64,000 nucleotides of DNA, from the NCBI GenBank assembly GCA_943788135.1, contig CALSPC010000007.1:124001-188000 (forward strand). The letters run 5' to 3'. Under the pieces are notes generated by a model. It did not search any database. It was not told where the DNA came from and worked only from the letters and a program-made list of their open reading frames with translations. The translations under genes and the position numbers were made by a program. The stretch is from an uncultured Paracoccaceae bacterium. GTDB taxonomy: Bacteria; Bacteroidota; Bacteroidia; Flavobacteriales; Flavobacteriaceae. Shown one piece after another: positions 1 through 64,000 of this stretch. Positions within the stretch are counted from its first letter, which is position 1. Every line of letters starts with the position of its first letter.

Positions 1-2
1 CT

Positions 3-149
3 TTAATTGATAAAGAAAATACAGTCGTTTTGTATAGTGGTGACGCTGTGGTATGGATCGTAAACAGGCGAGCAGATCAACGCTTTTTAGCCACTCAAAA
101 CAGTCCTAAAATTTTAAAACTAGTTATAGAACATAATGCCCATAGTTAA
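3..149 (+). CDS. tilS: tRNA(Ile)-lysidine synthase, C-terminal end (partial)
   Basis: An open frame enters from the left edge and runs 48 codons to TAA at 147-149, overlapping the next start by 14 bases. The visible tail contains the stretch VVWIVNRRADQRF followed by a lysine-containing end. This resembles the C-terminal domain of bacterial TilS, whose last residues typically read W-I-V-x-R-x-D-x-R-F. TilS converts the wobble cytidine of tRNA-Ile(CAU) to lysidine in the cytoplasm. The N-type PP-loop ATPase domain lies outside the window, so the call rests on the short C-terminal signature alone. The overlap with the hydrolase gene suggests translational coupling. Confidence 0.6.
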   Translation, partial: LIDKENTVVLYSGDAVVWIVNRRADQRFLATQNSPKILKLVIEHNAHS

Positions 150-1095
150 TAGCACTTTTAAAGCACATTTCAGATTTCGTAGCGGGTTTATATCCACGGT
201 TTATTCAGGCTTAATTCGCCGTTTAAAAATCAACCAAACACGAGAACGTATCACACTTAGAGATGGTGATTTTATTGATTTGGATTGGAGCTATAGTTCC
301 ACTCCTTCAAAATCTGTCATTATTTTGTTTCATGGCTTGGAAGGTCATGGACAACGGCCATATATCACAGGTCCGGCATTACATTTTAATGCCAATAATA
401 GTGATGCAATTTGTGTTAATTTTCGCTGTTGTAGCGGGGAGTTAAACCGCTACTACACAAGTTATCACTCTGGAAAAACTGACGATGTTGAGGATATTAT
501 TAACTATGTGGTTTCTTTAAATAAATACGATTCAATTTTCTTAAAAGGGATTAGTCTAGGAGGCAATATTCTTTTAAAATATTTAGGAGATGGATCAAAA
601 GTGCCAACGCAAGTAAAAGCGGCTATGGCCGTCTCTGTACCTTGTGATTTAGCGGGGTCAGCAAAAGCTTTACATACGTTTAAAAATTTTCCTTATCACA
701 CTAGTTTCAAGTGGGGGCTTGTCAAGCGTTTAAAGTTAAAACAAAAGCAGTTTCCAGAAGCTATTACCAAAGCTAAAATAAAATCAATCAAAACATTAAA
801 TGATTTTGACGAGGTATATTCATCGCGTGCTCATGGTTTTAAAAATGCACAAGACTATTATGAAAAATGCAGTAGTCTCCAATTCTTAAACGCAATTAAA
901 ATTCCTGTGTTAATATTAAATGCGTTAAACGATTCTTTTTTGTCGGAAGCATGTTTCCCATTTGAAGCTGCTAAAAGTAATCCAAATATATTTTTAGAAA
1001 CGCCAAAACACGGTGGGCACGTTGGTTTTATAAATTGTGGAGGCTATTATTATAATGAAACTCGTGCATTAGAGTTTTTTCTAGAATGTAAGTAA
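136..1095 (+). CDS. YheT-like alpha/beta hydrolase
   Basis: This is a 319-residue cytoplasmic alpha/beta hydrolase of the YheT/COG0429 type. The oxyanion-side motif LFHGLEGHGQRPY is at residues 64-76. The nucleophile elbow GISLGGN (Ser140) is followed by a probable acid in NALNDSF and a histidine in HGGHVGF near the C-terminus, so the catalytic triad appears complete. Family members are esterase-like, but the natural substrate is not established. The start overlaps the upstream tilS end by 14 bases. The 3' end overlaps the convergent maf gene by 15 bases, leaving no room for a separate terminator. Confidence 0.85.
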   Translation: MPIVNSTFKAHFRFRSGFISTVYSGLIRRLKINQTRERITLRDGDFIDLDWSYSSTPSKSVIILFHGLEGHGQRPYITGPALHFNANNSDAICVNFRCCSGELNRYYTSYHSGKTDDVEDIINYVVSLNKYDSIFLKGISLGGNILLKYLGDGSKVPTQVKAAMAVSVPCDLAGSAKALHTFKNFPYHTSFKWGLVKRLKLKQKQFPEAITKAKIKSIKTLNDFDEVYSSRAHGFKNAQDYYEKCSSLQFLNAIKIPVLILNALNDSFLSEACFPFEAAKSNPNIFLETPKHGGHVGFINCGGYYYNETRALEFFLECK

Positions 1096-1662
1096 CGTCT
1101 TGTAAATGTGGTCCATAGGAAACCCCATAACGTTAAAATAGGAGCCTTCAATTTTGGTAACTCCAACTTGTCCAATCCAATCCTGAATACCGTAAGCACC
1201 CGCCTTATCAAGCACCTTAAAGTTATTAATATAGTACCAAATTTCTTCATCACTTAGAGGCTTGAATGTTACTTTGGTTATCGAATTTATAGTTTTTTCA
1301 GCCCTAATGGATTTAAAACATACAGAAGTAATAACTTCATGTGTTTGCCCGCTTAGCGCTTTTAGCATTTCAAAAGCATCCGTGTTATCTTTTGGTTTTC
1401 CGAGAGCACTTTCATTATGCCATACAATGGTATCGCTTGTAATAAGGATATCATTAGGGGTTAGTTCATCTACAAAAGGCATCGATTTTAGCTGTGCTAA
1501 ATAGTCCGATATTTCAAAGTGACGAAGCCTATCAGGATATTCTTCTTTTACAGGTTTGATTCGGATTTCAAAATCAAGACCTAAACCTTTAATAAGTTCT
1601 TGCCTCCTAGGAGAAGAAGACGCTAAAATGATGTGTCTAGATTTTAAAATTTCTGCAAGCAT
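1081..1662 (-). CDS. maf: Maf family nucleotide pyrophosphatase
   Basis: This 193-residue protein carries the Maf signature: ASSSPRRQEL at residues 14-23, a central SDTIV (Asp77, the expected catalytic acid) and a GKPKD/ITSVC segment. Maf proteins hydrolyse non-canonical or excess nucleoside triphosphates such as dTTP/UTP to monophosphates, and were once called septum-formation inhibitors. Length and motif order are normal. The gene is the third in a minus-strand group (DUF2520 gene, KdsC-like gene, maf). It lies 10 bases after the phosphatase stop, so the three are probably co-transcribed. Its last 15 bases overlap the convergent hydrolase gene. Confidence 0.9.
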   Translation of the reverse strand: MLAEILKSRHIILASSSPRRQELIKGLGLDFEIRIKPVKEEYPDRLRHFEISDYLAQLKSMPFVDELTPNDILITSDTIVWHNESALGKPKDNTDAFEMLKALSGQTHEVITSVCFKSIRAEKTINSITKVTFKPLSDEEIWYYINNFKVLDKAGAYGIQDWIGQVGVTKIEGSYFNVMGFPMDHIYKTLLTF

Positions 1663-1672
1663 TTGTTAGAAT

Positions 1673-2203
1673 TTAGTCATATTGCGCATCAAATCCCTTC
1701 ATCCAAAAACCTTGAACTTTTAGGACTTGTTCTATAATATCACGAGCTGCGCCTGCACCTCCATTTTTATGAGAAATATATTTTGCAACGGCCTTCACTT
1801 CAGGGACAGCATCCTGAGGACAGCTGGGAAGTCCAACCAATTTCATTGGAGGAATATCAGGAATATCATCGCCCATATAAATTACATTTTTGGCATTTAA
1901 CTGGTATTTGTCAAACAATTTATTAAGATGAACAACCTTGTCGTGTGCGCCTAGGCTAATTTCTGTTATACCTAAACCTTCAAGGCGTTTGCGAACACCT
2001 TCATTTTTGCCTCCAGAAATAATACAGACCAAAAGGCCAGAATCTACTGCTGTTTTTAAGGCAAACCCATCTCTTGTGCTCATTTTGCGAAGCATTTCGC
2101 CTTCTGATGTGACTAAGACAGAGGAATCGGTGAGTACACCATCGACGTCGAAAATAAATGCCTCAATAGCGTTTAAATACTCTTTATAATTTTTTGAATC
2201 CAT
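1673..2203 (-). CDS. kdsC: KdsC-like HAD phosphatase
   Basis: A HAD-superfamily C0 phosphatase of 176 residues from the ATG at 2201-2203. Motif I FDVDGVLTD (Asp19 and Asp21) lies near the N-terminus, the second motif is in CIISGG, and the metal-binding MGDDIPD lies near residue 120. This matches 3-deoxy-D-manno-octulosonate-8-phosphate phosphatase, the penultimate step of Kdo formation for lipopolysaccharide. A longer in-frame start at 2266 would extend 83 bases into the preceding gene and add 21 residues that are not family-like, so 2203 was chosen. That start still overlaps the upstream stop by 20 bases. A related sugar-phosphate phosphatase is possible. Confidence 0.82.
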   Translation of the reverse strand: MDSKNYKEYLNAIEAFIFDVDGVLTDSSVLVTSEGEMLRKMSTRDGFALKTAVDSGLLVCIISGGKNEGVRKRLEGLGITEISLGAHDKVVHLNKLFDKYQLNAKNVIYMGDDIPDIPPMKLVGLPSCPQDAVPEVKAVAKYISHKNGGAGAARDIIEQVLKVQGFWMKGFDAQYD

Positions 2204-2954
2204 GTGTGGTTTGTATTGATTGTGTAAGTTGCTTATAAATTGATTGATATTCGGGGTGATTTTCAAGCGTTCGTAAATGATGATTTATAGTAACATGGTC
2301 ATTGCGTTTTGCAGGACCTGTTTGTGCATTGTAAGGCGATGTATGTTGTATTTTTTTTGCAGTTTCTAAAATTAAGGGTTTCAAGATTTCAAAATTAATA
2401 TTTTTTGAATCCGATAATTCATGAGCAATTCGATACAATTGGTTAGTGAAATTATTAATAAACACTGCTGATAAATGTAAAGCCTGACGTTGTTCAGTAT
2501 TGATCATATAATAAGGACTTCCCATTGCAGAGGCAAGACGTTGAAGTAATTTAGAATCGTCTTTGTTTAGTGTTTCTATACAGAACGGAACGTCCGAAAA
2601 ATGCAACTCAGAAGTTGCCGAAAATGTTTGAAGCGGATAAAACACGCCTCTTCGGAGCTTTAGGTCTAACTGTTTCATAGCCACAGTGCCAGAAGTATGC
2701 ACGACCAATCGATTTTCGAAAGGAAGTTGAGCAGACAGTGCTGAAACGGCTTTATCACTAACCGCAATAATGTACACATCTGCCAGTCTCAATTGTTCTA
2801 AATCGTGGCATAATTCTACAGCATTAACCACTGATTTAATGGCTTTTGGATTTCGACAATACCATTGCACCAAGTTTATGTGTTCTGCAGCCTGTATAGC
2901 TTTCACTAAATGAGTTCCTACATTTCCTGCTCCTAAAATTACGACAGATATCAT
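2184..2954 (-). CDS. Rossmann-like and DUF2520 domain protein
   Basis: A 256-residue protein that opens with a dinucleotide-binding fold, ILGAGNVGTH (residues 6-15). This leads into a helical second domain typical of DUF2520 proteins, with conserved segments such as ALHLSAVFINNFTN and GPAKRND. The architecture resembles F420/NADP oxidoreductases and 6-phosphogluconate dehydrogenase-like enzymes. The reaction is unknown and no substrate is assigned here. It is the first gene of the minus-strand group that continues into the KdsC-like phosphatase and maf, with a 20-base overlap to the next start. Confidence 0.78.
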   Translation of the reverse strand: MISVVILGAGNVGTHLVKAIQAAEHINLVQWYCRNPKAIKSVVNAVELCHDLEQLRLADVYIIAVSDKAVSALSAQLPFENRLVVHTSGTVAMKQLDLKLRRGVFYPLQTFSATSELHFSDVPFCIETLNKDDSKLLQRLASAMGSPYYMINTEQRQALHLSAVFINNFTNQLYRIAHELSDSKNINFEILKPLILETAKKIQHTSPYNAQTGPAKRNDHVTINHHLRTLENHPEYQSIYKQLTQSIQTTHGFKKL

Positions 2955-3071
2955 TCAGCTAAAATAAACAAGTAATTGGTCATTTGAAAGTTTATACAAC
3001 TCAATGCCAATTTTTTATTAAAATTACTGTTAAAACCAATTAACATAAATGAATTTTCCTATTAAATTAGG

Positions 3072-3079
3072 TACATTTG
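3072..3079 (+). promoter_or_regulatory. Bacteroidota-type -7 element before ccsBA
   Basis: TACATTTG matches the Bacteroidota consensus TAnnTTTG and ends 26 bases before the ccsBA start codon. I see no clear TTG element at the expected -33 distance, so the call rests on the -7 motif and its position. Confidence 0.5.
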
Positions 3080-3105
3080 CATTTCAATAATCGCACCTAT
3101 TAAGA

Positions 3106-6100
3106 ATGCAAAAAAAACTGTCTAATTTACTTTTTTCAACACGTTTAACAGGAATACTTTTTATTGTTTATGCTGCTGCTATGGCTGTTGGAACATTTAT
3201 GGATCAAGGCCAAAGTACTTCACCAACGCCGTACTCCCGAACACTGATCTATAATGCGTGGTGGTTTGAAGCTATTATGGTCGTATTTATTGTGAATTTT
3301 ATTGGAAATATTTTTAGATATCGATTATTGAGAAAAGAAAAATGGGCGACACTTACTTTGCATCTGTCGTTTATCTGTATTCTTTTTGGTGCTTTTTTGA
3401 CGCGTTATCATGGATATGAGGGGATGATGTCAATTAGAGAAGGCGCTACTGAAAACACATTTTTATCTGAAAAAACCTATTTAACAACTTATATTGACGG
3501 CGATTTTGAAATTAATGGTCAACTTCAACGTCGTGTTCATGAAGATGTTGTTGATTTTTCACCTCGATTAACAAACGACTACCATTTAAAAACCTCGTAC
3601 AGTACAACTCCAATTTCAATTGAATTAGTTGATTTTATTGCTGGAGCTGAAGAGGATATTATCCCTGCCGATGTTGGCGATTATTATTTAAAAATTGTAG
3701 AAGCTGGTGATGGAGCTCCCCATAATCATTTCCTTAAACTAGGGCAGGTCAGTAGTATCCACAACGTATTGTATGCCTTAAATAAACCAACTGAAGGCGC
3801 TATTAATATTACCTATTCAGACACGGATTTAACCATACAATCGCCATATGAGGGCGAGTACATGACCATGGCGTCTGGAACGCAAGGACGATTAATTAAA
3901 GACAGTATTCAACCCCTTATGTTACGCTCGCGTTATATTATCGGTAATCAAGCAATTGTTTTTCCTAAACCAGTCATAAAAGGTCAATTTGATATCGTTA
4001 AAAAATCAAAACTACTTAAAGGTGATGAAGATGGAATTGCATTAAAAATTACAGCTAACGGTAGTACTAAAACCGTAAAATTGCTAGGAGGGAAGGGCTC
4101 TAACAATCCATTTAAGCAAATAGAAGTTGGTGGCTTGGAATTTAATTTCAAATACGGGTCTAAACTTTTAGAACTTCCTTTTGAAGTTAAACTCAATGAT
4201 TTCATCGCTGAACGTTACCCTGGCACTGAAAAAAGCTATTCCTCATTTGAAAGTAAAGTAACCGTTTTTGATACTGAGCAAGACGATTTTGACTTTCATA
4301 TCTATATGAATAACATCTTAAATCATCGCGGGTATAAATTCTTTCAAGCGAGTTTTGATCCCGATGAAAAAGGTACAGTTTTATCTGTAAATCATGATTA
4401 TTGGGGAACTTGGTTCACTTATCTTGGGTATTATTTATTGTATTTTGGTTTGATGGCAATTTTAATCTCCAAAAATGCACGCATGGAATCATTACGCCGT
4501 CAACTCGATAAAATCAAGAAGAAGAAATCCAAACTAGTGATGCTTGTTTTATTCATGTTTTCATTGAATGGATTTTCACAAACTCCGCATACTTCAGACC
4601 ATAATAATGTCCGTCCTTCAACACTCCAACTCGATTCTATTTTAAAACTAAATATTACTCCTGTTAGTGAAACTGACCGTTTGGGCCAATTGGTGATTCA
4701 AGACGCGGATGGTCGAATGAAACCTGTAAACACATATGCTTCTGAACTCCTTCGGAAATTAAGCAAAAAAGATACGTATAACGACTTTGATGCCAATCAA
4801 GTATTTTTGTCGATGCAAGAAAGTCCACAGCTTTGGTATAACGTTCCAATTATTTTTTTAAAAGCTAAAAAAGCCGATACGATTCGTACACTTTTAGGTT
4901 TAAAGAACACAGCCAAATACGCCGCTTTAGTGGATTTTTTAGACCCTAACTTAAATTATAAATTAGGGCCTTATTTGGACGATGCATACAGTGCTCAAGT
5001 ACCAACAGCTATTCAAAAAATATTTAAAGAAACGGATCAACGCGTGAGTTTGTTATTCAACATACTTGAAGGCAGTACGCTACGTTTATTTCCTATTCCA
5101 GATGATGAAAATAACAAATGGGTGTCTTCAAATGAATTTAGGGAAGGTGCCTACAAGCTACAAGATTCTCTTTACGGAAATTTTATCAAAACAGGATTTA
5201 TGGCCTATATGGCCACCCTTCAAAAAGATAAAGTTTTAGGAGTCGATTTTTCTAAAAGTCAACAATTGTTAGACGCGATTAAAAAAACGCAAATAAAATA
5301 TGGTGGAGACACTATGCTTTCAGAAGACAAAATCAAAACAGAAGTTCTCTATAACCGCTATGATATTTTCAAAAAACTATTTGAATATTATATGTATGCT
5401 AGTACTTTAATGTTTTTGCTGTTAATATTTCAGATTTTCAAAGACCGCAGTACATACATCAATCTATCAGTCAAAATTTTTAAATATACAATTTTGGGTC
5501 TATTTGTACTCCACTCCTTAGGACTTATAGCTCGTTGGTATATTTCAGGACATGCGCCTTGGAGTGATGCCTATGAATCGATGATTTATGTGGCTTGGGC
5601 TACTATGGCTTTTGGCGTAATGTTAGGACTTAAAAGCGATTTAACCTTTGCATCTACCGCCTTTGTAACTGCTATGATTCTTATGATTGCCCACTGGAAT
5701 TGGATGGATCCCTCTATTGGAAACCTTCAGCCAGTTTTGGATAGTTATTGGTTAATGATTCACGTGGCCATTATTGTAGGTAGTTATGGGCCGTTAACTC
5801 TTGGGATGATTTTAGGATTGATTACGTTGTTACTAATGATTTTAACAACCTCTAAAAACAAAGAGAAGATGGCGCTAAACATCAAAGAATTGACCATTAT
5901 CAATGAAATGGCACTAACGGTTGGATTAGTTATGCTAACTATTGGGAATTTTTTAGGGGGGATGTGGGCTAATGAAAGTTGGGGCCGTTATTGGGGATGG
6001 GATCCCAAAGAAACATGGGCATTAATCAGTATTATGATTTATGCTTTTGTAATTCACATGCGATTGATTCCCGGCTTGCGGAGTCGATTTGGATTTAGTG

Positions 6101-6297
6101 TTGCTTCAGTTTTAGCGTTTGGAAGTATTATGATGACCTATTTCGGAGTGAATTTTTACCTTGCAGGCTTGCATTCCTACGCCAAAGATGATCAAGAAAT
6201 AAGTGTTTCATATATACTATCAGCACTCGTAATTATCACGCTACTCTCTGTGTTTGCCTACAGAAAACACCTGAAATATTTCAAGATAAAATCTTAA
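3106..6297 (+). CDS. ccsBA: Cytochrome c biogenesis protein CcsBA (ResB-ResC fusion)
   Basis: This 1063-residue polytopic membrane protein joins a ResB/CcsB-like N-terminal half to a CcsA/ResC-like C-terminal half. The N-terminal half has membrane segments near residues 12-30, 52-72 and 84-100 and a large periplasmic loop. After a transmembrane break around residues 440-490 comes a second periplasmic stretch, then about eight helices. The haem-binding WWD region GRYWGWDPKETW is near residues 957-968. Candidate haem-ligand histidines are in SGHAPWSDAYES and in MIHVAII. System II CcsBA exports haem and attaches it to CxxCH cytochromes. Fused forms are common in Bacteroidota. It stands alone with its own -7 element, and its stop abuts the convergent HAD gene. 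Confidence 0.92.
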   Translation: MQKKLSNLLFSTRLTGILFIVYAAAMAVGTFMDQGQSTSPTPYSRTLIYNAWWFEAIMVVFIVNFIGNIFRYRLLRKEKWATLTLHLSFICILFGAFLTRYHGYEGMMSIREGATENTFLSEKTYLTTYIDGDFEINGQLQRRVHEDVVDFSPRLTNDYHLKTSYSTTPISIELVDFIAGAEEDIIPADVGDYYLKIVEAGDGAPHNHFLKLGQVSSIHNVLYALNKPTEGAINITYSDTDLTIQSPYEGEYMTMASGTQGRLIKDSIQPLMLRSRYIIGNQAIVFPKPVIKGQFDIVKKSKLLKGDEDGIALKITANGSTKTVKLLGGKGSNNPFKQIEVGGLEFNFKYGSKLLELPFEVKLNDFIAERYPGTEKSYSSFESKVTVFDTEQDDFDFHIYMNNILNHRGYKFFQASFDPDEKGTVLSVNHDYWGTWFTYLGYYLLYFGLMAILISKNARMESLRRQLDKIKKKKSKLVMLVLFMFSLNGFSQTPHTSDHNNVRPSTLQLDSILKLNITPVSETDRLGQLVIQDADGRMKPVNTYASELLRKLSKKDTYNDFDANQVFLSMQESPQLWYNVPIIFLKAKKADTIRTLLGLKNTAKYAALVDFLDPNLNYKLGPYLDDAYSAQVPTAIQKIFKETDQRVSLLFNILEGSTLRLFPIPDDENNKWVSSNEFREGAYKLQDSLYGNFIKTGFMAYMATLQKDKVLGVDFSKSQQLLDAIKKTQIKYGGDTMLSEDKIKTEVLYNRYDIFKKLFEYYMYASTLMFLLLIFQIFKDRSTYINLSVKIFKYTILGLFVLHSLGLIARWYISGHAPWSDAYESMIYVAWATMAFGVMLGLKSDLTFASTAFVTAMILMIAHWNWMDPSIGNLQPVLDSYWLMIHVAIIVGSYGPLTLGMILGLITLLLMILTTSKNKEKMALNIKELTIINEMALTVGLVMLTIGNFLGGMWANESWGRYWGWDPKETWALISIMIYAFVIHMRLIPGLRSRFGFSVASVLAFGSIMMTYFGVNFYLAGLHSYAKDDQEISVSYILSALVIITLLSVFAYRKHLKYFKIKS

Positions 6298-6954
6298 TTA
6301 AAAATTAGATTTAATTTTATCAAATGTGATGTCTTTATAGTCTGACACAAGAAGATCTGCCCGTGTATAGTCTTGATCTTTAGAATGTGTACTCTTGTAA
6401 GCTATGCAAAAGATATTCGCTTCTTTGGCAGCAATAATTCCATTGGTAGAATCTTCAATCACCACACATTCTGAAGGGGAAACGCCAGCAGCTTTGGCAG
6501 CATTAATGAAAATTTCAGGATGGGGTTTAGAGGCTTTCAAATCGGCACCGCTCAATTTATCTTTAAAATAAGGGTTTAGATCAAACCGCTTCATCACATT
6601 ATTGATTGTAAACATAGATGCAGAAGACGCAACCACTAAAGTTAATCCATTTGCATGATAATTTTTGATTAGATCTTCAACACCATCAAGGAGTTTGAGG
6701 TCTGGATCTTCAAAAAATAACTTTGTAAAATGAGCACGTTTGCCTTTTTCTAAAACAATGGGGTCCAAGGTTAAATTAAAATGTTTACAAAGAAATTCAC
6801 AAATACCTCTCGTAGATTGACCTGTAAAACTTCGATACATCGTGTCAGTTACCGTAATACCAACATCAGTAAACATCATTTTATAAGCCTTGTGGTGTAA
6901 AGGTTCAGTATCTACAATAACACCATCCATATCAAAAAGAACTGCTTTTAACAT
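6298..6954 (-). CDS. HAD phosphatase, beta-phosphoglucomutase-like
   Basis: A 218-residue HAD subfamily IA protein with motif I FDMDGVIVDTEPLH at residues 7-20 (nucleophile Asp8, acid Asp10). Motif II is VVASSAS, the lysine is in ASKPHPEIF, and the acidic motif is VIEDSTNGI. The helical cap and the T-E-P motif place it with beta-phosphoglucomutase/phosphoglycolate phosphatase-like enzymes. Substrates vary widely in this family, so a sugar phosphate is only the likely choice. It is a single minus-strand gene directly abutting the ccsBA stop. Confidence 0.85.
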   Translation of the reverse strand: MLKAVLFDMDGVIVDTEPLHHKAYKMMFTDVGITVTDTMYRSFTGQSTRGICEFLCKHFNLTLDPIVLEKGKRAHFTKLFFEDPDLKLLDGVEDLIKNYHANGLTLVVASSASMFTINNVMKRFDLNPYFKDKLSGADLKASKPHPEIFINAAKAAGVSPSECVVIEDSTNGIIAAKEANIFCIAYKSTHSKDQDYTRADLLVSDYKDITFDKIKSNF

Positions 6955-7059
6955 CGTATTTTTTTTACGAAGATAATAAATAGAACCGCTAAGATTTTAG
7001 AAATAAAGAGAGAATAAATAACAAATTTTTTATACTTTCGAATTAAATAAAATCAATCA

Positions 7060-7245
7060 ATGAAATTTCTTAAAACACTTGGACTTACCAACATTTTATT
7101 GCTTGCCTTATGTGCAATCATTATTTGTGTGTCTGAATACTTATTTATGACAGGTGAAGAGTTACATGGTATTTTTGTAGGGATCTGGGCTCCAATGCTT
7201 TTAGGTCTAATGATCTTCTTTAAACTTTTTCGTCTTGACCGCTAA
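7060..7245 (+). CDS. Small membrane protein of unknown function
   Basis: This 61-residue protein has two hydrophobic segments, about residues 8-27 (TNILLLALCAIIICVSEYL) and 38-56, joined by a short loop with TGEELHG. It ends in FRLDR. No known domain is recognised. The reading frame and start are supported by a TACTTTCG sequence 20 bases upstream, which resembles the clade's -7 element with one mismatch. It stands between a HAD gene and a PLP enzyme without close partners. It is probably an inner-membrane protein. Confidence 0.55.
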   Translation: MKFLKTLGLTNILLLALCAIIICVSEYLFMTGEELHGIFVGIWAPMLLGLMIFFKLFRLDR

Positions 7246-7299
7246 TACTATAGTTCTTTCGTTTTCTTTTTTTGTATCTGCATGTGTTGTCGTATGGGC

Positions 7300-7320
7300 A
7301 ATTGTTTTAATTAAACAATT
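7300..7320. repeat. AT-rich inverted repeat upstream of the PLP enzyme
   Basis: AATTGTTT (7300-7307) is mirrored by AAACAATT (7313-7320) with a five-base spacer. It lies 42 bases before the PLP-enzyme start. No U-run follows, so an operator is at least as likely as a weak terminator for the small membrane protein gene. No binding protein is assigned. Confidence 0.35.
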
Positions 7321-7362
7321 TAATGACATAGGCGATGACTAGCATGATTTTAATTTACCATT

Positions 7363-8517
7363 ATGAGTTCTAATAAACAAGGTATAAACACCATTTGCAC
7401 CCATTCCGGTGCTATTGAGGATGCTACTTTTAAAGGGAGTGTTTCTCCATTATATATGTCCACGTCTTTTGATTTTATGGATGTTGAAACGAAGCGTTAC
7501 CCGCGATATTTCAATACCCCTAATCAAGAATATTTATCAAAAAAAATAGCCGCTTTGGAACATGCTGAAGCTGCTCTAATTTTTGGTTCTGGAATGGCAG
7601 CCATTTCTTCGACATTGTTAACGTTTCTGAAATCGGGTGATCATGCGGTTATTCAAAATGATATTTACGGAGGAACACGAAATTTTATTGAATCACATTT
7701 CTCTAATTATGGTATAGAATATAGTTTTACTAAAGATTTGTCTGCACAATCTTTTGAAGACTGTATTCAACCAAACACTACATTAATTTATATTGAAACG
7801 CCTTCTAATCCGTTGTTAAAATTAGTGGACATATTTGCGATTGCCAAACTAGCAAAAAGTCGTCAAATTATTACAGCAGCAGATAATACCTTTGCTACAC
7901 CAATTGTTCAGAATCCTTTAGACCTTGGAATTGATATTGTTATGCATAGTGCTACAAAATATTTTGGAGGTCATAGTGATATTAGTGCAGGTGCAGTAGC
8001 GTCTTCTCAAGAGATTATGGATAAAATTTGGGATCTCGCAAAGGATTTTGGAGGCAATTTAAGTGATTACACTGTTTGGCTCCTCGAAAGAAGTATGAAA
8101 ACTTTAGGGATTCGTGTAAAAGCCCAACAGCGTAATGCTAAACGTTTAGCCAAATATTTACAAAAACATAACGCAGTCAAATCCGTATTCTACCCTGGAT
8201 TAAAATCGAATCCATACCATAGTTTAGCGAAAATTCAGATGAAAGGCTTTGGTGCAATGCTTTCTTTTGAACTAAAAGATAACTATGATTCAAATACGTT
8301 TCTGAAAGCTTTAAAACTTATAAAACCCTCTATGAGTTTAGCAGGCGTTGAAAGTACAATGCTTTTACCTTCTAAGGCTTCACATTCTTTACTTTCTGAA
8401 AATGATCGACTGAGCCAAGGTATCACAGATCAATTAATTCGTTTTTCGGTTGGTATTGAATCTAAAAAAGATTTAATTGATGATATAGATCAGGCGATTA
8501 CTTTAAGTAACGTTTAA
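7363..8517 (+). CDS. Cys/Met metabolism PLP-dependent enzyme (trans-sulfuration family)
   Basis: A 384-residue fold-type I PLP enzyme. The cofactor lysine is Lys199 in HSATKYFGGHSD. AADNTF (residues 172-177) supplies the PLP-nitrogen aspartate, and GSGMAAISS (75-83) the phosphate contacts. The family covers cystathionine gamma-synthase, cystathionine beta- or gamma-lyase and methionine gamma-lyase, and sequence alone does not separate these. It sits 17 bases before bshB1, whose bacillithiol product is built on cysteine. A cysteine-forming cystathionine gamma-lyase is therefore an attractive but unproven reading. Confidence 0.85.
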   Translation: MSSNKQGINTICTHSGAIEDATFKGSVSPLYMSTSFDFMDVETKRYPRYFNTPNQEYLSKKIAALEHAEAALIFGSGMAAISSTLLTFLKSGDHAVIQNDIYGGTRNFIESHFSNYGIEYSFTKDLSAQSFEDCIQPNTTLIYIETPSNPLLKLVDIFAIAKLAKSRQIITAADNTFATPIVQNPLDLGIDIVMHSATKYFGGHSDISAGAVASSQEIMDKIWDLAKDFGGNLSDYTVWLLERSMKTLGIRVKAQQRNAKRLAKYLQKHNAVKSVFYPGLKSNPYHSLAKIQMKGFGAMLSFELKDNYDSNTFLKALKLIKPSMSLAGVESTMLLPSKASHSLLSENDRLSQGITDQLIRFSVGIESKKDLIDDIDQAITLSNV

Positions 8518-8534
8518 AACCAAACCAAAACCAT

Positions 8535-9257
8535 ATGAAAATTGATATACTTGCTTTTGGTGCCCATCCTGACGATATTGAATTGAGTTGTGGAGGCACA
8601 CTTATCAAAGAAATTCAAAATGGTAAATCTGTTGTACTTATAGATTTAACAAAAGGGGAGTTGGGTACAAGAGGTACTGCGGAAACTCGAAAGGTTGAAG
8701 CTGCGAAAGCAGCCGATATTTTAGGGGTGTCACTTAGAGAAAATATGAATTTTTCAGATGGATTTTTAGTTAATGATAAAGCTCATCAGTTAGCGCTTAT
8801 TAAAAAAATCCGTCACTATCGTCCAGAAATTGTGTTGTGTAATGCAGTTGATGATCGCCATATAGACCATGGAGTCGCTAGTAAACTCGTCAGTGATGCG
8901 TGTTTTTTAAGCGGATTAATGAAAATAGAAACCTGTGTAGACGATTCAAACGAGATCCAACAGCCTTGGCGCCCAAAAACATTATACCATTATATCCAAT
9001 GGAAAATCCTTCAACCTGATTTTGTTGTAGATATTAGTGCTCAAATGGATAAGAAAATGGAAGCCGTTTTAGCGTATGCAACGCAATTCTATGACCCTAA
9101 GAGTCAGGCCCCTGAAACGCCTATTACTTCCAAAAACTTTGTAGAGAGTATACGGTATAGAGCTGCAGATTTGGGACGATTAACTGGAGTTTCCTATGCT
9201 GAAGGCTTTAATGTAGAACGACTTCCTGCTGTTGATTCGTTATTTGACTTAAAATAA
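8535..9257 (+). CDS. bshB1: Bacillithiol biosynthesis deacetylase BshB1
   Basis: This 240-residue zinc-dependent LmbE/PIG-L-type deacetylase starts with LAFGAHPDDIELSCGG. His11 and Asp14 are metal ligands, and the later DRHIDHG supplies a further histidine. The segment DLTKGELGTRGTAETR is characteristic of BshB1, which removes acetate from GlcNAc-malate during bacillithiol synthesis. Bacillithiol is the low-molecular-weight thiol of many Bacteroidota. Length is typical. It follows the PLP enzyme by 17 bases and was probably transcribed with it. bshA and bshC are not in the window. Confidence 0.93.
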   Translation: MKIDILAFGAHPDDIELSCGGTLIKEIQNGKSVVLIDLTKGELGTRGTAETRKVEAAKAADILGVSLRENMNFSDGFLVNDKAHQLALIKKIRHYRPEIVLCNAVDDRHIDHGVASKLVSDACFLSGLMKIETCVDDSNEIQQPWRPKTLYHYIQWKILQPDFVVDISAQMDKKMEAVLAYATQFYDPKSQAPETPITSKNFVESIRYRAADLGRLTGVSYAEGFNVERLPAVDSLFDLK

Positions 9258-9269
9258 TATAAAAAAGTG

Positions 9270-9300
9270 TTTGTATAAAACACGAAATACTATACATTTG
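9270..9300 (+). promoter_or_regulatory. Promoter of tRNA-His
   Basis: TTTG (9270-9273) and TACATTTG (9293-9300) are separated by 19 bases, a full match to the Bacteroidota -33/-7 consensus. Transcription should begin around 9307, about 20 bases before the mature tRNA 5' end. Confidence 0.75.
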
Positions 9301-9325
9301 CAGTCGCATTATTACAATGCCAAAC

Positions 9326-9400
9326 GGTGGTTGTAGCTCAGTTGGTTAGAGCATTGGTTTGTGGTACCAAGGGTCGCCGGTTCGAATCCGGTCTTCCACC
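9326..9400 (+). tRNA. tRNA-His (anticodon GTG)
   Basis: The cloverleaf folds with D-stem GCTC/GAGC (9336-9339, 9349-9352) and a perfect anticodon stem TTGGT/ACCAA. The anticodon GTG is at 9361-9363 and the T-loop is TTCGAAT. G9326 is the extra G-1 that pairs with C73 at 9400, as expected for tRNA-His. CCA is not encoded as such. The acceptor stem pairs at positions 1-4 and 7, but positions 5 and 6 show two adjacent T-T oppositions (9331/9395 and 9332/9394). A good promoter precedes it and a strong terminator follows. Confidence 0.93.
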
Positions 9401-9410
9401 CAAAAAGTAA

Positions 9411-9441
9411 AAGCTTCTCTATTTTTAGAGAAGCTTTTTTT
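9411..9441 (+). terminator. Rho-independent terminator of tRNA-His
   Basis: A ten-base stem, AAGCTTCTCT paired with AGAGAAGCTT, closes a short T-rich loop and is followed by seven T residues. It lies 10 bases past the tRNA. An A-run on its left side may let it also end transcription of the convergent M28 peptidase gene. Confidence 0.88.
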
Positions 9442-9463
9442 GTACACTTATTGGTTGTAAAAT

Positions 9464-10966
9464 TTACTCTACAGCTTTATCTACTTGTACAGCATCAGCT
9501 CTATTTGCTAATGCCCAAGCCGTATGAAACACCAAACGTGTTCTATTTTCTAGAAGATCATATTCGATTTTATCAGGCGTATCCGTTGCTTTGTGGTAAT
9601 CGTCATGAGTACCATTAAAATAAAATATAATTGGAATATTATTTTTAGCAAAGTTGTAGTGATCCGAACGGTAGTAGAAACGGTTGGGATCATTTTCATC
9701 GTTATAGGTGTAGTCTAATTCGATGTTTGTATATGTTGAATTCATTTCCTCTGAAATGTTGTGTAATTCGGTACTAAGTTTATCGCTACCAATGAGGTAG
9801 ATATAATTGCGTTTTCCTTCCAAACGTTTTGGGTCTGTTCGTCCAATCATATCAATATTTAGATTAGAAACGGTTTGTGTTAAGGGCACAATTGGATCAT
9901 AATCTGTATAGTACTGAGAGCCTAATAATCCTTTTTCTTCTCCAGTAACGTGTAAAAATATAATAGAACGTTTTGGTCCATGACCGTTGTCTTGAGCGGC
10001 TTTAAACGCTTCTGCAATTTCTAAAATAGCCACAGTTCCTGAACCGTCGTCATCAGCACCATTAAAAACTTCACCATCATGCATACCCACATGATCTAAA
10101 TGTGCTGAAAGAATAATATATTCATTTGGTTTTTCACTCCCTTTAATCATGGCTGCAACATTTTCTGATATAAGGGGTTTACTAACTTGCTTAAAATCAA
10201 TTGCAATAGAAGAGGCATTTAATAAATTTGTCCCCATTGCTTCGCTCACAAGAAAACCAAACATTGTATTATCATTAACATCTAAGGCCAAATTACTTTC
10301 ACCACCGCTTTCGTCACGCCTTTTGTAATACGAAGCATAACGTTGAAATAACGATTCGTTTATTAAAAAGAACGCTTTAGCGCCTTGCGCTTTTGCTGCA
10401 TCACGTTTCGAACTTATTTCTTGACGGCCATTAGACCACTTAGAATATTTTTTAGTACCACTTATGCCATAGATGCCTAACGAATCCTTTGGTTCTCCGG
10501 CCATGGCAACCACAATTTTTCCACGTACGTCAATATCGCTATAGTCATTGTATCGTGTGTCGTTTATTCCATATCCAACACTAACAATTTCAGAGGCATT
10601 TAGCACGTTTGATGCCGCATCAGTAATACTAATGAAATCAGTGTAATATTCAAATTGATTATCGGCAATAGTTATTGAGACCTCCGGTGTTTTTACGATA
10701 ACTAAGGGTACGTTTTGAAAGTAATCTCCATCATCCTTAGCAGCGGATACTTCCATTGCGGTATATTTATTTTTTAAATACGTAATAGCCATTTTTTGGC
10801 CTTTTTCACCAGTTTCTCTACCTTCAAATTCATCTGAAGCATAGATGTATAACTTTTCTTTTAATTCGTCTGCAGTAATGCTAGATGCATAGGTTTCTTG
10901 TAGTTGTGCCTGTCCGCTACATAGATTAGCAATTACGAGCAGTGCAACAGTAAATTTGAGTTTCAT
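9464..10966 (-). CDS. M28 family metallopeptidase, exported
   Basis: A 500-residue protein starting with a signal peptide (residues 1-18, ending near CSG/QAQ). A protease-associated-type insert follows, around residues 130-260. The zinc aminopeptidase domain has SAHLDHVGMHDG (first His and Asp), GADDDGSG (bridging Asp), TGEEKGLLGS (Glu pair), NIDMIGR and a late SDHYNFA histidine. All expected M28 ligands appear present. Such enzymes trim N-terminal residues from peptides in the periplasm or outside the cell. The gene is monocistronic and faces the tRNA-His terminator. Confidence 0.92.
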   Translation of the reverse strand: MKLKFTVALLVIANLCSGQAQLQETYASSITADELKEKLYIYASDEFEGRETGEKGQKMAITYLKNKYTAMEVSAAKDDGDYFQNVPLVIVKTPEVSITIADNQFEYYTDFISITDAASNVLNASEIVSVGYGINDTRYNDYSDIDVRGKIVVAMAGEPKDSLGIYGISGTKKYSKWSNGRQEISSKRDAAKAQGAKAFFLINESLFQRYASYYKRRDESGGESNLALDVNDNTMFGFLVSEAMGTNLLNASSIAIDFKQVSKPLISENVAAMIKGSEKPNEYIILSAHLDHVGMHDGEVFNGADDDGSGTVAILEIAEAFKAAQDNGHGPKRSIIFLHVTGEEKGLLGSQYYTDYDPIVPLTQTVSNLNIDMIGRTDPKRLEGKRNYIYLIGSDKLSTELHNISEEMNSTYTNIELDYTYNDENDPNRFYYRSDHYNFAKNNIPIIFYFNGTHDDYHKATDTPDKIEYDLLENRTRLVFHTAWALANRADAVQVDKAVE

Positions 10967-11332
10967 AAGCGTAGAGTTTTAAAATGTGTAATTATCCCAC
11001 GATATTACAACAAATAACGGAATCACTAATTATTTTTAATAATTTTTATGAGTTAAAACTGATATTTTTAGGGTATAAGATTCGAAAAAACAGCACAAAC
11101 CGCCTTATTTTTTGAGTTTTCAATACTTTTTAAAATTATTTTTGTTTAACAAATACTATATTCATTTTAACAAAAACAAAACATAAAATATTTTCATGAA
11201 CTACAATACTATATTACATAAATGTTTAGTTAAAAAGTTGAATATTAATTCATGTTTGTTTTTGTTTTATAGTTCAAGTAAAATTATTAAACACTTTCAT
11301 ACAGCTTTAAGTTTCATATCTGTTAAAGACTT
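10967..11332. other. Non-coding region between M28 peptidase and barrel gene
   Basis: This AT-rich stretch holds the 5' flank of the M28 gene and the upstream region of the next barrel gene. I see no convincing gene. A 67-codon open frame (11196-11399) lies across the promoter of the following gene and has unusual composition, so it is not accepted. An AT-rich TTTGTTTAACAAA palindrome lies near 11141-11153. Confidence 0.5.
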
Positions 11333-11361
11333 TGTTTTTATCACTTTATACAATACATTTG
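11333..11361 (+). promoter_or_regulatory. Promoter of the small barrel gene
   Basis: TTG (11333-11335) lies 18 bases upstream of TACATTTG (11354-11361), matching the Bacteroidota -33/-7 pair. The start codon of the outer-membrane protein follows 34 bases later. Confidence 0.7.
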
Positions 11362-11395
11362 CCGAACTATTAATCATAAAAAACTCAAAACTATT

Positions 11396-11899
11396 ATGAA
11401 AAAATTATTTTTAACAGCTATTGCTGTAGTTACCTTAACAACTGTTAATGCACAAACTGATCAAGGAAGTTTTCTAATTGAAACTAACATTGCCAATCAA
11501 ATGGTAGGAACCACATCATTTTCATTTAATTCTGTTGATGGCGAATCCAATTATGGGATAGGAGTTGATGGAGGTTACTTTATAGTAGATGATCTTGCAA
11601 TCAAAGTTGGATTAGGTTTTGCTGGAGAGTCCGAAACTGATTCTAGTATTTTTTCGTACCGCATAGGGGCAAAATATTATCTTTTAGGTAACATCCCCTT
11701 AACTGTAGATTACACAGGAGCATCAATAAAAGACTTTGATGAAAATCCTTCTTGGATAGGATTAGGAGCTGGTTATGCTATTTTCTTAGGTTCTAATGTT
11801 TCTGTCGAACCAGGATTACGTTATAATTTAACGGCAAACAAAGATTTTACAGAAGAAAATGTTTTCCAATTTAATATTGGGTTTGCATTACATTTCTAA
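11396..11899 (+). CDS. Outer-membrane beta-barrel protein, small
   Basis: This 167-residue exported protein has a signal peptide, MKKLFLTAIAVVTLTTVNAQ, with likely cleavage before or after the Gln. The mature part shows alternating hydrophobic/polar strands with glycine-rich turns (GIGVDGGYFIVDDLAIKVG, GLGAGYAIF). It ends in an aromatic residue within NIGFALHF, the usual insertion signal of an outer-membrane barrel. It resembles eight-stranded OmpA/OmpW-like barrels. The ligand or role is unknown. It has its own promoter and terminator. Confidence 0.8.
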   Translation: MKKLFLTAIAVVTLTTVNAQTDQGSFLIETNIANQMVGTTSFSFNSVDGESNYGIGVDGGYFIVDDLAIKVGLGFAGESETDSSIFSYRIGAKYYLLGNIPLTVDYTGASIKDFDENPSWIGLGAGYAIFLGSNVSVEPGLRYNLTANKDFTEENVFQFNIGFALHF

Positions 11900-11915
11900 T
11901 CATTTTCTATGTATT

Positions 11916-11948
11916 AAAAAAGAGGAAGCATTGCTTCCTCTTTTTTTT
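11916..11948 (+). terminator. Rho-independent terminator of the small barrel gene
   Basis: An A-rich left arm with AGAGGAAGCA pairs with TGCTTCCTCT, followed by eight T residues. It starts 16 bases after the stop codon. The symmetrical A- and T-runs would allow termination in either direction. Confidence 0.88.
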
Positions 11949-12212
11949 GTAACATCTGCTGTATTCTAAATAGATCATGAACTTATTTTGACAAGTTAAA
12001 CAAGTATATTTTTATAAAACATGCACACATAATTATTAAATCAGTAGTTAATTCATAGGGTTTTATTTTAATAAATTTAGTTATAAATAAAAAAATAACA
12101 CTTTTTTTTCTCAATAAAAAGCTATAAACTGTGCTTTTTTAACGATAAAGTGCAGAAAATGTATTTTTTTTGTTTAATATTGCAGTATTAATAATAAACA
12201 AAAACAAAAATT
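11949..12212. other. Upstream region of the porin gene, no gene seen
   Basis: This is a very AT-rich spacer with no open frame worth calling. TAATATTG at 12175-12182 resembles the -7 element TAnnTTTG with one mismatch and ends 30 bases before the porin start, so it is a candidate promoter. No -33 TTG lies at the expected distance. Confidence 0.4.
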
Positions 12213-13226
12213 ATGAAAAAATTATTAACTATTTTAACTTTTGCTGTCGTTGGTTTTGCTTACGCACAGGAAGAAGCCTCTAAACTAAATGTTTCGGGTT
12301 CTGTTGATGCTTATTTTAGATCAAATTTATCATCTTCTAATGATGGAGATGCAAATACAGTACTAGGCACTCAAGGCGATTTTAGTGCGTTTAACAATGA
12401 TTCTGGTTTTTCTTTAGGATTAGCTAATGTGACTTTGTCTTATGAAGGCGAAAAAGTTGGTTTTATTGCTGATTTGGCTGTAGGACAAAGAGCTGATCAG
12501 TACAATGGTGACGGAGCTATTGTTAATGAAGCTTACATGTACTGGAATGTTTCTGAGAAAACAACGTTACAAATGGGACGCTTTAACAGCTGGATGGGAT
12601 ATGAAGAACTATCTGCTGCTAATAACTTTCATTATAGTATGTCTCATATGTTTACCTATTCTGCAAGAAACTTTAACGGTTTAGTTGCTAGATTCGATCT
12701 TGGTAACGATTTTGGATTAGGTTTAGGACTTATGAATCCTGTAAATGTAATCGAAGGAAATCAAAATAACAATGGAGCTTATTCTATTGCTGCTGGTCTT
12801 TGGAAAGGAAATACTTCTATATCTTTTGCATCTAGCCAAGAAACTTCATACATAGATTTTAAAACAGCATTTAAAGTTTCTGAGTCATTCAATGTTGCTT
12901 TAAACGCGCACATTGCTGATTATGAAGAAAATCCTCAAGCTTATCAGCCAGGAAGTGGTTTTACGTCTATTTCTGCTTACCCACAAATCAAGTCTTCTGA
13001 TTCTATGACATGGGGTATGCGTTTAGAATACATTACGTTTGAAGATTTTGCTAATGATTTATCGGTATTCACTCCGACACTGACTGCTAATTATACTGTT
13101 GGTGCTTTAACAATCATACCAGAATTAAGATTAGATTCTGCTAGCGAAGATGTTTTCACTGATAATGATGGTGAAGCTGCTGGTGGTTTAACTGCTTTTA
13201 CATTAGGTGCTGTGTATAGCTTCTAA
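12213..13226 (+). CDS. Putative beta-barrel porin, OmpL-like (BBP2-type)
   Basis: A 337-residue exported protein with signal peptide MKKLLTILTFAVVGFAYAQ. Many amphipathic strands follow (SGSVDAYFRSNL, FGLGLGLMNPVN, WGMRLEYITF), ending in the aromatic-terminated TLGAVYSF, as expected for an outer-membrane barrel. Conserved features such as ANVTLSYEGEKVGF and the NEAYMYWNVS segment fit the OmpL-like porin-2 family found in Bacteroidota. It probably forms a diffusion pore, but its substrate is unknown. It is monocistronic and ends in a strong hairpin. Confidence 0.82.
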   Translation: MKKLLTILTFAVVGFAYAQEEASKLNVSGSVDAYFRSNLSSSNDGDANTVLGTQGDFSAFNNDSGFSLGLANVTLSYEGEKVGFIADLAVGQRADQYNGDGAIVNEAYMYWNVSEKTTLQMGRFNSWMGYEELSAANNFHYSMSHMFTYSARNFNGLVARFDLGNDFGLGLGLMNPVNVIEGNQNNNGAYSIAAGLWKGNTSISFASSQETSYIDFKTAFKVSESFNVALNAHIADYEENPQAYQPGSGFTSISAYPQIKSSDSMTWGMRLEYITFEDFANDLSVFTPTLTANYTVGALTIIPELRLDSASEDVFTDNDGEAAGGLTAFTLGAVYSF

Positions 13227-13250
13227 GAATTTAGAGTTGATATTAAATTT

Positions 13251-13280
13251 AAAAAGGAGCCATTTGGCTCCTTTTTTTTT
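13251..13280 (+). terminator. Rho-independent terminator of the porin gene
   Basis: AAGGAGCC and GGCTCCTT form the stem around a three-base loop. It is preceded by an A-run and followed by eight T residues. It lies 24 bases after the porin stop. Confidence 0.88.
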
Positions 13281-13291
13281 CATAACTTTTG

Positions 13292-13299
13292 TATTTTTG
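13292..13299 (+). promoter_or_regulatory. Candidate -7 element for aroQ
   Basis: TATTTTTG matches TAnnTTTG. A TTTG lies at 13263-13266, 25 bases upstream, which is longer than usual. The aroQ start is 92 bases downstream. The motif sits just after the porin terminator, where a new promoter is expected. Confidence 0.4.
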
Positions 13300-13391
13300 T
13301 CACTTGAGACGAGCATACTTAAATTATTATCTTCTTTCTGAATGACTAATAGCGAAAAGCATGTGTTTTTCAAAATAATAGATATAGTCAT

Positions 13392-13856
13392 ATGAAAAAA
13401 ATCATGATCATTAACGGTCCTAATTTGAATTTATTAGGCAAACGTGAACCTGGAATTTACGGTTCACAATCATTCGAAGACTTTTATATGGAGTTAAAAG
13501 CCAAATATGAAACCTTTGAATTATCTTATTTTCACTCCAACATAGAAGGGGAGTTGATCGATAAAATACAAGAGGTTGGGTTTTCTTATGATGGCATTAT
13601 ATTAAATGCTGCGGCTTACACCCATACTTCTGTTGGTATAGGTGACGCCATCAAAGCCATTGAAACCCCTGTCATTGAAGTACACATTTCCAATACGTTT
13701 TCTAGAGAGGAATTCAGACATCAGTCCTATATATCTCCTAACGCTAAAGGCGTTATTCTAGGGTTTGGTCTGCAAAGTTACGAACTCGCCCTTACAAAGT
13801 TTCAAATAACAAAAAAGACGACCCTTTCAGACCGTCTTTATAATTATATATGTTGA
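13392..13856 (+). CDS. aroQ: 3-dehydroquinate dehydratase, type II
   Basis: A 154-residue type II dehydroquinase of the shikimate pathway, which converts 3-dehydroquinate to 3-dehydroshikimate. It begins with INGPNLNLLGKREPGIYG, in which Tyr23 is the catalytic base. Later come SNIEGELID, ILNAAAYTHTS and the histidine in EVHISN (near 97). Length slightly exceeds the usual 140-150 residues. The extra C-terminal tail KKTTLSDRLYNYIC is encoded by DNA that also forms a terminator hairpin. The stop is only 2 bases from the convergent lpdA stop. Confidence 0.95.
   Translation: MKKIMIINGPNLNLLGKREPGIYGSQSFEDFYMELKAKYETFELSYFHSNIEGELIDKIQEVGFSYDGIILNAAAYTHTSVGIGDAIKAIETPVIEVHISNTFSREEFRHQSYISPNAKGVILGFGLQSYELALTKFQITKKTTLSDRLYNYIC
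13812..13840 (-). terminator. Terminator of lpdA lying inside the aroQ coding sequence
   Basis: AAAGACG (13815-13821) and CGTCTTT (13834-13840) form a seven-base stem. On the minus strand the hairpin is followed by six T residues (13817-13812), so it fits the end of the lpdA transcript. The stem and T-run fall within the last 15 codons of aroQ on the opposite strand. Confidence 0.7.
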
Positions 13857-13858
13857 GC

Positions 13859-15235
13859 TTATATGTGAATCACTTCGTCATAAGCATCCGCCACCGCTTC
13901 CATCACTGCCTCACTCATTGTAGGGTGTGGATGAATGGTTTTTAGCACTTCATGCCCAGTGGTTTCTAATTTTCGACCTAAAACAGCTTCTGCAATCATA
14001 TCGGTTACTCCAGCACCAATCATATGACAGCCTAACCATTCGCCGTACTTAGCATCAAAGATAACTTTTACAAATCCATCTTTGTGACCTCCAGCACTCG
14101 CTTTTCCTGATGCTGAAAACGGAAATTTACCAACTTTAATGTCAATTCCTTTATCTTTTGCTTGTGCTTCTGTGAGTCCAACACTTGCTATCTCTGGCGT
14201 ACAATACGTACATCCCGGAATGTTACCATAATCTATAGCTTCGACATGTTGACCTGCAATTTTCTCAACACACAAAATACCTTCTGCTGAAGCAACGTGA
14301 GCTAGGGCAGGACCAGGAGTCACATCGCCAATAGCGTAATAGCCAGGAATATTAGTTTGATAAAAGTCGTTTACTAAAATTTTATCTCTATCGGTTACAA
14401 TCCCAACGTCTTCTAAGCCGATGTTTTCAATATTAGTTTTAATTCCCACTGCAGATAAAACTAGATCAGCTTCTAATACCTCTTCCCCTTTTTTGGTTTT
14501 TATTGTGGCTTTAATGCCTTTTCCAGAAGTGTCTACAGAAGTCACTTCAGTAGATGTTAGTACTTTTATACCACTTTTCTTAAACGATCGTTCGAGTTGC
14601 TTAGAGACCTCTTCATCTTCTACAGGAACAATTCGAGGTAAATATTCTACAACAGTTACATCTGTACCCATAGAATTATAGAAATATGCAAACTCAACAC
14701 CAATAGCACCAGAGCCTACAATAACTATTTTCTTAGGTTGTTTCTCTAAGGTCATTGCTTTTCGGTAGCCAATTACTTTTTTGCCATCTTGAGGTAAACT
14801 TGGTAATTCACGTGATCGTGCACCCGTAGCTATGATAATATGATCGGCAGTGTATTCTGTTCCCTCAACATCCACTTTTTTTCCTGGTTTTAATGTTCCA
14901 TATCCAGAAATGATATCGATTTTATTTTTTTTCATTAAAAACTGAACGCCTTTACTCATGCCTTCAGCAACATTTCGACTGCGGTTGACAACAGCATCAA
15001 AATCTTTGTCAAATTCTTTTACGGTTAAACCATAATCATCGGCATGTTTAAGGTATTCAAAAACTTGTGCAGATTTTAAAAGCGCCTTAGTAGGAATACA
15101 TCCCCAATTTAAGCACACACCTCCTAAGCTTTCCTTTTCAATTACGGCCGTTTTAAGCCCCAGTTGTGAAGCTCTAATCGCAGTAACGTAACCTCCTGGA
15201 CCACTTCCTAAAACAATAACATCGTATTTACTCAT
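13859..15235 (-). CDS. lpdA: Dihydrolipoyl dehydrogenase
   Basis: This 458-residue FAD disulfide oxidoreductase has GSGPGGYVTAIRA at residues 10-22 (FAD site). The redox-active pair is GGVCLNWGCIPTK (Cys41, Cys46). The NAD-binding stretch is GSGAIGVEFAYF, and the C-terminal catalytic motif is HPHPTMSE. It is the E3 subunit that reoxidises lipoamide in 2-oxoacid dehydrogenase complexes and the glycine cleavage system. A fused E1 component is encoded elsewhere in the window (28776-31188), and the two may share a complex. It has its own TAnnTTTG element and is not in an operon. Confidence 0.95.
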   Translation of the reverse strand: MSKYDVIVLGSGPGGYVTAIRASQLGLKTAVIEKESLGGVCLNWGCIPTKALLKSAQVFEYLKHADDYGLTVKEFDKDFDAVVNRSRNVAEGMSKGVQFLMKKNKIDIISGYGTLKPGKKVDVEGTEYTADHIIIATGARSRELPSLPQDGKKVIGYRKAMTLEKQPKKIVIVGSGAIGVEFAYFYNSMGTDVTVVEYLPRIVPVEDEEVSKQLERSFKKSGIKVLTSTEVTSVDTSGKGIKATIKTKKGEEVLEADLVLSAVGIKTNIENIGLEDVGIVTDRDKILVNDFYQTNIPGYYAIGDVTPGPALAHVASAEGILCVEKIAGQHVEAIDYGNIPGCTYCTPEIASVGLTEAQAKDKGIDIKVGKFPFSASGKASAGGHKDGFVKVIFDAKYGEWLGCHMIGAGVTDMIAEAVLGRKLETTGHEVLKTIHPHPTMSEAVMEAVADAYDEVIHI

Positions 15236-15266
15236 AAAATCAGTATTTTGAATTGGTTTTAAAGCG

Positions 15267-15274
15267 CAAATTTA
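15267..15274 (-). promoter_or_regulatory. Candidate -7 element for lpdA
   Basis: Read on the minus strand the sequence is TAAATTTG, an exact TAnnTTTG match. It ends 31 bases before the lpdA start codon, giving a leader of roughly 25 bases. Confidence 0.5.
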
Positions 15275-15292
15275 CAAAACCTAATGGGAATA

Positions 15293-15847
15293 TTAAAGGT
15301 CTTCCGTAAAATGTGTTTTGCTTTTTTTATTTGAGAATTTTGAGGCGTTAAAATCGGTGGATTTTCCCTTTGGAATTGACAACGATTTCCAATCCGTATT
15401 TTTTATAAATTTGCCTATAAAAACTAGTTGTCCAACATGATATGCATAATGTGCCAGCTGTCTGTTTAAGGCTTCCAAAACTGTATGTCCTTGATTACGG
15501 ATGTATATAATGGTGTGTAAATCTGTTTCGCTTAATTGATTAAACGTATTAAAAAAACAATCCCATCCAGCGTTCCAATCGTCTAAAACAGCCTTTTTAC
15601 TAGTTTTTTTATTTATAAATTCCTGATCTCTATTTCGCCATGATTTTTCGCCATCTTCATGAAATAGGTTTGTCCAACGCGACAGCATATTGCCAGATAA
15701 ATGTTTCACAATCGTAGCTATTGAATTTCCTTCAGGGTTGGGTATAAAATTAATTTCTGGTTCAGAAAGTTGATCTAAAGTCTTTTCTCCTAGAGATTTA
15801 TAGTAGTTAAATTCTTTGGATATATTTTCTAAGTAAGCTAATTCCAT
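15293..15847 (-). CDS. DinB-superfamily protein (DUF1572-like)
   Basis: A 184-residue, mostly helical protein resembling DUF1572 in the DinB-like four-helix-bundle superfamily. Visible features are IATIVKHLSGNMLSRW (a histidine of the possible metal site) and a later ALNRQLAHYAYHVGQLVF with two histidines. Some members bind divalent metal or act as thiol transferases, but no reaction can be assigned. The first possible start is TTG at 15853, while ATG at 15845-15847 gives MELAYLENIS and was preferred. It follows the two msrB genes by 11 bases, probably in one transcript. Confidence 0.78.
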   Translation of the reverse strand: MELAYLENISKEFNYYKSLGEKTLDQLSEPEINFIPNPEGNSIATIVKHLSGNMLSRWTNLFHEDGEKSWRNRDQEFINKKTSKKAVLDDWNAGWDCFFNTFNQLSETDLHTIIYIRNQGHTVLEALNRQLAHYAYHVGQLVFIGKFIKNTDWKSLSIPKGKSTDFNASKFSNKKSKTHFTEDL

Positions 15848-15858
15848 TAACAAATTAA

Positions 15859-16239
15859 TTAAATAGTCTTAAACTTCAAACTTATAGAATTTACACAATA
15901 GCGTGTGCCAGTTTTTGTGGGACCATCATTAAACACATGACCTAAGTGTCCATCACAGTTTGTACACACAATTTCCGTTCGAATCATACCCAGGGTTTTG
16001 TCAGAAACATACCCTACTTTTCCTTTTATAGATTCATCGAAACTTGGCCATCCACAGTGGGCATCAAATTTTGTACTGCTTTCAAAAAGAGGTTCATTGC
16101 AACCCACACAACAGTAAGTACCGTTTTCAAAATGTAGATTATACTCACCTGAGTGTGGCATTTCAGTTCCTTTTTTTCGAAGAATACGGTATTGTTCATC
16201 CGTTAATTCTTCTTTCCATTCAATTTCCGATTTATTCAT
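15859..16239 (-). CDS. msrB: Methionine-R-sulfoxide reductase MsrB, cytoplasmic
   Basis: This 126-residue MsrB has no signal peptide. The zinc site uses CVGC (Cys44, Cys47) and CTNC (Cys92, Cys95). The catalytic cysteine is Cys115 in RYCVNS, and a likely resolving cysteine is Cys62 in HCGWPSF. MsrB reduces methionine-R-sulfoxide in proteins, normally with thioredoxin. The start overlaps the end of the upstream msrB homologue by 8 bases. The two were probably made by duplication and then adapted to different compartments. Confidence 0.95.
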   Translation of the reverse strand: MNKSEIEWKEELTDEQYRILRKKGTEMPHSGEYNLHFENGTYCCVGCNEPLFESSTKFDAHCGWPSFDESIKGKVGYVSDKTLGMIRTEIVCTNCDGHLGHVFNDGPTKTGTRYCVNSISLKFKTI

Positions 16240-16711
16240 TTTTTGCTGGTGTAAATATTAAGGCAGCGCCATTGATACAATGCCGTTTGCCTGTTGTTTC
16301 TCGCGGTCCATCATTAAACACATGCCCTAAATGCCCACCACAAACTGCACAATGCTCTTCGGTTCGTGCCATTCCAATATTGTAATCTACTGAAAATGCG
16401 ACATTACCTTTTATTTCTCTGTCAAAACTTGGCCATCCTGTACCAGAATCAAATTTATCGCTACCATTAAATAGTGGAGTATCACATCCGGCGCAACTAT
16501 AAATCCCTGGTTCATATATTTTATTCAAAGGACTCGAAAACGGGCGTTCAGTTCCCGATTCTCTTAAAACATAATATTGTAGTTCTGTGAGCTGTGTTTT
16601 CCATTCTTGATTTGTTTTGGTTACAGAAAATACTTCTTTTTTTTGTGCTTTAGTTTGACATGAAAAAAGAATACAAATTATAAAAACTGAGCTTAATTTT
16701 TTGAGTGTCAT
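16232..16711 (-). CDS. msrB: Methionine-R-sulfoxide reductase MsrB, exported lipoprotein
   Basis: A 159-residue MsrB preceded by a lipoprotein signal (FIICILFSC, lipid-modified Cys18), so it should be anchored on the periplasmic side. The zinc cysteines are Cys73/Cys76 and Cys121/Cys124, and the catalytic cysteine is Cys145 in KRHCING. The position of the usual resolving cysteine is threonine (TGWPSF, Thr91), so recycling probably differs from that of its neighbour. It is the first gene of a tight minus-strand set: msrB, msrB, DinB-like. Repair of oxidised envelope proteins is the likely role. Confidence 0.93.
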   Translation of the reverse strand: MTLKKLSSVFIICILFSCQTKAQKKEVFSVTKTNQEWKTQLTELQYYVLRESGTERPFSSPLNKIYEPGIYSCAGCDTPLFNGSDKFDSGTGWPSFDREIKGNVAFSVDYNIGMARTEEHCAVCGGHLGHVFNDGPRETTGKRHCINGAALIFTPAKNE

Positions 16712-16774
16712 GAGTAGGATTTTTAAATTTCTTTAAAAATAAGTATAAATTTAATTCGTTATATATTTTTCACA

Positions 16775-16782
16775 TAAATTTG
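16775..16782 (+). promoter_or_regulatory. Candidate -7 element for the M48 lipoprotein gene
   Basis: TAAATTTG matches TAnnTTTG and ends 67 bases before the start codon. No clear TTG lies at the -33 distance. The opposite-strand msrB start is nearby, so this is a divergent intergenic region. Confidence 0.42.
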
Positions 16783-16849
16783 TGACTGTTTGTGTAGAGT
16801 TGTGTCTTAATAAATCAGAACTACTCTTATTAATATAAATTCTTAAATA

Positions 16850-17671
16850 ATGAAAAATCAATTTATCGCTTTTTTATTTTGTGTGCTTAGTTTTTCTTGT
16901 GCTACTAATCCATTTACAGGGAAAAAAACTATGGCATTTATGCCAAATTCCCAGTTACTACCAATGGCGTTTGCTCAGTATGATCAGTTTTTGTCCGATA
17001 ATAAAGTGCTAAAAGGTACTTCCGATGCTGAAATGATTACAAGAGTTGGGCAACGCATTTCAGTAGCTGCCGAACGATGGTTAGATGCTAATAATTATCA
17101 AGGTTATCTAAAAGACTATAAATGGGAGTATAATTTAGTGGATGATAAAATGGTAAATGCTTGGTGTATGCCTGGAGGTAAAATTGTTTTTTACACTGGA
17201 ATTTTGCCAATAGCAGCTGGTGAAACTGGAGTTGCGGCGATTATGGGTCATGAAGTGGCTCATGCTTTAGCAAATCATGGTCAACAGCGTATGAGTGCAG
17301 GAATGATTCAGCAAGCTGGTGCAATCGGCGTTGCTGCTGCCACCAACTCTAAAAGTAGTACAGAACAACGTGTCTGGATGCAGGCTTACGGCGTTGGCAG
17401 TTCAGTAGCAGGAATGTTGCCCTTCAGTAGAGCTCATGAAACGGAAGCCGACGAAATAGGGCTGTACCTTATGGCTATAGCAGGCTACAATCCAGATGAA
17501 GCTCATAAGCTATGGCAACGTATGAAGACCAATAGTGGCGGTGAAGCACCTCCAGAATTTTTAAGTACACACCCTTCGAATGCTTCTCGTATAGCTAATT
17601 TAAAATCCCTATCAAACCAAGCAAAAGAGGAAGCTCGTAAATTTGGAGTAACATCTTTTAGATCATATTGA
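16850..17671 (+). CDS. M48 family zinc metallopeptidase, lipoprotein
   Basis: This 273-residue protein carries a lipobox (VLSFSC, Cys17) and the zinc-binding motif GHEVAHALANH (His134, Glu135, His138). The third ligand is in HETEADEIGLYLM. The conserved NAFxMPGG-type stretch appears as NAWCMPGGKIVFY at residues 103-115. It belongs with LoiP/BepA/YcaL-like periplasmic proteases, which degrade or chaperone misfolded outer-membrane proteins. It is followed immediately by a terminator hairpin, so it is probably a single-gene transcript. Confidence 0.92.
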   Translation: MKNQFIAFLFCVLSFSCATNPFTGKKTMAFMPNSQLLPMAFAQYDQFLSDNKVLKGTSDAEMITRVGQRISVAAERWLDANNYQGYLKDYKWEYNLVDDKMVNAWCMPGGKIVFYTGILPIAAGETGVAAIMGHEVAHALANHGQQRMSAGMIQQAGAIGVAAATNSKSSTEQRVWMQAYGVGSSVAGMLPFSRAHETEADEIGLYLMAIAGYNPDEAHKLWQRMKTNSGGEAPPEFLSTHPSNASRIANLKSLSNQAKEEARKFGVTSFRSY

Positions 17672-17702
17672 CTTTATAATTGAAATAAATGCTTAAATTG
17701 GG

Positions 17703-17731
17703 AACTGCTCAACAAAATGAGCAGTTTTTTT
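17703..17731 (+). terminator. Terminator abutting the start of the next gene
   Basis: AACTGCTCA (17703-17711) pairs with TGAGCAGTT (17718-17726), followed by seven T residues ending at 17731. The start codon of the MFS gene is the very next base. The hairpin probably ends the M48 transcript. It also contains an in-frame ATG (17717) that would give a slightly longer MFS protein. Confidence 0.8.
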
Positions 17732-19048
17732 ATGAAAAAATTTGAGAAAGGGAGTAAGCAGCTTACTAAAGCATGGGCATTTTATGATTGGGCAAATTCA
17801 GTATATCCCTTAGTGATAAGTACAGCAATTTTTCCCATATATTACAGCAGTATAACGAGTTCATTTGCGAACACATCTGGAGATGTATCATTTCTAGGAA
17901 CTTCTTGGGATCCAACAGCATTGTACGATTATACACTGTCATTCTCATTTTTAATAGTAGCGTTTTGCTCTCCTATTCTTTCTGCCATTGCAGATTATAT
18001 GGGTAATAAATTAAAATTCATGAAATTCTTTTGCCTTTTGGGGGCGCTGTCAGTAATGGGTTTATTTTTTTTTAAAGGAGAAGATACCTTATGGGTGGCA
18101 CTCACATGTACGGTGTTTGCAAGTATTGGATTTTGGGGGAGTTTAGTGTTTTACAATGCCTACCTTCCAGAAGTTGCTTTTCCAGAACAGCAGGATAAAG
18201 TTAGTGCGCAAGGCTTTATTTATGGATATATTGGTTCGGTATTATTACTCGTATTTAGCCTTGTAATGGTTCAAATGCCAGAGTTATTTGGCATCACAGA
18301 CCCTACTTTAGCTCCACGAATTACGTTTCTTTTAGTTGGTGTTTGGTGGCTAGGATTTGCTCAGTTTACATACCGTCGCTTGCCCAATAATATCTTTAAC
18401 CATAAACCTGAAAAAGACTTTATTTGGAAAGGACTTAAAGAGTTAAAAATTGTTTTAAAAGAACTTGTTAATTATCCACAACTTAAATATTTTTTAGTTG
18501 CTTTTTTCTGCTTTAGCGTGGGTGTGCAAACCATTGTACTGATGGCTGGTATTTTTGGAAGTAAAGAATTGGGACTACCAACATCGAATTTAATTTTTAC
18601 AATCATTCTAGTACAACTTGTTGCTATTTTAGGTGCTTATTTGTTTTCTAAACTGTCAACAAAAATCGGAAACCTAAAAACCCTAAAATTTACACTTATT
18701 ATTTGGGGAGGCGTTTGTTTTTTAGCCTTTTCTTTAGATGTCAATCAAACGAACGTAGATTATTATTTTTACGGATTAGGGATTATATTAGGGTTTGTTT
18801 TGGGTGCTACGCAATCGATTGGTCGTTCGACCTATTCAAAGCTTTTGCCAGACACACATGATAATGCTACATATTTTAGTTTTTATGATGTTACTGAGAA
18901 ATTAGCAATTGTATTAGGCATGTTAGTTTTTGGAGTTCTTATTTCAATTACAGGTTCTATGCAATATTCTGTATTGTCGTTAGCCTTCTTTTTTCTTTGT
19001 GCGTATATTGTTTTGTCTGCTGTCAAATCAACCGAGTTTGTAAAATAA
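17732..19048 (+). CDS. MFS transporter, UMF1/Atg22-like
   Basis: A 438-residue integral membrane protein with about 11-12 hydrophobic helices. The N-terminal AWAFYDWANSVYPLVIST is the hallmark of the UMF1 family related to vacuolar effluxer Atg22. A further match is GATQSIGRSTYSKLLP. Bacterial members probably export small solutes across the inner membrane, and the substrate is unknown. An upstream in-frame ATG at 17717 lies inside a terminator stem, so the ATG at 17732 (MKKFEKG) was chosen. No ribosome-binding site is visible ahead of it, as is normal for this clade. Confidence 0.85.
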   Translation: MKKFEKGSKQLTKAWAFYDWANSVYPLVISTAIFPIYYSSITSSFANTSGDVSFLGTSWDPTALYDYTLSFSFLIVAFCSPILSAIADYMGNKLKFMKFFCLLGALSVMGLFFFKGEDTLWVALTCTVFASIGFWGSLVFYNAYLPEVAFPEQQDKVSAQGFIYGYIGSVLLLVFSLVMVQMPELFGITDPTLAPRITFLLVGVWWLGFAQFTYRRLPNNIFNHKPEKDFIWKGLKELKIVLKELVNYPQLKYFLVAFFCFSVGVQTIVLMAGIFGSKELGLPTSNLIFTIILVQLVAILGAYLFSKLSTKIGNLKTLKFTLIIWGGVCFLAFSLDVNQTNVDYYFYGLGIILGFVLGATQSIGRSTYSKLLPDTHDNATYFSFYDVTEKLAIVLGMLVFGVLISITGSMQYSVLSLAFFFLCAYIVLSAVKSTEFVK

Positions 19049-19076
19049 TTTATTCTTAATCCCCTTTTTTATAAAG

Positions 19077-19092
19077 TTGGCATAACAATTGA
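19077..19092 (+). promoter_or_regulatory. Possible sigma-54-like site upstream of lon
   Basis: TTGGCATAACAATTGA has the GG and TTG blocks at the spacing of a -24/-12 promoter, with mismatches in the GC positions. It lies 114 bases before the lon start. The match is imperfect, and other sigma factors are possible. Confidence 0.25.
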
Positions 19093-19165
19093 ACCTTTGC
19101 TATAGATGTAAGTAAATACGCTGATAAAAGGCGTCAACTTGCATTTAACATGAACTATTAATATC

Positions 19166-19190
19166 AAAACAGTTCTGTTTTATGACAGAA
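19166..19190. repeat. Nested palindromes in the lon leader
   Basis: AAAACAGttCTGTTTT (19166-19181) overlaps a second inverted repeat, TTCTGT/ACAGAA (19173-19190). Both lie 16-40 bases before the lon start codon. They could form alternative RNA hairpins or bind a stress regulator. No U-run follows, so this is not a terminator. Confidence 0.45.
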
Positions 19191-19205
19191 TGACCTAATA
19201 TACAT

Positions 19206-21653
19206 ATGAGCAAATCAAAATTCACTATGCTTGACAGTTTGTCATTACAAGACTTTGATGAAAATTCAGAGTTAATTCCATTGATGACTACCGAAGATGA
19301 AGAAGCTATAAAAAATGAATCACTTCCAGAAACAGTACCGATTCTCTCCTTGAGAAATACTGTTTTATTTCCAGGCGTCGTTATTCCAATTACTGCTGGT
19401 CGAGATAAATCTATTCAGTTAATTAATGATGCCAATTCTGGTTCTAAAGTTATTGGAGTTGTTTCACAAAAAGACGAAACCGTAGAAGATCCTAGTCTAG
19501 ATGATATTTATACCACAGGAACAGTTGCACGGATCTTAAAAGTCCTTAAAATGCCTGACGGTAATACTACTGTAATAATTCAAGGAAAAAAGCGTTTTCA
19601 GATATCTGAAATAGTTTCAGAAGCTCCCTATATGATAGCTAAAATTCAGGGTGTTCCAGAAATTTCGCCATCTAGTAGCGCTGAATTTCCAGCCATTATT
19701 GAATCCATCAAAGATCTAGCTTTACAAATCATAAAACAAAGCCCTACAATTCCTAGTGAAGCTTCATTTGCGATCAAAAATATCGAAAGCAGTTCGTTTT
19801 TAATCAATTTTGTATCTTCAAATATGAACCTCTCTGTTGTTGAAAAACAGAAATTATTAGAAGTTCATGATCTTCAAGAGCGTGCGTTACTAACCTTGAA
19901 ACATATGAATGTTGAGTTTCAACGCTTAGAGCTTAAAAACGATATTCAATCCAAAGTGCAAAGCGACATGAGTCAGCAACAGCGCGAATATTTTTTACAA
20001 CAACAAATTAAAACCATACAAGAAGAATTGGGTGGCGTGAGTTATGAAGAGGAAATTGAGGAAATGAAATCTCGTGCGGAAAAAAAATCTTGGAATACAA
20101 AAGTCGCTACGCATTTTAACAAAGAAATTGGAAAACTGCAACGTATGAACCCACAAGTTGCCGAGTATTCTATTCAACGTAATTATTTAGATCTGTTTCT
20201 AGATTTACCTTGGGATTCTTTTAGCGAAGATAATTTTGATTTGAAACGCGCACAAAAAATATTGGATCGTGATCATTTTGGTTTAGAAGAAGTCAAACGA
20301 AGAATCATAGAATATTTAGCGGTTTTGAAACTAAGAAATGATATGAAGTCTCCAATTTTGTGTTTACATGGTCCTCCCGGAGTTGGAAAAACATCTCTAG
20401 GAAAGTCGATAGCTGAAGCATTAGGCAGAGAATATGTTCGAATTTCTTTAGGTGGTCTTAGAGATGAAGCTGAAATACGAGGGCATAGAAAAACATATAT
20501 TGGTGCCATGCCAGGACGAATTTTGCAAAGTTTAAAAAAAGCAGGGACTTCTAATCCTGTATTTGTGTTAGATGAAATTGATAAGCTTTCAAGTTCTCAT
20601 CAAGGCGATCCATCGTCTGCAATGCTTGAAGTTCTAGATCCTGAACAAAATTCAGAATTCTATGATAACTTTTTAGAAATGGGGTATGACCTTTCAAAAG
20701 TTATGTTTGTAGCAACTTCTAACAGTCTAAATACGATTCAACCCGCACTTTTAGATCGAATGGAGATCATTAATGTGAGTGGCTATACTATTGAAGAAAA
20801 AGTTCAAATCGGAAAAAAATATTTATTACCAAAACAAATTTTAGAACATGGCATAACTTCTTCGGACTTAAAAATTGCACAACCACAATTAGAAAAAATT
20901 GTTGAAGGCTATACAAGAGAATCCGGAGTGCGAGGGCTTGAAAAGCAAATAGCAAAAATGGTTCGCTACGCTGCTAAAAATATTGCAATGGAAGAACCTT
21001 ACGCTACAAAAATTTCTAATGAGGCCATAGTCGAGGTCTTAGGTAGTCCAAAACTTGAGCGCGATAAGTACGAGAATAACGATGTTGCAGGAGTTGTAAC
21101 TGGTTTAGCTTGGACTCGGGTTGGGGGCGATATTTTATTTATTGAGTCTATCTTATCTAAAGGAAAGGGAAGTTTAAATATTACTGGAAATTTAGGAAAA
21201 GTTATGAAAGAGTCAGCAACAATTGCTATGGAATACATCAAAGCAAATGCAGACTTATATGACTTGAAACCCGAAATTTTTGACACTTATAACGTCCATA
21301 TTCATGTTCCGGAAGGCGCTACACCAAAAGATGGTCCTAGTGCTGGAATTACCATGTTAACTTCTTTAGTGTCTTTGTTTACTCAAAGGAAAATAAAGAA
21401 AAACTTAGCAATGACCGGAGAAATCACCCTGCGTGGTAAAGTACTTCCTGTGGGTGGTATCAAAGAGAAAATTTTGGCGGCCAAACGTGCAAAAATAAAA
21501 GATATTATTCTTTCTAAAGACAATAAAAGTGATATTGAAGATATCAATCAAACCTATTTAAAAGGATTAACTTTTCATTTTGTTTCAGATATGAGTGAAG
21601 TCATTGACATTGCGATTACAAATCAAAAAGTTAAAAATGCAAAAACACTTTAA
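19206..21653 (+). CDS. lon: ATP-dependent protease Lon
   Basis: This 815-residue LonA has an N-terminal substrate-binding domain starting around [13 protein letters not shown] (residues 45-57), a coiled region near 240-300, and the AAA+ module with Walker [10 protein letters not shown] at about 390. The proteolytic domain has the Ser-Lys dyad: Ser712 in PKDGPSAG and Lys755 in GGIKEK. It degrades misfolded and regulatory proteins in the cytoplasm. Length is normal for the family. It is preceded by a 157-base leader region with palindromes, suggesting stress control. It stands alone, with porQ beginning 69 bases later. Confidence 0.96.
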
Positions 21654-21722
21654 TTTGGTTAAATTTTTTATCATTCAAAATAAACACTCCTAATTGCCGT
21701 TTTAGAACTGATTTACTTTCAC

Positions 21723-22745
21723 ATGAGAATTAGGATAAGTGTTGCGTTTTTTTTGTTTTTATGTAGCTCAGCTTCGTATGCGCAGTTAGGAGGTGAATCT
21801 ACATACCAGTTCTTAAACCTTGTATCCTCACCAAGACAAGCTGCTTTGGGCGGAAAAGTTCTTACGAATGTTGACTATGATGTCACTCAAGCTTTATACA
21901 ATCCTGCTACTATAAATCAAGACATGGACAATCAGTTGGCGCTAAATTATTCCAATTATTTAGGGGATTTAAATTATGGCACTGCAGCATATGCTTATAC
22001 TTGGGACCGAAGAACTAAAACATTTCATATTGGAATGACTTATATCAATTATGGGAGTTTTGATGGCTACGATGAAAATGGAATAAGTACAGGAACATTT
22101 ACTGGAAATGAAGCCGCAATTTCTATGGGGTATGCAACTCAAGTTGGGTATTCTGATTTTTATATCGGAGGAAACCTCAAATTAATTTCCTCAAAACTTG
22201 AACAGTATAATTCCCTTGGCGTTGCAGGAGATTTAGGTTTAATCTATATTAATGAGTATTTAGAGTTTAATGCGGCTCTTGTAATTCGTAATTTTGGAAC
22301 ACAACTCACAACCTATGCAGGCTTGAAGGAGTCGTTACCTTTTGAAATTGCACTTGGATTTTCTCAAACGCTTGAAAATGTTCCTTTAAGATGGCATCTT
22401 ACTTTTGAAAATCTACAACAGTGGCCAATTGCTAAAGCCAACCCTGCACGAGCGACATCAGATTTAAACGGAAATCAAACAGAGGAAAACGTTGGCTTTC
22501 TTAGTAATGTTGTTCGTCATACGATTGTGGGACTAGAACTTTTTCCTGAAAAAGGATTTAACCTAAGATTAGGATATAGTTTTAGAAGGGCAGCGGAGTT
22601 AAAAATTATAGATCAGCGGAATTTTTCAGGTTTTTCTTTTGGAATTGGCTTGAAGTTTAATAAAATAAGATTTAGTTTTACACATGCGCGCTATACATTA
22701 GCCTCAAATACTAGTTTTCTGGGGCTTCAAATACATTTAAACTAA
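21723..22745 (+). CDS. porQ: Type IX secretion system protein PorQ
   Basis: A 340-residue exported protein with a signal peptide ending near SSASYAQ. The conserved PorQ opening is GGESTYQFLNLVSSPRQAALGG, within residues 23-45. The rest is strand-rich with FxxGxxYxN-type repeats, and it ends in FLGLQIHLN, consistent with an outer-membrane barrel. PorQ belongs to the type IX secretion machinery of Bacteroidota, where it takes part in attaching exported proteins at the cell surface. The stop codon shares a base with the cmk start (TAATG), so the pair is coupled, as in other flavobacteria. Confidence 0.88.
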   Translation: MRIRISVAFFLFLCSSASYAQLGGESTYQFLNLVSSPRQAALGGKVLTNVDYDVTQALYNPATINQDMDNQLALNYSNYLGDLNYGTAAYAYTWDRRTKTFHIGMTYINYGSFDGYDENGISTGTFTGNEAAISMGYATQVGYSDFYIGGNLKLISSKLEQYNSLGVAGDLGLIYINEYLEFNAALVIRNFGTQLTTYAGLKESLPFEIALGFSQTLENVPLRWHLTFENLQQWPIAKANPARATSDLNGNQTEENVGFLSNVVRHTIVGLELFPEKGFNLRLGYSFRRAAELKIIDQRNFSGFSFGIGLKFNKIRFSFTHARYTLASNTSFLGLQIHLN

Positions 22746-23437
22746 TGAAAAAAATAACAATTGCTATTGATGGATTTTCCTCTACTGGAAAAAGTACACT
22801 TGCCAAACAACTAGCGCAAAAGCTTCAGTATGTTTATGTCGATTCTGGAGCAATGTATCGAGCAGTCGCCTTATATGCCTTAGAGCATAAATTAATTGAT
22901 GATAATGTTTTAAATACAGAAAAACTCATAGCAAGCTTACCATATATAAATGTTGCTTTTCAATACAACAATTCTTTAAAAGCTTCTGAACTATATTTAA
23001 ATGAAGTAAATGTAAATACCGAAATTCGATCCATGATCGTTTCTAATGCAGTTAGCATAGTCGCCTCAGTACCTGAAGTTCGTAAGCAATTAGTCGCTCT
23101 TCAACAACAAATGGGCGCAAAGAAAGGCATTGTGATGGATGGAAGAGATATTGGCACAGTTGTTTTTCCAGATGCAGAACTAAAGCTGTTTATGACCGCT
23201 TCTGCCCATACCCGAGCACAAAGACGGTATGAGGAGTTAGTTAGCGGAGGAACAACAGTCTCTTTTGACGCTGTATTAGAAAATATAACTTCACGAGATC
23301 ATCTTGATTCTACACGAGAAGATTCGCCACTTTTTAAAGCAAAAGATGCCATTGAAATTGATAACTCTAGCCTTAGTTTAGAAGACCAATTCGAAAAGGT
23401 ATTAGCGCTCGTAAATTCAAAATTAGCAATTGCGTAA
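22745..23437 (+). CDS. cmk: Cytidylate kinase
   Basis: This 230-residue NMP kinase has Walker A GFSSTGKST (residues 10-18) and the CMP-binding YVDSGAMYRA. It also has MDGRDIGTVVFPDAELK and the lid-region arginines in SRDHLDSTRED. It phosphorylates CMP and dCMP. Length and motifs are normal. It overlaps porQ by one base and precedes rpsA, a cmk-rpsA order also known in other bacteria, so a shared transcript or readthrough is possible. Confidence 0.95.
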   Translation: MKKITIAIDGFSSTGKSTLAKQLAQKLQYVYVDSGAMYRAVALYALEHKLIDDNVLNTEKLIASLPYINVAFQYNNSLKASELYLNEVNVNTEIRSMIVSNAVSIVASVPEVRKQLVALQQQMGAKKGIVMDGRDIGTVVFPDAELKLFMTASAHTRAQRRYEELVSGGTTVSFDAVLENITSRDHLDSTREDSPLFKAKDAIEIDNSSLSLEDQFEKVLALVNSKLAIA

Positions 23438-23490
23438 CTTCTCTCTTAAAAACAGATAAGAAAACATTAGGAATCATTAGGGATTAATTG

Positions 23491-23498
23491 TAATATTG
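23491..23498 (+). promoter_or_regulatory. Candidate -7 element for rpsA
   Basis: TAATATTG is one mismatch from TAnnTTTG and identical to the motif before the porin gene at 12175. It lies about 116 bases before the rpsA start, leaving a long untranslated leader that could carry autoregulation. Confidence 0.38.
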
Positions 23499-23613
23499 CA
23501 CTCCTTTTAGCAAATAATAGGTTCAGTAAAAGGGATTAACTTTAATTAATAACACTTTTATAGGGGTGCTTAAACGAATCTTTCCTCTGTAAAATACAAA
23601 TTTTTAAACAGCC

Positions 23614-25446
23614 ATGGCTGAAGAAAAAAACACAAATGTGGAAGAGGTAACTGCAGAAACTACCGCAGTAGAAACGCCACAAGTAAACGAAGCTCAAGCA
23701 AATCCTGAGCAATTCCTAAAAGATTTTAACTGGCACAATTACGAAGAGGGTATTGATCCCGTTGACGACGCTAAACTTGATGAATTCGAGAAGTTAGTTG
23801 CAAGTAATTTTGTTGATACACTTGATGATCAAGTTGTAGAAGGTACAGTTGTTCATATTTCTGATCGTGATGCGATTATTGATATCAATGCAAAATCTGA
23901 GGGTGTCATCTCATTAAATGAGTTTCGATACAATCCTAACTTAGCAATAGGAGACAAAGTAGAAGTTTTAATTGATGTACGTGAAGATGCAACTGGTCAA
24001 TTAGTTCTTTCTCACCGAAAGGCTAGAGTTATCAAAGCATGGGATCGTGTGATCTCTGCTAATGAAACTGGAGAAATCGTAAATGGTTTCGTTAAATGTC
24101 GTACTAAAGGTGGTATGATCGTTGATGTATTTGGTATTGAAGCGTTCTTACCAGGTTCACAAATCGATGTGAAGCCAATTAGAGATTACGATCAGTATGT
24201 CAACAAAACAATGGAATTCAAAGTGGTAAAAATCAACCACGAATTCAAAAACGTTGTGGTATCGCATAAAGCGCTTATTGAAGCAGACATCGAAATCCAG
24301 AAGAAAGAAATTATCAGTCAATTAGAAAAAGGTCAAGTTCTTGAAGGTGTTGTTAAAAACATCACATCTTACGGAGTGTTTATGGATCTTGGTGGCGTTG
24401 ATGGTTTAGTTCACATTACTGACCTTTCTTGGTCAAGAATCAATCACCCAAGTGAGATTGTAGAACTCGATCAAAAATTAAACGTTGTTATTCTTGACTT
24501 TGATGAAAATAAATCAAGAATTCAATTAGGTCTTAAACAATTGAGCAAACATCCATGGGATGCCCTTGGCGAAGATGTGAAAATTGGAGATGAGATTGAA
24601 GGTAAAGTTGTAGTCATTGCAGATTATGGTGCATTTATCGAAGTCGTAGAAGGTGTTGAAGGATTAATTCATGTTTCTGAAATGTCTTGGTCTACACATT
24701 TACGTTCTGCTCAAGACTTCGTAAAAGTAGGAGATAAAATTAAAGCTCAGATCTTAACTTTAGATAGAGAAGATCGTAAAATGTCACTAGGTATTAAGCA
24801 ATTATCTGCTGATCCTTGGACTGACATTACTTCTAAATTCCCAGTAGCTTCTAAGCATACAGGAATTGTAAGAAACTTCACAAACTTTGGTGTTTTTGTT
24901 GAATTAGAAGAAGGTATTGATGGTTTAATTTACATCTCTGATTTATCTTGGACTAAGAAAGTGAAACATCCTAGCGAATTTTGTGCTGTAGGTGATAACT
25001 TAGAAGTTGTAGTTCTTGAATTAGACGTTGAAGCTAGAAAACTAAGTTTAGGACATAAACAAACCACTGATAATCCTTGGGATAAATATCAAACTGAATT
25101 TGCTTTAAACACTAAGCATACGGCTTCTATTGAAGAAATCGTTGACAAAGGTGCCACGGTTAAATTCAACGACGATGTTATCGCTTTTATTCCTTCACGT
25201 CATCTTGAAAAAGAAGATGGAAGTAAGCTCAAAAAAGGAGAAGAAGCGGAGTTTGTAATCATTGAATTCAATAAAGAATTCAAACGTGTTGTAGCTTCAC
25301 ATACTGCCTTATTTAAAGCAGAAGAAGTGAAGCATGTGAAAGCAGCGGTCAAAAAAGCAGCGAGTACTGCAGCTGAAGCAAAACCTACTTTAGGAGATGC
25401 GAACGATGCTTTACAAGCACTTAAAGACAAAATGGACGGGAAATAA
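23614..25446 (+). CDS. rpsA: 30S ribosomal protein S1
   Basis: A 610-residue S1 protein with an acidic N-terminal tail followed by repeated S1 (OB-fold) RNA-binding domains. The recurring signatures VVKNITSYGVFMDLGGVDGL, ADYGAFIEVVEGVEGLIH and FTNFGVFVELEEGIDGLIY mark the well-conserved middle repeats. The outer repeats are more diverged, giving about six in all. S1 recruits mRNA to the small subunit. In Bacteroidota initiation depends little on Shine-Dalgarno pairing, so its role in start selection may be large. The alanine/lysine-rich C-terminus is normal. A strong terminator follows. Confidence 0.96.
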   Translation: MAEEKNTNVEEVTAETTAVETPQVNEAQANPEQFLKDFNWHNYEEGIDPVDDAKLDEFEKLVASNFVDTLDDQVVEGTVVHISDRDAIIDINAKSEGVISLNEFRYNPNLAIGDKVEVLIDVREDATGQLVLSHRKARVIKAWDRVISANETGEIVNGFVKCRTKGGMIVDVFGIEAFLPGSQIDVKPIRDYDQYVNKTMEFKVVKINHEFKNVVVSHKALIEADIEIQKKEIISQLEKGQVLEGVVKNITSYGVFMDLGGVDGLVHITDLSWSRINHPSEIVELDQKLNVVILDFDENKSRIQLGLKQLSKHPWDALGEDVKIGDEIEGKVVVIADYGAFIEVVEGVEGLIHVSEMSWSTHLRSAQDFVKVGDKIKAQILTLDREDRKMSLGIKQLSADPWTDITSKFPVASKHTGIVRNFTNFGVFVELEEGIDGLIYISDLSWTKKVKHPSEFCAVGDNLEVVVLELDVEARKLSLGHKQTTDNPWDKYQTEFALNTKHTASIEEIVDKGATVKFNDDVIAFIPSRHLEKEDGSKLKKGEEAEFVIIEFNKEFKRVVASHTALFKAEEVKHVKAAVKKAASTAAEAKPTLGDANDALQALKDKMDGK

Positions 25447-25470
25447 TCCTCTCCTAAGTCTTATAATTTA

Positions 25471-25502
25471 AGAGCCTTCTCTACTGAGAAGGCTCTTTTT
25501 TT
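25471..25502 (+). terminator. Rho-independent terminator of rpsA
   Basis: An eleven-base perfect stem, AGAGCCTTCTC with GAGAAGGCTCT, closes the loop TACT and is followed by seven or eight T residues. It starts 25 bases after the rpsA stop. Confidence 0.92.
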
Positions 25503-25815
25503 ATATATGTGTTAAGTTTGTGTTTATATTTTTTTTGCCCGGTTTTATTCTGCTACAACGATATGTAGTGACCAGTCGTCATTTTTTGGGCCATGAAATC
25601 ATCTTTTCTGATTTTTGAGTAAAAGGTGTTCACTAACAAATGAACGTCTTTTCTGGAAGCTATAGTGTTCATTAGTTCGCGTATTTTCCATACCATTTAT
25701 CTCAAAAAATACATTTTAAATTAAATAGGTGTTAGTTACATATTGTAAACAAATACCATCTCAAGTAGTGATCATTTGACTTTAGGGTTGGGACTTTATG
25801 TGCTATAGATGTAAT
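25503..25815. other. Non-coding stretch between rpsA and the redox operon
   Basis: About 310 bases between two terminators with no acceptable gene on either strand. Several short inverted repeats occur, including CTACA/TGTAG (25553-25568) and GTTCA/TGAAC (25628-25645). A near repeat of the latter, GTTCATTAGT, starts near 25668. It could be a decayed gene, a small RNA or plain spacer. Confidence 0.4.
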
Positions 25816-25848
25816 AAAAAAAAGCCACTTCTAAACTAGAAGCGGCTT
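25816..25848 (-). terminator. Terminator of the redox operon
   Basis: Read on the minus strand, AAGCC and CTTCTA blocks pair with TAGAAG and GGCTT blocks across a three-base loop with one mismatch. Eight T residues follow. It lies 23 bases past the last gene of the peroxiredoxin operon. Confidence 0.85.
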
Positions 25849-25870
25849 ATATTATAAGTGATTTTAATTT

Positions 25871-26128
25871 CTAAGAATCAATAGACCCTAGAACGCGTTT
25901 CATAAAACTATTTAACGCTTCCTTTTGAGGAGTACCATCTTTAACCATTTTATGAACTTCCAGTGCACCGTACATATTAGAGATTAATTCTCCAATCACA
26001 TCTAATTCTTCATCTTTTAGACTCGGAACTTCAGTGAGTGCTTCTAAGGTTTCAAGGGTTTCAACGATATAATCTTCATCATTGGCCTCAATAAATTGTG
26101 TTAAATGCTTAATTACTGGCAGCTTCAT
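25871..26128 (-). CDS. Small conserved protein (DUF6952-like)
   Basis: An 85-residue soluble, acidic, helical protein (TLEALTEVPSLKDEELDVIG in the centre) with no cysteines and no signal peptide. It resembles the DUF6952 proteins that accompany thioredoxin and peroxiredoxin genes in flavobacteria. The function is unknown. The ATG at 26126-26128 gives MKLPVIKHL. A TTG six bases upstream is a less likely start. It overlaps the thioredoxin gene by 20 bases, strongly suggesting translational coupling and a role in the same redox pathway. Confidence 0.75.
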   Translation of the reverse strand: MKLPVIKHLTQFIEANDEDYIVETLETLEALTEVPSLKDEELDVIGELISNMYGALEVHKMVKDGTPQKEALNSFMKRVLGSIDS

Positions 26129-26420
26129 CAACAAGAGCTTTTAGAACGTCAAACTTGTTGGTTTGCGTTTGGTTTATAAACTGACCTGATTTGAAAACAG
26201 CAAAAGTAGGTAAGTTGTCTACGGTTGCGAGTTTTCTACTTTCAGGGAATTTTTCTGCATCTGCAATCACAAACGTCGCGTCTGTCATTTCAGAAGCTAG
26301 TTTTTTGAATTTAGGTTTCATAATTCTACAGTTTCCACACCAAGTCGCGGAGTACTGAACCACTACAAAAGCGTTGTCAGAGATTATAGATTGTAAATTG
26401 TCTTCAGAAAGTTCCTGCAT
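26109..26420 (-). CDS. Thioredoxin-family protein with a WCGNC active site
   Basis: This 103-residue cytoplasmic thioredoxin fold has active site TWCGNC (Cys28, Cys31) instead of the classical WCGPC. The cis-proline is in NLPTF. The Pro-to-Asn change is expected to alter redox potential and partner choice. It lies 12 bases after the peroxiredoxin gene and overlaps the small protein that follows, so it is the natural candidate to reduce that peroxiredoxin. Confidence 0.9.
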   Translation of the reverse strand: MQELSEDNLQSIISDNAFVVVQYSATWCGNCRIMKPKFKKLASEMTDATFVIADAEKFPESRKLATVDNLPTFAVFKSGQFINQTQTNKFDVLKALVDEAASN

Positions 26421-26432
26421 GATAAATTAGTT

Positions 26433-27071
26433 TTAGTGAGATGCTAAATAGCTAGCAGTTCCTTTAGCATTGGGTTGCATGGCATCTTTACCTTCTTCCC
26501 AGTTTGCTGGACATACTTCGCCTTTTTCTTGTACGTGTGTGTAGGCGTCAATGAGTCTTAAAAACTCAGCAATATTACGACCAAGTGGCATGTGGTTAAT
26601 GCCTTCATGAACAACAGTTCCTTCTTCGTCTATAATATAAGTTGCTCTGTAAGTAACGTTATCACCTTCAACTAAAACTACGCCAGTTTCTTCATTGTAA
26701 GTTTCATTTGAAATATCTAAAATTCCTAATGTAGATGCTAAGTTTCTGTTAGAATCTGCTAAAATAGGGTAGGTAACGCCTTCAATTCCACCATTGTCTT
26801 TGGCAGTAGATAGCCATGCAAAATGAACTTCAGGTGTGTCACAAGATGCGCCAATTACGATTGTGTTTCTTTTTTCAAATTCTGCTTTTGCAGCTTCAAA
26901 AGCATGTAATTCTGTTGGACATACAAAAGTGAAATCTTTTGGATACCAAAATAAAATTACTTTTTTCTTATTGTTGATTGCTTCTTCTAGAACGTTTACT
27001 TTAAAAGTATCGCCCATTTCATTCATTGCGTCTACGCTTAAGTTTGGGAATTTTTTTCCTACAAATGCCAT
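26433..27071 (-). CDS. 2-Cys peroxiredoxin (AhpC/TSA family)
   Basis: A 212-residue peroxiredoxin. The peroxidatic cysteine Cys51 is in FTFVCPTELHAF, and the resolving cysteine Cys187 is in GEVCPANW. The active-site arginine and threonine positions look intact. It reduces hydrogen peroxide and organic peroxides in the cytoplasm. It heads the three-gene operon with thioredoxin and the small protein. A 20-base palindrome lies at the probable promoter (27101-27120), suggesting control by a DNA-binding regulator. Confidence 0.95.
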   Translation of the reverse strand: MAFVGKKFPNLSVDAMNEMGDTFKVNVLEEAINNKKKVILFWYPKDFTFVCPTELHAFEAAKAEFEKRNTIVIGASCDTPEVHFAWLSTAKDNGGIEGVTYPILADSNRNLASTLGILDISNETYNEETGVVLVEGDNVTYRATYIIDEEGTVVHEGINHMPLGRNIAEFLRLIDAYTHVQEKGEVCPANWEEGKDAMQPNAKGTASYLASH

Positions 27072-27100
27072 AATGTATAGTTTAAGATATGTTAAATTAT

Positions 27101-27120
27101 TTAGTGTAAAGATACACTAA
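27101..27120. promoter_or_regulatory. Palindromic operator candidate at the peroxiredoxin promoter
   Basis: TTAGTGTA and TACACTAA form a perfect eight-base inverted repeat with the spacer AAGA. On the minus strand its centre reads TATCTTTA, one mismatch from the -7 element TAnnTTTG. A bound protein would therefore cover the promoter. The peroxiredoxin start is 30 bases away. Confidence 0.55.
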
Positions 27121-27140
27121 GAAAGACGATCTAAATCCCT

Positions 27141-27187
27141 AAAAAAATTATAATTTCTTATACAGCTATAAGTATAAATTATAATTT
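27141..27187 (-). terminator. AT-rich terminator of the nhaC gene
   Basis: On the minus strand two copies of AAATTATAATTT (27176-27187 and 27145-27156) and the inner arms CTTATA/TATAAG form a long hairpin with a small bulge. It is followed by a run of T residues. It begins 17 bases past the nhaC stop. Confidence 0.65.
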
Positions 27188-27203
27188 TATTTTAGAAAGA
27201 CAC

Positions 27204-28691
27204 TTAAGAGGCTTTAAGTTGTTTTATCTTAATAGAAAATGCTGCAAATAGAAGTGTCATAAAAGGGCTAATCCAATTGAAAAAGGCAAAGATGAAATAA
27301 TCTGCTACAGAAACCCCCAAAACACCACTTTGATATGCGCCGCAAGTATTCCAAGGTACTAATACAGATGTAACTGTTCCAGAATCTTCAAGAGTACGAC
27401 TTAAGTTTTCGGGAGCAAGCCCACGATCTTCATACGCTTTTTTAAACATTTTTCCAGGAACAACTAATGCTAAATATTGATCAGAAGCGGTAACATTAAG
27501 CGCCAAGCAGCTTGCCACAGTACTTGCAAATAAACCAAAAGTTGTCGTAGCTAAACTCAGCAAAGCTTTACTAATTCTGGAGAGCGCGCCAATGGCATCC
27601 ATAACCCCTCCAAATATCATTGCACAAATTATTAACCAAATTGTCTGTAGCATGCCATACATCCCACCTGCTGTAAATAAATCATTCAGTTCTACACTAG
27701 TTGTTTCAACAGCAGTATCGACTGTGATCGCTTTCATAACGCCTTTATAAGCTGTCTTAAAATCGAGTACAGTGGCGTCTGCAACTGTCATTACAATTTG
27801 TGGTTGCGCAATAATAGCCGCTACTGCTCCAAGTAATGTTCCAACAAGTAAGGCAATTAGTGGTGGTGTTTTTTTAACAATTAATAGAATCACTAATACT
27901 GGAACACTAAACAACCAAGGCGAAATGTTAAAAGCGCCATCGATTGCTTGAAGTTTATCTGAAATATCTGGTGTGCCATTGGTGTCTAGATTTAACCCTA
28001 TAATTAAAAAAATAATTAGAGTTACCGATATCGTTGGGATTGTTGTGTAAGCCATATATTTGATATGATCAAATAGGTCACTTCCTGCCATCGCAGGGGC
28101 TAAATTGGTGGTATCGCTTAGGGGTGACATTTTATCACCAAAATAGGCTCCAGACAATACCGCCCCGGCAGTCATTCCTGCTGAAATCCCTAAAGTATTT
28201 CCGATTCCAATTAATGCAATCCCTACCGTTGCAGATGTAGTCCAACTACTTCCTGTTGCAATTGATATGATTGCACAGATGACAACAGAAGCTACAAGAA
28301 AAAAAGTGGGGTTTAAGATTTGTAAACCATAATATATCATTGAGGGAATTACGCCACTTATAAGCCATGTTCCTGCTAAGGCCCCGACCATTAATAAAAT
28401 CAAAAGTGCTGCGGTTGTAGATTTAACATTTTCAGCAACTTCTTCTAGCATATTTTTATAACTTACTTTGTTATAAAATCCTACAACTGCTGCTACAGCG
28501 GCACCCAAGATTAAAATGAATTGATTACTACCACTAAGGGCATCATCTCCAAATACATAAAATACATTATAAAATAACATAGTCACTAAAGCGATAACAG
28601 GAATTAGAGCATGCCAAAGATTTAATTCAGGTTTTAATAGGGTAGTAGTGGTGTCTACCAGATTATTTGAAGTAGTATTTTGACTTTTCAT
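27204..28691 (-). CDS. nhaC: Na+/H+ antiporter, NhaC family
   Basis: This 495-residue inner-membrane protein has about 11-12 hydrophobic helices. Conserved NhaC features include GSSWTTSATVGIALIGIG, GAVLSGAYFGDKMSPLSDTT and ASDQYLALVVPGKMF. The Asp/Ser-rich GDKMSPLSDT loop is the likely ion pathway. Such proteins exchange sodium for protons, which fits a marine or salt-tolerant lifestyle, though some members exchange malate or lactate. The gene is monocistronic. Confidence 0.9.
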   Translation of the reverse strand: MKSQNTTSNNLVDTTTTLLKPELNLWHALIPVIALVTMLFYNVFYVFGDDALSGSNQFILILGAAVAAVVGFYNKVSYKNMLEEVAENVKSTTAALLILLMVGALAGTWLISGVIPSMIYYGLQILNPTFFLVASVVICAIISIATGSSWTTSATVGIALIGIGNTLGISAGMTAGAVLSGAYFGDKMSPLSDTTNLAPAMAGSDLFDHIKYMAYTTIPTISVTLIIFLIIGLNLDTNGTPDISDKLQAIDGAFNISPWLFSVPVLVILLIVKKTPPLIALLVGTLLGAVAAIIAQPQIVMTVADATVLDFKTAYKGVMKAITVDTAVETTSVELNDLFTAGGMYGMLQTIWLIICAMIFGGVMDAIGALSRISKALLSLATTTFGLFASTVASCLALNVTASDQYLALVVPGKMFKKAYEDRGLAPENLSRTLEDSGTVTSVLVPWNTCGAYQSGVLGVSVADYFIFAFFNWISPFMTLLFAAFSIKIKQLKAS

Positions 28692-28775
28692 AGGACAGCT
28701 ATTCAGTATTTTATAACTGTAATGTTACGATTTTAGTCCCAGTTCTGCAAGTGAAAAATTAAGTAGTAAATCGTA

Positions 28776-30935
28776 TTATCTTAACTTGGGGAAAGCGCTA
28801 GGGTCAACTTCGTGAAACATTGAATAAACTTTTTCAAAAACATCGTCACTTGACGGTTTACTGAAGTAATCACCGTCAGAACCATATGCAGGGCGGTGTT
28901 CTTTTGCCGTAAGTACTTGTGGTTTGCTATCTAAATTTTGATAAACTTCCTGATGTTGTAATATTTCATTGAGTATATATGCAGAAGCGCCTCCAGGAAC
29001 ATCTTCATCGACAATAAGCAAACGGTTTGTTTTTTCGATACTTTTAGAAATCTCTTTTTGAAGATCAAAAGGAATTAAAGATTGAATATCAATGATTTCA
29101 ACATCGATATCAACTTCAAGTAATTCTTTTGCAGCGTGCTCAACGACGCGTAGGGTAGATCCATAAGAAACAATCGTAAGATCTGCTCCGTATTTGATCG
29201 TTTCAATAATCCCTACTGGTGTTTTAAATTCACCCAAATTCGAGGGTTCTTTTTCTTTTAATCGGTAGCCATTTAAGCATTCTACAACCATCGCAGGTTG
29301 ATCACTTTCTAACAGTGTATTATAAAACCCTGCTGCTTTTGTCATATTTCTAGGCACCAATACAAACACACCTCTGATAAGATTAAGAATACCTCCGAGC
29401 TGTGATCCAGAATGCCATATCCCTTCTAAACGATGCCCACGAGTTCGAATAATTAATGGGGCTTTTTGTTTCCCTAATGTACGGTAATGCAATGTCGATA
29501 AATCATCACTTATGATTTGAAGCGCATAGAGCATATAATCGAGGTATTGAATTTCGGCTATTGGTCTCAAACCACGTAACGCCATTCCAATACCTTGCCC
29601 AATAATAGTCGCTTCACGAATTCCAGTATCTGAAACTCTTATCTCTCCATACTTTTCTTGTAAACCTTCCAAGCCTTGATTTACATCTCCAATTGTTCCC
29701 GTATCTTCTCCAAAAATTATTACTTCTGGATATTTGTTTAAAACTTTATCAAAATTATCTCTTAAAATAACGCGTCCATCAACTAATTTTGAAGTGCTAT
29801 CAAAAGTAGGAAGAACTTCAGGGATATTTGTCGCTCTTGAAGCAGATTCGCTATATAAAAGCGAACTGTATTTCGCTTGAATTTTTTCAAAATAGGAATT
29901 AATCCATGCTACTAATGCGTCTTTTGCTGCTGATTTTTCATGAACAAGATATTTTAATACATTTCGAGCTGTACTCAGAATATCTTTTTGTAAGGGTTCA
30001 TTAATACTTTCTAATTGTGAGACTATTTTGGTAATAAAAACGCTTTGAACTGCAGGTTTTGCTGCAGATTGTATAAGTTTTATAACCTCTTGCTTTTCTT
30101 TAAGAATAGGCTCAGAGAATTTTTTCCATGCATTTATTTTGCCTTCTCTTACCTTCTTTTTTAAATTTCGATCAATAGCCGTAATTTCATCTTCAGTAGC
30201 AATATTATTAGAAATAATCCAGTCTCTAAATTTTAGGTTACAGTCATTTGATTGTTCCCATTTTAAACGCTCAGTCGTTTTATATCTTTCATGAGATCCC
30301 GAAGTAGAATGCCCTTGTGGTTGTGTGAGCTCATTAACATGAATTAAAACAGGAATGTGCTCTGTTCTCGATAATTGACTGGCTTTTTGATAGGTATTAA
30401 TAAGTTCTACATAATCCCATCCTTTGACTCGTAATATTTCGTAGCCCTGATGTTCTGAATCTCTTTGAAACCCTTTTAAAATTTCAGAAATATTTTCTTT
30501 GGTTGTTTGGTGTTTTGCAGGAACAGAAATTCCGTAATCATCATCCCAAACACTAATCACCATGGGAACTTGAAGTACGCCGGCAGCATTAATAGTTTCA
30601 AAAAACACACCTTCGCTAGTACTCGCATTTCCAATAGTTCCCCAAGCGACTTCATTTCCTGAATTTGAAAATTTTTCTGCATCAATATCCTTTAGATTTC
30701 GATACACTTTTGAAGCTTGCGCTAAACCTAATAGTCGAGGCATTTGAGCCCCAGTAGGCGAAATATCTGAACTTGAATTTTTTTGTTGTGTTAAATTTTT
30801 CCAGTTATAATTATTATCTAATGAATGAGTTGTGAAATGGCCTCCCATCTGACGACCTGCACTCATAGGATCCTGATTAATATCTGTATTTCCATATAAA
30901 CCGGCAAAAAACTCCTCAATACTGAGTCTTTCCAA
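28776..30935 (-). CDS. 2-oxoacid dehydrogenase E1 alpha/beta fusion, main part (frameshifted)
   Basis: The larger part of a fused E1 component, about 715 residues. The alpha half contains the thiamine-diphosphate region [16 protein letters not shown] and DDDYGISVP. The beta half starts near [11 protein letters not shown], with [20 protein letters not shown] and [16 protein letters not shown]. The frame opens with an artificial TTG, and the real N-terminus is the next feature. A single-base insertion around 30926-30933 (GGAAAGACTC instead of GGAAGACTC on the minus strand) separates the two. Joined, they give about 803 residues. The enzyme would decarboxylate a branched-chain or other 2-oxoacid in a complex with E2 and lipoamide dehydrogenase. 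Confidence 0.85.
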
Positions 30936-31188
30936 TAGCCATCATAAAGGTTTGATCTCTATAATATCCAGATCTAAAATCGCCATTTTGAAATGCCTTA
31001 GCCCAAGCTAATTGTGGAAGTTCCTTTCCATCACCAAAAATACCAAACTTTGCCTTTCCTGTTAAAACTTCTCGCCTTCCCAGTAAGCTGCATTCTCTAC
31101 TAGTGACTGCTATAGTATAATCATTAAGTACTTCAGCTTTGAAGTCCTCAAATGTAATATCTTTAGTAAGGTCATTTTTAATCTGCAT
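30916..31188 (-). CDS. 2-oxoacid dehydrogenase E1 fusion, N-terminal fragment (frameshifted)
   Basis: Ninety codons encoding the start of the E1 protein, with [14 protein letters not shown] near the end, a well-conserved alpha-subunit segment. The frame then runs into KTQY and a stop. One base out of frame, the sequence continues as [12 protein letters not shown], exactly where the family sequence would go on. It overlaps the main part by 20 bases. A TATATTTG promoter element lies 23 bases upstream of its ATG. Either a real recent mutation or a sequencing error explains the break. Confidence 0.8.
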
Positions 31189-31211
31189 TGTAAACTATTT
31201 CTTTTGTGGTG

Positions 31212-31219
31212 CAAATATA
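31212..31219 (-). promoter_or_regulatory. Candidate -7 element for the E1 gene
   Basis: The minus strand reads TATATTTG, an exact TAnnTTTG match, 23 bases before the E1 ATG. It shows that the frameshifted gene still has an intact promoter. Confidence 0.55.
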
Positions 31220-31350
31220 AAATATTTCAAGGCGATGTCCTATGCTTTACAATTATAATTAATTACTGCAAAAATAGTAAAGCTTAAACAAATGAAATTT
31301 CGAAAACGAGTGTTTATGAATCCAAAATAGAGACTTTAATTTTTCGAAAA

Positions 31351-34200
31351 TTAGAACCATTCTCTTCGGAATAACCCTAACAGAGCCTGAGGATCAGCCG
31401 TAAAAACAAATCGTATATTATCACTATAATTTGGTTGAGCAATTTCCCAACCCAGGTTTGAATAGAAAGGGAAGTGGATTTCAAAATAATCCGTTATTAA
31501 ATTTAAACGAATTCCAGCGTCATAAACGAATAAGGATGTATTGCCTTTATTTTTAAGAAAACCAATATCGCCGTAGGCTTGTATAAATTTCCAAATAGAC
31601 GCACTGGCATTTAATGTGGTCAACCACTGATTAGCAAAAGCAGTATCTAATTTTGATCTGAAGCCACCTTCAGCAATAATGAGTTGTTGACTAAATATTC
31701 CACTCGATTCAAATTGGCCTAAATAATTATAATCAAACAAATAATCCGTTGGTCGATCTAAAGCAAAATCAAAATTTTGCTCTCCCGCTGGAATTTTAGA
31801 ATATAAAAATGCCCCTGCATAAAATCTTAAGTTATAAAACTGATTTTTATTGGTACGACGTCTCACTTCAAAGTCAAATGAAAGCTTTCCGAAATCACTA
31901 GAAAATTGAGTGTCTAAAAACCATTGTTTATATTTTTTAAAGCCATTATAAGAATTTAAATACCTGATATTAAATATTTGATAGGGTGGCCCTGTTGATT
32001 CAGACGTTTCAGAGGTCGTAAAATCTTTTTCAATACCAACATATCTTATATTAAGTTTCTTAAAAGCATTTGACCTCAAATCAGAAGCATTTCTAAAATT
32101 GAAACTCAAGTAGGGGACTGTCTTTGTAACAAAAGCATTTTTCGCAAAACTCGAGCGCGATACAGACACTCCATATTTTATATTGTATAGGTTTTGATCT
32201 TCAAAGAAGTTTGTATATTGTAATTGAACAGAACCCGTTAAAGCTCTAGAACGTGTACTGAATGTAGGAGTAATTCCAAATATAAAAGGTTTACTTAAAA
32301 TGCCTTTGTTGTTGAAGTTAAGCCCCAAATCGACGCCGTCATAAATGTTTTGAAACTCAACTATAGGTAAAAAATACAACTGATGATCATGCGGAGATTC
32401 AAAGTCTTTGAACAGTCGAACCTGTAAGGGTTTGGTTAAAAGAGATTTTCCGTTTGCAGATTTCCAATTATTTCTCAAATCAAACTCAGGTACTTTTTGA
32501 TCGTAATTAAGCACTAAATGGTCTGCTTGATTATTTGCAACTACAAACTTCTTTTCGTTTTTAATTCCACTCAACCACTGTTTTGAAATGATTTCACCAT
32601 CTTTTAACATAAAAAGAGATACCGGTCGTTGCCCACTTTTTGTGTTTTTTACAGTAAAATATATCGAATCTTTAGTATTTTCTATGGAGGTGATTTTGTA
32701 ATCTACTTGTTTGGTGTTAGTAAGGAATGAATCAAAAAACCAATCTATATCTTTTGAGGTTTTAGTTTTTAAATACGTTTTAAAATCCTCAGTAGTTTTA
32801 TGGGGCTGATTTGGATTAAAAATAAACTCTTTCATCCACTCTTCTATAGTTGAACCCTGAATACGATTTTCAAGATACAATAGTCCCTTAGCTGCTTTGT
32901 ATTTGCTTGATAAGTTGGCATTAAATTTTAAAAGCTGATCTTTTGGTGTATTTAGGGCTTGATCTCGCCCCGTTCTGATCATATGTAAATAGGTTAAATG
33001 ATACTGATCATTAAACTTTAATTTGGCTAAATTATAGGATCGCAAGCCCCAAATATCTGACAAACTTCCAATTAATTTTTCGTCTTTGTAATGTTTTTCG
33101 ACATACTTCATCAATAGAATGTTCTCAAAACCAGATTGTAGCCAATGTTCTTCTCTAGGATTCATGCCTAAATGGCGATCCAAATACAAGCGTAACATAT
33201 TTTTTACAAGGGTAATCTCATATTTGAACTGCTTGGAAAATGGGGACAAAAAATCGGGTAGAATATTGAGACCATAAATAGGATATTTATCTAAATCTAA
33301 GGTTGTAATTAATACATTTTCGTGTGGATAGTTTGCAAGTTCTGCTTCTATAAAAGTTTTAACTTTATCAAGTATAATAATCTGTTCCGTAGAACTCAAT
33401 ACGGACTCATTATCGTTAGTAATAATAGTTAAGTTTTCAAAATTAACCTTTAAAAAAGGAGTTTTAGAAATATACAAGCGACTGTCGGTTCGGTTTTCAC
33501 CTATAAAAGTATAGGTGCTTTTTTGCTGTTGTGTTTGTTTAGCGTCTAAATTTAACTCAGAGGCTATATCGAAATACTCAGGAACAGTAATAGTTAGTTT
33601 TATAGTAGATTCAGGTGTATAATAATCATTAAGGTTCTTGTTACTGTACAATTTCCATTGAGAAGCTTCATATACTGCTGGAGTAAAATACCAGTAATTC
33701 AAGTTGAATTCTCCATTTTTAGTGACACCATAGCCCGTAAACTTATCGTTTTGGATTTGAATTGTATAATCAAAAACTAAAGTTGTGATTGCATCAGGTT
33801 TTAGAATTGAATCTAGGGTTACTTTAAACAGGTCAGGGTGTTGCTCTAAGTAGGTATAATTAAGAGAGTTATTCCTTAAATTTTGAATAGATCTAATTTT
33901 TGTATATCCACGATCTTTAGCTTTAACCGCTAGTAAATCTCCGTTAAACTCTTCTACAAATCGGTTAGCTAATGGAGTTGTAGGACTACTGAAACTAGAG
34001 GTCCAGTCGTTAAAATATAATTCACTTAAGTCCTCCTTTGAAGTGTTTTGATAATGGATGCGTTGTTTGATCGATATTGTATGATTATCTTCATTCAAGA
34101 ACGCCTCAATTTGCATCGTTTGTTGTCCAAAAACAGAACACAAATTTCCAAAAATAATAAGGCTAAAAAGGGGCTTAAATATCAGTCTTAGGTACAACAA
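31351..34200 (-). CDS. M1-peptidase-like protein without zinc site, fused to an outer-membrane barrel
   Basis: A 949-residue exported protein with a signal peptide ending near CSVFGQ. Residues about 28-590 follow the aminopeptidase M1 layout: a beta-sandwich N-domain, a catalytic-like domain and a helical segment with SKDIDWFFDSFL. Where M1 enzymes have HExxH the sequence is VKNML (332-336), and WLNEG is replaced by WLQSG (353-357), so all zinc ligands are gone. Residues about 620-949 are strand-rich and end in RREWF, like an outer-membrane beta-barrel. No ATG is available before the signal peptide, and the start is TTG at 34200 or 34197. A surface-binding or transport role is likely. It follows the LOG gene by 45 bases. 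Confidence 0.72.
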   Translation of the reverse strand: MLYLRLIFKPLFSLIIFGNLCSVFGQQTMQIEAFLNEDNHTISIKQRIHYQNTSKEDLSELYFNDWTSSFSSPTTPLANRFVEEFNGDLLAVKAKDRGYTKIRSIQNLRNNSLNYTYLEQHPDLFKVTLDSILKPDAITTLVFDYTIQIQNDKFTGYGVTKNGEFNLNYWYFTPAVYEASQWKLYSNKNLNDYYTPESTIKLTITVPEYFDIASELNLDAKQTQQQKSTYTFIGENRTDSRLYISKTPFLKVNFENLTIITNDNESVLSSTEQIIILDKVKTFIEAELANYPHENVLITTLDLDKYPIYGLNILPDFLSPFSKQFKYEITLVKNMLRLYLDRHLGMNPREEHWLQSGFENILLMKYVEKHYKDEKLIGSLSDIWGLRSYNLAKLKFNDQYHLTYLHMIRTGRDQALNTPKDQLLKFNANLSSKYKAAKGLLYLENRIQGSTIEEWMKEFIFNPNQPHKTTEDFKTYLKTKTSKDIDWFFDSFLTNTKQVDYKITSIENTKDSIYFTVKNTKSGQRPVSLFMLKDGEIISKQWLSGIKNEKKFVVANNQADHLVLNYDQKVPEFDLRNNWKSANGKSLLTKPLQVRLFKDFESPHDHQLYFLPIVEFQNIYDGVDLGLNFNNKGILSKPFIFGITPTFSTRSRALTGSVQLQYTNFFEDQNLYNIKYGVSVSRSSFAKNAFVTKTVPYLSFNFRNASDLRSNAFKKLNIRYVGIEKDFTTSETSESTGPPYQIFNIRYLNSYNGFKKYKQWFLDTQFSSDFGKLSFDFEVRRRTNKNQFYNLRFYAGAFLYSKIPAGEQNFDFALDRPTDYLFDYNYLGQFESSGIFSQQLIIAEGGFRSKLDTAFANQWLTTLNASASIWKFIQAYGDIGFLKNKGNTSLFVYDAGIRLNLITDYFEIHFPFYSNLGWEIAQPNYSDNIRFVFTADPQALLGLFRREWF

Positions 34201-34245
34201 TTTCGTTTTGTAGAATTAATAGCTTTTGAGTGCAATGAAAATTTA

Positions 34246-34935
34246 TTAAAAATTTGGACTTAATTTATATTCGTTATAGAAATTATTTAGAATACTAATG
34301 ACTTCTTCAGATGTGTCTACAACGTGAATTAAGTCTAAATCTTTTGCACTAATAGTTTCAAATTTTTCTAAAAGTGTGGCTTTGATCCATTCAAGTAACC
34401 CATTCCAAAAATGTGTACCCACTAAAATCACTGGAAATTTTTCAATTTTCTTAGTTTGGATTAAAGTAATTGCTTCAAACAATTCATCTAAAGTTCCAAA
34501 TCCACCAGGCATAACAACGATGCCTTGAGAATATTTGACAAACATCACTTTTCTCACAAAAAAGTAATCAAAATCTAAACTTTTATCGTCATCAATATAA
34601 GGGTTGTTGTGTTGCTCGAAAGGAAGTTCAATATTTAGGCCTACAGAAGTTCCTCCAGCAAGATGGGCACCTTTATTTCCAGCTTCCATAATTCCAGGAC
34701 CACCGCCTGTAATGACGCCATATCCAGCATCAACAATAGCACTAGCGACTTCTGTAGATAATTTATAATAGGCATCATCTGTTGGGGTTCTTGCTGATCC
34801 AAAAATTGAAACACATGGCCCAATTCTGCTCATCTTTTCAAACCCATTCACAAACTCTCCCATGATTTTAAATATCGCCCACGAGTCATTTGTTTTTATT
34901 TCATTCCATCTTTTGTGTTTCTGTTCCGGCCCCAT
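34246..34935 (-). CDS. LOG family protein (TIGR00730-like Rossmann fold)
   Basis: This 229-residue protein has the LOG signature GGGPGIMEAGNKGA and VMPGGFGTLDELFE, the latter including the PGGxGTxxE phosphoribohydrolase motif. Family members release free cytokinin-type bases from nucleoside monophosphates, or act on purine nucleotides, and the bacterial role is often unknown. Compared with the short LOG form it has an extra N-terminal helix (KTNDSWAIFKIMGEFVNGF). It lies 21 bases after uvrA in the same minus-strand run. Confidence 0.88.
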   Translation of the reverse strand: MGPEQKHKRWNEIKTNDSWAIFKIMGEFVNGFEKMSRIGPCVSIFGSARTPTDDAYYKLSTEVASAIVDAGYGVITGGGPGIMEAGNKGAHLAGGTSVGLNIELPFEQHNNPYIDDDKSLDFDYFFVRKVMFVKYSQGIVVMPGGFGTLDELFEAITLIQTKKIEKFPVILVGTHFWNGLLEWIKATLLEKFETISAKDLDLIHVVDTSEEVISILNNFYNEYKLSPNF

Positions 34936-34956
34936 AATTCAATTTTTTAATGCCTA

Positions 34957-37788
34957 CTAATGTAATTCTTTTTTTAAAAACCGAGCCGTATGACTTGATT
35001 TGTTTTTTATAATTGTTTCAGGAGTACCTTTAACAATAATTTCTCCTCCACCTTTACCACCCTCAAGGCCGATATCTATAATGTAATCTACAGTTTTAAT
35101 AACATCTAAATTATGTTCGATAATAATAACCGTATTTCCTTTATCTACCAATTTATTAAGAACGTCCATCAACACGCGAATATCTTCAAAATGAAGACCA
35201 GTTGTAGGCTCATCTAAAATATAAATTGTATTTCCCGTATCGCGTTTACTTAATTCTGAGGCAAGCTTAATACGTTGGGCTTCTCCTCCAGAGAGTGTTG
35301 TACTTTGTTGACCAAGAGTAATATAACCTAAACCAACTTCTTTAATAGTTTTTAATTTTCTGTGTATTTTTGGGATCATTTCAAAGAAATCTACACTTTC
35401 ATCGATAGTCATTTCCAAGACATCACTAATCGATTTCCCTTTATATCGGATTTCTAAAGTTTCTCTATTAAATCGTTTTCCTTGACAGGATTCACATTCT
35501 ACATATACATCTGGAAGAAAATTCATTTCAATCACTCTAAGCCCACCACCTTTACATGTTTCGCAACGCCCACCAACGACATTAAAACTGAATCGGCCTA
35601 ATTTATAGCCTCGAATCATTGCTTCAGGAATTTTGGCAAATAAGGCTCTAATTTCTCCAAAAACTCCAGTATATGTCGCAGGGTTACTTCGTGGTGTGCG
35701 TCCAATTGGAGATTGATTTATGTCGATGACTTTATCGAGGTGCTCTAACCCTTTAATTGATTTATAGGGCATAGGGGTCATAACCCCATTAAAATAATGA
35801 TTATTTAAAATAGGGTATAGCGTTTCGTTAATTAAGGTCGATTTCCCGCTTCCAGAAACTCCTGTTATCCCTATCATTTTGGCTAAGGGAAGTTTTATGG
35901 AAACATTTTTAAGGTTATTTCCAGTACAGCCTGTTAGTTCTAAAAATTTACCATTTCCAGGTCGCCGTGTTTTTGGAACTTCAATTTTTTGTATGCCACT
36001 TAAATAATCTGCTGTGACCGTTCTACTATTCAATAACTCTTTTGGTGTGCCTTGACTAATGATTTCTCCTCCATGTTTCCCTGCTTTGGGTCCAATATCG
36101 ATGACATGATCGGCTTGTTCAATCATATCTTTATCATGTTCTACTACAATTATTGAATTTCCAACATCTCTTAATGCAATCAAAGATTTGATTAGTTTTT
36201 CATTATCACGCTGATGTAAACCTATACTAGGTTCATCTAAAATATATAATACTCCTACAAGTTGAGATCCTATTTGCGTAGCCAATCGAATGCGTTGGGC
36301 TTCACCTCCAGAAAGCGATTTAGAACTTCTGTCAATTGTTAAATAATCCAATCCAACATCTAATAGAAACTGAAGTCTGGTAGATATTTCTTTTATAATT
36401 TCTTTTGATATTTGATTCTGACTATCCGACAAATATTTTGGTAATTCCTTAAACCAGTTGACTAAATCTACAACATCCATGTGAGATAGTTCGGCAATGT
36501 TTTTAGCGTTAACTTTAAAGTATAAGGATTCTTTTTTAAGTCGTGAGCCTTCACAAGTTGGACATTTAATTTTGTCCATATAGTTTTTAGCCCAGCGCTT
36601 AATTGAAGTGGAGTCGGCATTTTTGTATTGACTTTCTATAAAATTTGCAATCCCTTCAAAATTTATAACATAATTTCGTGAAACTCCTAAAGTTTTACTG
36701 TTCACTGAAAAATCATCTTTGCCGCCATATAATATAATTTCTAAGGCTTCTTTGGGAATTGTTGATATAGGATCTGAAAGTTTAAATTTATAGCGCTGTG
36801 CAATGAGCTCTAATTGTTTAAATATCCATGAATCTTTCTGAGCGCCTTGAGGAGCCAACCCCCCATTTTTTATGGATAGCGACTTATCAGGAATAATTTT
36901 TGATTCATTAACTTTATAAAGCGTTCCAATTCCACTACAATCCGAACATGCACCTTTGGGAGAGTTAAATGAGAAGTTATTAGGCTCTGGGTTTGGGTAG
37001 GAGATTCCTGAAGTTGGACACATCAAATCACGACTAAAATAACGGACTTCTTTGCTGTCTTCATCAATGACCATCAGTATATTTTCCCCGTGATACATCG
37101 CCGTATTTATGCTTTCACTTAGTCTACTTGTAGCTTGTGTGTTGCTATCAATTTTAAGCCTGTCAATAACAATTTCGATGTCGTGCGTTTTATAACGATC
37201 AAGCTTCATTCCTTTAGATATATCAACAATCACCCCATCTGTTCTGACTTTTACAAAGCCTTGTTTTGCAATCTGTTCAAAAAGCTCTCTATAATGTCCT
37301 TTTCGTGAGCGAATAACCGGTGCTAAAATCGAAATGCGTTTTCCCTGAAAAGATTCAAGTATAAGGGCTTTGATTTGTTCATCGTTATAACTCACCATTT
37401 TTTCATTTGTGTTATAACTATAGGCATCAGCTCCTCTTGCAAATAGGAGTCTTAAAAAATCATAAATTTCGGTAATAGTTCCAACTGTGGAGCGTGGCGA
37501 CTTGCTGGTCGTCTTTTGTTCAATCGCAATTACTGGGGATAACCCATCAATTTTATCAACATCTGGACGCTCTAAACTTCCTAAAAACTGACGCGCATAA
37601 GCAGAAAATGTTTCAATGTAACGGCGTTGACCTTCCGCGTAGATCGTATCAAATGCCAGTGAAGATTTGCCACTTCCAGAGAGCCCTGTAACTACAACTA
37701 GCTGGTCACGTGGTATCTTTACATCAATGTTTTTCAAATTGTGTACTCTAGCACCCTTTACTTCAATAAATTCATCAACCTTGCTCAT
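34957..37788 (-). CDS. uvrA: UvrABC excinuclease subunit A
   Basis: A 943-residue DNA-damage sensor with two ABC ATPase modules. Walker A motifs are GLSGSGKSS (residues 35-43) and GVSGSGKST in the second half. The ABC signatures are SLSGGEAQR and TLSGGEAQR, and zinc-binding cysteine clusters are CSDCSG, CPTCEG, CETCKG and CESCQG. UvrA recognises bulky lesions with UvrB in nucleotide excision repair. uvrB is not in the window. Length and motif order are normal. It belongs to a minus-strand run with a UvrD-type helicase and a TsaC-like gene. Confidence 0.97.
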
Positions 37789-37820
37789 ATCGTTTGCGAT
37801 CAGCGCCTAATAATTCGTAA

Positions 37821-38441
37821 TTAAAATATATCAATACTTCCTTTTCCTTCTCTAACAATAGTAATTTCAGATCCCTTGACTTCCAAAACAGTTGAAGGCT
37901 GGTTGTCGCCATAACCGCCATCAATAACCAAATCAACCTTAGAACTCCATTTTTCATGTATCAATTCGGGATCTGTAGTGTACTCCAAAATAGCATCTTC
38001 GTCATGAATTGATGTTGAGACGATAGGGTTGCCTAATGCTTCAACAATGTTCAAAGCTATAGAATTATCAGGAATACGAATTCCAACAGTCTTCTTTTTC
38101 TTGAAAGGATAGGGCAAAGAATTTGCTCCCGGAAGAATAAACGTATAGGGTCCTGGAAGTGTTCGTTTCAAAAGTTTAAATATGGGGGTTTCGATTTGGG
38201 TCACATAATCGCTCAAATTACTTAAATCATGACAGATAAAAGAGAAGTTAGAGCGCTCTAATTTAACCCCCTTTATTTTGGCGATTCGATCCAAGGCTTT
38301 AACATTGGTAATATCACAACCCAATCCATACACTGTATCGGTTGGATAGATAATTAGCCCACCCTTTTTAAGCACATCCACAACGTTTTGGATCGCTTTT
38401 GGATTAGGGTTTTCAGGATATATTTTGAGAAGTTCTGCCAT
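37821..38441 (-). CDS. L-threonylcarbamoyladenylate synthase (TsaC/Sua5/YciO family)
   Basis: This 206-residue YrdC-fold protein begins with the segment GGLIIYPTDTVYGLGCDI. It contains the family hallmark KRTLPGPYTFILPG and ends with STVLEVKGSEITIVREGKG. Family members make threonylcarbamoyl-AMP for the t6A modification of ANN-decoding tRNAs, although YciO-type paralogues may not. It lies 12 bases after the UvrD-type helicase gene and 32 before uvrA. Confidence 0.9.
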   Translation of the reverse strand: MAELLKIYPENPNPKAIQNVVDVLKKGGLIIYPTDTVYGLGCDITNVKALDRIAKIKGVKLERSNFSFICHDLSNLSDYVTQIETPIFKLLKRTLPGPYTFILPGANSLPYPFKKKKTVGIRIPDNSIALNIVEALGNPIVSTSIHDEDAILEYTTDPELIHEKWSSKVDLVIDGGYGDNQPSTVLEVKGSEITIVREGKGSIDIF

Positions 38442-38453
38442 AGTCGTTTTGAT

Positions 38454-40775
38454 TTACGATAGAATTTCAAGTTTCGCAAATCGGAGTAAAAGCTTTTTAC
38501 TTCCGCCATTTTCAAATTTAATTTCTGCTTTTAAATCTGCGGCTTTTCCTTCAATACTCAATACCGTTCCTTTTCCAAACCGTTGATGATTTACAGTATC
38601 TCCAACAATTAATTTAGTATCAAGGATGTTAGACGATGATTTTGTGTCACTAATTTTTTTAAAGTTTTTTGGCGTAGATAGTTTAAATTTCTCAGCGGGC
38701 TTTGGTTTCTTTTTCATGTAAGCAGGCTTTTTATAACGCACCGTATTAGTATCGATATCTCCAAAAATATCGGCACTTAACATGGGATTGAAACGCCGTT
38801 CTTCTTTTGGAGTTACAATTTCTAGATATTGTTCATCTATTTCTTCAATAAATCGGCTTGGCTCTGAATCTACAAGTTTCCCCCAACGGTAACGGGATAG
38901 GGCATAGGTTAGGTAGGCTTGTTTTTCGGCACGTGTCAAAGCGACATAAAACAAACGGCGTTCTTCTTCAAGTTCATCTCGAGTATTCATACTCATAGCA
39001 CTCGGAAAAAAATCTTCCTCTAAGCCCACAATAAAGACATACTCAAACTCTAAGCCTTTTGCTAAGTGAATGGTCATAAGTGCGACTTTATCGCTGTCGT
39101 CACCTTCTTCATTATCTAAATCCGTAGCAAGCGCTACATCTTCTAAAAACTCCGCTATCGATCCCGTAGAATCCGCAAGTTCTTGTTGACCTTCAACAAA
39201 ATCTTTAATACCATTCAGCAATTCTTCGATGTTTTCCATACGATTAATACCTTCTGGAGTGCCATCTTTTTTAAACTCTTGAATCAATCCCGTAGCTTTA
39301 CAAACATGCTCTGCTAAATCAAAGGCATTTGCGGTCTGACTCATCACCTTAAAACTTTCGATCATGGTGGTGAAGTTTTGCAGTTTAGTTTTGGTGCCTG
39401 CATTAATGTTTATTGGTAATTCATTAAGGTGTTTTAGAATTTCAAAAATTGTTTTGTTATGTTCATTTGCAGAAACAATTAAACGATCAACCGTAGTTTG
39501 TCCAATTCCACGTCCTGGGAAATTAATAATACGCTTCAAGGCTTCTTCATCTGAAGGATTTATAATAAGCCGTAAATAGGAAAGTACATCTTTGATTTCT
39601 TTACGCTGATAAAATGATAAGCCGCCATAAATACGATATTCTAGGCCTCGTTTTCTCAAAGCATCTTCAATAGAACGGGATTGTGCATTGGTACGGTACA
39701 ACACTGCAAAATCACCATTTTTGGCTTGGTTTTGCATCTTGTTATCAAAAATCGTACTTGCAATATAGCGTCCTTCATCGCCATCGGTCAATGATCGGTT
39801 GACAATGATTTTTTCACCTTCTTCATTGGCCGTCCAAACGACTTTATCTAACTTGGTTTGATTTTTTTCAATAATCGAATTTGCAGCATTAACAATGTTT
39901 TTAGTGGAGCGGTAGTTTTGTTCCAATCGAAACAGTTTTACATTGTCATAATCCTTTTGGAAATTCAAAATATTATTGATGTTTGCTCCTCTAAAAGCAT
40001 AGATACTTTGGGCGTCATCTCCAACCACACAAATGTTCTGAAACCGGTCCGAAAGCGCACGCACAATAAGGTATTGCGAATGGTTTGTATCTTGATACTC
40101 ATCGACAAGAATATATCGGAAACGATCTTGATATTTCGCCAATACTTCAGGAAATCGTGTAATTAATTCATTGGTTTTAAGCAGTAAATCATCAAAATCC
40201 ATAGCACCAGCTTTGAAACATCTAGACACATACTCCTTATAAATTTCGCCCATTTCTGGACGCTTAGCCATAACATCAGCCTCTTTAAGCTCTGGGTTTT
40301 GAAAATAGGCTTTAACGGTAATTAAACTGTTTTTATACGCTGAAATTCGCGACTGAACTTGTTTGTATTTATAAATATCTTTGTCTAATTTCTTTTCTTT
40401 GATTATCGACGAAATCAAACGTTGTGAGTCTTGAGTGTCATAAATTGTGAAATTTGAAGGATAGCCAAGCTTATCGGCTTCAAAACGTAATATTTTCGCA
40501 AATACAGAGTGGAAGGTTCCCATCCATAAGTTCTTAGCTTCGCTGTCTCCCACAATTGTCGAAATTCGCGTTTTCATCTCACGAGCCGCCTTGTTGGTAA
40601 AGGTCAGGGAAAGAATATTAAAGGGGTCGACACCTTCGCTCATCAAATAGGCGATGCGGTAGGTGAGGACTCTGGTTTTTCCAGAACCAGCACCTGCGAT
40701 AATAATCATTGGTCCTTCTTTTTGAAGGGTTGGCGCTAATTGGGCCTCGTTAAGTTGACTTAAATACTGTTTCAA
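38454..40775 (-). CDS. UvrD/PcrA-type ATP-dependent DNA helicase
   Basis: A 773-residue superfamily 1A helicase. Walker A is AGAGSGKTRVL (residues 27-37). It then has LTFTNKAAREMK, the DEYQDTN motif II, GDDAQSIYAFRGA, the LEQNYRS motif IV and VALMTIHLAKGLEF. The C-terminal region KLIVGDTVNHQRFGKGTVLS is a PcrA/UvrD tail. It unwinds DNA in excision and mismatch repair and removes RNA polymerase or RecA from DNA. It leads a five-gene minus-strand run ending with the dead-peptidase fusion. Confidence 0.95.
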   Translation of the reverse strand: MKQYLSQLNEAQLAPTLQKEGPMIIIAGAGSGKTRVLTYRIAYLMSEGVDPFNILSLTFTNKAAREMKTRISTIVGDSEAKNLWMGTFHSVFAKILRFEADKLGYPSNFTIYDTQDSQRLISSIIKEKKLDKDIYKYKQVQSRISAYKNSLITVKAYFQNPELKEADVMAKRPEMGEIYKEYVSRCFKAGAMDFDDLLLKTNELITRFPEVLAKYQDRFRYILVDEYQDTNHSQYLIVRALSDRFQNICVVGDDAQSIYAFRGANINNILNFQKDYDNVKLFRLEQNYRSTKNIVNAANSIIEKNQTKLDKVVWTANEEGEKIIVNRSLTDGDEGRYIASTIFDNKMQNQAKNGDFAVLYRTNAQSRSIEDALRKRGLEYRIYGGLSFYQRKEIKDVLSYLRLIINPSDEEALKRIINFPGRGIGQTTVDRLIVSANEHNKTIFEILKHLNELPININAGTKTKLQNFTTMIESFKVMSQTANAFDLAEHVCKATGLIQEFKKDGTPEGINRMENIEELLNGIKDFVEGQQELADSTGSIAEFLEDVALATDLDNEEGDDSDKVALMTIHLAKGLEFEYVFIVGLEEDFFPSAMSMNTRDELEEERRLFYVALTRAEKQAYLTYALSRYRWGKLVDSEPSRFIEEIDEQYLEIVTPKEERRFNPMLSADIFGDIDTNTVRYKKPAYMKKKPKPAEKFKLSTPKNFKKISDTKSSSNILDTKLIVGDTVNHQRFGKGTVLSIEGKAADLKAEIKFENGGSKKLLLRFAKLEILS

Positions 40776-40967
40776 ATTTCATTTTTTCTAAGACGTGAAA
40801 TTAAGCAATGTAATTTGTAATTTTAGGTTGAATTACTATAAATTATAAACAATTTATGAAACCTTATTTAGAAGCTTTTTTAAAAATTTGTAAGTGTTTA
40901 AATTGTGTGTGTATATTGAATGAAATTATTAACTTGGCATTTATTAATCATCACGAAACATTTTTAA

Positions 40968-41492
40968 ATGGAAAATGAGTTTTATAGTTTGGTCATGTAC
41001 TGTATCCCTGCGCTTTTAACAGGTACTATTGCATATTTATTTTTTAAAGAAAATTTGGCTAACGAAAACAAAAGACGTCACTATATTTTACATAAATCCC
41101 TTCAAAAAGAAGTGCTTCCGCTTAAACTTCAAGCCTATGAACGTTTAGCTTTGGTTTTGGAACGTATGGCTCCCAATAGTTTATTGATAAGAATCAAACC
41201 TATTTCTCAGCGTAAAGAAGATTATGAACAGTTATTAATTCAAAATATCGAACAAGAATTTGAACATAATTTAGCACAGCAAATCTACCTTTCAGAAGAA
41301 TGTTGGAATATCATTTTAACGGCTAAAAATACAACCATTCAATTTATTAGAAATTGCGACATTTCAAATTCTACTACTAACGCAGATCAATTTAGAGAAT
41401 TAGTACTGACTAAATCTATGGATATGCAAGCACCAAGTTATGCTGCGTTAGCGTATCTGAAAAATGAGGTCAGTAAGTTATTAACCTACTAA
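40968..41492 (+). CDS. Membrane-anchored protein of unknown function (possibly DUF7935)
   Basis: This 174-residue protein has one N-terminal membrane helix (about residues 7-25, MYCIPALLTGTIAYLFF). A soluble helical domain follows, with LPLKLQAYERLALVLERM and IEQEFEHNLAQQIYLS. Similar proteins are widespread in flavobacteria, usually without known function. It is 13 bases ahead of recG, so co-transcription is likely, and it may serve a membrane-related role. No catalytic motif is visible. Confidence 0.7.
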   Translation: MENEFYSLVMYCIPALLTGTIAYLFFKENLANENKRRHYILHKSLQKEVLPLKLQAYERLALVLERMAPNSLLIRIKPISQRKEDYEQLLIQNIEQEFEHNLAQQIYLSEECWNIILTAKNTTIQFIRNCDISNSTTNADQFRELVLTKSMDMQAPSYAALAYLKNEVSKLLTY

Positions 41493-41505
41493 AGCAGATT
41501 GAGTA

Positions 41506-43611
41506 ATGCAAAACACACGCCTTCAAACTCCCATTGATTACCTTAAAGGTGTTGGGCCTAGTCGTGCAGAAGTGTTGCGTAAAGAGTTAGGAATTAGCAC
41601 CTATCAAGATCTCATTAATTTATTTCCAAATCGCTACATTGATCGTACCCGTTTCTATAAAATAGCACAACTTCAACCTTCCAAAGCAGAGGTTCAAATT
41701 GTGGGTCAAATCACAGGTTTTAAAGAACTTGGGCAGAAACGTGGCAAACGCTTAGTTGCTACATTTAGAGATGAAACAGGCTTTATTGAACTCGTTTGGT
41801 TTAGAGGTCACAAATGGCTTCGTGAACAACTCAAAACCCATACAGATTATGTGATTTTTGGAAAACTTAATTTGTTCAATGGTGTTTTTAGTATGCCGCA
41901 TCCAGACATTGAACTCAAAACAGATTACGACAAAAGCCTTTCTAAGGCCATTCAACCCATTTATCCGTCCACAGAAAAGTTAGCGAATAGAGGCATTTCA
42001 AATCGTGTGATTTGTAAGATTATGGAACAGCTGTTTTTGCAATTCAATGGTCGATTCGAAGAAACATTATCTTCTGATATATTAGAACATCAAAAATTGA
42101 TTTCTAAAAGCGAAGCATTAGTAAATATTCATTTTCCAAAATCACAAAAATTATTAAGTCTTTCGCAATTTCGTTTAAAGTTTGAGGAGTTATTTTATAT
42201 CCAACTCCAACTTATTCTTAAAAACATCATTCATAAGTCTAAACTAAAAGGCTACCGTTTTGATACGGTTGGCTCTTATTTCAATACATTCTATAAATCT
42301 CATTTACCATTTGAATTGACCAATGCTCAAAAACGCGTGTTGAAAGAAATTCGAATAGATATGGGCAGCAATGCACAAATGAACCGACTGTTACAAGGCG
42401 ATGTGGGTTCTGGAAAAACCATAGTGGCGTTGATGTCGATGTTTATAGCTATTGACAACAATTTTCAAGCAGCTTTAATGGCCCCAACTGAGATTTTAGC
42501 ATTCCAACATTATAATGGTCTTAAACCCTTTTGTGATGCCATTGGGGTTAAAATAGCACTGTTAACTGGTTCAAGCAAAACAGCGGCTCGACGAATTATT
42601 CACGAGGATTTAGTATCAGGAGCATTGCAGATAATAGTAGGAACACATGCACTTTTAGAAGATAAAGTTCAATTTAAAAACCTTGGTTTGGCTATTATTG
42701 ACGAACAACACCGTTTTGGCGTTGCACAACGCAGTAAACTTTGGAAAAAAAATGAGGCGCCTCCGCATATATTAGTCATGACCGCCACCCCAATTCCACG
42801 AACATTGGCAATGTCTGTTTATGGCGATTTAGATATTTCTGTTATAGATGAGCTACCCGCTGGTAGAAAACCCATAAAAACAGTACATCGCTATGATAGC
42901 AATCGACTTAAAGTTATTGGATTCATTAGAGATGAGATTGCAAAAGGGCGACAAATATATATTGTATATCCGCTAATAAACGAAAGCGAAACCTTGGATT
43001 TTAAAGATTTAATGGATGGTTATGCCAGTATTGTACGTGATTTTCCAATGCCAAACTATCATGTATCTATCGTTCATGGGCAGATGAAACCAGCAGATAA
43101 AGAATTTGAAATGCAACGTTTTGTCAAAGGAGAAACTCAAATTATGGTCGCCACAACGGTTATAGAAGTGGGGGTAAATGTCCCCAACGCTTCCGTAATG
43201 ATTATTGAAAGTGCAGAACGCTTTGGACTCTCTCAGTTGCATCAGTTGAGAGGTCGAGTTGGTCGTGGAAGCGAGCAGAGTTATTGTATTTTGATGACCA
43301 GTCATAAATTAGGAGAAAACAGTAAAACTCGAATGGAAACTATGGTTAATTCAAGTGATGGCTTTGAAATCGCTGAAGTAGATCTCAGATTACGTGGTCC
43401 CGGAGACATGATGGGTACACAACAAAGTGGTGTCCTAGATTTAAAAATCGCCAATATTGTAAAAGATAAAGACATCTTGTCTTTGGCACGGCATTGGGCA
43501 AAAAAAGTATTGGGTTCCGATCCTAAACTAACGAATCCCAAACACCAACCCATTGCTCAAACCTATATCAAAATGGGGAAATATAAGAATATCTGGAATT
43601 ATATTAGTTAA
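41506..43611 (+). CDS. recG: ATP-dependent DNA helicase RecG
   Basis: A 701-residue branch-migrating helicase. The N-terminal wedge (OB-fold) domain is around VQIVGQITGFKELG. Walker A is GDVGSGKT (residues 298-305), followed by the DEQHRFG box, MTATPIPRTLAM and the C-terminal GRVGRGSEQSYC. RecG remodels stalled replication forks and Holliday junctions. Length is normal. Only 4 bases separate it from the convergent acyl-carrier phosphodiesterase gene. Confidence 0.96.
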   Translation: MQNTRLQTPIDYLKGVGPSRAEVLRKELGISTYQDLINLFPNRYIDRTRFYKIAQLQPSKAEVQIVGQITGFKELGQKRGKRLVATFRDETGFIELVWFRGHKWLREQLKTHTDYVIFGKLNLFNGVFSMPHPDIELKTDYDKSLSKAIQPIYPSTEKLANRGISNRVICKIMEQLFLQFNGRFEETLSSDILEHQKLISKSEALVNIHFPKSQKLLSLSQFRLKFEELFYIQLQLILKNIIHKSKLKGYRFDTVGSYFNTFYKSHLPFELTNAQKRVLKEIRIDMGSNAQMNRLLQGDVGSGKTIVALMSMFIAIDNNFQAALMAPTEILAFQHYNGLKPFCDAIGVKIALLTGSSKTAARRIIHEDLVSGALQIIVGTHALLEDKVQFKNLGLAIIDEQHRFGVAQRSKLWKKNEAPPHILVMTATPIPRTLAMSVYGDLDISVIDELPAGRKPIKTVHRYDSNRLKVIGFIRDEIAKGRQIYIVYPLINESETLDFKDLMDGYASIVRDFPMPNYHVSIVHGQMKPADKEFEMQRFVKGETQIMVATTVIEVGVNVPNASVMIIESAERFGLSQLHQLRGRVGRGSEQSYCILMTSHKLGENSKTRMETMVNSSDGFEIAEVDLRLRGPGDMMGTQQSGVLDLKIANIVKDKDILSLARHWAKKVLGSDPKLTNPKHQPIAQTYIKMGKYKNIWNYIS

Positions 43612-43615
43612 AGTT

Positions 43616-44197
43616 TTAAGCTGCTAAATAAGCCGTACTCAATTTTTGAAGGTCTTTCATCACCACTTTAAAATCAGCTTCAAAAAGGGTGTAGAATTCT
43701 CTTAATTCATGGCCTGCTTTATCCATTCCTGATCTGTTTTTGGTGCGTCGATTCATACCGCCCAAAACTCGGTCAATCCCTTCTAGATTTGCATAGCTTA
43801 AGAGCCAATTACTGTCCATCATAAGCGGTGCCATTTTTTGAATGTTTGGTGGAAGAACTTCAAAATTATTTCGCAATATCTTATAAAATTCTTGAATATA
43901 ATCTGCTAAAGGCACGTCTGAATACTCCGCCCAGTTTTTAGCTAAAAAATGATCATAGAAAATATCGACAATTATTCCTGAATAATGCCCATAATTTTTA
44001 TGCAGTCGTTTGGTACTGTTTCTAAATGCGGGATGTGCATCTGTCATCGTATCAATTTGGCGGTGTAATAAGATTCCTTTTTGTATTTCAGAAGGGTAGG
44101 TGCTGTATTTTGAACCTTTTATACTGTCTGCAATAAAATTTCCAATCATAACGTTAGGTTGACCTTCAGAAAGAAAAATATGTGCTAAGTAATTCAT
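43616..44197 (-). CDS. acpH: Acyl-carrier-protein phosphodiesterase
   Basis: This 193-residue protein is a DUF479/AcpH homologue. It starts MNYLAHIFLSEG and contains NFIADSIKG, LHRQIDTMTDAHP and VDIFYDHFLAKNW. These histidine/aspartate motifs form an HD-like metal site. AcpH removes the 4'-phosphopantetheine from acyl carrier protein. It is a single-gene unit with recG convergent on one side and glmM divergent on the other. Confidence 0.88.
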   Translation of the reverse strand: MNYLAHIFLSEGQPNVMIGNFIADSIKGSKYSTYPSEIQKGILLHRQIDTMTDAHPAFRNSTKRLHKNYGHYSGIIVDIFYDHFLAKNWAEYSDVPLADYIQEFYKILRNNFEVLPPNIQKMAPLMMDSNWLLSYANLEGIDRVLGGMNRRTKNRSGMDKAGHELREFYTLFEADFKVVMKDLQKLSTAYLAA

Positions 44198-44242
44198 TTT
44201 GCAATATTATGAATACAATTTAATATAATTGATTTGAAGTCT

Positions 44243-44250
44243 TATATTTG
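44243..44250 (+). promoter_or_regulatory. Candidate -7 element for glmM
   Basis: TATATTTG exactly matches TAnnTTTG and ends 18 bases before the chosen glmM ATG (44269). It overlaps the alternative ATG at 44248, which argues against that longer start. Confidence 0.6.
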
Positions 44251-44268
44251 TTCAAATTTATATTATAC

Positions 44269-45657
44269 ATGACACTAATTAAATCAATTTCTGGAATTCG
44301 TGGTACTATTGGAGGGACTGTTGGTGAGAATTTAACGCCAATTGATGCTGTGAAATTTGCAGCAGCTTATGGCACATGGATTAAAGAACAGCGTACAAAA
44401 GACAATTATCGTGTGGTGATTGGAAGAGATGCTAGAATTTCAGGAAGTATGGTTCAAAATTTAGTCATGAATACACTGATTGGTTTGGGGATTGATGTGA
44501 TTGATTTAGATTTATCAACCACACCAACTGTAGAAATTGCTGTGCCCTTGGAAAAAGCCGATGGCGGTATCATCTTAACAGCCAGTCATAATCCCAAACA
44601 ATGGAATGCTCTAAAACTTTTAGATCAGAACGGTGAATTTTTAAATGCAGCGCATAGCCAACGCGTTTTAGATATTGCAGAAGCTGACGCCATGGAATTT
44701 GCTGATGTTGATGATTTAGGAGCTATTTCTAAAAATCAAGCTTATTTTGACATTCATATAGACGAAGTCCTGAATTTAGAGTTTGTAAATACAAAAGCCA
44801 TTTCGGACTGTAAATTTAAAGTGGTGGTCGATGCCGTTAATTCAACTGGTGGAATTGCAATTCCGCTACTGTTGGAACGTTTAGGCGTAGAAGCTATCAA
44901 AATTCATTGTGAGCCAAACGGACAGTTTCCTCATAACCCAGAACCTTTAAAACAACATTTAACAGATCTCTCTGAAACTGTGGTGGCGTCTAAGGCCGAT
45001 TTTGGGATTGCTGTTGATCCTGACGTGGATCGTTTGGCATTTATAGATGAAAAAGGAATTATGTTTGGTGAAGAATATACGCTAGTAGCCTGTGCCGATT
45101 ACATATTAAGCCAACGCCCAGGAAATACGGTGAGTAATCTAAGTTCAACACGTGCTTTAAGAGATGTTACCGAAAAACATGGTGGAACCTACACTGCTAG
45201 TGCAGTAGGAGAAGTCAATGTCGTTAATGCTATGAAAGCCACAAAAGCCGTAATTGGTGGTGAAGGAAATGGGGGTATTATTTATCCCGAATCGCATTAT
45301 GGCCGTGATGCTTTGGTAGGCGTAGCTTTGTTTTTGAGTTTATTAGCAGAGCGAAAAATTGCGGTTAGTGCATTAAGAGCAAGTTATCCCTCTTATTTTA
45401 TGGGTAAAAAGAAAATCGATTTAAATCCTTCTATAGATGTTGATGCTATTCTTGTGGCTATGGAAGCTAAATATGTGCATGAACAGATTTCTACAATAGA
45501 TGGAGTTAAGATTGATTTTGAAACGGAATGGGTGCATTTAAGAAAAAGTAATACAGAACCAATTATTCGAATTTACACAGAAGCGCCTACTCAAGAAGCT
45601 GCAGACCTCTTGGGCGATAAAATTATCTCAGAAATTAAAGCAGTAGCTGGTATTTAA
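44269..45657 (+). CDS. glmM: Phosphoglucosamine mutase
   Basis: A 462-residue alpha-D-phosphohexomutase. The phosphoserine loop TASHNPKQWN (Ser106) and the metal-binding DPDVDRLAF are present. The sugar-binding GEGNGG and C-terminal phosphate site RKSNTEPIIRIY follow. The family makes glucosamine-1-phosphate for peptidoglycan and lipopolysaccharide, but phosphoglucomutase/phosphomannomutase activity cannot be excluded. The ATG at 44269 (MTLIKSISGIRGT) was chosen because the earlier ATG lies in the promoter element. The stop overlaps the convergent NRDE stop by 4 bases. Confidence 0.88.
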   Translation: MTLIKSISGIRGTIGGTVGENLTPIDAVKFAAAYGTWIKEQRTKDNYRVVIGRDARISGSMVQNLVMNTLIGLGIDVIDLDLSTTPTVEIAVPLEKADGGIILTASHNPKQWNALKLLDQNGEFLNAAHSQRVLDIAEADAMEFADVDDLGAISKNQAYFDIHIDEVLNLEFVNTKAISDCKFKVVVDAVNSTGGIAIPLLLERLGVEAIKIHCEPNGQFPHNPEPLKQHLTDLSETVVASKADFGIAVDPDVDRLAFIDEKGIMFGEEYTLVACADYILSQRPGNTVSNLSSTRALRDVTEKHGGTYTASAVGEVNVVNAMKATKAVIGGEGNGGIIYPESHYGRDALVGVALFLSLLAERKIAVSALRASYPSYFMGKKKIDLNPSIDVDAILVAMEAKYVHEQISTIDGVKIDFETEWVHLRKSNTEPIIRIYTEAPTQEAADLLGDKIISEIKAVAGI

Positions 45658-46343
45658 ATTGCTTTTTTAAAGTATTGAGCCTCATTAAGTAAGTTGTCAT
45701 AATACAACTCTATAGTTTTATTTTGGAGTATTAAACTTGTGATACTTATAGTTTGAAGCGCTTTATCTTTTTTCAGAAACACTGTATTATTTAAGGGTTG
45801 AGCGACATTTTCATGAAAACTAATCAAATCATTCCACTTTCTAAATCCGCTTGATTTGTTCTTATAATCAGTCTTTAAATCTAGTGCTTTTTTAGCAGTG
45901 TAAAGTGTGTTTGAACACCATATGTGAGGTTTTGAGGCGTCGATTAGAGTTTTAGTAAACCGTATGCCATCCCAATGGAAGTGTTCAAGATTTGGGGACT
46001 CCCAAAAGTTTATACTTATCAATTGAAAAGGAGCAATAGCGCTTAATCGCGCAGGAGATAAAATGGTTTTGTCTCCCAAAAGTAATTTTATTGGTAATTG
46101 TCCGCGGCTAATTTTTTTGACATTTTTAGGCTGTTGCCCAGTTGCATTTAAGACACAAAAGAGTTGTTTTTGTTTAGAATCTACAGCAAACCAAGTGCCA
46201 CCATGATCCAAATCTTTCGGATACATCAATGTTGAGGGTTGCGCATAGAAAGCAGGTTCAAGTGTAGGGCGATTATGATTTTCGTCTCTATTACTAGAGA
46301 AGATAAAACCATCAGAGTTAGGAAAATAAGTTACGATGCACAT
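45654..46343 (-). CDS. NRDE (TANGO2-like) family protein
   Basis: This 229-residue protein has the N-terminal cysteine/asparagine motif MCIVTYFP and the defining SNRDENHNRP. This is typical of the NRDE family, which resembles N-terminal nucleophile hydrolases. Human TANGO2 is a homologue linked to haem or lipid handling. The bacterial function is unknown. It is the last of three minus-strand genes with overlapping ends (13 bases with the DinB-like gene). The trio may act together. Confidence 0.85.
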   Translation of the reverse strand: MCIVTYFPNSDGFIFSSNRDENHNRPTLEPAFYAQPSTLMYPKDLDHGGTWFAVDSKQKQLFCVLNATGQQPKNVKKISRGQLPIKLLLGDKTILSPARLSAIAPFQLISINFWESPNLEHFHWDGIRFTKTLIDASKPHIWCSNTLYTAKKALDLKTDYKNKSSGFRKWNDLISFHENVAQPLNNTVFLKKDKALQTISITSLILQNKTIELYYDNLLNEAQYFKKAI

Positions 46344-46843
46344 TGGTTTCGATATAATTGTGTTGAAAAAGCAACACCAAAATTAGGATCTATTAAATGC
46401 GTTAAATCTTGTTCTAAAAGTGCAATTTTAATTAGACTTTGGTGGTGAATACAATGGTCCATACAATAGTTAAGTTCTCTAAAAAATGAAGTTTTGACTC
46501 CTTTACTTTCATTTTTTTCACCTTCTAAAAATGTATACATTGTTAGTGAAGTATTACCACTATCTTTTAGTTGATCTAAGTCGCTTAAAACCTTATCAAT
46601 AGTTCTTATACCTTTGATTATATCGACTTCAAGTTGTTTGTCTCTGTGGCGTAAATCATAATTCACACTAGCTGATGCTTTTTGTGACAGGCAACACAAA
46701 TAAAATTCAATGATATGTCTGAAGTGTTCGCCTATGGAGCCTCCAAAAAGTGTTGTATTTTTATAGCTAAATGCGTTTTCATCTAGCTGAATTAATAATT
46801 TTTTTAAGTCTAGAAGGACTTTTTTGTGCAAGTGAATGATCAT
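46331..46843 (-). CDS. DinB-superfamily protein
   Basis: A 170-residue helical protein with histidines arranged like a DinB four-helix metal site: GEHFRHIIEF (residues 35-44) and MDHCIHHQSL (near 134-143). The metal-dependent S-transferase fold is likely, but its reaction is unknown. The start overlaps the ATP-grasp stop by 4 bases (ATGA) and its end overlaps the NRDE gene by 13 bases. Translation of the three genes is therefore coupled. Confidence 0.75.
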   Translation of the reverse strand: MIIHLHKKVLLDLKKLLIQLDENAFSYKNTTLFGGSIGEHFRHIIEFYLCCLSQKASASVNYDLRHRDKQLEVDIIKGIRTIDKVLSDLDQLKDSGNTSLTMYTFLEGEKNESKGVKTSFFRELNYCMDHCIHHQSLIKIALLEQDLTHLIDPNFGVAFSTQLYRNQCAS

Positions 46844-47871
46844 GAATAGGAGATTTGGGGAGTTCCTTTTTTACTCAATACCACTCGGGCACCGCTAATG
46901 AATTCAAAAAGGGATGGGGTTTGACTTTGCGTGTTTAATTTATTTTTACTCAATGTATAAATGATGTGCATGTGTTCAAAAATAGAGGCATAAGCACTCC
47001 AAATCGAGCAGCTAGGATCATATATGTGAATAGGTTCAGAATTTACACCATTAATTTCTAATATTTTTAGGCCTTTATTGTTTTTAAAGGCCTGCCAGCT
47101 TTCAATTTTTAGGTCAATACGACCATAATCAAAATCGGGGAGATGTTCCAGGCAATTCTTAATCCAATCGAGCATTTCTTTTGACTTGTGTTCTCTAGCA
47201 TCTAAAAATGTAGTACCGCGGTTGTGGTTTCCTATAGGTTCTACAAGAAGCTGTTTTCCTTTTGGAATGATTTGATGCCATTGTGTTTGGAAACGTTTTT
47301 TAAGAATAGCTTTACGATGGGTGATTCGATGATGATCTTTCACTAGAGTTTCTAGCGTTCGTATGCCATCTCCTGTTAGTTTACAGAATTCTTTTGCTCC
47401 TACAGATGTTATATGTGGATTTCTATCACTATCCCAATAAAACAGAATTCCTATTTCAATAGGATAATCAATATACTCTTGAAGTAAAACAGGTTGATTG
47501 ATGGTTTCGAGATACTGTTCTAAGGCCTTTAGCGTTGCAATCAACTCTACATTTCTTCCACGTTCGCCCATATCAGGTTTAGCAATCAATGGGAAAGTTA
47601 AACTGTTATCTTCTAACTGAGAGGTGAGGGTCTCAAGAGAATTAAAATCAGAGATATAAAGTGTTTTTGGCGTCCATTCTGTTGGTATTTTTTTAAGGTA
47701 ATTGTGTTTAGAACTTAGAAATGCGCCTCCAAACTTCATACACGGATTTAGTACTGAAAAATAGACCCATCGTTTTAATTTAATCGCTAAATAAAAATAA
47801 TAAAAATAGGCAGGAATATAAAAGACCCAATACGGCCAAAACTCATAATGTAAAAAACGCTTCCAATTCAT
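46840..47871 (-). CDS. ATP-grasp ligase-like protein
   Basis: This 343-residue protein has a hydrophobic N-terminus (FWPYWVFYIPAYFYYFYLA) followed by an ATP-grasp domain. The nucleotide loop is LIAKPDMGERGRN, the adenine-binding segment is LLQEYIDYPIEIG, and the metal-binding ILEINGVNSEP lies near the C-terminus. ATP-grasp enzymes form amide or ester bonds via acyl phosphates. It resembles D-alanine-D-alanine ligase-like proteins, but the substrate cannot be inferred. It heads the overlapping ATP-grasp/DinB/NRDE trio. Confidence 0.78.
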   Translation of the reverse strand: MNWKRFLHYEFWPYWVFYIPAYFYYFYLAIKLKRWVYFSVLNPCMKFGGAFLSSKHNYLKKIPTEWTPKTLYISDFNSLETLTSQLEDNSLTFPLIAKPDMGERGRNVELIATLKALEQYLETINQPVLLQEYIDYPIEIGILFYWDSDRNPHITSVGAKEFCKLTGDGIRTLETLVKDHHRITHRKAILKKRFQTQWHQIIPKGKQLLVEPIGNHNRGTTFLDAREHKSKEMLDWIKNCLEHLPDFDYGRIDLKIESWQAFKNNKGLKILEINGVNSEPIHIYDPSCSIWSAYASIFEHMHIIYTLSKNKLNTQSQTPSLFEFISGARVVLSKKGTPQISYS

Positions 47872-47877
47872 TACAGA

Positions 47878-48300
47878 TTAGTTTTTAAAAAGCTCTTGAG
47901 CAATTAATTGACTAATGGAACATTTTCTAATCTTACAGTATAGAATAATACTCGTTAAGCTAAAAATAAAAGCAATTATCGCCATTATAAAAAGCTGACC
48001 ATGATCAGAGTTTCCATCCCATTCGACAACAATTCCTAGAGGCGTACATAAATGAGATCCGAGAGCTCCCAACATTAAAAAAACAGTTACAAAAAGTGCG
48101 GTAATTTTGGTTCTTGGAACGAGTAGTGCGAGACCCGTTATGAGTTCGATAACGCCTAAAACATATCTTCCCCAAGGTTCTACGCCAAGAGTTGAAAAAA
48201 CATGAATAGCTTCGGGATGGCCAGTAAATTTAAAATAGAGTGATTGTAGTAAAATTATTGAGACTACAAGTCGTAACAGGACGTTGATTTTGGATAGCAT
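47878..48300 (-). CDS. DoxX-like membrane protein
   Basis: A 140-residue protein with four hydrophobic segments. DoxX-type features are FKFTGHPEAIHVF, VLGVIELITGLALLVP and the SHLCTPLGI loop. DoxX proteins are associated with sulfur or thiol oxidation and membrane quinones in other bacteria, but function here is unknown. A longer frame from 48408 (starting MCFLTLF) is open and would follow a TATATTTG element at 48462-48469. The ATG at 48300 fits the family length better. Confidence 0.65.
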   Translation of the reverse strand: MLSKINVLLRLVVSIILLQSLYFKFTGHPEAIHVFSTLGVEPWGRYVLGVIELITGLALLVPRTKITALFVTVFLMLGALGSHLCTPLGIVVEWDGNSDHGQLFIMAIIAFIFSLTSIILYCKIRKCSISQLIAQELFKN

Positions 48301-48461
48301 AAGTGTAGGGTATGAGTTGATTTGCCATAAATTCAAAAAATGAATTGGCTGTAGTTTTGGGAGTAAATAGAACATGAAGTACACTAAAAATAGTGTCAAA
48401 AAACACAAGTGTAGGAGGATTAGGTCGTATTGTCATAATGTAAGATTTGGGATAATCAGTA

Positions 48462-48469
48462 CAAATATA
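48462..48469 (-). promoter_or_regulatory. Candidate -7 element upstream of the DoxX gene
   Basis: The minus strand reads TATATTTG. It lies about 161 bases upstream of the preferred DoxX start and about 53 upstream of the longer possible start at 48408, so it bears on which start is right. Confidence 0.45.
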
Positions 48470-48521
48470 TGACTTTATTTTTAAAAGTAACAGAGTATCT
48501 TGAAGCTCTAGTATCTACTGC

Positions 48522-49391
48522 TTATTGTCGGTGTTTCCAGCGCTTGTGCGTCCAAAGGTAATATTCGGGTGCTTCGTGTATTTGTTTTTCTACCAGCTTT
48601 AGAAATTGATCCGTAATTTCGTAATCCTTAAAATCAGCCGGGTTTTCCGCTAGGGTCTGAAAGGTTGCTTCATAATAGCCTCTTTTTTTACGTTTTACGG
48701 CAAAAAAGACTATGGGCATATCTAATTGTTTTGCAAGGGCTTCTGCTCCTGTATGGACAGGAACTTTAATGCCCATAAATTCATTCCAATGACGGGCTTT
48801 TTCTTTTTTAGGCGATTGATCAGAAGCAAATCCATTCATGGACAGTATCCCATTTTTCTTCGCCTCTTCCAAAACTGTAAATGTTTCTTTGGTGGTGATT
48901 AAATAACTATTGTAACGCGCTCTAATAGATTTAACTAAACGATCAAAATATTTGTTTTGTAGTTTTTTATAGATCCCATAACCGCGATGACTAGTATAGG
49001 TTTGAAGTATGAAAATCCATTCCCAACTCCCATAATGGGCACACATTAGAACAATACTTTTATTTTGTTTTTCAAACTCTTTAATGATTTCAAGATTTTG
49101 AAAAGTATAGCGTTTTTGCATGGACTCCAAAGAAATATGCATTGATTTTATGGACTCTAAAATCATATCACAAAGGTGATGATAGAATTTTCCTCGAATT
49201 GTCTTGATTTCAAGATCTGATTTTTCAGGAAATACAAGCTTTAGATTTTCAGTAACGGTTTTTGTTCTGTAGCCAAAAACATGATAAATCACAACATACA
49301 ATACATCTGAAACAGCGTACAACAAACGAAAGGGAAGTAAGGAAACAAACCACAAAATTGGGTAAATTAAAATGTACGCTAATAATTGCAT
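48522..49391 (-). CDS. Lipid A-type lysophospholipid acyltransferase
   Basis: This 289-residue inner-membrane protein has an N-terminal hydrophobic anchor and the acyltransferase motif CAHYGSWEW (HxxxxE-type). It also has SDQSPKKEKARHWNEFMG and TGAEALAKQL, as in LpxL/HtrB-like enzymes. These add secondary fatty acids to the Kdo-lipid A precursor on the cytoplasmic face. The exact chain and position are unknown. It is divergent from the rhomboid gene, and a TATATTTG element (49416-49423) lies just upstream. Confidence 0.88.
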   Translation of the reverse strand: MQLLAYILIYPILWFVSLLPFRLLYAVSDVLYVVIYHVFGYRTKTVTENLKLVFPEKSDLEIKTIRGKFYHHLCDMILESIKSMHISLESMQKRYTFQNLEIIKEFEKQNKSIVLMCAHYGSWEWIFILQTYTSHRGYGIYKKLQNKYFDRLVKSIRARYNSYLITTKETFTVLEEAKKNGILSMNGFASDQSPKKEKARHWNEFMGIKVPVHTGAEALAKQLDMPIVFFAVKRKKRGYYEATFQTLAENPADFKDYEITDQFLKLVEKQIHEAPEYYLWTHKRWKHRQ

Positions 49392-49415
49392 TTAAAAAGA
49401 TTAAATTTACAACCG

Positions 49416-49423
49416 CAAATATA
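49416..49423 (-). promoter_or_regulatory. Candidate -7 element for the acyltransferase gene
   Basis: The minus strand reads TATATTTG, an exact consensus match, 24 bases before the acyltransferase ATG. It shares the 54-base gap with the rhomboid gene. Confidence 0.55.
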
Positions 49424-49445
49424 TAGTTTATTTAATATATCCCCT

Positions 49446-50093
49446 ATGGACATTAGCATTTATACTCTGATTATTATCGTCATTAACGCCCTGTGTTCAT
49501 TTAAAGGCTTTCAAGATCGATCATTTTTTGAAACCTACTCGTTTACTATTAGCGGTTTAAAACGTGGTGAGCTGCTCCGATTTCTTGTTTCGGGTTTTTT
49601 GCATGTTGACTTGCAACACTTGCTGTTTAATATGATTACACTCTACTTTTTTGCAAACAATGTTATCTATAGTGTTGGGCCATTATATTTCTTTATCATC
49701 TATTTTGGGAGCTTAATTTGCGGAAACGTTTTGTCTTATTATTTTCATAAAAATGAACCCTATTACACGGCAGTAGGTGCTAGTGGTGCGGTTACGGGTA
49801 TTTTATATGCGGCTATTTTATTGTATCCAGGAATGCAGCTCTACTTGTACTTTATTCCCATTCCAATCCCATCTTATATCGTTGGGGTTGGCTATATGTT
49901 ATATTCTATTTATGGCATGAAAAGACGTACTGATAACATTGGACATGATGCCCATTTTGGGGGTGCTATTGGTGGATATGTTTTGACTGTATTAATGGTT
50001 CCTCAAGTTTTAGAATCCCATTTGTGGATGGTCATTATTCTTGCTGTGCCCATACTGATATTGTTTCTAATGCATCATAACAATAAAATCTAA
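49446..50093 (+). CDS. Rhomboid family intramembrane serine protease
   Basis: A 215-residue protein with six hydrophobic helices. The catalytic serine is Ser113 in GASGAVTG and the histidine is His170 in HDAHFGGA. The N-terminal HVDLQHLLFNM corresponds to the first conserved segment. Rhomboids cut transmembrane substrates. An earlier in-frame ATG at 49386 would overlap the divergent acyltransferase gene and its promoter, so the ATG at 49446 was chosen. Substrates are not predictable from the neighbours. Confidence 0.88.
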   Translation: MDISIYTLIIIVINALCSFKGFQDRSFFETYSFTISGLKRGELLRFLVSGFLHVDLQHLLFNMITLYFFANNVIYSVGPLYFFIIYFGSLICGNVLSYYFHKNEPYYTAVGASGAVTGILYAAILLYPGMQLYLYFIPIPIPSYIVGVGYMLYSIYGMKRRTDNIGHDAHFGGAIGGYVLTVLMVPQVLESHLWMVIILAVPILILFLMHHNNKI

Positions 50094-50107
50094 ACTAATC
50101 TTAAAAA

Positions 50108-51250
50108 TCAATCTAATAAGGCTTTAATTTTAGCTACTAATGCTGCCCCCCTCAAACCCTCTGATATAACCGTTCCGTTTTCGTCCATGATAAACGTAGC
50201 AGGAATAGAATTTACACCATAAGTTCTTGCAATAGGGTCTTGCCAAGATTTTAAATTAGAAACATTAAACCAGCTTAGCTGGTCTTTCTCAATAGCTGTA
50301 ATCCAAGCTTCTTTTTGTGTTTTTTGGTCAAGAGATACACTAATTATTTCTAAGCCTTTTGACTGATATGTGTTATAAAGATTAACTAAATTAGGGTTTT
50401 CAACTCGACACGGTTTGCACCAAGAGGCCCAGAAGTCAATTATAGTCACTTTTCCTTGTATTTCACTTAACCTAATGTCTTTTCCATCCGGATTAGGAGC
50501 AGAAAAATCTGGAGCTTTATCACCAATCAAAACCTTACTTTTGTTAGGATTGTTTTGAAGTTTTTGTTCTATTTTGAATACGATATCTTGATTTGCTTTA
50601 TTTTTAGTTTTTAGCGCGGGGTCAATACTTTCAAAAGCGTTTACCGCTAATTTATAATCAAAATTATTTCGACTTGTCAACTCATTCAACATAAGTAATG
50701 AGAACTCAGCAGTAGAATGGTTTTTAATAAATTCGAAGCCGTAGAGTTTGAAATCTTTTCGTAGAGAATCGCCTTTTTGTTGAAGTGACTGTAAAAGTTT
50801 TGGATTGTCTTTAGCCTCAGAGATTGCAATTCTAATAGCCTTGAGGTCATCCTGTTTTTGTTGCGTTAATAGCTTATAGGCATTAAAAACGCTGTTGTTA
50901 CTTGTGCCGCTTATTGTTGAGGTCTTTAAATTATCTTTAATCACTTCTATTTCAATTTCTCCTGCTTCAAGAACAAAAGGAAGTTGACCGTTTACTCCAT
51001 CAATTCTTAAAGCACGCATTTCAGCGCCATTGCTGTTTCCTTTAAATGTCGTGACCCCATTAAAAACTATAGCTGTATCAGTAGCAATTTTAGATCTTCC
51101 ACGATCGAATTTCATCAAATATGCTCTCAAGCCGTTATAAACTCCTTCGGCTTTAATATGTACTGAATAATTATCTTCGAGTTGTGGAGTGGAGGGTTTG
51201 CAACCTATCAACAGTGTGATACTAATTAATGTGATGATTCGAGTTCTCAT
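50108..51250 (-). CDS. TlpA-like thioredoxin-domain lipoprotein with DUF4369-type N-domain
   Basis: This 380-residue lipoprotein has the lipobox LLIGC (Cys17), a strand-rich N-domain like DUF4369 (residues about 28-130), a helical middle, and a C-terminal thioredoxin fold with DFWASWCKPCRVENP. It is likely periplasmic and reduces disulfides of other envelope proteins, perhaps for cytochrome or protein maturation. Many related proteins are found in Bacteroidota. The gene has its own TATTTTTG element and is divergent from mnmE. Confidence 0.87.
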   Translation of the reverse strand: MRTRIITLISITLLIGCKPSTPQLEDNYSVHIKAEGVYNGLRAYLMKFDRGRSKIATDTAIVFNGVTTFKGNSNGAEMRALRIDGVNGQLPFVLEAGEIEIEVIKDNLKTSTISGTSNNSVFNAYKLLTQQKQDDLKAIRIAISEAKDNPKLLQSLQQKGDSLRKDFKLYGFEFIKNHSTAEFSLLMLNELTSRNNFDYKLAVNAFESIDPALKTKNKANQDIVFKIEQKLQNNPNKSKVLIGDKAPDFSAPNPDGKDIRLSEIQGKVTIIDFWASWCKPCRVENPNLVNLYNTYQSKGLEIISVSLDQKTQKEAWITAIEKDQLSWFNVSNLKSWQDPIARTYGVNSIPATFIMDENGTVISEGLRGAALVAKIKALLD

Positions 51251-51273
51251 TTGTAAACAATTATAATTTTCAA

Positions 51274-51281
51274 CAAAAATA
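51274..51281 (-). promoter_or_regulatory. Candidate -7 element for the TlpA-like gene
   Basis: The minus strand reads TATTTTTG, an exact TAnnTTTG match, 23 bases before the TlpA-like ATG. It shares a 93-base divergent region with the mnmE promoter. Confidence 0.5.
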
Positions 51282-51320
51282 AATTAAATTTATTACTAAT
51301 CACATTTGAAGTAATATTAA

Positions 51321-51328
51321 TACTTTTG
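51321..51328 (+). promoter_or_regulatory. Candidate -7 element for mnmE
   Basis: TACTTTTG exactly matches TAnnTTTG and ends 15 bases before the GTG start of mnmE, so the leader would be very short. It supports the GTG at 51344 as the true start. Confidence 0.5.
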
Positions 51329-51343
51329 TAAAAAAATTAATTA

Positions 51344-52732
51344 GTGTATCAAAACGACACCATTATTGCATTAGCTACGCCGTCTGGGGCAGGTGCGATT
51401 GCTGTTATCAGACTTTCAGGGCCTGATGCAATTCAGATGGTGGATTCGGTTTTTAAATCAATTCATACCAAAAAACTGTCAACTCAAAAGACTCATACTA
51501 TTCATTTAGGGCATATTATTGATGCTTCAAGACCATTAGACGAAGTTTTAGTTTCTGTTTTTAAAAATCCAACATCTTATACCGGTGAGGATGTGATTGA
51601 AATTTCGTGTCATGGCAGTTCGTATATTCAACAAGAAATTATACAATTGTTTGTACGTAATGGCGCTCGAATTGCAAATCCAGGAGAATTTACGCTTCGT
51701 GCGTTTCTGAATGCCAAACTCGATTTAAGTCAGGCCGAAGCTGTCGCAGATCTAATTGCGAGTGATAATAAAGCCTCCCATCAAATTGCCATGCAACAGA
51801 TGCGTGGAGGGTTTAGTAATGAAATCAAAGCCTTACGTGATGAGTTGCTTAATTTTGCTTCCTTGATCGAATTAGAGCTCGATTTTTCTGAAGAAGATGT
51901 TGAGTTTGCTGATCGAAAACAATTTGAAAATTTAGTAACACGTATTAGTAGTGTTTTAAAACATTTGATTGATTCTTTCTCCACTGGAAACGTGATCAAA
52001 AATGGCATTCCAATTTCTATAATTGGCGCCCCAAATGTAGGAAAATCAACCCTATTAAATGCGCTTTTAAACGAAGACAAAGCCATTGTTAGTGCCATCG
52101 CAGGAACTACACGAGATGCTATTGAAGATGAACTTACTATTGAAGGTATTAAGTTCCGGTTTATTGATACAGCAGGAATTCGTAATACCGATGATACCAT
52201 TGAAAGTATCGGAATCAAGAAAACATTTGAAAAGATCACGCAATCCCAAGTGGTATTGTATTTATTAGATGCGTCTAAAGTTTCAACCCCAACCGTTCAG
52301 GACTTTAATACCGATATTCGAAAAATTCAAGAGCACTATCCCGATAAACAACTCATTGTTGTGGCAAATAAAATGGATCAAGCCGATAAAGCATTTATAG
52401 AAAGTTCTTTTGTGTATCCGCACACGCTTTATACATCCGCCAAAAGTGGATTAGGAATCGATACTTTAAAAACAAAGCTTTTAGAATTTGTAAACACAGG
52501 AGCTTTGCGTAATAATGACACCATCATTACCAACTCCAGACATTACGACTCCCTTTTAAAAGCGCTTGCCGAGGTTCAAAAAGTGAAGCAAGGGATGGAC
52601 GCTAAACTTTCGGGTGATTTGTTAGCAATTGATATTCGACAAGCATTATATCATTTTGGCGAAATTACAGGCGAAATTACCTCTGATGATTTATTAGGCA
52701 ATATCTTTGCTAATTTCTGTATCGGGAAGTAA
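51344..52732 (+). CDS. mnmE: tRNA modification GTPase MnmE
   Basis: A 462-residue protein starting at a GTG. It has the N-terminal tetrahydrofolate-binding domain (IIALATPSGAGAIAVIRLSG). The G domain has GAPNVGKST (residues 228-236), DTAG and NKMD motifs. The canonical C-terminal FCIGK includes the catalytic cysteine. With MnmG it installs the 5-carboxymethylaminomethyl group on wobble uridine of tRNAs. Length and motifs are normal. The GTG start is supported by a nearby promoter element and by conservation of the first residues. Confidence 0.96.
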   Translation: MYQNDTIIALATPSGAGAIAVIRLSGPDAIQMVDSVFKSIHTKKLSTQKTHTIHLGHIIDASRPLDEVLVSVFKNPTSYTGEDVIEISCHGSSYIQQEIIQLFVRNGARIANPGEFTLRAFLNAKLDLSQAEAVADLIASDNKASHQIAMQQMRGGFSNEIKALRDELLNFASLIELELDFSEEDVEFADRKQFENLVTRISSVLKHLIDSFSTGNVIKNGIPISIIGAPNVGKSTLLNALLNEDKAIVSAIAGTTRDAIEDELTIEGIKFRFIDTAGIRNTDDTIESIGIKKTFEKITQSQVVLYLLDASKVSTPTVQDFNTDIRKIQEHYPDKQLIVVANKMDQADKAFIESSFVYPHTLYTSAKSGLGIDTLKTKLLEFVNTGALRNNDTIITNSRHYDSLLKALAEVQKVKQGMDAKLSGDLLAIDIRQALYHFGEITGEITSDDLLGNIFANFCIGK

Positions 52733-52737
52733 TTAGA

Positions 52738-53370
52738 TTACCCTCTAGGCTTCTCCAATTTAAACATACTCTCTTTCGTTACTCGTGTGTACCAATCGCC
52801 ACCTAAGCGCGCAACAAGGTCTAATCGTTCTGAATCAATCTCATTATTAGCGTCCAATATTTCTGATTTGACATGGATATGCACCACTTTAGCAATGACC
52901 AACTGACCAGCACCGCCATGTTCACCAAGAGAAATAATGTTATCAACCACACATTCAAAAGACACTGGAGACTCCAAAACTCTAGGCGGCTTCACTTTAA
53001 GTGAAGGCACTTCCGTTAATCCAGATTCAATAAACTCATTGACTCCTTTGGCATATTCTTTGCTAGATTCTGACATTTGTTCTACAATTGAATGATTGAC
53101 TATATTAATCACGACTTCTTTTGTTTCTGCAGCATTCTGAAGCGTGTGTTTTGTCGTGTTATCGCGTACCCGTCGTGCTGGAGAAAATATCAATATAGGC
53201 GGGTTAGAACTAAAGACATTAAAAAAACTAAACGGACTCAGGTTGACATTTCCTTTGGCGTCAACAGTGCTCGCAAACGCTATTGGTCTGGGTGCAATAG
53301 ATGCAGAAAGTAATTTATGAACCGTTCTAGTGTCTAATAATTCAGGATCAAATGATGTTAATGTTGCCAT
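52738..53370 (-). CDS. Flavin reductase family protein
   Basis: This 210-residue FMN-binding split-barrel protein has the segment SIAPRPIAFASTVDAKGNVNL and the ribityl-phosphate region PFSFFNVFSSNPPILIF. Family members reduce flavins or act as oxygenase partners. It is the last gene of the tyrosine catabolic run, 10 bases after fahA. Its place suggests a role in that pathway or simple read-through, but no substrate can be assigned. Confidence 0.87.
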   Translation of the reverse strand: MATLTSFDPELLDTRTVHKLLSASIAPRPIAFASTVDAKGNVNLSPFSFFNVFSSNPPILIFSPARRVRDNTTKHTLQNAAETKEVVINIVNHSIVEQMSESSKEYAKGVNEFIESGLTEVPSLKVKPPRVLESPVSFECVVDNIISLGEHGGAGQLVIAKVVHIHVKSEILDANNEIDSERLDLVARLGGDWYTRVTKESMFKLEKPRG

Positions 53371-53380
53371 GTTAATTATT

Positions 53381-54616
53381 TTAAATTGTTTCTAAAAGTG
53401 TAGATTTAACGTCTCCAAATCCCACACGAATAGGGCCTTTTTCACAATGTCCTCTCATGATGACTGTATCATTATCTTGAATAAATTTTCGTGTGCCACC
53501 TTCAATTAATTCTACGGGTTTTGAGCCTGCCCATGCGAGTTCCAACATCGAACCGTAGGAATTGGGGTGTTTTCCACTAATCGTTCCAGAAGCCATCAAA
53601 TCGCCAACATTTAAGTTGCATCCATTGATGGTATGATGTGCTAACTGCTGGTTCATATTCCAATACATATATTTGAAGTTCGACTGGCTCACTACGGTTG
53701 CTTTACAATTTTTTGGCTGTATGGAAACTTCTAATTTGATATCGTAATTTTTCATCCCATCAAAGTTTAAATAGGGGAGGACAGCGGGGTCTTGTGAGGG
53801 CCCATCAATTTTAAAAGGAGCCAGGGCTTCTAGAGTCACCACCCAAGGGGATATTGAGGACGCAAAGCTTTTGGCTAAAAAAGGTCCTAGAGGAACGTAT
53901 TCCCATTTCTGAATATCTCGTGCCGACCAATCGTTAAATAATACTTTACCAAAAATATAGTCCTCAGCTTCGGCGGTGGAAACTGACGCACCAAGTTTAG
54001 TGGATTTTCCAATAATAAACCCCATTTCTAATTCAAAATCTACTCGAGTAGAAGCTTGGAATACCGGTGCTGTATCAGGGGCTAAAATCACTTGTCCTTT
54101 TGGACGGTGTACGTTTTTTCCACTAACGACAATCGAAGATGCGCGACCGTGATAGCCTACTGGCAAATGCTTCCAGTTAGGAAGCAATGCATGGTCTGGG
54201 TCTCTAAACATTGTGCCTATATTGGTGGCATGTTCGATGCTTGAATAAAAATCAGTGTAATCTCCGATCTTTACAGGAAGATGCATTTGTACTGCGGCTT
54301 GTTTTATAAATACAGAAGGATGCGATTTTAGGATGGAATTAGAAGCACACAACTCGTCTTGAATGTGTTTTCTAACCTTAACTGTAATCGCTTTACCTAA
54401 GGCTATAAAAGCGTTTAAATAATCTGATTCTAATACCGAAATATCAAAATTTAAATCTTTAAATAGTCCCAGTTCATAAGCAGCATAAAGATCTAATATC
54501 TCATCTCCAATAGCAACCCCAACACGTTTGATGTTGTCCGCTTCAGAAAAAATGCCAAACGGTAAGTTATAGATACTAAAATCAGAATTCTTATCAATTT
54601 TAATCCATGAGTGCAT
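53381..54616 (-). CDS. fahA: Fumarylacetoacetase
   Basis: A 411-residue hydrolase that splits fumarylacetoacetate to fumarate and acetoacetate, the last step of tyrosine degradation. Diagnostic segments are DYTDFYSSIEHATNIG, VGYHGRASSIVVSG, DFELEMGFIIG (metal ligands), FNDWSARDIQKWE and GTISGKHPNSYGSMLE. Length is normal. It lies 3 bases after the hydroxylase stop in the same operon. Confidence 0.96.
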   Translation of the reverse strand: MHSWIKIDKNSDFSIYNLPFGIFSEADNIKRVGVAIGDEILDLYAAYELGLFKDLNFDISVLESDYLNAFIALGKAITVKVRKHIQDELCASNSILKSHPSVFIKQAAVQMHLPVKIGDYTDFYSSIEHATNIGTMFRDPDHALLPNWKHLPVGYHGRASSIVVSGKNVHRPKGQVILAPDTAPVFQASTRVDFELEMGFIIGKSTKLGASVSTAEAEDYIFGKVLFNDWSARDIQKWEYVPLGPFLAKSFASSISPWVVTLEALAPFKIDGPSQDPAVLPYLNFDGMKNYDIKLEVSIQPKNCKATVVSQSNFKYMYWNMNQQLAHHTINGCNLNVGDLMASGTISGKHPNSYGSMLELAWAGSKPVELIEGGTRKFIQDNDTVIMRGHCEKGPIRVGFGDVKSTLLETI

Positions 54617-54619
54617 ATG

Positions 54620-56350
54620 TTATGTTTTAGTGATTAATGCTAAACCATCTGTTATAAGTTTAGAATAATCAGGGTTTTGTTTTAATTTTTGTAAATACGC
54701 ATAAATCTCTTTTTTTAAAGAAGTGTTGTTGGCGTGTACAAGTTCATACAATTCCAAAAAGAGTAACCACTCCGAGGGATAAGCCGTTAAAACTTCTGAA
54801 AACACCTCAGAAATAAGCTCAAAATCTAAAGTTGTTGTACGTTGATTTTTGACGATTTCATACAACTGATGTAAGCGTTGTTCTTTCTTTGAATACGTTA
54901 TTTTGACAGTTTTGGTTTTTGAAACACTATAAATCTCCTCAAAAGAATTAGGGTCTGCAGGCCCCGCATAAGCAGAACTTATATGTTTTCCAATTGCCAT
55001 GTCATAAACACCCCAACTCGGATCAAACAAAACCTTATCTTTATAGCTAACTTTACAGTTTTTGAATGTTATTAGAATAATTTTCCCTTGAAGATCTCTT
55101 TTTCCAGTAATGATTTTACCCTCAACTGTAATACCGCCTTCAAATTTCAGTGAAGTCGTTTTTCCTTCTATAATACCATAGACTTCTAAATCTTTTGGAG
55201 ACATGTCTTCAATAGCAATATTGATGCCTTCTAATTGTCCTACTGTACTGCCATATCCAGATGGATGGTGGTTTGTGCCATGCCCAATCAGCTCAGTGCC
55301 TTCAAAAGACAAAGCTGTAGGACTGGTAGTTTGAAAATAGATTGGTTTTTGTTTCGCCTCTAAAACAGTGCTAAACACTCCCGATATTTGAATACCTGTA
55401 CTCAATTCGATGGTTCCTAATTTTTTTGAAGTTATGAGTTTTTTAATTCCCTCTAAACCGCCTGTTCGTATCGCCATAGTATTTGCAAATTTTTCTAAAA
55501 CAAAGCTAAGCTTTGCAAAGTTAGGAATCACAAATAATTGAGGTTGAGTGGTTGTTATGTCAAAATTTACCTCGGCTGCTGCTATAGAATAGGGGATTTT
55601 CTTCACCTTATCTTTTAAACACAATTGACTTTCTTCTATAGAGGACAACAGTCCTGCCCCATAGAGTTTAGGGTTTTCTAGTGTCCCAATAAGACCATAT
55701 TCAACAGTCCACCAGTGAAGATTTTTAATTTTAGCCATTTCAGATAACTCGTCCATTTCTGTTTGAAGTTGATAAATGGATTTGGTGGCATCACGAATCG
55801 ATTTTTTCGAGGAATTTGGATTCTCTTTTAAAATTGATAATAAGCGAATGGCTTCATATAGTGCATCATCTTTAGGAGACGAAATGGCTTTAGACCCAAT
55901 TTCTCCTAAGCGTCTTAGATATTCCGAATATTCAGGATTTGCGATAATAGGCGCATGGCCCGCAGCTTCATGAATGATATCAGGAGCAGGGGTATAATTG
56001 ATATGCTCCAAAGTTCTGATTTCAGAAGAAATCACCAATACATTATAGGCTTGAAATTCCATAAAAGCATTAGGAGGAATAAATCCATCGACAGCCACCG
56101 CCGCCCATCCGATGTCTTTCAGAATGCGGTTCATGCCTTCCATTTTTGGGATTCTATCTTCTGTGATTCCAGCTTTTTTTAGCCCTTTGCTATAACTTTT
56201 ATGGGCAATATGTTTTAATACATGACTATTTAAGCGCATCACATACCGCCATACTGCCTGGTTTTGGGCAGTGTATGCTTCATAAGGTTGTTGCACAATA
56301 AACTTATGAAGGTGTTTTGGTAATTTTTGTGTTACACTGTTAAATTGCAT
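54620..56350 (-). CDS. Aromatic amino acid (phenylalanine) 4-hydroxylase, long form
   Basis: This 576-residue pterin-dependent hydroxylase has iron ligands His127 and His132 (IIHEAAGHAP) and Glu217 (WTVEYGLIG). The N-terminal half is the complete catalytic domain. It lacks the mammalian ACT regulatory domain. The C-terminal roughly 290 residues (from LFVIPNFAKLS) form a strand-rich extension of unknown role, also present in other Bacteroidota homologues. It converts phenylalanine to tyrosine and feeds the downstream enzymes. The gene lies 37 bases after hppD. Confidence 0.92.
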   Translation of the reverse strand: MQFNSVTQKLPKHLHKFIVQQPYEAYTAQNQAVWRYVMRLNSHVLKHIAHKSYSKGLKKAGITEDRIPKMEGMNRILKDIGWAAVAVDGFIPPNAFMEFQAYNVLVISSEIRTLEHINYTPAPDIIHEAAGHAPIIANPEYSEYLRRLGEIGSKAISSPKDDALYEAIRLLSILKENPNSSKKSIRDATKSIYQLQTEMDELSEMAKIKNLHWWTVEYGLIGTLENPKLYGAGLLSSIEESQLCLKDKVKKIPYSIAAAEVNFDITTTQPQLFVIPNFAKLSFVLEKFANTMAIRTGGLEGIKKLITSKKLGTIELSTGIQISGVFSTVLEAKQKPIYFQTTSPTALSFEGTELIGHGTNHHPSGYGSTVGQLEGINIAIEDMSPKDLEVYGIIEGKTTSLKFEGGITVEGKIITGKRDLQGKIILITFKNCKVSYKDKVLFDPSWGVYDMAIGKHISSAYAGPADPNSFEEIYSVSKTKTVKITYSKKEQRLHQLYEIVKNQRTTTLDFELISEVFSEVLTAYPSEWLLFLELYELVHANNTSLKKEIYAYLQKLKQNPDYSKLITDGLALITKT

Positions 56351-56387
56351 TCGACTCTTTAAAATAGTTTTCTATTATAGTGATTAG

Positions 56388-57545
56388 TTATAAAGTTCCT
56401 CTGTTTTCTTGTTCACGTTCAATTGCTTCAAAAAGGGCTTTGAAGTTTCCAGCACCAAACCCTCGAGCCCCCATTCTTTGAATAATTTCAAAAAACAAGG
56501 TGGGTCTGTCCTCTAAAGGTTTGGTAAATATTTGTAATAAATACCCTTCTTCATCTGCATCAATCATAATCCCAAGGGATTTCAACTTTTCAATATCTTC
56601 TACTAATTCATGGTTGTGATCAGAAAGTCTTTTTGGAACAGAACGGTAATAGTCGTCGGGTGGTGTGCTTAAAAACTCAACTCCTTTAGCTCTCATTTTG
56701 GCTACCGTTTCAATGATGTCATTTGTGGCAACTGCTATATGTTGCACTCCTGGACCATTATAAAAATCTAAGTATTCTTCAATTTGTGATTTCTTTTTTC
56801 CTTCTGCAGGTTCGTTAATTGGAAATTTAATTCTTCCGTTGCCATTACTCATCACTTTACTCATTAAGGCGGAATATTCTGTTGTGATTTGCTTGTCATC
56901 AAAAGACAAAAAGTTTACAAAGCCCATAACATCTTCGTAATATTTTACCCAAGTATCCATTTCATTCCAGCCCACATTTCCTACCATATGGTCTATAAAT
57001 TTAAGCCCCATAGGCTCCGGATTATATGCTGATTCCCATTTTTCGTAACCTGGTAAAAATAGACCTTTGTAGTTTTTTCTTTCTATAAATATATGAACGG
57101 TTTCTCCATAGGTATAAATTCCAGCGCTCACTATTTCACCATTTGAATCTTTTTCAACCGTTGGTTCCATATAAGATTTTGCGCCTCTTTTGGTCGTTTC
57201 TTCCCATGATTTTTTAGCGTCATCTACCCATAAAGCCACAACTTTTACCCCATCTCCATGTTTAGATAAATGCGCGTTCATCCATGAATCTTGGTTAAGT
57301 GGCGTAGTTAATACGATTTTTATTTTATCTTGTTTAACAACATAAGATGCATACTCTTTACATCCTGTTTCTAATCCTTTATAGGCATAGGATTGAAATC
57401 CAAAAGCAGTTTTGTAAAAATGGGCTGCTTGTTTGGCATTACCCACAATAAATTCTACGTAATCAGTTCCTAATAACGGAAGAAAGTCCTGTGCTTCTTC
57501 AAATATTTTTTCCAACCCGTATTCTACGTTTTCTATTTTACTCAT
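56388..57545 (-). CDS. hppD: 4-hydroxyphenylpyruvate dioxygenase
   Basis: A 385-residue enzyme with two vicinal-oxygen-chelate domains. The iron ligands are His186 (FIDHMVGN), His269 (VQHIAVAT) and Glu353 (LFFEIIQR). It converts 4-hydroxyphenylpyruvate to homogentisate. The C-terminal RGFGAGNFKALFEAIE helix that closes the active site is present. It lies 22 bases after hmgA and is the second gene of the operon. Confidence 0.96.
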   Translation of the reverse strand: MSKIENVEYGLEKIFEEAQDFLPLLGTDYVEFIVGNAKQAAHFYKTAFGFQSYAYKGLETGCKEYASYVVKQDKIKIVLTTPLNQDSWMNAHLSKHGDGVKVVALWVDDAKKSWEETTKRGAKSYMEPTVEKDSNGEIVSAGIYTYGETVHIFIERKNYKGLFLPGYEKWESAYNPEPMGLKFIDHMVGNVGWNEMDTWVKYYEDVMGFVNFLSFDDKQITTEYSALMSKVMSNGNGRIKFPINEPAEGKKKSQIEEYLDFYNGPGVQHIAVATNDIIETVAKMRAKGVEFLSTPPDDYYRSVPKRLSDHNHELVEDIEKLKSLGIMIDADEEGYLLQIFTKPLEDRPTLFFEIIQRMGARGFGAGNFKALFEAIEREQENRGTL

Positions 57546-57567
57546 GTTCGTTAAATTTTTATTTTTT

Positions 57568-58734
57568 TTATTCTGTAATCCAGGATTTATAATATGCTTC
57601 GTCTTGTAATTTTAGGGCGTCTTCCGTAACCATCAATGGACTAAAGGTGTCCACCATTACTGCAAGTTCAAAAGTTTGAGTTTTGCCAATACTTTTTTCC
57701 ATAGTTCCAGGGTGTGGGCCATGAGGTATTCCTGCAGGATGTAAGGTAACACTACCTTGATTTATGGCGTTTCTACTCATAAAATCACCATCTACATAGT
57801 AAAGGACTTCATCGGAATCGATATTAGAATGGTTGTAAGGAGCGGGCACCGAATTTGGATGGTAATCATACAATCGAGGGACAAACGAACAGATGACAAA
57901 GCCTCGTGTTTCAAATGTTTGATGAATTGGTGGCGGTTGATGAATCATCCCTGTAATAGGCTCAAAATCGTGAATAGAAAATTTATAAGGGAAATTATAT
58001 CCGTCCCAACCAACCACACTAAAAGGGTGAGCTGCATACACATACTCATGTATGGTGTCTTGTTTTTTAACTTTGATGATAAACTCACCCGTTTCGTTAT
58101 AGGTTTCAAGTTCGGTAGGAGGGTGGAGGTCACGTTCACAATATGGCGCACCTTCAACGTGCTGACCAAACCAGTTTCGATAGCGTTTGGGAGTATATAC
58201 AGGACTTTTAGATTCTATGATAAACAACCGATTATCGGTATCGTTAAACTCAATTTGATATATGATTCCTCTTGGGATGACTAGATAATCTCCGTATTTG
58301 AAGTTAATATTTCCCAAATGGGTTCTTAACGTTCCTGAACCTTTATGAATAAAAAGGACTTCATCTGAATCTGTGTTTTTATAAAAATAGGCGGTTAAGG
58401 AATCTTTGGGCGCTGCCAAACTTATTTGGCATTCAGAATTCGCTAAAATACAGGTTCTACTCTCCAGATAATCATGTACTGCCGCCACTTTAAACCCGTC
58501 TAATTTTAAGGATTTCATATTTTTAGACACTGCAATTTTAGGCGCAACATCATAAGATTTTAAAATCGCTTTTACTTGTGTAGGCCGTTGGGTGTGATAC
58601 ATTAATGTGGACATGCCATCAAACCCAATGGTGCCAAATAATTCTTCATAATAGAAGTTGTTATTTTTGTCTTTAAAGACGGTGTGTCGCTTTGGAGGAA
58701 TCTGTCCGAGTGTATGGTATCTTGGCATAGGCAT
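57568..58734 (-). CDS. hmgA: Homogentisate 1,2-dioxygenase
   Basis: This 388-residue cupin-type ring-cleaving enzyme turns homogentisate into maleylacetoacetate. Conserved parts include LGQIPPKRH, VIPRGIIYQIEF, the WDGYNFPYKFSIHDFEP region and the iron-ligand segment HPAGIPHGPHPG. The length is typical of the shorter bacterial form. It is the promoter-proximal gene of the operon, divergent from the Lrp-type regulator. Confidence 0.95.
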   Translation of the reverse strand: MPMPRYHTLGQIPPKRHTVFKDKNNNFYYEELFGTIGFDGMSTLMYHTQRPTQVKAILKSYDVAPKIAVSKNMKSLKLDGFKVAAVHDYLESRTCILANSECQISLAAPKDSLTAYFYKNTDSDEVLFIHKGSGTLRTHLGNINFKYGDYLVIPRGIIYQIEFNDTDNRLFIIESKSPVYTPKRYRNWFGQHVEGAPYCERDLHPPTELETYNETGEFIIKVKKQDTIHEYVYAAHPFSVVGWDGYNFPYKFSIHDFEPITGMIHQPPPIHQTFETRGFVICSFVPRLYDYHPNSVPAPYNHSNIDSDEVLYYVDGDFMSRNAINQGSVTLHPAGIPHGPHPGTMEKSIGKTQTFELAVMVDTFSPLMVTEDALKLQDEAYYKSWITE

Positions 58735-58756
58735 TTCTTATAAGATATAATAAGAA

Positions 58757-58764
58757 CAAAGCTA
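58757..58764 (-). promoter_or_regulatory. Candidate -7 element of the tyrosine catabolic operon
   Basis: The minus strand reads TAGCTTTG, an exact TAnnTTTG match, 22 bases upstream of the hmgA ATG. The Lrp-like palindrome is about 80 bases further upstream. Confidence 0.5.
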
Positions 58765-58843
58765 TATATAATATTGTTTATGAATTCGTTTAGTACTTAA
58801 ACTGTTTTTATATAAGATTATTTATGTTTATTTTTACATTTAT

Positions 58844-58860
58844 AAAGAATTTTATTCTTT
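58844..58860. promoter_or_regulatory. Lrp-like palindromic operator candidate
   Basis: AAAGAAT and ATTCTTT form a perfect seven-base inverted repeat around TTT. The inner 15 bases agree with the E. coli Lrp consensus at 12 of 15 positions (my own count). It sits 41 bases upstream of the Lrp-type gene and upstream of the hmgA promoter, so it could control both. Confidence 0.5.
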
Positions 58861-58901
58861 TTTAACAGTATTACTTTACGATAATTATATTTTTATTCTA
58901 T

Positions 58902-59378
58902 ATGCTTGAAAAACTAAATAAAACCGATATTGAAATATTAAGACTACTACAACAAAACAGTAATCGGACCATTAAAAATATTGCTGACCTCTTAGGCATG
59001 ACCACAACACCAGTTTTTGATCGCATCAAAAAATTAGAAAAACGAGGCTATATCAGTAAATATGCTGCGATATTGGATTCTAAGAAATTAGGCTTAAAAT
59101 TGACTGTTTTTGCAGGAATTGCCCTAAAAAGCCATACCCGTAGTTATTTGGAAAAATTTGTAAAAACGATTGAAGGATTTCCTGAAGTGGTTGAATGTCA
59201 CCGTGTATCCGGAAATTTTGATTATTTACTGAAATTAGTTTTGGTGGATATCGAAGATTATGAACAGTTTATTTTAACTAAACTGGCTGTGATTACAGAT
59301 TTAAGCAATGTTCAGAGTTATGTCGCTTTATCTCAAAGTAAATCTACAACTGAAGTTAATTTGAATCATTTGATGTAA
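58902..59378 (+). CDS. Lrp/AsnC family transcriptional regulator
   Basis: A 158-residue regulator with an N-terminal winged helix-turn-helix (DIEILRLLQQNSNRTIKNIA through FDRIKKLEKRGYIS, cut here to its ends). A C-terminal ligand-binding RAM domain follows, with VVECHRVSGNFDYLLKLVL. Such proteins sense amino acids. Its divergent position against the tyrosine/phenylalanine catabolic operon, with a palindrome between, suggests it is that operon's local regulator and that an aromatic amino acid may be its effector. It is not a full-length global Lrp by context. Confidence 0.9.
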   Translation: MLEKLNKTDIEILRLLQQNSNRTIKNIADLLGMTTTPVFDRIKKLEKRGYISKYAAILDSKKLGLKLTVFAGIALKSHTRSYLEKFVKTIEGFPEVVECHRVSGNFDYLLKLVLVDIEDYEQFILTKLAVITDLSNVQSYVALSQSKSTTEVNLNHLM

Positions 59379-59395
59379 AACACAAGTGTTTTTAA
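59379..59395. terminator. Weak bidirectional hairpin between convergent genes
   Basis: AAACAC and GTGTTT pair across two to four bases, with an A-run before and a T-run after, just past the regulator stop. It lies between convergent genes and may terminate both, but the stem is short. Confidence 0.4.
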
Positions 59396-59405
59396 TCCAT
59401 CACAC

Positions 59406-60059
59406 TCACTCACGCAACACAATTAAGCTCGCTTTATAGCCTGTAGTCAATAACCATTCTCCAGAGCCTATGAGGCTATCGTCCTCATTATATACTCTTA
59501 ATTGGGCGGTATTAGGGCTCGAACTTCCTTCGTTTAGTGCATAAAACTCAATAGTGTTTAAACCTTCATCCAATTCGACATCAATAATATAGGCTGAATT
59601 TCGGAGTGTAATATTAGGATGGATAATGGCTTTATTGAGCATTAATTTAATACGATCGCCATCTTCATATTCGTGATCTCTACACAAAATACGAATGTAT
59701 TTTGATGTTGTTTTTATATCGCCCAAATAAAAATTGCGATCAAACTTAGACACATTGGTGCGGTTCTCATTAAATTGCTGCTTTATTTCCCAAGTAGGGT
59801 CTACCACATCGCGTGTTTCTGTGATGCCATATTTCTTTTTTGCAAACCCATCAATAGGTTTGATGCCCATGGTAATTGTAAACCCTTTGTCTGTTAATCC
59901 CTTGATAGGAGAGAGCGTTAAAGGAAATTGTTCAGATAAGTCGTTCTTTTCTAAAGCCAAAGCTTTAATCCGAAATTTCTCTTGATTAGAGTCTAGCTGT
60001 GCATACACTGTATGTTGTATTCCCATTAAAAGCAGCACTACTATCAAATTTCGATTCAT
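59406..60059 (-). CDS. Secreted protein of unknown function
   Basis: This 217-residue protein has a signal peptide (MNRNLIVVLLLMGIQHTVYAQ, cleavage near the last Gln is probable; residues 1-20 named here). The mature part is strand-rich with SKYIRILCRDHEYEDGD and DVELDEGLNTIEFYALNEG, which looks like an immunoglobulin-like or jelly-roll fold. It ends near YKASLIVLRE. No known family is recognised. A longer frame begins at 60116, but the ATG at 60059 directly gives a clean signal peptide. It stands alone between two unrelated genes. Confidence 0.68.
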   Translation of the reverse strand: MNRNLIVVLLLMGIQHTVYAQLDSNQEKFRIKALALEKNDLSEQFPLTLSPIKGLTDKGFTITMGIKPIDGFAKKKYGITETRDVVDPTWEIKQQFNENRTNVSKFDRNFYLGDIKTTSKYIRILCRDHEYEDGDRIKLMLNKAIIHPNITLRNSAYIIDVELDEGLNTIEFYALNEGSSSPNTAQLRVYNEDDSLIGSGEWLLTTGYKASLIVLRE

Positions 60060-60256
60060 AAAACGCACAAAGATTTCTTGAACTGTAAATATATTGATTT
60101 TAACGGTCTTGTACATCTCAAAAATAATTTTTTGTAATCTTGATTTTAATTCCTTTCAATAAATATTCCAAACTTTAAATGTTCATTTTTTATTTTTCAT
60201 TTTTAAATAATTAAAGCCTCCATTTTCTTACCTTTACTTTTCTATACTTATTTCAA

Positions 60257-63154
60257 GTGCACAGAAAACTCGCTACTTTAAAACACCAGCTGACTGGAGA
60301 ACTTTATGACAGTGCTCTAGTAAAAACATTATATGCTACCGATGCATCTGTGTATCGAGAGCTTCCCTATGCAGTGGCCATTCCAAAAACTACAGACGAC
60401 ATCAAACAGCTTGTTGAGTTTGCTAAGGCGAATACCATACCACTTATCCCAAGAGCCGCTGGAACCTCGTTAGCAGGTCAATGTGTTGGTGATGGTATTG
60501 TAGTAGATGTATCTAAATACATGAACACTATTTTGGAAATCAACACCCAAGATCAATGGGTTCGGGTACAACCTGGCGTAGTTAGAGACCATTTGAATGC
60601 ATTTTTAAAGCCCTACGGCTTCTTTTTTGGCCCTAATACATCAACTGCAAATCGCTGCACTATGGGCGGAATGGTTGGCAACAACTCTTGTGGTTCAACT
60701 TCAATTGTATATGGAGCAACTCGTGACCATACCTTGGCAGTGAAAACAATTTTAAGTGATGGCAGTGCTGTTGAATTTTCGGCCTTAACTAAAGATGAAT
60801 TTAGCGCCAAAACAAAAGGCAGCACTTTAGAAGCAGCCTTGTATAAACAGATTTTCTCTGAACTGAATACCTCAAAAATTCAAAATCAAATAAGTGATGG
60901 TTATCCAAAAGCGTCGATCACTAGACGGAATACAGGATATGCCGTTGATGCCTTATTAGATACAAACGTGTTTAAGGACACTGAGGAAGCGTTTAATTTT
61001 TCTAAATTACTCTGCGGATCAGAAGGTACTTTAGCATTTACTACAGAACTAAAACTTCAAATTGTCCCCCTTCCTAAGCCTTTTCAAGTGGTTTTGAATG
61101 CGCATTTTAATTCAATATCAGAAAGTCTTCAAGCCACACTAATTGCGATGAAACAAGCGCCATCAGCTTGTGAATTGATGGATAAGACCATATTAGAATG
61201 CACCAAAGATAATATCTCCCAGCAAAAAAATCGATTTTTTGTTGAAGGCGATCCAGAAGCGATTTTAATGGTAGAATTTAGAGGCGATACCATTGAAGAA
61301 GCCAAACAACAGGCTCAAACTTTAGAATTAAATCTTAAAAAATTGGATTTAGGTTTTGCTTACCCTTTAGTTGAAGGTCAGGATTGTGATAAGGTATGGG
61401 AACTCCGGAAAGCAGGTTTAGGATTGTTGGCAAATATTCCGGGAGATGCTAAAGCTGTGGCGTGTATCGAAGATACCGCAGTCGCTTTAGAAGATTTACC
61501 TTTATACATTGAGGCCTTTACCTCGCTCATGAAAACTTACAACCAAAAAGCAGTGTACTATGCACATGCCGGTGCAGGAGAATTGCACCTTAGACCTGTA
61601 TTAAATTTAAAATCCTCAAAAGATGTCGCCTTATTTCGAAGTATTAGTGAAGCCTCTGCAACATTAGTGAAATCTTTTAAAGGTGCTCTGAGTGGAGAAC
61701 ATGGCGATGGTCGCGTTCGTTCAGAATTTATTCCTTTGGTTTTAGGAGAAGATAATTATCAACTTCTTAAGCGTATAAAATCCACTTGGGATCCTTTAGC
61801 TCTTTTCAATCCAGGAAAAATAGTAGATGCAGTGGCGATGGATACTGCCTTACGTTATGAGGCTGATACGGATATTCCAAAAGTTGACACGCTCTACAAT
61901 TTTGAATCTACTGGAGGACTCTTAAGCACTGTTGAAAAATGTAACGGATCAGGCGATTGTCGAAAGTTGAGTTTTGCTGGAGGGACGATGTGCCCGAGTT
62001 ATAGAGCAACAATGGATGAAAAAGATTCGACTCGCGGTCGCGCCAATGTATTACGTGAGTTTTTAACCCAAAATACAAAAGAGAATCCCTTTGATCATCC
62101 AGAAATTAAGGACGCAATGGACCTGTGTGTGTCTTGTAAAGCCTGTAAGTCAGAATGCCCTTCAAATGTGGATATGGCAAGCTTAAAAGCAGAATTTTTA
62201 TTTCAATATCAAAAATCAAATCCAGTTTCACTTCGAACCAAACTTATTGCTCATAATGCAAAACTCAATTCGATAGCCAGACACTTTTCTGGAGTTTATA
62301 ATTTCATTGCAAACACCTCATGGTTTAAAACCCTAATCGGAGTCCATCCAAACCGATCGCTTCCAAGTCTAAATTCAACAACATTAAGACAATGGTTTGC
62401 AAGCTATCAACAAAAAGAACACCCCAAGAAAGTTTATTTATTTTGTGATGAATACACAAATCATTACGATTTAGAAATTGGTAAAAAATCGATTATCCTT
62501 TTGAATTCATTAGGATATCATGTGCTCATGACTGCTCATTCTGAGAGCGCAAGAGCCTATATCTCCAAAGGGTTTTTAGAACAAGCCAAAGCAATTGCAA
62601 CTGCGAACATAAAGACATTTAATGCGCTTATAAACACAACAACGCCTTTGCTAGGAATTGAACCGTCTGCAATCTTAGGATTCAGGGATGAATATCCAAA
62701 TTTAGTAGATTCAGTTTTAAAACCAAAAGCAGAAAATTTGGCTAAAAATGTGTTTACTATTGAAGAATTTTTGGCTTATGAAATGAAGGCAAATACAATC
62801 GATGTTTCAAAATTCACCACAGCATCAAAAACGATTTATTATCACGGGCATTGTCATCAAAAAGCCTTGTCTTCAAATAGTTATGCGCTAACCACTTTAG
62901 GGATACCTGCTAATTTTACTGTCCAACCCATTGATGCTGGTTGTTGTGGTATGGCAGGCGCATTTGGTTATGAAAAAGAACATTATGAATTAAGTCAACA
63001 AATAGGAGAGGACCGCCTTTTTCCTACTTTGAGAACAATCGATTCAAATGCGCTTGTTGCTGCTTCTGGAACGAGTTGCAGACACCAAATTAAAGACGGC
63101 CTAAATAAAACAGCACTACATCCTATTGAAGTTCTTTATAATGCACTAAATTAG
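60257..63154 (+). CDS. FAD/Fe-S D-2-hydroxyacid dehydrogenase (YdiJ/Dld-like)
   Basis: A 965-residue two-part enzyme starting at GTG. The N-terminal FAD-binding PCMH domain has PRAAGTSLAGQCVG (about 64-77) and NSCGSTSIVYGATRDH. A D-lactate/glycolate oxidase C-domain follows. The Fe-S part has CNGSGDCRK, MCPSY and CVSCKACKSECP (Cys624, 627, 630, 634). The C-terminal CCG-type domain has GCCGMAGAFGYEKE. E. coli YdiJ (D-2-hydroxyglutarate dehydrogenase) has the same build, and D-lactate dehydrogenases are related. Electrons probably go to the respiratory chain. The permease gene follows by 5 bases. Confidence 0.88.
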   Translation: MHRKLATLKHQLTGELYDSALVKTLYATDASVYRELPYAVAIPKTTDDIKQLVEFAKANTIPLIPRAAGTSLAGQCVGDGIVVDVSKYMNTILEINTQDQWVRVQPGVVRDHLNAFLKPYGFFFGPNTSTANRCTMGGMVGNNSCGSTSIVYGATRDHTLAVKTILSDGSAVEFSALTKDEFSAKTKGSTLEAALYKQIFSELNTSKIQNQISDGYPKASITRRNTGYAVDALLDTNVFKDTEEAFNFSKLLCGSEGTLAFTTELKLQIVPLPKPFQVVLNAHFNSISESLQATLIAMKQAPSACELMDKTILECTKDNISQQKNRFFVEGDPEAILMVEFRGDTIEEAKQQAQTLELNLKKLDLGFAYPLVEGQDCDKVWELRKAGLGLLANIPGDAKAVACIEDTAVALEDLPLYIEAFTSLMKTYNQKAVYYAHAGAGELHLRPVLNLKSSKDVALFRSISEASATLVKSFKGALSGEHGDGRVRSEFIPLVLGEDNYQLLKRIKSTWDPLALFNPGKIVDAVAMDTALRYEADTDIPKVDTLYNFESTGGLLSTVEKCNGSGDCRKLSFAGGTMCPSYRATMDEKDSTRGRANVLREFLTQNTKENPFDHPEIKDAMDLCVSCKACKSECPSNVDMASLKAEFLFQYQKSNPVSLRTKLIAHNAKLNSIARHFSGVYNFIANTSWFKTLIGVHPNRSLPSLNSTTLRQWFASYQQKEHPKKVYLFCDEYTNHYDLEIGKKSIILLNSLGYHVLMTAHSESARAYISKGFLEQAKAIATANIKTFNALINTTTPLLGIEPSAILGFRDEYPNLVDSVLKPKAENLAKNVFTIEEFLAYEMKANTIDVSKFTTASKTIYYHGHCHQKALSSNSYALTTLGIPANFTVQPIDAGCCGMAGAFGYEKEHYELSQQIGEDRLFPTLRTIDSNALVAASGTSCRHQIKDGLNKTALHPIEVLYNALN

Positions 63155-63159
63155 CCCCC

Positions 63160-63960
63160 ATGAGTTTTTTAGAGTCTATCGGATATTTTGGTGCTTTTTT
63201 TACAGGAATAGTTATTGGTCTTTTCGGAGGCGGTGGATCCATTTTAGCTGTTCCAATATTTGTGTATGTATTCAGAATAAACCCCATTCTTGCGACGAGT
63301 TATTCCATGTTTGTAGTTGGGTTTTCAGCAGCAATTGGAACATTCATAAACATTAAAAACAACCTAATCGAATATAAGACCGCTTTGGTATTTATAGTTC
63401 CAGCGCTTTTTTCTGTTTTTCTAACGCGACGCTTTGTAATTCCAAACCTTCCCGAAATTTTAATGACCACAGATCATTTTGTGTTTACCAAAGACATGGG
63501 GATAATGCTGTTTTTTAGTTTCATAATTTTGTTATCGGCTTTTTTCATGAAGAAAAAAACAAAAATAGATAGCGTACAAAATTTAAACCCTAGTCTAAAT
63601 TATTGCCTATTAGTGTTGATTGGTTTAGGTGTTGGACTCCTAACGGGTTTAGTAGGCGCCGGAGGCGGCTTTATAATTGTTCCAGCATTAGTCTTGTTTG
63701 CGCGATTAACAATCAAACAGGCGGTTGCAACTTCATTACTCATCATTACGTTTAATTCTATTATTGGATTTAGTTCTGATTTAGTTTTTTTACAGATTGA
63801 ATGGGTTTTCTTAATTACATTTACCATCCTTTCTGTTTTTGGGATTTTTATAGGAACTTATATTTCAAATTATTTAAAAGAATCCACTCTAAAAACTAAT
63901 TTCGCTTACTTTATGATTGTTATGGCGATAGTCATTATTTTTAAGGAAATGAGCGCTTAA
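63160..63960 (+). CDS. TauE/SafE family (sulfite exporter-like) permease
   Basis: This 266-residue inner-membrane protein has about eight hydrophobic helices. It has the two glycine-rich repeats that define TauE/SafE: GLFGGGGSILAVPI (near 21-34) and GLVGAGGGFIIVPAL in the second half. Members move sulfite, sulfoacetate or other organic anions across the membrane. It follows the 2-hydroxyacid dehydrogenase by 5 bases, so a substrate related to that enzyme (such as a hydroxyacid or its product) is possible. The exact cargo is unknown. Confidence 0.85.
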   Translation: MSFLESIGYFGAFFTGIVIGLFGGGGSILAVPIFVYVFRINPILATSYSMFVVGFSAAIGTFINIKNNLIEYKTALVFIVPALFSVFLTRRFVIPNLPEILMTTDHFVFTKDMGIMLFFSFIILLSAFFMKKKTKIDSVQNLNPSLNYCLLVLIGLGVGLLTGLVGAGGGFIIVPALVLFARLTIKQAVATSLLIITFNSIIGFSSDLVFLQIEWVFLITFTILSVFGIFIGTYISNYLKESTLKTNFAYFMIVMAIVIIFKEMSA

Positions 63961-64000
63961 ATAAACGACTTCGATAGAACAGTTGTTAAATATGGAGAAT

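Follow-up and report, generated by a model that had tools for sequence, protein, structure and literature searches.

The M1 metallopeptidases (PF01433; tricorn factor F3, LTA4H, aminopeptidase N, ERAP and IRAP among them) hold zinc at an HExxH site whose first histidine is separated by 23 residues from the glutamate ligand, and many of these enzymes also carry a helical domain IV. The same fold occurs in pseudopeptidases: TAF2 is an inactive M1 fold, Tma108 presumably lacks catalysis as well, and both are, to our knowledge, eukaryotic and not outer-membrane proteins. Periplasmic metalloproteases of the BepA type, which assist the BAM complex, belong to M48 and are separate proteins without a barrel; their likeness to the protein described here lies in its proposed role, that of outer-membrane quality control with a chaperone-like function. 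The Omp85 superfamily, finally, is typically marked by a closed barrel of 16 strands whose long loop 6, joining strands 11 and 12, carries a VRGF/Y motif, by one or more POTRA domains, and by work in the assembly or translocation of proteins.

The substrate pocket of Tma108 binds nascent chains, as stated in the available part of PMC11266112. Omp85 proteins with other N-terminal domains, or with none (PlpD, and the ‘Metallo’ and ‘noNterm’ groups described in the available part of PMC4104836), resemble the protein considered here, as it is modelled, in their 16 strands, in the long conserved loop that joins strands 11 and 12, in an enzyme-type N-terminus, and in being exported. The ‘Metallo’ group in that source corresponds to PF00149 rather than to M1, and the word ‘peptidase’ does not occur in the available part of its text. 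Among the open-licence PMC papers listed in literature searches, no title or abstract opening mentions an M1-Omp85 or M1-barrel fusion.

The gene that is the subject of this analysis (the ‘target’) lies in a window of 64,000 nucleotides, the whole stretch of DNA that was analysed, from a 1.9 Mb genome assembly assigned to the Flavobacteriaceae. Its product shares the M1 fold across residues 25-600; unlike the M1 enzymes it is without their catalytic and zinc residues, and a barrel stands in the place of helical domain IV. Like TAF2 and Tma108 it is an M1 fold that presumably works without catalysis. It differs from the Omp85 superfamily in being without a POTRA domain (which PlpD possesses), the VRGF/Y motif and a sequence-profile match, and for these reasons its barrel is termed Omp85-like and is not assigned to that superfamily. 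The reading favoured here, at a probability of roughly 0.55, is that the protein is a POTRA-less, Omp85-like envelope factor with a degenerate M1 domain in the periplasm that probably binds polypeptide, and that its zinc site was lost once within the order Flavobacteriales.

Layout of the gene and its M1-like half

The features assigned to the target are as follows, with coordinates given on the window.

31351..34200, minus strand: whole gene, 949 aa, TTG start (open reading frame list; full-length homologues)
34126..34200, minus strand: signal peptide, residues 1-25 (by eye; hydrophobic N-termini of relatives)
33586..34125, minus strand: M1 N-terminal beta-sheet domain, residues 26-205 (structure model)
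32701..33417, minus strand: thermolysin-like catalytic domain of the M1 type in degenerate form, residues 262-500 (structure model; weak Peptidase_M1 matches of family members)
33256..33282, minus strand: PIYGLNILP, residues 307-315, opposite GGMEYP of intact relatives, with a three-residue uncertainty in register (alignments)
33190..33204, minus strand: KNMLR, residues 333-337, at the place of HExxH (alignment with intact relatives)
33133..33135, minus strand: S356, where intact relatives have the Glu zinc ligand, WLQSG standing against W-x-[DN]-E-G (alignment)
32902..32904, minus strand: K433, opposite the catalytic Tyr that all 41 intact rows possess (alignments)
32446..32700, minus strand: Ig-like beta domain, residues 501-585 (structure model)
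31402..32376, minus strand: Omp85-like barrel, 16 predicted strands, residues 609-933 (structure models)
31627..31797, minus strand: long loop joining strands 11 and 12 (residues 802-858), positioned like loop 6 of Omp85 (model and conservation)

TTG was chosen as the start in 56 of 77 family loci (some of them duplicates), though the start picker favoured ATG; in the window protein, whose TTG occupies 34198-34200, the first ATG does not occur before residue 29, behind the signal peptide. A conserved lipobox cysteine is absent, as judged by eye, from the N-terminus of the window protein's family.

The window protein returned no match of any kind from Pfam or NCBIfam at E<=1 (the cut-off of PF01433 was not reached), and a sequence search of solved chains returned none either for the protein (E<=1) or for its profile (E<=10). 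Peptidase_M1 was matched weakly by 18 of the 29 members of alignment A1 (from which L078 was excluded), with a best E of 3.1e-4. A plasmid collection searched with the target gene likewise gave no match. An AlphaFold2 model built on 29 sequences (mean pLDDT 75) displays a clear M1 fold, as the first-pass annotation had expected from the sequence: residues 25-600 superimpose best upon tricorn factor F3 (3q7j; VIA-align Z 25.3, rmsd 3.7, 453 residues aligned), followed by IRAP, LTA4H and ERAP, with M1 structures spanning Z 22.6-25.3 among the 50 matches listed. The N-terminal saddle sheet, the thermolysin-like domain and the Ig-like domain of M1 peptidases are all present in the model. A Foldseek search with the whole model also matched 7edx_B, from a TFIID entry, a chain that we take to be TAF2.

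The same annotation had read HExxH as replaced by VKNML and WLNEG by WLQSG, with the loss of all three zinc ligands. That loss is upheld, as is the second replacement, in which S356 (within HWLQSG) occupies the place of the glutamate ligand at the first-His-to-Glu spacing of 23; the register of the first was off by one residue, and alignment with intact relatives places K333-N334-M335-L336-R337 opposite HExxH. The motif GGMEYP aligns either to GLNILP or to PIYGLN, three columns apart, depending on the alignment used, and its glutamate is lost either way. The window protein is thus missing the base Glu, both His, the Glu ligand, the GxMEN-type Glu and the Tyr, while the four site residues, the M and E of GGMEYP, and the catalytic Tyr are invariant in 41 of 41 intact rows.

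Among the 136 rows of the target family the zinc site is intact in 41 and lost in 95, and none of the latter keeps the full set. Single site letters survive in 15 of the 95 zinc-less rows, with the first His kept in 3, the second His in 6, and the Glu ligand in 7. One protein, L039, has Lys in place of the first His and retains the base Glu, the second His and the Glu ligand; in L252, L253 and L260 the first His alone survives, within AHARA. Replacement residues differ between the zinc-less subclades. Lys occupies the place of the first His in 65 of the 95 rows and Asp that of the Glu in 45, with both present in 40, and this pair could perhaps form a salt bridge that substitutes for zinc; the window protein has Ser at the Asp position.

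Distribution and descent

Matches to the target at E<=1e-3 were found in 52 of 60 relatives, and at E<=1e-10 in 129 of 149 Bacteroidia genomes, both counts including M1-only matches. The gene occurs in only part of the Flavobacteriales, where 110 of 196 genomes match it at E<=1e-20, and one genome of the same family as the window genome (G033) gave no match to it. The 25 best-scoring class-level loci (L086-L110) all possess an intact HExxH and W-x-DEG. Zinc-less and intact members are colinear (HHalign probability 100, E 5e-121, columns 9-942), and the Pfam Peptidase_M1 cut-off was passed by all nine intact relatives scanned (eight of the target family and one of the L129 type described below). 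In three genomes of another Flavobacteriales family a zinc-less and an intact copy occur together (L245/L246, L247/L248 and L249/L250).

The phylogenetic analysis used an alignment of 143 rows: the 136 of the target family (from which duplicates L004, L052-L056, L058 and L069, the L129-type L051, and the fragment L074 were left out, and within which L081 and L085 are duplicate rows) and seven of the L129-type sister family, which served as the outgroup. In a tree from which the zinc-site columns were excluded, all 95 zinc-less proteins fall into a single clade with an SH-aLRT of 100, which is nested among intact members and accounted for by one change. The sister of that clade is L045, an intact protein (support 99 in a thinned tree), whose gene adjoins the same dehydrogenase gene as the target. 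Thinning removed 30 of the 143 rows in one tree and restored them in the next; support values throughout are SH-aLRT from quick searches, computed without bootstrap, and the tree programs flagged L050 as a long branch, and L039 and L273 as a pair of long branches that meet. A tree of the barrel only (134 rows, excluding L050, L088 and the seven outgroup rows) gave two changes, or one if starred branches alone are counted.

Homologues with an intact HExxH in register had been named in the first-pass annotation as evidence that would count against a dead domain. Such homologues do exist (41 of 136 rows), and they lie outside one well-supported zinc-less clade, so that they point to descent from an enzyme and do not refute that claim. 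The window protein would be one member of a pseudopeptidase lineage of apparently single origin, spread across several families of one order.

The sister family (L129:5789-8989 on the minus strand, and L215-L244) comprises proteins of 1065-1133 aa from many Bacteroidia families, in which an intact M1 domain precedes an Omp85-like C-terminus. Of 31 rows, 29 were kept (L223 and L241 being missed by the motif filter), and the zinc site is intact in all 29. The C-terminus of L129 matches the BamA model TIGR03303 (E 1.1e-7), in agreement with a match to PF01103 (Omp85) of 34 bits in the genome profile search, although hmmscan of the protein or of its C-terminus gave no match to the latter; loop 6 carries GG...RG[YF] in the 29 rows (GGGLNLRGY in L129). 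The family thus differs from the target in its intact zinc site and in a barrel that, in L129, is recognised as Omp85/BamA-like, and is homologous to it in the M1 core and the junction: alignment with the intact target family extends up to approximately the first barrel strand (HHalign probability 100, E 1.1e-88), and the M1-to-barrel junction aligns with that of zinc-less members as well (E 1.5e-21). That the junction can be aligned between both families suggests that they descend from a single ancestral M1-Omp85 fusion.

The predicted carboxy-terminal barrel

The C-terminal barrel ending in an aromatic residue that had been proposed from the sequence is supported by the model, which contains 16 predicted strands (residues 609-933, the last of them only four residues long) ahead of a terminus that reads ...RREWF; together with the M1 fold and the loss of the zinc site, it supports the earlier description of a predicted outer-membrane barrel to which a dead M1 domain is joined. 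Folded alone, residues 585-949 gave a model of moderate confidence (mean pLDDT 69), in which the final 15 residues and some of the long loop score below 50. A loop of 57 residues joins strands 11 and 12, at the point where Omp85 proteins carry loop 6, and both this placing and the number of strands fit Omp85 in the two models; the loop contains IIAEGGFRSKL, and the VRGF/Y motif is absent from it. No POTRA domain is present in the model, in which 23 residues (586-608) separate the Ig-like domain from strand 1.

In a Foldseek search with the barrel alone, the best 50 of 625 matches are all Omp85 proteins or complexes built on one, as judged from entry titles and chain lengths (best E 9.3e-6; E<=0.001 in 28 of those 50). 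VIA-align separates the candidates less clearly: Sam50 stands on top at Z 16.2, and TonB receptors, OprD-type porins and MOMP follow at Z 13-14.5. The barrel therefore resembles Omp85 proteins more nearly than porins by the first method, as far as a predicted structure can be compared. Pfam returned no Omp85 match for the window barrel, and HHalign against the barrels of BamA and TamL gave at most 1.3%, a weak test because even the recognisable L129 barrel scores only 0.3-10% in it; a wider profile comparison with BamA, TamL, TonB receptors and PorP/SprF failed to discriminate. The genome's own DUF5686 protein, considered as a relative of the barrel, was unsupported (HHalign probability 1.1%).

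The closeness of those non-Omp85 Z scores to the best Omp85 row, and the want of a sequence match to Omp85, are what would be expected if the barrel had no kinship with Omp85 and were a transport channel, porin-like or of another kind, with the dead M1 domain acting as a periplasmic plug, an anchor, or a solute- or peptide-binding module that feeds it. That explanation is unlikely, given that the best Foldseek matches are uniformly Omp85, that the models agree with Omp85 in strand number and in where the long conserved loop lies, and that the L129 family joins a recognisable Omp85 barrel to an M1 domain at about the same place. A likeness to Omp85 rather than to porins would put the M1 domain in the periplasm, and would favour the assembly or handling of proteins over binding at the cell surface. 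The earlier suggestion of a binding or transport module at the outer membrane is plausible.

A barrel with an even number of strands has its N- and C-termini on one side, the periplasmic one. This arrangement argues against the M1 domain being carried through the barrel to the cell surface, in the manner of type V secretion, to serve as an external binding module or decoy; PlpD was read in that way in early work (available part of PMC4104836), and its patatin domain was later found to remain periplasmic (available part of PMC11116518), so that PlpD now offers a precedent for the opposite orientation and a surface location is very unlikely.

The favoured reading, of an Omp85-like envelope factor, can be set out as a sequence of proposed events. 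An ancestral Bacteroidia protein would have combined an exported M1 metallopeptidase with an outer-membrane barrel of 16 strands, Omp85-like and without POTRA; the zinc site would then have been lost once, in an ancestor within the Flavobacteriales, whose descendants (the target included) kept the full domain layout. Should the barrel share the orientation of Omp85 proteins, the dead M1 domain would reside in the periplasm at the mouth of the barrel, in the place that POTRA domains take in BamA and TamA. There, its degenerate cleft may bind polypeptide segments or a partner protein and either present them to the barrel or act as a scaffold at it, and the conserved loop 6 and last strands of the barrel might carry out assembly, translocation or quality control, with outer-membrane proteins or lipoproteins as possible substrates. 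The computations bear directly on the architecture, the homology, the confinement of the loss to one clade, the shift in conservation and the purifying selection, from which a periplasmic orientation, the binding of peptides and a part in outer-membrane biogenesis are inferred. Several observations count against this reading: the want of a sequence match to Omp85 and of the VRGF/Y motif, the moderate confidence of the barrel model, the Z scores of other barrels, the two changes in the barrel-only tree, the exceptional pairs L047/L264 and L008/L011 described below, the site residues kept by L039, and the patchy presence of the gene in the order. In a broader and more tentative proposal, the two families would represent an unnamed Bacteroidia class of POTRA-less M1-Omp85 proteins, of which the intact members would be periplasmic proteases tethered to the outer membrane for quality control, and the zinc-less members, after one ancestral loss in the Flavobacteriales, a receptor or chaperone with a working barrel, which would add to BamA and TamL another factor for outer-membrane assembly or translocation.

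The BAM machinery of this phylum is heavily remodelled (available part of PMC12611786), and if the barrel is of the Omp85 type, the Flavobacteriaceae gain a further POTRA-less candidate for outer-membrane biogenesis. BamM of the Flavobacterium johnsoniae BAM complex was considered as possibly the same protein and was ruled out, because it is described in the available part of that source as a lipoprotein with a prolyl-isomerase fold.

Conservation, selection and gene neighbourhood

The two halves of the protein were compared in separate pairwise alignments, using hand-picked groups (32, 7, 18, 10, 19 and 7 rows), from each of which up to 80 pairs were drawn at random. The barrel is the more similar half, compared with the M1 core, in 73 of 80, 21 of 21 and 80 of 80 pairs from three zinc-less groups (174 of 181 in total); in two intact groups this is true of 0 of 45 and 0 of 80 pairs (0 of 125), and in the L129 family of 0 of 21, the M1 domain being the more alike in all 21. 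An exception outside the groups is the intact pair L047/L264 (barrel 0.81, M1 0.76), which is near the zinc-less clade, so that the shift may precede the loss of zinc. Conservation of the N-terminal sheet and of the M1 core falls from 2.91 and 2.82 bits in intact rows to 1.69 and 1.80 bits in zinc-less ones. Of nine stretches compared, that of loop 6 is the best conserved in the zinc-less clade, at 2.69 bits (2.09 in intact rows). These alignments suggest a move of selection, once zinc was lost, away from the enzyme half and towards the barrel half. Such a shift is a measurable trace of a change in function, and one for which intact sister lineages allow comparison.

Purifying selection persists on both halves. 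In seven pairs from the window's genus, dN/dS is 0.074-0.157 for the dead M1 core and 0.032-0.121 for the barrel (rough values, since dS exceeds 1 in some comparisons), with the barrel exceeding the M1 core in a single pair (L008/L011); values of 0.07-0.16 indicate that the dead domain is maintained.

Strong selection of this kind on the M1 core, the frequent polar pair of Lys and Asp at the former zinc site, and the three of four site residues retained by L039 might also be expected of a domain that is still an enzyme, employing some other chemistry or another metal site. This too is very unlikely: all catalytic and zinc residues are gone from the window protein, the replacements vary from one subclade to another, and conservation of the M1 core has dropped below that of the barrel. 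Gene decay or an artefact of sequencing might be suspected from the frameshift in the dehydrogenase gene next door and from one relative genome (G343), in which the gene is split over two contig pieces and one of them contains a stop in frame; it is largely refuted by the same-family rows, whose frames are open over 937-985 aa, and by dN/dS far below 1.

Across 29 titled loci, a gene for a TIGR00730-type protein adjoins the target in 28 and a dehydrogenase gene in 27 (L074 and L066 being cut by contig ends). One of these two neighbours is kept in 5 of 12 Flavobacteriales loci from outside the window's family (L129 being one of the twelve), and neither in any of eight class-level loci. The neighbourhood was considered as a functional clue and set aside; it is conserved, and consists of housekeeping genes with no evident link to the target.

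Within the window, a tightly spaced run of genes on the minus strand (31351-40775) ends in the target and is conserved in close relatives; from inspection by eye, it presumably encodes a UvrD/Rep-type helicase, SUA5, UvrA, the TIGR00730-type protein and the target itself. Downstream, the gene for a 2-oxoacid dehydrogenase E1 component (28776-31194, minus strand) contains a frameshift near 30928 that is either real or an assembly error, and residues 1-89 of the orthologue at L052 match the other frame at 31194-30928.
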